Assembly (NCBI GenBank): GCA_032433765.1
Contig: JAVIAB010000092.1
Location: 100,056,886 to 100,120,885 of the forward strand
Length of the DNA stretch: 64,000 bases
From: Megaustenia siamemsis
Lineage: Eukaryota; Mollusca; Gastropoda; Stylommatophora; Ariophantidae
Direction of reading: 5' to 3'
Shown piece after piece: positions 1 to 64,000 of the stretch (its first letter is position 1; the number at the start of each line of letters is the position of its first letter). Under the pieces are notes generated by a model that saw nothing but the letters and a program-made list of their open reading frames with translations, did not search any database and was not told where the DNA came from. Position numbers and translations under genes: made by a program.

Positions 1-459
1 AATGACATTCTCTTCATCGAACTCGAAGAGATTCTGCCATTGTTGTGTGTTCACCTTCCCATTACAGGCATACACATTAACAATCACGAAATGAACTGGG
101 GTCTGCACCCTAACCGCATGTACCTGCAATTCTGCATTGTTCCACACAGACATATCAACCTCAGCTGCCATCATATTGTTGCGCACAAGGATGGCCCGCC
201 CTAGGTGTCGTCTATTGTAAAAGCAATGAAAGCCAGGAGTACTTACTGTCCTGTCACCAAGAAGAGTTTCTTGCAAAACCATTATATCGGCGCCGCACAG
301 TAGCTTATCAAGAATGGGCCGTCGTTGATTAATGGACCCACAATTCCAATAAGTAACGCGCACATACTTTAGGCCTAGCCTCTCACACTTTGATAGTTTA
401 GTGCCACCCCTCTTGCCCCGTCGTGTTTTCCTTCTTCGATGATGTAGTTTGGGCTGCAT
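1..459 (-). CDS. Non-LTR retrotransposon endonuclease (APE type), cut by window edge
   Basis: The minus strand is open for 153 codons from an ATG at 459 and runs off the left edge, so this is the N-terminus of a larger protein. It starts with a basic leader (residues 1-32), then shows apurinic-endonuclease-like motifs: WNCGSIN (38-44), the metal-binding glutamate in LQET (62-65) and VNVYA (127-131). In LINEs this domain nicks target DNA to prime reverse transcription. The frame stays open upstream of the ATG to a stop at 529-531, so the start is uncertain. Sequence upstream to about 700 may be the 5' UTR. The RT lies outside the window, so the clade cannot be set. No internal stop is seen. 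Confidence 0.75.
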   Translation of the reverse strand, partial: MQPKLHHRRRKTRRGKRGGTKLSKCERLGLKYVRVTYWNCGSINQRRPILDKLLCGADIMVLQETLLGDRTVSTPGFHCFYNRRHLGRAILVRNNMMAAEVDMSVWNNAELQVHAVRVQTPVHFVIVNVYACNGKVNTQQWQNLFEFDEENVI

Positions 460-529
460 CTGAAAACTTACACTTCTTACCGTCGTCTTTAAAGATGAAC
501 GTCGCTGAACGTTGTTGCTTTGGATGGCC

Positions 530-917
530 TAGACTCACGTGCACTTGCTCAGTCGCACGGCCTAGAACCCGTTCCACGATATAAACTGGCCAGCTCCAGT
601 AACTTGCTCAGCAGCACGCGGAAACACTGTGAGCTTTCTACAAATTAAATGACTTACGCGTCCTTGACGACAGACCGGCGTAAACAAACCGCCATTTTTT
701 GACGCGTTCAATAGCGTAACAACAATAATAAGTGATGAAAGAAGGAAATTATAACAAAATGCAATGAATCAAAAGAAGCAAAGTGATTAACATCAAATAG
801 AAAGCGCGCACACTCACATGAACCCTCAAAAAATAAATAAAAACAAACAAATAAACAGGAAATTTCACTGGAAAACAGCACTTATCTGTGAATCTTATGA
901 ATAGGCCAGCCAACAAA
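530..917. other. Gap: possible LINE 5' leader, no gene seen
   Basis: The first 170 bases lie directly upstream of the minus-strand endonuclease frame and are GC-richer than the A/T-rich remainder, as expected of a LINE 5' UTR. I see no ORF or RNA gene here. Confidence 0.3.
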
Positions 918-1325
918 ATTTGTTTTGATGTTAGTATGTTCTTCATGGCATTAAAATTACTTGTTGCCATTCCTATTCTTTTGTTTATTTCAGTTGTACA
1001 TTTTCCATCAATGGTTATAGTATGTCCAAGGTAGTTGTAGCTCTGAACTGTCTCCAGGTCTATTCCTTCAATTTTCATATCCACTTGTGGGTTTTGAGTT
1101 TTTCCTTTGTTTATGATCATAGTTTTAGTCTTTTTGATATTCATATCTAGTCCATATGTTTTTGCTTATCATGTTTATTTCATTAAGTAATTATTGTAGA
1201 TCTTTAGGATTTTCTGCTAGTAGTACAGTATCTTCAACATATCTTAGGTTATTGATTATCTTTCCATTAATTTGTAGACCTGGCATCTCTATGACAGCAT
1301 TTTCACCAATGCTGTTTGGAATTAT
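918..1325 (-). pseudogene. RTE-like reverse transcriptase fragment, broken
   Basis: Read on the minus strand, this matches the better copy at 9092-10150 nearly base for base: the catalytic-box region, then MNIKKTKTMIINK and YNYLGHTIT. The YADD catalytic box reads YVED here, a stop interrupts the segment after LAENPKDLQ, and there is a frame change before MNIKKTK. The similarity ends near 918. It is a dead fragment lacking both the N-terminal palm and the C-terminal domain. Confidence 0.8.
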
Positions 1326-1394
1326 CACTGAATACAACATGAATAAATGTTTTCAAATTCATTAAAGTGTGATAAATGACACGATAAGAAATAC

Positions 1395-1600
1395 CTGGTG
1401 GATCTAGGTTTTACATATCATATAGTGCTTATAAGTGACAATATCAACAAGATGCAAAATATCCAGATACCCTATTATCATAAAAAGAAAAGAATAGGAT
1501 TTGAAATCAACAGAGATAAAACAAAAATAATGAAAGATAACACAGATATTTACAAATATACACAGAGTTTTCTTCTTAGACATTTGTATTCAGAAGTGTT
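1395..1600 (+). pseudogene. Possible RT fragment of a second LINE family
   Basis: The translation holds HIVLISDNINKMQ followed by GFEINRDKTKIMK. These resemble the catalytic-box helix and the following K-x-K segment of LINE reverse transcriptases, with the FADD-type box itself damaged. It is about 70 codons long with no start context. I judge it a decayed fragment. Confidence 0.4.
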
Positions 1601-1959
1601 TAGTTTTCTCTAAGTCTCTTTTGCTGTTTTCCAACTTTCACATGCGTAGGTAAGTATTGATAATTCATCTGAGTTGAATATTCTCAGTTTAGTTTTCTAG
1701 CTCTTATATTTTAAAATAACAATACCCCAGAGAGAAGTATATATAAGCATAGACTCATGAGCTAATATCGAACATCTCCATAAAAATAGAGATGGATGTG
1801 GGAAAACACCACAAGCCCTATGCGTCGTCTAACGGCGCGGGAAGGATCAAGTGACCATTTTTTACCTGACCTTTTAAACTGTTATCTAACTACCAATGCA
1901 TCTTTCATGTTTGCAGAGCGAACATATGACTTGCCCTGCTTGTTACTGTTTTATTTGAG

Positions 1960-2105
1960 AGGGCTACACCTTGGAGACCATGGGAGGGTAAAGCCACGAA
2001 GGAACCATGGAATCAAAGAGAAAATGTCCCATCTATGATTGAACCTGCGTCTTTCTTGTACAGAGGCCAATGTCTTACCTCTAGGCCACCCATTCCCTAG
2101 ACAAG
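1960..2105 (-). repeat. tRNA-derived SINE head-like sequence
   Basis: On the minus strand the sequence has a Pol III A box (TGGCCTAGAGG) and, about 45 bases later, a B box (GGTTCAATCAT), the layout of a tRNA-headed SINE. The 3' boundary (toward 1920) and target duplication are not clear. Confidence 0.5.
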
Positions 2106-2133
2106 CCTCTAGGCCACCCATTCCCTAGACAAG
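2078..2133. repeat. 28-bp perfect direct duplication
   Basis: The 28 bases at 2078-2105 recur exactly at 2106-2133. The unit covers the 5' end of the tRNA-like SINE head, including its A-box side, so it arose after that insertion. Confidence 0.9.
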
Positions 2134-2380
2134 TTCACACACTACTGCTCTAACGTGCTTCCTGAGAATATGAAAAGAAACATTTCAAAAGCTTGTAGAT
2201 GTGTTCACTTATCCAAAATTTGGGAGCTGCATGATTTCTATTGTGCATCAAGTATTTCGCATTACCAACTATTTGACCATGTATTGTCTGTCTCTGACTA
2301 TGGTCTTCATTTGCATATTTATGAAAGATATGGTCAGCAACACGTTGGGTCTCCTCTCGTTACAGTTCATTATTTCATTC

Positions 2381-2460
2381 AGACAACACAAGTCCAATTA
2401 ATTGGTAATGTAATGTTTATTTTTACATTGAGACAACACAAGTCCAATTAATTGGTAATG
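2381..2460. repeat. 50-bp-spaced direct duplication
   Basis: A 30-base segment at 2381-2410 recurs at 2431-2460, a tandem duplication with a 50-bp period. Two short ORFs overlapping it are not supported as genes. Confidence 0.85.
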
Positions 2461-2615
2461 TTTATGAAAGAAAGCATGCCCATACCCAGTATTGTTGATC
2501 ATTTCACAGTAAACAGAGACCGCAGTTCTGGCACCGTCAGGCTGTATGTGGTACACAGAGCTCACTTTGAAGCCAGCCAGGTAGATATCATGGCAATCTA
2601 CAAAAATAAGTTCAT

Positions 2616-2950
2616 GGTAAAGGTAAAGGTAAAGTACGAGACTTGAACCGGCGTCTTAGCACGCGAGTATATACCCATATGTGCTCGGCCGCCTATCCAG
2701 AAATGTTCGGATATTTCTGTATAGTGTAGCCTCAAGCATCGAAACTCAGATGCGAAGCGACATTCCTCACCTTCCCAGGATAATATACCCTGGTACCCAT
2801 TTCTGCCAACGGCTGGGTCGACCGTGGGGGTATTTTTTTTTTTCAACCACGAGTACAATTCACACTGCTCCCAGCGGGAATTGAACACGGGTTGTCCGAA
2901 CGTCGGTAATCTAGTCGGGTGGTTTTCCCAACTAGGCTACCGAGGCCCCC
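2616..2950 (-). repeat. tRNA-headed SINE (family B, TTTACC tail)
   Basis: The minus strand starts with a tRNA-like head (GGGGGCCTCGGTAGCC, A box TAGCCTAGTTGG, B box near GTGTTCAATTCCC). An approximately 180-bp body follows and it ends in short TTTACC repeats, which read as GGTAAA on the plus strand at 2616-2634. The same body occurs at 28256-28459 and 58009-58499. This is the full-length copy; I see no clear target duplication. Confidence 0.85.
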
Positions 2951-3289
2951 AACAGTGATTGGTATCACTGAAAAATTATTGACATTAAAGCTAATTAATG
3001 ATATCACAAAAGAATTAGAAATTAGACCTTACTCTAGAGAATGAATCATGAACTTCTTTCTGGGGCAGCAAATATAACGATTTGTGTGGGTGGAGAGAAT
3101 TATTTATCAACCATCAGAGAGTCTTTTTGCTCGACGTACCATACAAGTTTTATTCATAAAGAGGGGCCACAGAAATATTCCAGACCCTGAGTAAATTGGT
3201 GTGATAATTAAGGCAGGAATTAGTACAGAAGTGAAACGTCATCATAACACAGAGAATTAGAAAGGCAACGGTGGAATTTGTATTACACA

Positions 3290-4475
3290 TTTATAGTTAA
3301 GATGTGAATCAGGGACTAGTTCTCGCACCAATCGAGTATGCCCTGGCAATTCTTACTGTCGGTAAGGTGCAAATTGACAGGCTGAAGAAAATATAGAATG
3401 AAGCGATGCGCATTATCTTGGGGTGTACGTAGGACACTTCCTGTGTAGCAATGAGGTATCTTCTTGACTTTCCAACCATGGATGACAGAATCAAGATATG
3501 GAGGGCACGAGTATACCTGAAGATAAGTGCAGATAAAGATCATCCATTGCACTACGTGCTCAACTCCGGGAAAGGTGTCAGCTAAAAAGAGGCAAATTCT
3601 GCAAGACCGAGCAGAAGATGTCATCAAACAGGTCTGTGGGCTTATCAATATCAACCCTGACGAGAAATGGATACCGGTGCCTACGTCATTCAGAGGAACA
3701 TTCTCGTGTATTGTCACACTCGACAGGAAATGTAGGGAACAGAACACAGTGGTGGTCAATGCGGAGGTCAACGGTCTTATCTGGGATAACAACGAGAGAA
3801 AGGTGCAGTTATCTATACAGACGGATCTGTAATACGATACCAAAAGAGTGCATGTGTATTTACAGCATGCTCGACAGGCAGAATAGTCAAGGAATACAGT
3901 GGTACATACGTCATGACCACGAGTAGCATGACGATGGAAGTGATGTCAGTGACCAGGGCTTTCATCTGGTTAGTCACAAGACTACACCCACGCCTGCATA
4001 ATGAGTGAATCAATGAGTTTGATTTTTTTTTAAAGTGGAGGCGGGCTCTGTATGCGTGCAATGGTAAGAGTCAGTGCAGAAGTCAAAAGTACGAAAGGTC
4101 ACCTTTGTCTACGTCCTAGGACATGTGTGAGTACGGGGAAATGAAAGAGCGGACAGGCTGGCTAGCTGCGCTATTGTTGCGGACGGTCGGTCAACCAATG
4201 GATCGGGCGGACATCATCAATGCCCTCCGAGGTGTTGGAAAAGCACAGGACTTCGACAACCATGAGTCCACGTCACTCCTTCGGATGAAAGAGATGGGAG
4301 AAGATGGGCACAGCCAGAAATGAGAAACTTAGTGGCCGTGTAAGAAAACTTAACAACTAACACAGAACTGGAGTCGTCAGTCGCTGAACACTGCTGGACT
4401 TGCTGAGGAGGGGATCTGAGCACCTATGGATATGTTCGGAATGCAATGATGATGACCCACAAATAACTCATTGTG
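3290..4475 (+). pseudogene. RNase H-bearing LINE, 3' half, decayed
   Basis: Across changing frames, this encodes the RT C-terminal region (IQNEAMRIILGC; MDDRIKIWRARVYLK), an RNase H start (IYTDGSV near 3815) with a following MTTSSMTMEVM block, and the C-terminal segment RADIINALRGVGKAQDFDNH through a cysteine-containing end at CSECNDDDPQIT (about 4432-4465). Several stops and frameshifts break it. Fragments of the same 3' end occur at 10895-11265 (minus) and 26645-26860 (plus). RNase H points to an I/Jockey-like lineage; this is inference from domain content. Confidence 0.75.
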
Positions 4476-5110
4476 AATCAGAAATATACAAACCTGCTAA
4501 TAAAAGTTTAAAAATTGAACATGGCCATAAGAGTGAGAAAAATAACAAGTGCAAAGTGTAGCAAAATGAAAAAAAAAAACTGATTTGAGAATGAGGCAGA
4601 GAAAGAAAATACCAAACAGCTTTAAATGTTTAATGAAAGAGAGAACAACATAAATGGTTGATGAACATTAGAAGCAGGAGTTAATTAAGGAGTAAAAGTA
4701 AAGTAAAATCATAGATGCTTGTTCTATCACAAAATGGCAGTTTAGACAAGACCGTGGACATTTCATAGCGTTTTTGATTGTCCTAAATCTACAACACTCC
4801 CCTCAAACTTAAAATTTGTATTTTATGGGAGGTTTTAATTCCTGACATTGGTAAAAAAAAAAAAAAAAAAAGAATTTTCAAGTTTGAAAATGTTTTTGAT
4901 GCCAGTGATAGGAAAGTTTGTGAGAAGAAACATTCCAGGACTGACTAGTTGGACACTTGCAGCGTGAAATATTCAACTGTACACCACAAATGTTAATAAA
5001 ATATTAAACTATAGTTTCTTTAATCAACTTTAGTGACTACCCATCTCGTTTTATTCCCTTAAAGTTGAAGACAGAAAATGAGGCAGAAATTATAGACTTT
5101 ACTACTAAAT
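4476..5110. other. Gap: A/T-rich, no gene seen
   Basis: A/T-rich sequence with a poly-A run at 4853-4871. No ORF, RNA gene or clear repeat was recognised. Confidence 0.5.
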
Positions 5111-5124
5111 ATCATATTTTGGTG

Positions 5125-5388
5125 GGAGCCGCGATAGCTCAGTGGTTAGTGAACTGGACTACAAAGGACAAGAGATAGGGTTCGATCCAAACCGACGTCT
5201 TTCGGTTCACCCAGCCTTTAACGGGTATCGAATTTGTTTCTGGGAAAGTAAAGCGGCACGGGCGTAATACCGACCATATTACTCCAAAAATCATGTGCCG
5301 AATCTCTGTAAAATTTATGGTCACTAACACCATATTCCCTATACGCAACTTGGCGTGACGGGGGTACTTAACTTTTTTTCTTTTTTTA
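5125..5388 (+). repeat. tRNA-headed SINE (family A), 14-bp target duplication
   Basis: The head starts GGAGCCGCGATAGCTCAGTG with A box TAGCTCAGTGG and B box GGTTCGATCC. The body includes the cacatgatttttgg-type block in reverse orientation, and the element ends in a T-rich tail. The flanks carry a perfect 14-bp duplication, atcatattttggtg, at 5111-5124 and 5389-5402. This proves a complete retroposition event and fixes both ends. Other copies are at 18903-19157, 31888-32099, 50145-50402 and 57578-57839. Confidence 0.92.
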
Positions 5389-5459
5389 ATCATATTTTGG
5401 TGAGGAACCGTATTCTATCTCGCCATACATCTCTGTTCAGGATTAATCTTTCTATGACT

Positions 5460-6880
5460 TGGAACAATTAGATAGACAGAGCAAGGAAAAAAGCCAGAAA
5501 ACGAACAAATATTATGAAGAAATTGGTAGGAAAGGACTGGGATCAGACAGCAATATTTTGAAAAGACTATACGTAGGAAGAGTCAGACCCGTTCTAGAGT
5601 ATGGAGTCACAGCCTGAGCTATGGCTTCCAAATCACTCCTGAGAAAAATTAACAGAACCAATCTGTCCGTATCATCAATGGTGTTATGAAATCTACACCT
5701 ATCAAGACTCTAGAAACAGTAACAGGTTTACAACCCTTAGATGACAGACGGGTCACTAAAGTATTGCAACAAGAGGAGAAATATAGAAGGCTCCTTAGCC
5801 ACCCCATGCACCAAAGAATAACTGGTTCCGGAATTGTACGACTAAAGAGGAGCAACTTCGCTGCAATTGCCAATGAACTAATTACTAGAGACCCAGTACT
5901 TTCCCAAACAATATCGAAACCCTTGGGCCCATCTGATATGTCTCCTCATTGAAAACATAAAATACCAGAACCTAAGGAAAATATAACAGGAATCATGAAA
6001 AAAGGCACCCAATCAGACACAGAAAGAAAACACGTAGCAGAAAAAGCACATACACGATACCTACCCACAGGACTCTTGGTCCCACATATACACAGATGGC
6101 TCTGCTACAAATGCCACCAAAAATGGAGGAGGTGGAGGTGTGCTCTTGACGCTGAATAATCAGGACGAGATCACCAAGTCAATAGCTAGTGGAAAATTCT
6201 CAAACAACTTTAAAGCAGAAACTGAGTGCTGCAACACTGGCTACTCAACACAAAAATAACATGCACAATAAATTGGTGATTCTGACTGATGCACTGTCAG
6301 TACTATCAGCTCTAAAAATCCCCGAGAACAATGAACTAGATGACTTGAGAACAACCGTGGACCAACTATGCAATAACTTCCAGAGAGTAGTCGTTCAGTG
6401 GATACCATCACACTGTAATATACACGGGAACGAACGCGCAGACAAATTAGCTAAAGAGGGAGGGAGATTACCACAAGAGAACCATCAGCTCAGTTATGAT
6501 GAAGCCAAATCCATCCTCAAATGTTAGTTCCATGAAAAATGGAAACGAGGACACCCAAAGCATAACGAGAGTAACGGATACCACCAACTATCAAGGAGGG
6601 ATCAAGTCATCATACTTCACCTACGCACTGGCCACAATAGAATGAGAAATCACATGTTCACCAAATTCAAAATAGGTACAACCAGCCTATGCCACTGTAC
6701 ACTGGACAACATGACTACAAAACATGTTCTACAGGACTGCCTCCAGTACACAGACCTGAGAAGAGCAATGTGGTCTACACCCACCTCCTTGGAAGAGAAA
6801 CTATATGGGACAATCGATTCGCTTAAACAGACAGCTGACTTCATGAGAGAGTCTGGAATCCTACTCTGATTGAGTCTTGA
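5460..6880 (+). pseudogene. LINE 3' part with RNase H, interrupted
   Basis: Segments in several frames give RLYVGRVRPVLEYG (RT C-terminal region, about 5565-5605), an RNase H domain starting IYTDGSATNATKNGGGGG (6087 onward), its middle (VILTDALSVLSALK) and its end (VVQWIPSHCNIHGNERADKL, about 6390-6450). A final Cys/His cluster is CHCTLDNMTTKHVLQDC (about 6690-6742). Stops and frameshifts separate the pieces. The last 260 bp recur at 13046-13308. RNase H degrades the RNA strand during cDNA synthesis. This family differs from the LINE at 3290-4475. Confidence 0.8.
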
Positions 6881-6924
6881 TCGCAGATATACATATATAG
6901 TATAGACTTATATATATATCGGTA

Positions 6925-7265
6925 AGAGAGCTGGTGCCTGCTGTTGTTACTTCTAATCTCAGTATTATTTTTAGTGCTTCTCTAGGTCGGCATCTTTCGC
7001 TTTTATCATCTGATTTGAGGGCATGTTTTGAGATTTCATTGATCTTATTGTCTCTTCTTATTTCATGACCATCATTTGACCACTTCCAAATTCTTGGCTA
7101 TAGACGTTATTATTGGATACTTTGTCATTTCTCTTATTGCTGCACTAGTCTTGAATTCATTCCGTGGCATACAAAGTATTTTCCTGAGGCATTTGTTTTC
7201 AAAAGCAACTAATTGATTTTCTATTTCATGTATCACAGATGAATCATAAACAAGTTATATTTCTA
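6925..7265 (-). pseudogene. RT C-terminal fragment (third LINE family)
   Basis: The minus strand reads ENQLVAFENKCLRKILCMPR, then NEFKTSAAIREMTKYPIITS, then after a frame break a segment like a LINE thumb/C-terminal domain. This pattern (FExxCLRxIL...) is typical of RTE-type elements. It is broken by stops and has no start. The plus strand shows no plausible gene. Confidence 0.55.
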
Positions 7266-7379
7266 ACGAGAGCAAATGAGATAGACAACTAAAATATCAG
7301 CTACAATGACAATTTTTGTTTGCTTTTAAAAAGGTGGCATACAAACAAATTATCATCATTATCATGTACCATACCGGTT

Positions 7380-7765
7380 GGCGTAGGCGATCATGTCCTT
7401 CCACAATCTTCTATCTACGGTGCATCGTATCAGTTCTGTTGTTGACTGTTTGCCATGCCATGACACCAAGCCATCTAGTATTTTCTTTCTTTGTCACCCG
7501 CGATCTCTCTTTCCTTGTATTTTGCCAGTTGTAACCAAGTATTCAAAATTTCCTCTTCTCATGATGTGCTCGAAAAATGTTGATTGTTTCTTTCTCATGT
7601 TTTTTATGAGCTCCATTTTTGTGTTGGCCTCTTTGGGAATTTCCTCATTGGTCTTTTTAGCTGTCCAGTGAAATATCAACATTCTTCTAAGAAATCCCAT
7701 CTCTGTGGCCTCACATAAACAAATAGCTATTTTTTTTAAATATTTTATATTTAACATCAAATTGT
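7380..7765 (-). pseudogene. RTE-like RT C-terminal fragment (family 2)
   Basis: The minus-strand frame at 7494-7760 encodes a C-terminal RT segment: EATEMGFLRRMLIFHWTAKK, FFEHIMRRGNFEYLVTTGKI and GKRDRG, then continues in another frame to about 7380, ending in ATGATAATGATGAT. The same family is on the plus strand at 32575-33010, including its 3' motif gcctacgcca. The fragment is 5' truncated and frameshifted. Confidence 0.7.
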
Positions 7766-7888
7766 ATTGTTTGAATGCGTTATTAGAGTTAAAAGTGAAT
7801 GTTGTAAATATTGAGGCTAGAAAACAATTTTGTTAACTCTACAACGCTGTCAACACCTTACAGTTTCAGAAGATGGATTCCTCTATAA

Positions 7889-44197
<36,309 letters not shown>

Positions 44198-44509
44198 CTG
44201 CAACAACCGACCACTTCACTGTCCGTGCGTTCTCTTTTGAACGGGAAAGTACCGTTTCAATCATCTCTCTCTTGCCCTGTCGTTTTAATAAAAATGTCAA
44301 ATTTTGTCCGGTTTTTAATAAGAAACTATAAATATACGCTAATACTGGCCAGTTATAAATTATAGCTTATCATCGTTATCAATACCATAGATACCAGTAG
44401 TTTGGGTTTGTATCAAAATGATGTCAGGGAGTGTGAGACGTTTGATGAAGGACCGACATTTGCAGAGTAAGATTAACGCACAAGGAGGGACAGTCATACC
44501 AAGATGTTA

Positions 44510-45056
44510 CATAATCTACCAGATACAATTTGGGAGAGGGAAGAAATACCTAAAGACTAGAAAGAAGTTTATATGATAAAACTACCAAAGAAAGGAAGTT
44601 TACAGGAGTGCACAAATTATAGGGGAATTATGCTACTATCAGTGCCAGGAAAAATATTAAGCAGAATAATTCTGGAGAGACTAAAAGAGGCTATAGAGAA
44701 AAATTTGAGAGATGAACAAGCAGGTTTTAGGAAGAACAGATCATGTGCTGATCTAATAACTACCCTCCGTATAATAGTTGAACAAAGTTTAGAACTACAG
44801 TCCCCACTTTATATTGAATTCATAGATTACGAAAAGGCATTTGATAGTTTAGACAGAGGAATGCTTTAGAAGTTGCTGATTCATTACGGAATCCCCACAA
44901 AGTTTATTAAACTGATAAGAACAATGTATGAAGGAATGAAATGTAGTGTGGTGCATGAAGGGCAGCTTACAGAAGCATTTGAAATAAGAACAGGAGTAAG
45001 GCAGGGATTCCTTCAAGAAACAACGGATTGGAAAGTGTTTGATGAAGACATATGCT
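44510..45056 (+). pseudogene. RTE-like RT N-terminal half, interrupted by the palindromic element
   Basis: Encodes IKLPKKGSLQECTNYRGIML, SVPGKILSRIILERLKEAIE, DEQAGFRKNRSCADLITTLR and the palm aspartate region YIEFIDYEKAFDSLDR. After a stop at GML come LLIHYGIPTKFIKLIRTMYE and IRTGVRQG, where similarity breaks off before the catalytic box. The giant element inserted at 45057 with a TATGCT duplication; reading continues past 53218 only in low-complexity DNA. The N-terminal RT fingers and palm are otherwise well preserved. Confidence 0.85.
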
Positions 45057-45359
45057 AGTAGTATACAATGTTGTATTTGGATCGAATTGTGGCGTAAATT
45101 AACAAAGCTATATAGTGTGGTGCGCAGGGCACCACATGTACACGAGAATCAAGGGGAGTTAATCGTGACACTTCGTGTCCGGATGTCGACCTCTGGTCCC
45201 GGTGACCCCGGAAGTGACCTGTTTATGTCTGGTGTATGCTGACTTTGGAGCTCTTGGTGTACTTGCTCGATAGTGATAGGTTAGTAGATTATACAACATC
45301 AATGAAAAACAATCAATATAAAACAGAAGACAAAGATATATTTTATTCTTTTATTAGCT

Positions 45360-45560
45360 CAATAGGTGTATAACATTACAAACATATTTAGTATACGAAG
45401 TAAATATATAGTAGAAGGATAATATTTATTTATAGCTATGTAGTTGGGTGTCTGCTTAGCGTTGTACCATAAATGAAGCATAAGGGGTGAAACAGTTAGA
45501 GATTCTCGGTTAGTCTAAGCTGGTAGTGTAAATATGTTCCTCGGTGTTAGTGGTTCGCTA

Positions 45561-45592
<32 letters not shown>

Positions 45593-45862
45593 TCTACTAT
45601 TTCAGCCTAGATTTCCCTCCATTGAAACACTTACTCATTCTCTCCATTTATCCCTATCATCGCGCCTTCCTTCTCTCTCTCTCTTTCTCCCCTATCCTCT
45701 CTTAGACTTCTAACCTATCAGTCCACCCTCCACCTCTCCGTTTAGCTCCCCCGCCCTCCCTCATATTTTTAGCGTCCCTCCTATTGTAACACTTGATTAT
45801 TCTCACCATTTATACCTAGCATCTCGCCTTCCTTCTCCTAGACTTCTCAGTATTTCTCTCTT

Positions 45863-45910
<48 letters not shown>
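45360..45910. repeat. CT-rich microsatellite zone of the left arm
   Basis: (CT)n runs at about 45560-45593 and 45862-45909 pair with (GA)n runs at 52665-52710 and 52377-52400 in the right arm; lengths differ between arms. Confidence 0.85.
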
Positions 45911-45912
<2 letters not shown>

Positions 45913-46174
45913 AACCCCTACTAGACTTCTTTCCTACCATTCGTACTTTATGCACATCACCATATTAATACAACCGAAATGCCTTTAATGATAACCTACC
46001 ACATCGTTATGAGATAAGAGAAAAACAGAAAAAATTCAACTTACACCGTAAAATATACCACTACAACACAGACCGCTAGACTGAACAGTACTATGAAATA
46101 AACGTCCGTGAATCAAGCGCGCTTATAACACGAAGTCTCACATCCGACTAGTTTAAATATAATCTGGTAAAAAA

Positions 46175-46655
46175 GTTAGCAGACAAGGGCAGAAACCTAG
46201 GAGGCAAGGGCAGAAACCTAGGAGGCAAGGTCAGAAACCTAAGAGGCAAGGACAGAAACCTAGGAGGCAAGGGCAGAAACCAAGGAGGGAAGGGTAGAAA
46301 CGTAAGAGGCAAGGGCAGAAACCAAGGAGGGAAGGTCAGAAACCTAGGAGGCAAGGTCAGAAACCTAGGAGGCAAGGTCAGAAACCTAGGAGGCAAGGTC
46401 AGAAACCTAGGAGGCAAGGGCAGAAACCAAGGAGGCAAGGGTACAAACCTAAGAGGCAAGGGCAGAAACCAAGGAGGGAAGGTCAGAAACCTAGGAGGCA
46501 AGGTCAGAAACCTAGGAGGCAAGGTCAGAAACCTAAGAGGCAAGGGCAGAAACCTAAGAGGCAAAGACAGAAACCTAGGAGGCAAGGGCAGAAACCAAGG
46601 AGGCAAGGGTAGAAACCTAAGAGGCAAGGGCAGAAACCAAGGAGGGAAGGTCAGA
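46175..46655. repeat. 21-bp minisatellite, left arm array 1
   Basis: About 23 units of aggcaaggg(t)cagaaaccta with g. Because 21 is a multiple of three the minus strand is open and reads as a repeated LPPRFLP heptapeptide (171 codons). It is the mirror image of 51410-52110. Confidence 0.93.
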
Positions 46656-47096
46656 AAGGACACACCATTAATACAACTGAAATTCCTTTAATGATAACCT
46701 ATCACATCGTTATGGGATAAGAGAAAAACAGAAGAAAAAAAAAATTCAACTTACACCGTAAAATATTCCACTACAACACAGACCGCTAGACTGAACAGTA
46801 CTATGAAAATAAACTTCCGTGAATCGAGCGCGCTTATAACACGAAGTCTCACATCCGACTAGTTTAAATATAATCTGGTAAATAAAGTTTGACGACACTA
46901 TTCCACCCTCGACTAACATCTAGGTTAACCAATCAGAGAGAGGATTTCTATCGGACACCCACCAACGAAATGACTGACCTCGGGATTAACTAATCAGAGA
47001 AAAAGATTACTGTTATCGTGATAACTGACCTCATTTTCAACTTGGAGTGCTGTCGAGTCTGACGCGTGGGTTACTTTAAATCGAGTCGGCCCTGAT

Positions 47097-47395
47097 ACCA
47101 GAAACCTAAGAGGCAAGGGCAGAAACCTAAGAGGCAAAGACAGAAACCTAGGAGGCAAGGTCAGAAACCTAGGAGGCAAGGGCAGAAACCTAGGAGGCAA
47201 GGGCAGAAACCTAAGAGGCAAGGGCAGAAACCTAAGAGGCAAGGGCAGAAACCTAGGAGGCAAGGTCAGAAACCTAGGAGGCAAGGGCAGAAACCTAGGA
47301 GGCAAGGGCAGAAACCTAGGAAGCAAAGGCTGAAAACAAGGAGAGAAGTCAGAAATCTAGGAAGCTGTGTTAGAAAACAAGGAGGGAAGGTCAGA
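47097..47395. repeat. 21-bp minisatellite, left arm array 2
   Basis: About 12 units, the same repeat as array 1, mirrored by 50640-50955. A minus-strand ORF through it (46994-47326) is an artefact. Confidence 0.92.
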
Positions 47396-48204
47396 AAGGA
47401 CACACCATTAATACAACTGAAATTCCTTTAATGATAACCTATCACATCGTTATGGGATAAGAGAAAAACAGAAGAAAAAAAAATTCAACTTACACCATAA
47501 AATATTCCACTACAACACAGACCTCTAGACTGACAGTACTATGAAAATAAACTTCCGTGAATCAAGCGCGCTTATAACACGAAGTCTCACATCCGACTAG
47601 TTTAAATATAATCTGGTAAATAAAGTTGGACGACACTATTCCACCCTCGACTAACATCTAGGTTAACCAATCAGAGAGAGGATTTCTATCGGACACCCAC
47701 CAACGAAATGACTGGATTCTGGATTAACTAATCAGAGAAGAGGATTACTGTTATCGTGATAATTGACCTCATTTTCCACTTGAAGTGCTGTCGAGTCTGA
47801 CGCGTGGGTTACTTTAAATCGAGTCGGCCCTGATACAATATACCTAGCGGGTCAATGGTGGGAGGAATAATACAAGTGACGGGTTACTTGAACGCGTTTT
47901 GACCCCTGATCCAATACCAGGAGTTCCATGACAGTCATAAATAGTTGGATACAACGAGCAGGAAGTTATATTCAAGGTCCAAAAAGAGTGACCAAATCAC
48001 TAACATTTTACCTCCAGAACACAACAATTTAGGCTCATACTAAAAAGTCGACCTAAAAATCCCAAAAAAAGCTACTCACATAGTCATAATAGTTAGACAC
48101 AACGAGTAGAAAGTTATATTCAAGGTCCAAAAACCTTATTTTAGACATCCCCATAGCAAAAAGGTACTTATAACTCACTTTCGAAATTGTTACCCCCTTA
48201 CTAT

Positions 48205-49090
48205 TTTTAGGGATACGCCCATAAAATCGGTAAAAATCGTAAATTTTCACTCTAGGCATACCCCTAACTTTATTTTAGACATCCCCATTGCAAAAATTTA
48301 CATAAAAAACCACTTTTAGGATTTTACCCCCTTAGCATTTTTGAGGGTTACGCCCATGAAATCGGTAAAAATCGTAAATTTTCACGCTAGGCATACTCCC
48401 AAACTTTATTTTAGACATCCCCATTGCAAAAATTTACATAATAAACCACTTTTAGGATTTTACCCCATTAGCATTTTTGACGGTTACGCCCATAAAATCG
48501 GTAAAAATCGTAAATTTTCACGCTAGGCATACCCCCAAACTTTATTTTAGACTTCCCCATTGCAAATATTTACATAAAAAACCACTTTTAGGATTTTACC
48601 CCCTTAGCATTTTTGAGGGTTACGCCCATAAAATCGGTAAAAATCGTAAATTTTCACGCTAGGCATACCCCCAAACTTTATTTTAGACATCCCCATTGCA
48701 AAAATTTACATAAAAAACCACTTTTAGGATTTTACCCCCTTAGCATTTTTGAGGGTTACGCCCATAAAATCGGTAAAAATCGTAATTTTCACGCTAGGCA
48801 TACCCCCAAACTTTATTTTAGACATCCCCATTGCAAAAATTTACATAAAAAAACACTTTTAGGATTTTACCCCCTTAGCATTTTTGAGGGTTACGCCCCT
48901 GAAATCGATAAAAATCGTAAATTTAGCACGTAGGCTTACTTAAAACTTTATTTTAGACATCCCAATACCAAAAATTTACTAAAAAATCACTTTTGAAATT
49001 GTAACCCCCCCCTTACCATTTTTTGAGGGTTACGCCCCTGAAATCGATAAAAAATTGAAATATAACCTCAAGGCATACCTCCCACATAAT
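48205..49090. repeat. 136-bp tandem repeat near the palindrome centre
   Basis: Units recur with starts (gggttacgccc) at about 48211, 48346, 48482, 48618, 48753, 48889 and 49027. Each has atcggtaaaaatcgtaaatt and actttattttagacatcccc. The right arm has only two such units (about 49293 and 49429). The three 61-codon ORFs are the same unit read at successive positions and are not genes. Confidence 0.93.
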
Positions 49091-49217
49091 ATTTGACACC
49101 CCTACATATCAAATTCCAACAAAAAAACAACAAAAAGCTAGTAGTAGGTGTGGCGGTGACATACTACTTCTCGTGCAGTTTTGGCACCAATACTGTACGA
49201 TACAGTGATTTTTAAGT
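48975..49217. other. Unpaired centre of the palindrome
   Basis: About 240 bp between the arms, holding one more diverged 136-bp unit and a unique piece (ctagtagtaggtgtggcggt; tactgtacgatacagtga with a small internal palindrome). Confidence 0.75.
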
Positions 49218-50144
49218 AAATTTTTGGTAGGGATGTCTAAAATAAAGTTTTAAGTAAGCCTACGTGCTAATTTACGATTTTTACCGATTTCAGGGGCGTA
49301 ACCCTCAAAAATGCTAGGGGGGTAAAATCCTAAAAGTGGTTTTTTATGTAAATTTTTGCAATGGGGATGTCTAAAATAAAGTTAGGGGGTATGCCTAGAG
49401 TGAAAATTTACGATTTTTACCGATTTTATGGGCGTATCCCTAAAAATAGTAAGGGGGTAACAATTTCGAAAGTGAGTTATAAGTACCTTTTTGCTATGGG
49501 GATGTCTAAAATAACGTTTTTTGGACCTTGAATATAACTTTCTACTCGTTGTGTCTAACTATTATGACTTTGTGAGTAGCTTTTTTTGGGATTTTTTAGG
49601 TCGACTTTTTTAGTATGAGCCTAAATTGTTGTGTTCTGGAGGTAAAATGTTAGTGATTTGGTCACTCTTTTTGGACCTTGAATATAACTTCCTGCTCGTT
49701 GTATCCAACTATTTATGACTGTCATGGAACTCCTGGTATTGGATTGGGGGTCAAAACGCGTTCAAGTAACCTGTCACTTGTATTATTTCCTCCCACCATT
49801 GACTCGCTAGGTGGATTGTATCAGGGCCGACTCGATTTAAAGTAACCCACGCGTCAGACTCGACAGCACTTCAAGTGGAAAATGAGGTCAATTATCACGA
49901 TAACAGTAATCCTCTTCTCTGATTAGTTAATCCAGAATCCAGTCATTTCGTTGGTGGGTGTCCGATAGAAATCCTCTCTCTGATTGGTTAACCTAGATGT
50001 TAGTCGAGGGTGGAATAGTGTCGTCCAACTTTATTTACCAGATTATATTTAAACTAGTCGGATGTGAGACTTCGTGTTATAAGCGCGCTTGATTCACGGA
50101 AGTTTATTTTCATAGTACTGTTCAGTCTAGCGGTCTGTGTTGTA

Positions 50145-50511
50145 AGTAAAAGTAAAGTACCCCCCGTCACGCCAAGTGGCGTATAGGGAAATATGGTGTT
50201 AGTGACCCTATATTTTACAGACCTTCAGCACATGATTTTTGGGGTAATGTGGTCGGTATTACGCCCGTGCTGCTTTTACTTTCCCAGAAAAAATCCGGTA
50301 CCCATTTAAGGCTGGGTGAACCCGGAGCCGTCGGTTGGGATCGAACCCTACCCCTTGTCCGTAGTAGTCCAGTTCACTAACCACTGAGCTATCGCGGCTC
50401 CTACTAATTTTTAGGGAATTAGTAAAACCCAGGTGTCCTCGCCAGGATTACGAACCCCGGCTGTTGCCGTGGTAAGCCAACCGCCTATCGATTGCGCTAA
50501 CCGGACACCCT
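50145..50511 (-). repeat. Composite two-head SINE with 13-bp target duplication
   Basis: One insertion, flanked by ggtctgtgttgta at 50132-50144 and 50512-50524, holds two tRNA-like modules on the minus strand. The 5' module (50511 to about 50425) has A box ttagcgcaatcgatagg and B box gggttcgtaatcc; a 25-base A/T linker then joins a full family A SINE (50402-50145). A single duplication around both shows they moved as one unit. It is absent from the left arm. Confidence 0.85.
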
Positions 50512-50639
50512 GGTCTGTGTTGTAGTGGAATATTTTACGGTGTAAGTTGATTTTTTTTTCTTCTGTTTTTCTCTTATCTCATAACGATGTGATAGGTTAT
50601 CATTAAAGGAATTTCAGTTGTATTAATGGTGTGTCCTTT

Positions 50640-50955
50640 CTGACCTTCCCTCCTTGTTTTCTAACACAGCTTCCTAGATTTCTGACCTTCCCTCCTTGTT
50701 TTCAGCCTTTGCTTCCTAGGTTTCTGCCCTTGCCTCCTAGGTTTCTGCCCTTGCCTCCTAGGTTTCTGACCTTGCCTCCTAGGTTTCTGTCTTTGCCTCT
50801 TAGGTTTCTGCCCTTGCCTCTTAGGTTTCTGCCCTTGCCTCTTAGGTTTCTGCCCTTGCCTCCTAGGTTTCTGCCCTTGCCTCCTAGGTTTCTGACCTTG
50901 CCTCCTAGGTTTCTGTCTTTGCCTCTTAGGTTTCTGCCCTTGCCTCTTAGGTTTC
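50640..50955. repeat. 21-bp minisatellite, right arm array 1
   Basis: Inverted counterpart of 47097-47395; the plus strand reads LPPRFLP repeats (ORF 50631-51062), ending where unique arm sequence resumes. Confidence 0.92.
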
Positions 50956-51409
50956 TGGTATCAGGGCCGACTCGATTTAAAGTAACCCACGCGTCAGACT
51001 CGACAGCACTCCAAGTTGAAAATGAGGTCAGTTATCACGATAACAGTAATCTTTTTCTCTGATTAGTTAATCCCGAAGTCAGTCATTTCGTTGGTGGGTG
51101 TCCGATAGAAATCCTCTCTCTGATTGGTTAACCTAGATGTTAGTCGAGGGTGGAATAGTGTCGTCCAACTTTATTTACCAGATTATATTTAAACTAGTCG
51201 GATGTGAGACTTCGTGTTATAAGCGCGCTCGATTCACGGAAGTTTATTTTCATAGTACTGTTCAGTCTAGCGGTCTGTGTTGTAGTGGAATATTTTACGG
51301 TGTAAGTTGAATTTTTTTTTCTTCTGTTTTTCTCTTATCCCATAACGATGTGATAGGTTATCATTAAAGGAATTTCAGTTGTATTAATGGTGTGTCCTTT
51401 CTGACCTTC

Positions 51410-52110
51410 CCTCCTTGGTTTCTGCCCTTGCCTCTTAGGTTTCTACCCTTGCCTCCTTGGTTTCTGTCTTTGCCTCTTAGGTTTCTGCCCTTGCCTCTTA
51501 GGTTTCTGACCTTGCCTCCTAGGTTTCTGCCCTTGCCTCCTAGTTTCTGACCTTGCCTCCTAGGTTTCTGCCCTTGCCTCCTAGGTTTCTGACCTTGCCT
51601 CCTAGGTTTCTGTCTTTGCCTCTTAGGTTTCTGCCCTTGCCTCTTAGGTTTGTACCCTTGCCTCCTTGGTTTCTGCCCTTGCCTCCTAGGTTTCTGACCT
51701 TGCCTCCTAGGTTTCTGACCTTGCCTCCTAGGTTTCTGACCTTGCCTCCTAGGTTTCTGACCTTCCCTCCTTGGTTTCTGCCCTTGCCTCCTAGGTTTCT
51801 GACCTTCCCTCCTTGGTTTCTGCCCTTGCCTCTTAGGTTTGTACCCTTGCCTCCTTGGTTTCTGCTCTTGCCTCCTAGGTTTCTGACCTTGCCTCCTAGG
51901 TTTCTGACCTTGCCTCCTAGGTTTCTGACCTTGCCTCCTAGGTTTCTGACCTTCCCTCCTTGGTTTCTGCCCTTGCCTCTTACGTTTCTACCCTTGCCTC
52001 CTTGGTTTCTGCCCTTGCCTCCTAGGTTTCTGTCCTTGCCTCTTAGGTTTCTGTCCTTGCCTCCTAGGTTTCTGCCTTGCCTCCTAGGTTTCTGCCCTTG
52101 TCTCCTAACT
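51410..52110. repeat. 21-bp minisatellite, right arm array 2
   Basis: About 33 units, versus about 23 in the mirrored left array 46175-46655. The 206-codon plus-strand ORF (51553-52173) is a repeat artefact. Confidence 0.92.
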
Positions 52111-52374
52111 TTTTTTTACCAGATTATATTTAAACTAGTCGGATGTGAGACTTCGTGTTATAAGCGCGCTTGATTCACGGACGTTTATTTTCATAGTACT
52201 GTTCAGTCTAGCGGTCTGTGTTGTAGTGGTATATTTTACGGTGTAAGTTGAATTTTTTCTGTTTTTCTCTATCTCATAACGATGTGGTAGGTTATCATTA
52301 AAGGCATTTCGGTTGTATTAATGGTGATGTGTATAAAGTACGAATGGTAGGAAAGAAGTCTAGTAGGGGTTAGA

Positions 52375-52409
<35 letters not shown>

Positions 52410-52739
52410 TACAGAGAAGTCTAGGAAAGGAAGTCGAGATGCTAGGTATAAATGGTGAGAATAATCAAGTGTTACAATAGGAGGGACGCTAAAAATATGA
52501 GGGAGGGCGAGGGAGCTAAACGGAGAGGTGGAGGTTTGACTGATAGGTTAGAAGTCTAAGAGAGGATAGGGGAGAAAGAGAGAGAGAGAAGGAAGGCGCG
52601 ATGATAGGGATAAATGGAGAGAATGAGTAAGTGTTTCAATGGAGGGAAATCTAGGCTGAAATAGTAGAGAGAGAGAGAGAGAGAGAGAGAGGGCGAGAGA
52701 GAGAGAGAGATAGCGAACCACTAACACCGAGGAACATAT

Positions 52740-53000
52740 TTACACTACCAGCTTGGACTAACCGAGAATCTCTAACTGTTTCACCCCTTATGCTTCATTT
52801 ATGGTACAACGCTAAGCAGACACCCAACTACATAGCTATAAATAAATATTATCCTTGTACTATATATTTACTTCGTGTACTAAATATGTTTGTAATGTTA
52901 TACACCTATTGAGCTAATAAAGAATAAAATATATCTTTGTCTTCTGTTTTATATTGATTGTTTTTCATTGATGTTGTATAATCTACTAACCTATCACTAT
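52740..53000. repeat. Polinton-like terminal segment (right end)
   Basis: This stretch and its mirror at 45280-45540 align with 17314-17605, downstream of the broken PolB. Shared blocks include gctaagcagacacccaacta and ttttcattgatgttgtataa. Confidence 0.75.
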
Positions 53001-53289
53001 CGAGCAAGTACACCAAGAGCTCCAAAGTCAGCATACACCAGACATAAACAGGCCACTTCCGGGGTCACTGGGACCAGAGGTCGACATCCGGACACGAAGT
53101 GTCACGATTAACTCCCCTTGATTCTCGTGTACATGTGGTGCGCCGCGCACCACACTATATAGCTTTGTTAATTTACGCCACAATTCGATCAAATACAACA
53201 TTGTATACTACTTATGCTCCACAGGGAGCTGAAAGGTAGAAGGGACAGTCATAGGATCGTGGTGAAATACCCTCCTCGCTCTAGGTCAT

Positions 53290-53860
53290 CAAAATTTAAC
53301 CCACAGGTAAATTTCTTTCTTTCTGTCTTTCAATCGTCATTTCATTTCTTTCTTTCTTTAAATTCCTCTTATTTCTTTATTTCTACCGTCTTCTCATTTC
53401 TTTCTTTCATTATTTCTTTCTTTCTTTCAATCGTCCTCTCAATTCTTTCCTTAAACTATCCTCTCATTTCTTTGATTCTTTCTTTCTTTGATTCATTCTT
53501 TCTTTTTTTCTTTCTTTCTGTCAACCTTTCTTTCATTTGTTTCTTTCAACCGTCTTTTTTTTTCTTTCTTTATTTCTGTCTTTCAACCTTCCTCTCATTT
53601 CTTTCTTTCTTTAAACTTCTTATTTCTTTATTTCAAACGTCTTCTCATTTATTTATTTATTTCAATCTTTCTTTCTTTCAACCACTCTCTCCTTTTTTTC
53701 TTTAAACTATCCTCTCATTTCTTTCTTTCTTTCTTTAATTCTTTTTTTTTCTTTCTTTCTGTCAACCTTCCTTTCATTTCTTTCTTTCAATCGTTTTTTT
53801 CTTCCTTTTTTCCTTCTTTCTTTCTTTCTTCCTTTCTTCCTTTCTTTCTTTGTCTATTCC
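53290..53860. repeat. Degenerate (TTTC)n polypyrimidine tract
   Basis: Tetranucleotide-rich sequence with interspersed caaccttcctctcatttc blocks. ORFs of 163 and 154 codons here are low-complexity artefacts. Confidence 0.92.
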
Positions 53861-53939
53861 TCTTGTACCCGTTCGGGTGTCGAGAGAAAAAACAAAGTTC
53901 TGGTTCTCGCTCTTCTGGTGGCTTCAATCACTGTCAATT

Positions 53940-54215
53940 GATGTTGATGTAACGTTTCTTATGTGTTTTCCATCCATCTTACTCTAGGTCTGCCTCTTTT
54001 TCTTTCCACTTCTCCTCCTTTAATACATGCTTTGTAAGGTAAGGAATCACACGACATTCTTTATAGCTGGGTAAACCAGTTAATTTGTTGTTTCTGTATG
54101 TAGCTTTTGATTAGTTCAATGCCTACTCTTTCTCTTATAATATTTCTGATTCTGCCTTTTCTGGCCACTCCAAGCGCCTCTCTTGGACATCTCATCTCTG
54201 TGGTGACAATCTTTC
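53940..54215 (-). pseudogene. RT C-terminal fragment
   Basis: The minus strand encodes, in one frame with few interruptions, EMSKRGAWSGQ-like sequence in one frame and RVGIELIKSYIQKQQINWFT, MSCDSLPYKACIKGGEVERK, RGRPRVRWMENT in another. This is the C-terminal domain of an RTE-like RT. No catalytic part is present. Confidence 0.65.
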
Positions 54216-54227
54216 TTTTATGAAAAC

Positions 54228-54383
54228 GCTACGCAGAGTAAAAATGTTCACACAAAATGAACAAAGACCAGACCTAACTAGTCTGGTCAAACAAGTAGAG
54301 ATCGAAAGGAAGAACCGATTACCAAAAAAATGTCATCCTGTTGACGGATTTACTTATGATGTTGGAAAGCGCAACTTGCCGTA
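54228..54383 (+). CDS. Short open segment, unidentified
   Basis: 52 codons ending in a stop: VKMFTQNEQRPDLTSLVKQV, EIERKNRLPKKCHPVDGFTY, DVGKRNLP. The composition looks protein-like, perhaps an exon or element fragment. No family recognised. Confidence 0.2.
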
Positions 54384-54399
54384 AACGTAGTGCAACGTA

Positions 54400-55325
54400 T
54401 ATGTGCCCACTTGGGTCACTTTAACGACGGGAGATAAACAGAAAGAGTATTACCTTTGAAGTGATATGTTTATCAAGAACAGCTCAATTAACTAACTAAC
54501 TCGAAATTACATCTTAAAAGAACCCTTCATTTACATGTACCCCATTCCTGGGGTCTGCCGAGGGTCTAATGAACTAGTGAATAAAGACCGAATGTCCAGT
54601 ACAATCGCCTCCAGGGTTTCAGGCCGACAACTTTATTTCACCCTCCCCAAGTCCCCATGAAAAAAAAAATTGATATTAATTTTTTAAAACTGTATTTTAC
54701 TCATAACCGCCTATACATGATCAATTTATAAATCTAAAGATAGCTATGATTTTACCCGACCGAAATTCGAAACTCGTTGGCTTGATTGTTTGTAAATTAA
54801 ACAGCTGCTAGACAATAATATGCGCATCCAAACTGAAAAGTCTGCAGAAAATGAGAAACAATCACTATTTGTTTGTCTTTAAAGAAAGTTTATTAGAACT
54901 CAGCTGATTCTATCTAACATGACTATCGTGATATGCAAGTCCTCAGAAGCTAAGGTACACTTACATGTTTTGTTATTGTTAATAACGACAAAACCATAAC
55001 AACTTGTTGCAGCTCTAGTTTTCAGTTATAAAATATGTATCTCGGGACCGATACAATCACAACAATTAACGTGTTCTGACATAATAAACACCTGCAAGTA
55101 ATTATCAAGAAATGAAATAACTAGTGAGACCAAAAATAACATAACATGTTTTCGGTTACCATTTTCAACCGAAAACATAAACGTAAGTATGTTTAAATAT
55201 CGAAAACTGCCAGGAAAATAACAAAAAAGAAAGCCAAGTCGTATTGACCAGTAACGGCACAATAGTTCAAACACTCTAACCAATTAACTTGACTCAGACA
55301 ACACTACTACTTTGTACAATGTGTT
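54400..55325. other. Gap: no gene seen
   Basis: A/T-rich sequence without recognisable ORFs or RNA genes. Confidence 0.45.
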
Positions 55326-55329
55326 ATAA

Positions 55330-55572
55330 GAAACGAAAGAAGAAGAAAAAGAAAGAGGGAGGTTTGGAGAAAGAAAGAAAAAAAGAAAGAAAGAAAGAAA
55401 GAGGTTGGAAGATAGAAAGAAAGACAGAAAGAAAGACAGAAAGAAATTTAGAAAGAAAGAAAGTAATAAAGAAAGAAAGAACGAGGTTGGAAGAAAGTGA
55501 TAAATACAGAAAGACAGACATAAGGAAGAAGGTTAGAAGAAAGAAAGAAAAAAAGAAAGAAAGAAAGAAAAA

Positions 55573-55604
<32 letters not shown>

Positions 55605-55779
55605 ACGAGGTTGGAAGAAATAAGTCTGAAGAAAGTAATAAATTAAGTAAGAAAGAAAGAAAGAAAGAAATAAAGAAAGAAATAAAGAAAGAAATAAAGA
55701 AAGATCGAGGTTGGAAGAAATAAGTTTGAAGAAAGTAATAAATAAAGAAAGATAGAATTAAGGAAGGAGGTTCGAAGAT

Positions 55780-55853
<74 letters not shown>

Positions 55854-55860
55854 GAAGATC
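55330..55860. repeat. Degenerate (GAAA)n polypurine tract
   Basis: Tetranucleotide-rich with interspersed gaggttggaagaaagtaata blocks, ending in a pure (GAAA)n run at 55776-55850. It is roughly the inverted counterpart of 53290-53860. The Lys-rich 144-codon ORF is an artefact. Confidence 0.92.
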
Positions 55861-57050
55861 ACTGTTTTATTAGTTGAAGCAGCCCTATAAGGATATCATG
55901 ATGACTTTCCACAGGCGTTGTTACAGGGTCAACGTTTTCGTGAGCTTTAACGAAGAGACGCTTTTGTTTTGCCAATTACATTAACTGCTTGCTTTTTTTC
56001 ACCCCAAGAAACACAAATTGACTCTTTTATCATATTTGATGTAACAACCTAATGGACTGGAGAAACAAGTCAAATTTGGCTGCTTTTATGTTTGTCCCTA
56101 TGTGTGTATGATTGTGTGAAGAATGCGGGTTTGCTCGTAGTGGTATTTGTCTTCTACAGCTGATGTGGTGCTTGTGTGAAATGAGAGAAAGAGAGAGAGA
56201 ATGAGAGAGTCAAACACACGAAACGAATGAAAGAGGGCAAAAATGTATGAGAGAAGGAAAAGACAGGGAATGAGGACTAGAGAAAAAAAAAAGAGTTTTG
56301 GCAAACATAAAAAGAAGGAGCGAAAATCAGACAAATGGATGGAAATGTGAAAGAGGGGAGGTAGTTAAAATTGAGGCCAGCAACAAACTGAATGGCGGGA
56401 AATGAGTGACAAGTGTATTACATGTATGGGGTGAGGGGATGAGCGGTGTTGGAGTTGGGAACGGGGTGGGGTGTGGGGCGGAAGTACAGTCAGGGTGCGC
56501 TACAACAGAGATAAGAGAAAGTAGAAAGGAAACAAGGACAGGGGAGGATAGTTGGAGAGTGAAGAAGAAAAGAAACAAGGACAGGGAAGGATAGGTGGAG
56601 AGTGAAGAAGAAAAGAAAGGGTGGAATGAATGAATGGATGGGAAAAAAAGAAAGAAGAAAGGAAGGAATGGAGAGGGGGAAAGATCTAGATAAAAGGGCG
56701 GTAAAAAATGGTAAAGTTTTGAGGGAAGGTCGAAGAAAGAAATGAGACAGGCAAGGAAATAAGAATGAGGAAACATGATAGTGGATATAAAGATGAACCA
56801 GAAAATGAATATGTTTTTTTGTTACTATAAAGTGAATATTAGCAGCTAGAAGATAAATGTCTAGCAGTTATTGAATGGTCCACAAAGAACGTGATCATCT
56901 GCTACGGAAATGCCCAACAGTCTCAAGAGGGTCATCGATTCCTAACACGCACTTCTTACGCTGATGACGCATAGCAGTGTAGGACTTACTCTATTTCATT
57001 TCTGTCTTTATTATATTATCTATTTCTTTTGCTACCACTTCTCCATCTCA
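55861..57050. other. Gap: purine-rich DNA, no gene seen
   Basis: 56150-56780 is strongly purine-rich on the plus strand, with a tandem duplication of gaaacaaggacaggg-type sequence (56528-56620). The 149-codon minus-strand ORF follows from this composition. Confidence 0.5.
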
Positions 57051-57051
57051 C

Positions 57052-57058
57052 TCTCTCG

Positions 57059-57096
<38 letters not shown>
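57052..57096. repeat. (CT)n microsatellite
   Basis: A nearly pure CT dinucleotide run. Confidence 0.95.
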
Positions 57097-57560
57097 TTAA
57101 CTCTTTCCCTCTGTCTGTCTATTTTAATTTATATCTTTCCAATTTAAACACTGTCTTTTCCTTTCCCTCTCTATCGCCCTCTAACTTGCATTCTGTGCTT
57201 ATTTTTGTTGTCTCATTATATTTCACACGTTTGCAACATTTTATTACCAAAGCACTGAAGCTCGATTGAAATGAATAAACATGTATCTGATGTATCGTAC
57301 CAAGAAAATCACCAAAAAGAAAAATCTTAAATTGTATATTTATCCCCACTTTGTATAAGTGTCAAGCATGGTCACTCTGAACAAATAAATAAAAAATAGT
57401 TAGTCACCACAGAAATGAGATAGTTAAGAAAAGTTGTAACAGTGACCAGATGAAACAAAATCAGAAACGAGGTTATAAAAAAAATAATTGGCATAGAAAC
57501 AGTTTTAAATTGCATAAAAGTTAACGTGTCAAATGGTTTGTCCATCAGAGAGAATGTCTA
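57097..57560. other. Gap: no gene seen
   Basis: A/T-rich sequence with pyrimidine-rich start. Short ORFs only. Confidence 0.45.
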
Positions 57561-57577
57561 ATGATGTCACATACAAG

Positions 57578-57839
57578 TAAAAGTAAGTAGTAAAGTACCT
57601 CCGTCACGCCAAGTGGCGTATAGGGAATATGGTGTTAGTGACCATAAATTTTACAGACCTTCGGCACATGATTTTTGGGGTAATGTGGTCGGTATTACGC
57701 CCGTGCCGCTTTACTTTCCCAGAAAAAAATCTGGCACCCATTAAAGGCTGGGTGAACCGGAAGTCGTCGGTTGGGATCGAACCCAACCTCTTGCCTTTTG
57801 TAGTCCAGTTCACTAACTACTGAGCTTTCGCGGTTCCCT
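57578..57839 (-). repeat. Family A SINE with 14-bp target duplication
   Basis: A full-length minus-strand copy; perfect duplications atgtcacatacaag at 57564-57577 and 57840-57853. The head has two changes in the A box (tagctcagtagt on the minus strand). Confidence 0.92.
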
Positions 57840-57859
57840 ATGTCACATACAAGGCCATA

Positions 57860-57990
57860 TCGAAAAAATGAGGTCATAAAACTCGAGGCAGACAAAAACT
57901 ACCTTGGAGAGACAGCATCAGTGAAACTCTCTACAAGTGTCAACGGTTGAGAGATTGCCAGAAAGCAAGAACCAAAGCTTTGTATCTCTC
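57860..57990 (+). pseudogene. Possible LINE RT fragment
   Basis: Reads VIKLEADKNYLGETASVKLS then a stop and EIARKQEP, resembling the YLG-x-T post-catalytic RT segment. Very short. Confidence 0.3.
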
Positions 57991-58008
57991 TCCTCACCTG
58001 AAGTGGTA

Positions 58009-58499
58009 AAGGAAAGGTAAAGTTAAAGGTAAAGGTAAAGGTAAAGGTAAAGGTAAAGGTAAAGGTAAAGGTAAAGGTAAAGGTAAAGTTAAAGGTAAAG
58101 GTAAAGTTAAAGGTAAAGGTAAAGTTACAGGTAAAGGTAAAGGTAAAGGTAAAGGTAAAGGTAAAGTTAAAGGTAAAGGTAAAGCACGAGACTTGAATCG
58201 GCGTCTATAACAAGCGTGTTTCCACCCATATGTGCTCGGTCGCCAATCCAGAAGTGTTCGGAGACTTCTGGATAGTGTCGCTTCAAGCATCGAAACTCAT
58301 GATGCGAGGAGGCATAACTCACCTTCCCAGAGTATTAACCTCGTACCCATTTCTGCCAGCGACTGGGTCGACCATGTGGGTATTTTATTTTCAACTACGA
58401 GTACAACCCACACTGCTTCCAGCGAGAATCGAACACGGGTTGTCCGAACGTCGGCAGCTCTTTCAGCCATTTTCCCAACTAGGCTACCGAGGCCCCCAA
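58009..58499 (-). repeat. Family B SINE with expanded (GGTAAA)n tail
   Basis: The head is at 58499 (gggggcctcggtagcctagt), the body matches 2616-2950, and the tail has grown to about 30 hexamers (58011-58188) against three in the other copies. An 8-bp match, aagtggta, flanks it (58001-58008, 58500-58507). ORFs in both strands are artefacts. Confidence 0.9.
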
Positions 58500-58509
58500 A
58501 AGTGGTAGA

Positions 58510-58858
58510 AGAAGAAGACAAATAAGACGAAAAAGTATCTGATAGAAACAGTCAATCGACACACCTGCTATACATGGGGCTATTCCCCATACATTAGTCA
58601 CATGACAAAATAAAAGGCAATAACGGTTACCTATTACAGGTCATGTAAGCTTAATGAAATTAACACATGACTGACATCAGAACTCAAGCGAGTGTCAGTC
58701 ACAGTTGTAGCTGGTTGGGAAAGATAGCAGCTTGGCGCGCTCCAATCAACCCAATTGAAAAAAGGGTACCTGACCAGATGAGCTGGTGAATGTAGGCCGT
58801 AACAGCAAGGACGACCCCGGCCACCTCACATTCAAGTGGCGTTCAATCACTTCTTAAC
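58510..58858. other. Gap: no gene seen
   Basis: No recognisable feature in this 350-bp stretch. Confidence 0.4.
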
Positions 58859-58859
58859 T

Positions 58860-60095
58860 TTAATTAAACTAAATCTTTCTACAATCCTCTCCGAATCCTA
58901 ACTCTTTCTACAGTCAACTCCGAATCCTAATTCTTTCTACAGTCAACTCAGAGGCCTAAATCTTTCTACAGTCAACTCCGAATTCTAAATCTTTCTACAG
59001 TCAACTCCGAGTCCTAAATCTTTCTACAGTAAACTCCGAATCCTAAATCTTTCTACAGTCAGCTCCGAATCTTAAATCTTTCTACAGTCAACTCGGAGGC
59101 CTAAATCTTTCTACAGTCAACTCCGAATCCTAAATCTTTCTACAGTCAACTCCGAGTACTAAATCTTTCTACAGTCAACTCCGAATCTTACATCTTTCTA
59201 CAGTCAACTCCGAGGCCTAAATCTTTCTACAGTCAACTCCGAATCCTAAATCTTTCTACAGTCAACTCCGAGTCCTAAATCTTTCTACAGTCAACTCCGA
59301 ATCCTAAATCTTTCTACAGTCAACTTCGAATCCTAAATCTTTCTACAGCCAACTCCGGGTCATAAATCTTTCTACAGGCAACTCCGAGTCCTAAATCTTT
59401 CTATAGTCAACTTCCAATCCTATATTTATTTATAGTCAACTTCGAATCCTAAACCTTTCTACAGTCAGCTGCTAATCTTAAATCTTTCTACAGTCAACTC
59501 CGAATCTTAAATCTTTCTACAGTCAACTCCGAGTCCTAAATCTTTCTACAGTCAACTTCGAATCCTAAATCTTCCTAAAATCAACTCCGAGTCCTAAATC
59601 TTTCTACAGTCCACTCTGAATCCTAAATCTTTCTATAGTCAGCTCCGAGTCCTAAATCTTTCTACAGTCCACTCTGAATCCTAAATCTTTCTATAGTCAG
59701 CTCCGAGTCCTAAATCTTTCTACAGTCCACTCTGAATCCTAAATCTTTCTATAGTCAGCTCCGAGTCCTAAATCTTTCTACAGTCCACTCTGAATCCTAA
59801 ATCTTTCTATAGTCAGCTCCGAGTCCTAAATCTTTCTACAGTCCACTATGATTCCTAAATCTTTCTATAGTCAGCTCTTATTCCTAAATCTTTCTACAGT
59901 CCACTATGAATCCTAAATCTTTCTATAGTCAGCTCTTATTCCTAAATCTTTCTATAGTCAGCTCTTATTCCTAAATCTTTCTACAGTCCACTATGATTCC
60001 TAAATCTTTCTATAGTCAGCTCTTATTCCTAAATCTTTCTATAGTCAGCTCTTATTCCTAAATCTTTCTACAGTCAACTTCAAATCATAAATATT
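58860..60095. repeat. 29-bp minisatellite, about 42 units
   Basis: Units contain ctttctacagtcaactccga followed by atcctaaat. Variants cluster: the second half alternates two unit types (acagtccactctgaatc and atagtcagctccgagtc), a higher-order dimer. Confidence 0.95.
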
Positions 60096-60097
60096 TT

Positions 60098-60171
60098 TTA
60101 CTTCCGGTCTATATGGCGGATAGGCGGCAGAAACCATTGAGGCTCAGTCTAAAAAGTGTTCCTTGTTGCAG
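60098..60171 (-). repeat. Outer piece of the locus duplicated at 38 kb
   Basis: Inverted match to 38345-38400 (atatggcggataggcggcag; gttccttgttgcag). It ends at GCAG (60168-60171). Confidence 0.75.
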
Positions 60172-60605
60172 TGTAATTGTTATGTATTCAACTTCTTATA
60201 ATTGTCCATTTATCCCCTATTAATCAGTTGTACTTCTCTTTTTAATCGTTTTGTTTTTTAATATACCTGCTCCTATCTTGACATGATAGTTTATTATGAT
60301 TACTTCGCGTTGTGTTTGTTATCTCAATTCATACTATTAATATTATCAGCTGCCCTCCTGGACACATTCCTTAAGTCTATTTTCATCATTTCATCTGAGA
60401 TAATTGACATGGATAGATGTGTACCACAACACCAACACATGTTTATTTAGAAAATAATTACAGTTGCATGATTCGACATTAGATACATATTTCACGAATA
60501 TTCAGAGCATATCTTCATTCTAGGATACAGTCATGCGAATATTACTTCGCGGTGTGGATAACCGCAATATCACGCAATCCTAGATATGGTATATTATCAC
60601 ACGTT
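60172..60605. other. Gap: no gene seen
   Basis: A/T-rich sequence between two minisatellites, absent from the 38-kb copy. Confidence 0.45.
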
Positions 60606-60609
60606 ATGT

Positions 60610-62560
60610 CTTGGTTATCTCTATTCAAGTTCCTTGTGAACCCTTCTATCTCCACTCAAGTCCCATGTGAACCCTTCTATCTCTACTCAAGTCCCGTGTG
60701 AACCCTTCTACCTTCACTCAAGTCCCGTGTGAACCCTTCTACCTCCACTCAAGTCCCGTGTGAACCCTTCTACCTTCACTCAAGTCCCGTGTGAACCCTT
60801 CTATCTCTACTCAAGTCCGTGTGAACCCTTCTACCTTCACTCAAGTCCAGTGTGAACCCTTCTATCTCTACTCAAGTCCCGTGTGAACCCTTCTACCTTC
60901 ACTCAAGTCCCGTGTGAACCCTTCTACCTTCACTCAAGTCCCGTGTGAACCCTTCTACCTCCACTCAAGTCCCGTGTGAACCCTTCTACCTTCACTCAAG
61001 TCCCGTGTGAACCCTTCTATCTCTACTCAAGTCCGTGTGAACCCTTCTACCTTCACTCAAGTCCCGTGAGAACCCTTCTATCTCTACTCAAGTCCGTGTG
61101 AACCCTTCTACCTCCACTCAAGTCCAGTGTGAACCCTTCTACCTCCACTCAAGTCCGTGTGAACCCTTCTACCTTCATTCAAGTCCAGTGTGAACCCTTC
61201 TACCTCCACTCAAGTCCAGTGTGAACCCTTCTACCTCCACTCAAGTCCAGTGTGAACCCTTCTACCTCCACTCAAGTCCAGTGTGAACCCTTCTACCTCC
61301 ACTCAAGTCCAGTGTGAACCCTTCTACCTCCACTCAAGTCCAGTGTGAACCCTTCTACCTCCACTCAAGTCCAGTGTGAACGCTTTTACCTCCACTCAAG
61401 TCCAGTGTGAACCCTTCTACCTCCACTCAAGTCCAGTGTGAACGCTTTTACTTCCACTCAAGTCCAGTGTGAACCCTTCTACCTCCACTCAAGTCCAGTG
61501 TGAACCCTTTTACCTCCACTCAAGTCCAGTGTGAACCCTTCTACCTCCACTCAAGTCCAGTGTGAACCCTTTTACCTCCACTCAAGTCCAGTGTGAACCC
61601 TTCTACCTCCACTCAAGTCCAGTGTGAACCCTTTTACCTCCACTCAAGTCCAGTGTGAACCCTTTTACCTCCACTCAAGTCCAGTGTGAACCCTTCTACC
61701 TCCACTCAAGTCCAGTGTGAACCCTTCTACCTCCACTCAAGTCCAGTGTGAACCCTTCTACCTCCACTCAAGTCCAGTGTGAACCCTTCTACCTCCACTC
61801 AAGTCCAGTGTGAACGCTTTTACCTCCACTCAAGTCCAGTGTGAACCCTTCTACCTTCACTCAAGTCCAGTGTGAACGCTTTTACCTCCACTCAAGTCCA
61901 GTGTGAACCCTTCTACCTCCACTCAAGTCCAGTGTGAACCCTTTTACCTCCACTCAAGTCCAGTGTGAACCCTTCTACCTCCACTCAAGTCCAGTGTGAA
62001 CCCTTTTACCTCCACTCAAGTCCAGTGTGAACCCTTCTACCTCCACTCAAGTCCAGTGTGAACCCTTTTACCTCCACTCAAGTCCAGTGTGAACCCTTTT
62101 ACCTCCACTCAAGTCCAGTGTGAACCCTTTTACCTCCACTCAAGTCCAGTGTGAACCCTTTTACCTCCACTCAAGTCCAGTGTGAACCCTTTTACCTCCA
62201 CTCAAGTCCAGTGTGAACCCTTCTACCTCCACTCAAGTCCAGTGTGAACCCTTTTACCTCCACTCAAGTCCAGTGTGAACCCTTTTACCTCCACTCAAGT
62301 CCAGTGTGAACCCTTTTACCTCCACTCAAGTCCAGTGTGAACCCTTTTACCTCCACTCAAGTCCAGTGTGAACCCTTTTACCTCCACTCAAGTCCAGTGT
62401 GAACCCTTTTACCTCCACTCAAGTCCAGTGTGAACCCTTCTACCGCCACTCAAGTCCAGTGTGAACCCTTCTACCTCCACTCAAATCCAGTGTGAACCCT
62501 TCTACCTCCACTCAAGACCAGTGTGAACGCTTTTACCTCCACTCAAGTCCAGTGACTTAT
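60610..62560. repeat. 31-bp minisatellite, about 63 units
   Basis: Units contain cctccactcaagtccagtgt followed by gaacccttcta. Variant types are zoned: cccgtgtg units occur to about 61080, ccagtgtg units after that, and ttttacc units dominate from 61500 to 62420. Confidence 0.97.
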
Positions 62561-62691
62561 TTATCACTGATTTTATATACAATCATCACTTCCGGCTACT
62601 GTCATTGTCTAACCACTCCCGTTTATGTCTGCTTCTTACGCAGCCTGGCCACTCCTAACTTAAATTTTAAAATATTTTAACACCTACTCAC

Positions 62692-62780
62692 GGCCTTCAC
62701 CTTGTTTGTCCAATGTCTTAATATCTCTCTCCTCGGTGATAGCAGTTTCCTCATATTCAAAGCCCGGCTTGCTGCTGAAG
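62692..62780 (-). CDS. Candidate host exon
   Basis: The minus strand has an acceptor-like cacagtag, then SSKPGFEYEETAITEERDIK and TLDKQGEG, then a strong donor gcc|gtgagtagg. It is 89 bases, with the same AG|C phase-2 start as exons of the coiled-coil gene, and leaves in phase 1. It might be an upstream exon of that gene, but no linking exon was found between 44.2 and 62.7 kb. The inverted copy at 38315-38411 keeps this frame open. Confidence 0.4.
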
Positions 62781-63060
62781 CTACTGTGTTGAATGTTCTG
62801 TGCACACCGTGAGTTGTGTTCTTTGTTTTTTTTATCCGGATCGTGTTTCGATATTCCGATTGTTTACGATGAACCATGATACAGTATGACGAAGGACAGT
62901 TCAGCTGCGTTCACTTTCGGTGCCGCTTGGCCTTATGCCTCTTGGCGTGTGCTGTGGCTAATATTATGGGTACTACAGCTGCCTTTCTTTGTTCGGATTT
63001 TGCAATGAGATGCGTTTTAATTCGGATGATTCCACAGGCACGGGCGGGTGAACAATTACA
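62742..63060. repeat. Inner piece of the locus duplicated at 38 kb
   Basis: Inverted match to 38020-38340 (about 70-75% by eye). It includes part of the candidate exon. A plus-strand ORF (62876-63229, 117 codons) shares CVHF, LCLLACA, TTA and IRMIP motifs with the minus-strand translation at 38 kb, so either strand could be coding. Confidence 0.7.
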
Positions 63061-63229
63061 TATTTTCGACATTGCTGATCACAACCTGACAAGTACAGTT
63101 CTCTGTACTGAAACATTTACAAATAAATATGGCAAGAAAACAAACATTTTTAAAAGAATATTTCTGACATTTCATTGCTATCTATGTCAGAAATCGTCTT
63201 TCGAGATCACTTGGGAAATAACAAGATAG

Positions 63230-64000
63230 AGTGCGAAAAATGGGGGATTAATGTCACTATAAAAGGCAGCGACAGATTATGACATTTCAAAAAAAAATAT
63301 TGAAAACATGCAGCGTCTCACACACGCACACAGACACACACAACACACATGGGGAAAATAGAAAATCAATCAGGCTTGAAAGTTCGAGAAAGACTCAGAG
63401 TAAGACAATCTTAGTATAGAAATTGTCCATCTATACAGACTAACAAGAGACATATTTGACCTAGGATAGACCTATGGCTTCTTACGACACATATGTATTA
63501 AATAAGTGTCACAAATAACGAATATTAATTCCTGGTGGATGTTTTTGAACCAATAGAAAGCCAGTTTCTCACGCCTTCTACTTGACATCAAGTCAATCAG
63601 TTGACAAAATAACTGGCTGTTTTGTTTTGTTTTGGGTGACAGGGGGGTGGGGGGTAATTTATAACAGTTTGGGAATTTGTGTAGGAAACATGTAATTTGT
63701 CAAGGCTTTTCTAGCAGCTTGTTTGTCAAGTGTTTACGCTTGAGATGTAATTATAGCATTTATGTTTGTGAAGTGAACAGAGGGCATCGAGCTATAAATA
63801 AACTTTGACATTAGGGCTACACAGATTTACAGGTCAAAAGGGACAGAAGGAAAATTAATTATGTTCATTAAAGAAAATATATATATATTTAGTAGACAGA
63901 GTAAAGGCAATAGTAAATTGCAGAGTGAAAAGTTTTGAGTTTCTAAAAAAACAGGAACAATAAAATAAAAAGATATTGAACTCATTAACTCCGTAATTAT
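63230..64000. other. Gap: no gene seen
   Basis: A/T-rich sequence with a short (CA)n near 63325-63350 and a G-rich run at 63643-63653. Nothing else was recognised to the window end. Confidence 0.45.

Follow-up and report, generated by a model that had tools for sequence, protein, structure and literature searches.

What kind of element is little more than a pair of mirror-image arms, each about 4 kb long, and how do its arms stay alike? We addressed this question for a palindrome lying in a 64,000-nucleotide stretch of the genome of the gastropod Megaustenia siamemsis, analysed at its full length and referred to here as the window.

Results

An 8.2-kb palindrome in a retroelement

The initial annotation had described an 8.2-kb palindrome with AG...CT termini and TATGCT at both flanks, and its coordinates, 45057-53212, proved exact (Table 1). 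The 8,156-bp element begins AGTAGT and ends ACTACT, with the terminal sequences AGTAGTATACAATG / CATTGTATACTACT. Inverted-repeat matches (at least 60 bp and at least 75% identity, with cross-matches between tandem arrays counted too) cover 94.3% of it; for the reported figures this measure replaced two others, which undercount a palindrome if its match continues across the centre. The palindrome is more than a product of chance: 100 shuffles gave no match to a 38-base terminal pattern, and relatives show the same structure again. The insertion into a reverse-transcriptase gene fragment was likewise borne out: the element sits in a copy of a reverse-transcriptase retroelement that has lost internal sequence. 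Related sequences without the insertion (L026 and L030) match both flanks and overlap by exactly 6 bp, showing that the TATGCT duplication is real.

The description of the palindrome as near-perfect holds with a reservation: its arms show array indels, a SINE present in one arm only and unequal 136-bp arrays at the centre. When the arms are aligned, 3,353 of 3,471 aligned columns are identical; outside the minisatellites, a tally of the blocks gives 37 mismatches in 2,497 columns (1.48%), unevenly spread from 0.38% to 3.9% by block. The array indels measure 230 and 21 bp, and the gap at the SINE, its duplication included, 380 bp. As Rfam (at the gathering threshold) and ARAGORN found nothing over the window, the tRNA likeness of the SINE was judged by eye. 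An inner AGTAGTA..TACTACT pair at the centre had been noticed before it was put to the test, and arose in 1 of 20,000 spacer shuffles and 2 of 300 element shuffles; it was dropped as a peculiarity of this copy, since relatives share the centre.

A single arm read twice as its mirror image during assembly would also yield a palindrome, and one relative, L022, does have the inverted flanks that such an error gives. For the window element this is extremely unlikely: the SINE, with a duplication of its own, sits in one arm only, the arms differ by 1.5%, the flanks differ from each other and the 6-bp duplication is backed by the empty-site paralogues. Furthermore, relatives in the same build carry different duplications.

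Table 1. Features of the palindrome, its target and a second element (window positions).
Feature	Position	Strand	Basis or remark
Whole palindromic element, 8,156 bp	45057..53212	.	ends, duplications, 94.3% inverted-repeat coverage
Left target-site duplication TATGCT	45051..45056	+	duplication plus empty-site paralogues
Right target-site duplication TATGCT	53213..53218	+	duplication plus empty-site paralogues
Left end motif (AGT)2	45057..45062	+	motif as given in part of PMC8097293
Right end motif (ACT)2	53207..53212	+	motif as given in part of PMC8097293
Reverse-transcriptase fragment of target retroelement	44492..45013	+	88% over 174 aa to 704-aa ORF of L026
Outer 476 bases, homologous to polymerase-side Polinton terminus	45057..45532	+	73.6% over 552 bp to L048 890-342
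Left arm	45057..49102	+	inverted matches extend to element position 4046
Right arm	49204..53212	-	inverted matches start at element position 4148
Centre, 101 bp, homologous to other members' centres, partly deleted here	49103..49203	.	
Inner AGTAGTA..TACTACT pair at centre	49140..49168	+	
21-bp minisatellite, left arm, outer array	46177..46657	+	TRF
21-bp minisatellite, left arm, inner array	47099..47397	+	TRF
21-bp minisatellite, right arm, inner array	50637..50957	-	TRF
21-bp minisatellite, right arm, outer array	51398..52107	-	TRF
136-bp tandem array, left arm	48131..49053	+	TRF
135-bp tandem array, right arm	49204..49518	-	TRF
SINE with 13-bp duplication GGTCTGTGTTGTA, right arm only	50132..50524	-	strand and tRNA likeness by eye
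Second, decayed Polinton-type element, same right end as palindrome	11492..17917	.	
AACGGA duplication of second element	11486-11491 and 17918-17923		
Broken polymerase pieces in second element	16713..17109	+	66-85% to L043, in order

The ends belong with Polintons

Polintons have (AGT)2//(ACT)2 or (AG)3//(CT)3 ends and a 6-bp target-site duplication, and the window element has both, with ends of the first type. Its outer 476 bases align with L048 to the very last base, and this L043/L048 terminus lies downstream of a PF03175 DNA polymerase locus in the same genome; the other end of that element was not found. The Polinton-type ends proposed earlier are thus upheld, and the contrary outcome then envisaged, ends shared with an unrelated transposase family, was not what we observed. 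Conversely, the window palindrome has neither a protein-primed family B polymerase gene nor capsid and protease genes: tblastn found no polymerase match in it and its ORFs are repeat-derived frames only. Its arms of about 4 kb also lie outside the ~0.05-1.5 kb expected of Polinton terminal repeats. The claim that it carries no genes therefore holds for this copy but not for all its relatives, as L011 and L017 have polymerase fragments in both arms. Another relative, L023, shares the arm modules and has a capsid ORF in addition, with ordinary terminal repeats of 76 bp and a duplication of 6 bp; the inner edge of its arm bears an exact 51-bp inverted repeat whose spacer is 45 nt long. The capsid and protease ORFs of L023 matched L023 only.

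The window holds a second Polinton-type element, one of whose polymerase pieces is 56% identical over 80 aa to the L017 piece. Taken on their own, the pieces from this element and from L011 and L017 were not recognised as polymerase by Pfam, and no homologue was found for a 40-residue polymerase piece. Two polymerase pieces used for scanning matched 12 and 48 stretches, and no stretch was confirmed as a relative. PDB and phage searches were uninformative. Terminal-sequence scans of viral contigs and a polymerase-motif DNA pattern scan found nothing.

A classical Foldback element of another superfamily (Mutator-like, P/Galileo-like, IS3EU or GingerRoot), Polinton-like at its ends by chance, would share the long, repeat-rich inverted arms without genes that are typical of such elements in the portions of PMC3573991 and PMC4079207 available to us. 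This reading is very unlikely. The duplication is 6 bp rather than the 7 bp of Galileo or 8-10 bp of Tetris, and IS3EU and GingerRoot, with 6-bp duplications, end in TA..TA or TG..CA according to the available part of PMC10045372, as against AG..CT here. Moreover, the end shares homology with the terminus that lies next to the PF03175 gene.

Relatives at independent sites

Relatives were picked for likeness to the end of the window element. The first genome search gave 4,358 unscored candidates and 40 scored matches, the latter resolving on reading into 15 pairs and 10 singles. All 15 pairs, L027, L023 and the singles L024, L025, L026 and L028 were examined, leaving aside the singles C73:49371713, C73:49436202, C103:29309576 and C91:108856446. 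None of the four examined singles had a second end within about 19 kb. Among the 16 two-ended elements, 13 carry a perfect 6-bp duplication, no two of them the same, and in 12 at least 80% of the sequence is inverted repeat; three are mostly non-palindromic (L009, 28%; L014, 21%; L020, 47%). The termini are AGTAGTAT/ATACTACT in 15 of the 16 and AGTAGTGG/CCACTACT in L012. Five young copies (L016, L018, L019, L021 and L027), with ends 0-0.8% from the nearest young copy, have five different perfect duplications. These counts agree with the annotated foldback, non-autonomous element mobilised as a unit and, as far as sequence can tell, indicate that palindromes of this family jump as whole units. 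Sister copies with duplications of another length, which would have spoken against the annotated reading, were not seen; L022, with inverted flanks and without a duplication, is the one unexplained exception.

The ends, the 6-bp duplication, the homology to a polymerase-side Polinton terminus and the relatives at independent sites in the same build are direct observations. On these sequence grounds the window element is probably a non-autonomous Polinton/Maverick derivative that carries the polymerase-side end twice, as mirror arms, and was moved by a Polinton integrase.

Pairing of the arms and the conserved centre

The centres of the elements are homologous across lineages. At the outer ends, the closest sequence is the partner end of the same element in 11 of 15 elements, with 2 ties; in L016 and L018 this pairing fails by one base, and L012 is closer to L023 (2.2-2.6%) than its own two ends are to each other (3.0%). 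In the older lineages, each outer end of an element lies closer to its partner than to any other copy sampled. Pairing is weak in a second module, where the own partner is closest in 4 of 11, 3 are ties and another element is closer by one base in 4.

In addition, 15 of the 16 two-ended elements (not L017) contain the motif A(4-6)[AG]CT|AGTAGT, near the middle in 13, and in L011, L012 and L020 what follows it looks, by eye, like the outer end of L012/L023. This would fit a composite origin, in which inverted Polinton-end segments were joined by insertion or end joining around a small central element with (AGT)2//(ACT)2 ends of its own, the whole being amplified later as a unit. We consider such an origin unlikely: the inner motif is flanked by inverted AAAGCT / AGCTTT, not by a 6-bp direct duplication, and joining would not by itself explain the pairing of outer ends within elements.

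Discussion

Our preferred reading starts from a polymerase-side Polinton end that, together with a repeat-rich tail of about 4 kb, is present twice, mirrored around a short centre. A Polinton integrase from the same genome would recognise the ends and insert the whole palindrome. Protein-primed replication would expose the DNA as a long single strand, which could fold back at the central inverted repeat so that one arm is copied into the other. Because one arm would be copied from the other, each new insertion would start with nearly identical arms; point mutation, array change, deletion and insertion would later make these diverge. In yeast, fold-back of inverted repeats within long single-stranded DNA gives inverted duplications, as the portion of PMC10164571 available to us describes. 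It is a serious, if tentative, possibility that the arms here are produced or renewed through fold-back copying at the centre.

Its main rival is arm-to-arm gene conversion, which accepts the same origin and mobilisation but has the arms kept alike after insertion, as in sex-chromosome palindromes. The homologous centre shows an old junction, yet the arms are alike, and the blockwise divergence of the window arms is what patchy conversion would leave. Even so, the SINE and array differences remain unconverted, and conversion would be required over the entire outer ends in each of many independent copies; we regard this explanation as somewhat doubtful. Returning to fold-back copying, the family might, more speculatively, be a self-renewing palindrome, that is, a Polinton-derived parasite with one end type twice and an arm rebuilt at the conserved centre in each replication cycle. 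Two matching ends recognised by the integrase would then be assured without the keeping of any gene.

Polintons count both as viruses and as transposons and, to our knowledge, the copying of their DNA in animals is poorly known. As the centre is homologous and the outer ends are kept alike within each copy, giant palindromes from one Polinton end may offer a genomic record for working out a replication intermediate. They would also be a case of a self-synthesising transposon giving rise to a foldback way of life, and the family gives the chromosome dispersed inverted repeats of 4-9 kb. Our search, which covered a library of open-access papers, found no description of palindromic Polinton-derived elements.

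Among known systems, incomplete adenovirus genomes with duplicated left ends are a case of a protein-primed replicon giving molecules that carry one end twice, although these, unlike the window element, are neither integrated nor inherited. The element resembles Polintons/Mavericks in its (AGT)2//(ACT)2 ends, 6-bp duplication and homologous polymerase-side terminus (available parts of PMC8097293 and PMC6431247); this end motif is the commonest among vertebrate Mavericks (PMC8097293, same part). Intact vertebrate Mavericks, however, are gene-bearing elements of 12.7-24.6 kb with terminal repeats of 46-1,447 bp (PMC8097293, PMC6431247, same parts), whereas here the repeats, of about 4 kb, span almost all of the element and no gene is left. 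With Galileo and Tetris, as covered in the portions of PMC3573991 and PMC4079207 already cited, it shares long inverted repeats that contain tandem arrays varying in length, as well as non-coding copies and extension of the terminal inverted repeats; theirs differ in duplication length, in having P- or Mutator-type ends and in reaching at most 1.26 and 1.74 kb. Finally, the palindromic rDNA of Tetrahymena is likewise a large palindrome, formed where short inverted repeats surround a non-palindromic spacer, but it is programmed, extrachromosomal and not a transposon (available part of PMC5182062).

A palindrome inserted into a retroelement

The boundaries, AG..CT termini and flanking TATGCT given in the initial annotation are exact (see table), and much of the "near-perfect palindrome" described there stands: inverted-repeat matches cover 94.3% of the element, and the arms are identical at 3,353 of 3,471 aligned columns (37 mismatches in 2,497 columns of the tallied non-minisatellite blocks). 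The arms are nevertheless imperfect mirrors, as their arrays, including the central 136-bp arrays, are unequal in length, and a SINE, tRNA-derived as judged by eye, is confined to the right arm. Four further copies of this SINE lie in the window, 84–90% identical to the one in the palindrome; duplications are visible by eye in the flanks of several.

The element was also said to interrupt a reverse transcriptase gene fragment. Indeed, its left flank is a piece of retroelement reverse transcriptase, 88% identical over 174 aa to a 704-aa ORF of the paralogous locus L026. The left-flank end and right-flank start match 8300-8344 and 8339-8368 of L026, and 5309-5264 and 5269-5241 of a second paralogue, L030. 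In both paralogues, which lack the insertion, the two flanks share exactly 6 bp, so the TATGCT duplication is a genuine insertion scar.

Features of the window and of three other loci of the genome
Feature	Position	Strand	Description
Palindrome	window 45057-53212		start AGTAGTATACAATG, finish CATTGTATACTACT; TATGCT at both flanks
SINE, right arm	window 50145-50511		13-bp duplication GGTCTGTGTTGTA
SINE copies	window 57581-57837, 5119-5376, 18913-19159, 31896-32102		
Second element	window 11492-17917		ends AGTAGTAG..ATACTACT; perfect 6-bp duplication AACGGA
Transposase frame	window 20578-21948	-	long, open; 456 aa, DDE_3
Transposase frame	window 23526-25469	+	long, open; 647 aa, DDE_1 and sub-threshold Tc5-type HTH
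Minisatellite	window 29031-31864		large; 13-bp unit, 217 copies
Minisatellite	window 60635-62554		large; 31-bp unit, 62 copies
158-codon frame	window 40289-40765	-	PC4 match sub-threshold, 22.5 bits (cut-off 25)
L023 element	L023 16-7760		duplication AACGGG; 76-bp terminal repeat
1,025-codon frame	L036 544-3618	+	PF03175 polymerase; upstream Endonuclease_7 match, 24.3 bits (cut-off 23.6)
881-codon frame	L024 4413-7055	-	uninterrupted; LDL-receptor class A and leucine-rich repeats; a single palindrome end lies nearby; may be a receptor gene lacking introns

The palindrome carries a Polinton end

The Polinton-type ends proposed earlier found support in two other loci. L043 matches the polymerase family PF03175 in two separate ORFs, at 31.4 bits in one (cut-off 25.8) and below the cut-off, at 23.2 bits, in the ORF with a DTDS motif. 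Downstream of this polymerase, the L048 stretch ends in a terminus, ..CATACTATACTACT, to which the outer 476 bases of the palindrome align at 73.6% over 552 bp, extending to the last base. Judged by this alignment, the palindrome's end is a Polinton end. The L043/L048 element yielded no opposite end, and with it no target duplication. In vertebrate Mavericks the commonest ends are (AGT)2//(ACT)2; the terminal repeats are 46–1,447 bp long in intact copies, which have 6-bp duplications (PMC8097293). Duplications of 6 bp also occur in IS3EU and GingerRoot, two other eukaryotic groups, whose ends are TA..TA or TG..CA (PMC10045372).

A decayed relative lies in the same window. Subterminal sequence of the palindrome matches 17317-17605 at 78%, and its tip matches 17845-17917 more weakly (70% over 77 columns, E 0.001); both belong to the right end of the second element, whose own two ends share no inverted repeat longer than the end motif. 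Broken open pieces within this right end resemble family B polymerase. Pfam did not recognise these pieces on their own, and three of them match L043 in order at 66–85% identity. The piece at 17149-17313 gave no protein match; its DNA falls inside the L048 alignment, which pairs window 17001-17600 with L048 619-39 (86.7% over 603 columns).

A family of palindromes that probably moves as a unit

Searching the 2.59-Gb genome (155 contigs) with 500 bases of the palindrome's left end gave 40 scored matches among 4,358 first-look candidates, and yielded 16 two-ended elements of 3.9–8.6 kb: 15 opposite-orientation pairs, the window's included, and L027, whose right end has diverged. Because matches were picked for likeness to the window's end, the following fractions describe near relatives and not the whole family. 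Perfect 6-bp duplications, all different, flank 13 of the 16; L011 and L017 have one mismatch in theirs, and the exception, L022, has inverted flanks built of a 42-bp repeat. These flanks (L022 1-300 and 6963-7262) are inverted copies of the tandem repeat, so that the palindrome reaches beyond the element; L022 may owe this to a fold-back in the assembly or to an inverted duplication of greater extent. Inverted repeat makes up at least 80% of 12 of the 16, and less of L017 (71%), L020 (47%), L009 (28%) and L014 (21%). In L018, for example, an outer domain is followed by 21-bp, 148-bp and 136-bp arrays, the centre, and then the mirror; by BLAST against the L018 arm, the number and order of these modules vary in other members.

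Mobilisation as a unit, as the initial annotation had it, is supported by six young two-ended members (L016, L018, L019, L021, L022 and L027). Their ends lie 0–0.8% from the nearest young copy, and five of the six have perfect duplications of different sequence, the strongest evidence for transposition of the whole palindrome. From the Polinton-type ends together with the 6-bp duplication we infer trans-mobilisation, in which a Polinton integrase would insert the palindrome.

Gene-bearing relatives

The L023 element, in which no match to polymerase turned up, has arm modules across its left ~3.7 kb, then open frames of 236, 472 and 187 codons. Of 8,000 sequences scored against the 472-codon frame, 1,120 were homologous at E <= 0.001, and those with an organism name among the 120 listed are gastropod (Pomacea, Littorina, Elysia, Nucella). 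The structure predicted for one homologue, P0028 (pLDDT 84.7), matches the major capsid proteins of virophages and giant viruses (Sputnik 3j26, E 1.5e-15; mavirus 6g44, E 2.8e-14), and on this model the frame is a capsid ORF. By eye the 187-codon frame resembles an adenain-type protease; its best match in PDB is a weak one to the cysteine protease S273R (E 0.11). The palindrome had been called gene-less, and Polinton-defining genes are indeed absent from it, but both arms of L011 and of L017 hold polymerase fragments. The L017 piece matches the PF03175-positive frame of L036 (E 8e-11) and L043 (59% over 138 aa).

Origin and homogenisation of the arms

Among the matches listed, the centres of L018 and L019 match L013, L015, L016 and L027 at 94–98%, and the window's centre matches theirs in pieces of 53–91 bp at 78–90%. 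The motif A(4-6)[AG]CT|AGTAGT occurs in 15 of the 16 two-ended elements, near the middle in 13 and on both sides in nine. With centres homologous across lineages and a common central motif, the palindromic junction thus looks old and inherited.

Had the arms evolved independently since that junction, they should differ within an element at least as much as between elements. The outer 500 bases show the opposite: the closest sequence is the element's own opposite end in 11 of 15 elements, with two ties and two in which another copy is nearer by one base; the window's ends are 1.6% apart and 7.7% from the nearest other copy. Pairing is weak in a second module (own closest in 4 of 11, three ties, four with another copy nearer, each by one base), and the two ends of L012 differ more from each other than L012 does from L023. 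Within elements, therefore, the outer ends are homogenised; between lineages, modules appear to have been exchanged. L012 and L023 also share the window element's arm inward from about base 38, while their outermost ~0.33 kb differs and the AGTAGT start is common; ends, too, seem to have been exchanged between lineages.

For the arms we tentatively favour fold-back copying. Protein-primed replication by strand displacement exposes single-stranded DNA, and such a strand would fold back at the central inverted repeat, the arms being copied from the fold. Gene conversion from arm to arm after insertion, which would keep the arms alike, is a serious rival and accounts for the present data about as well. 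The inner edge of the L023 arm carries an exact 51-bp inverted repeat with 45 nt of spacer; a palindrome might have grown from it, or it might be what is left of one. In yeast, inverted repeats on long single strands fold back to give inverted duplications (PMC10164571), and a 21-kb palindrome of Tetrahymena forms only with inverted M-repeats flanking a non-palindromic spacer (PMC5182062).

Relation to known elements

Because it lacks the Polinton-defining genes, the window element is Polinton-derived and not a Polinton proper. The initial annotation knew of no Polinton relative consisting wholly of inverted repeat; a search of accessible open-access papers for non-autonomous, foldback or palindromic Polintons listed no description of such elements. 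Foldback architecture itself is known from Galileo and Tetris, so the novelty here is a foldback family that is built from a Polinton end.
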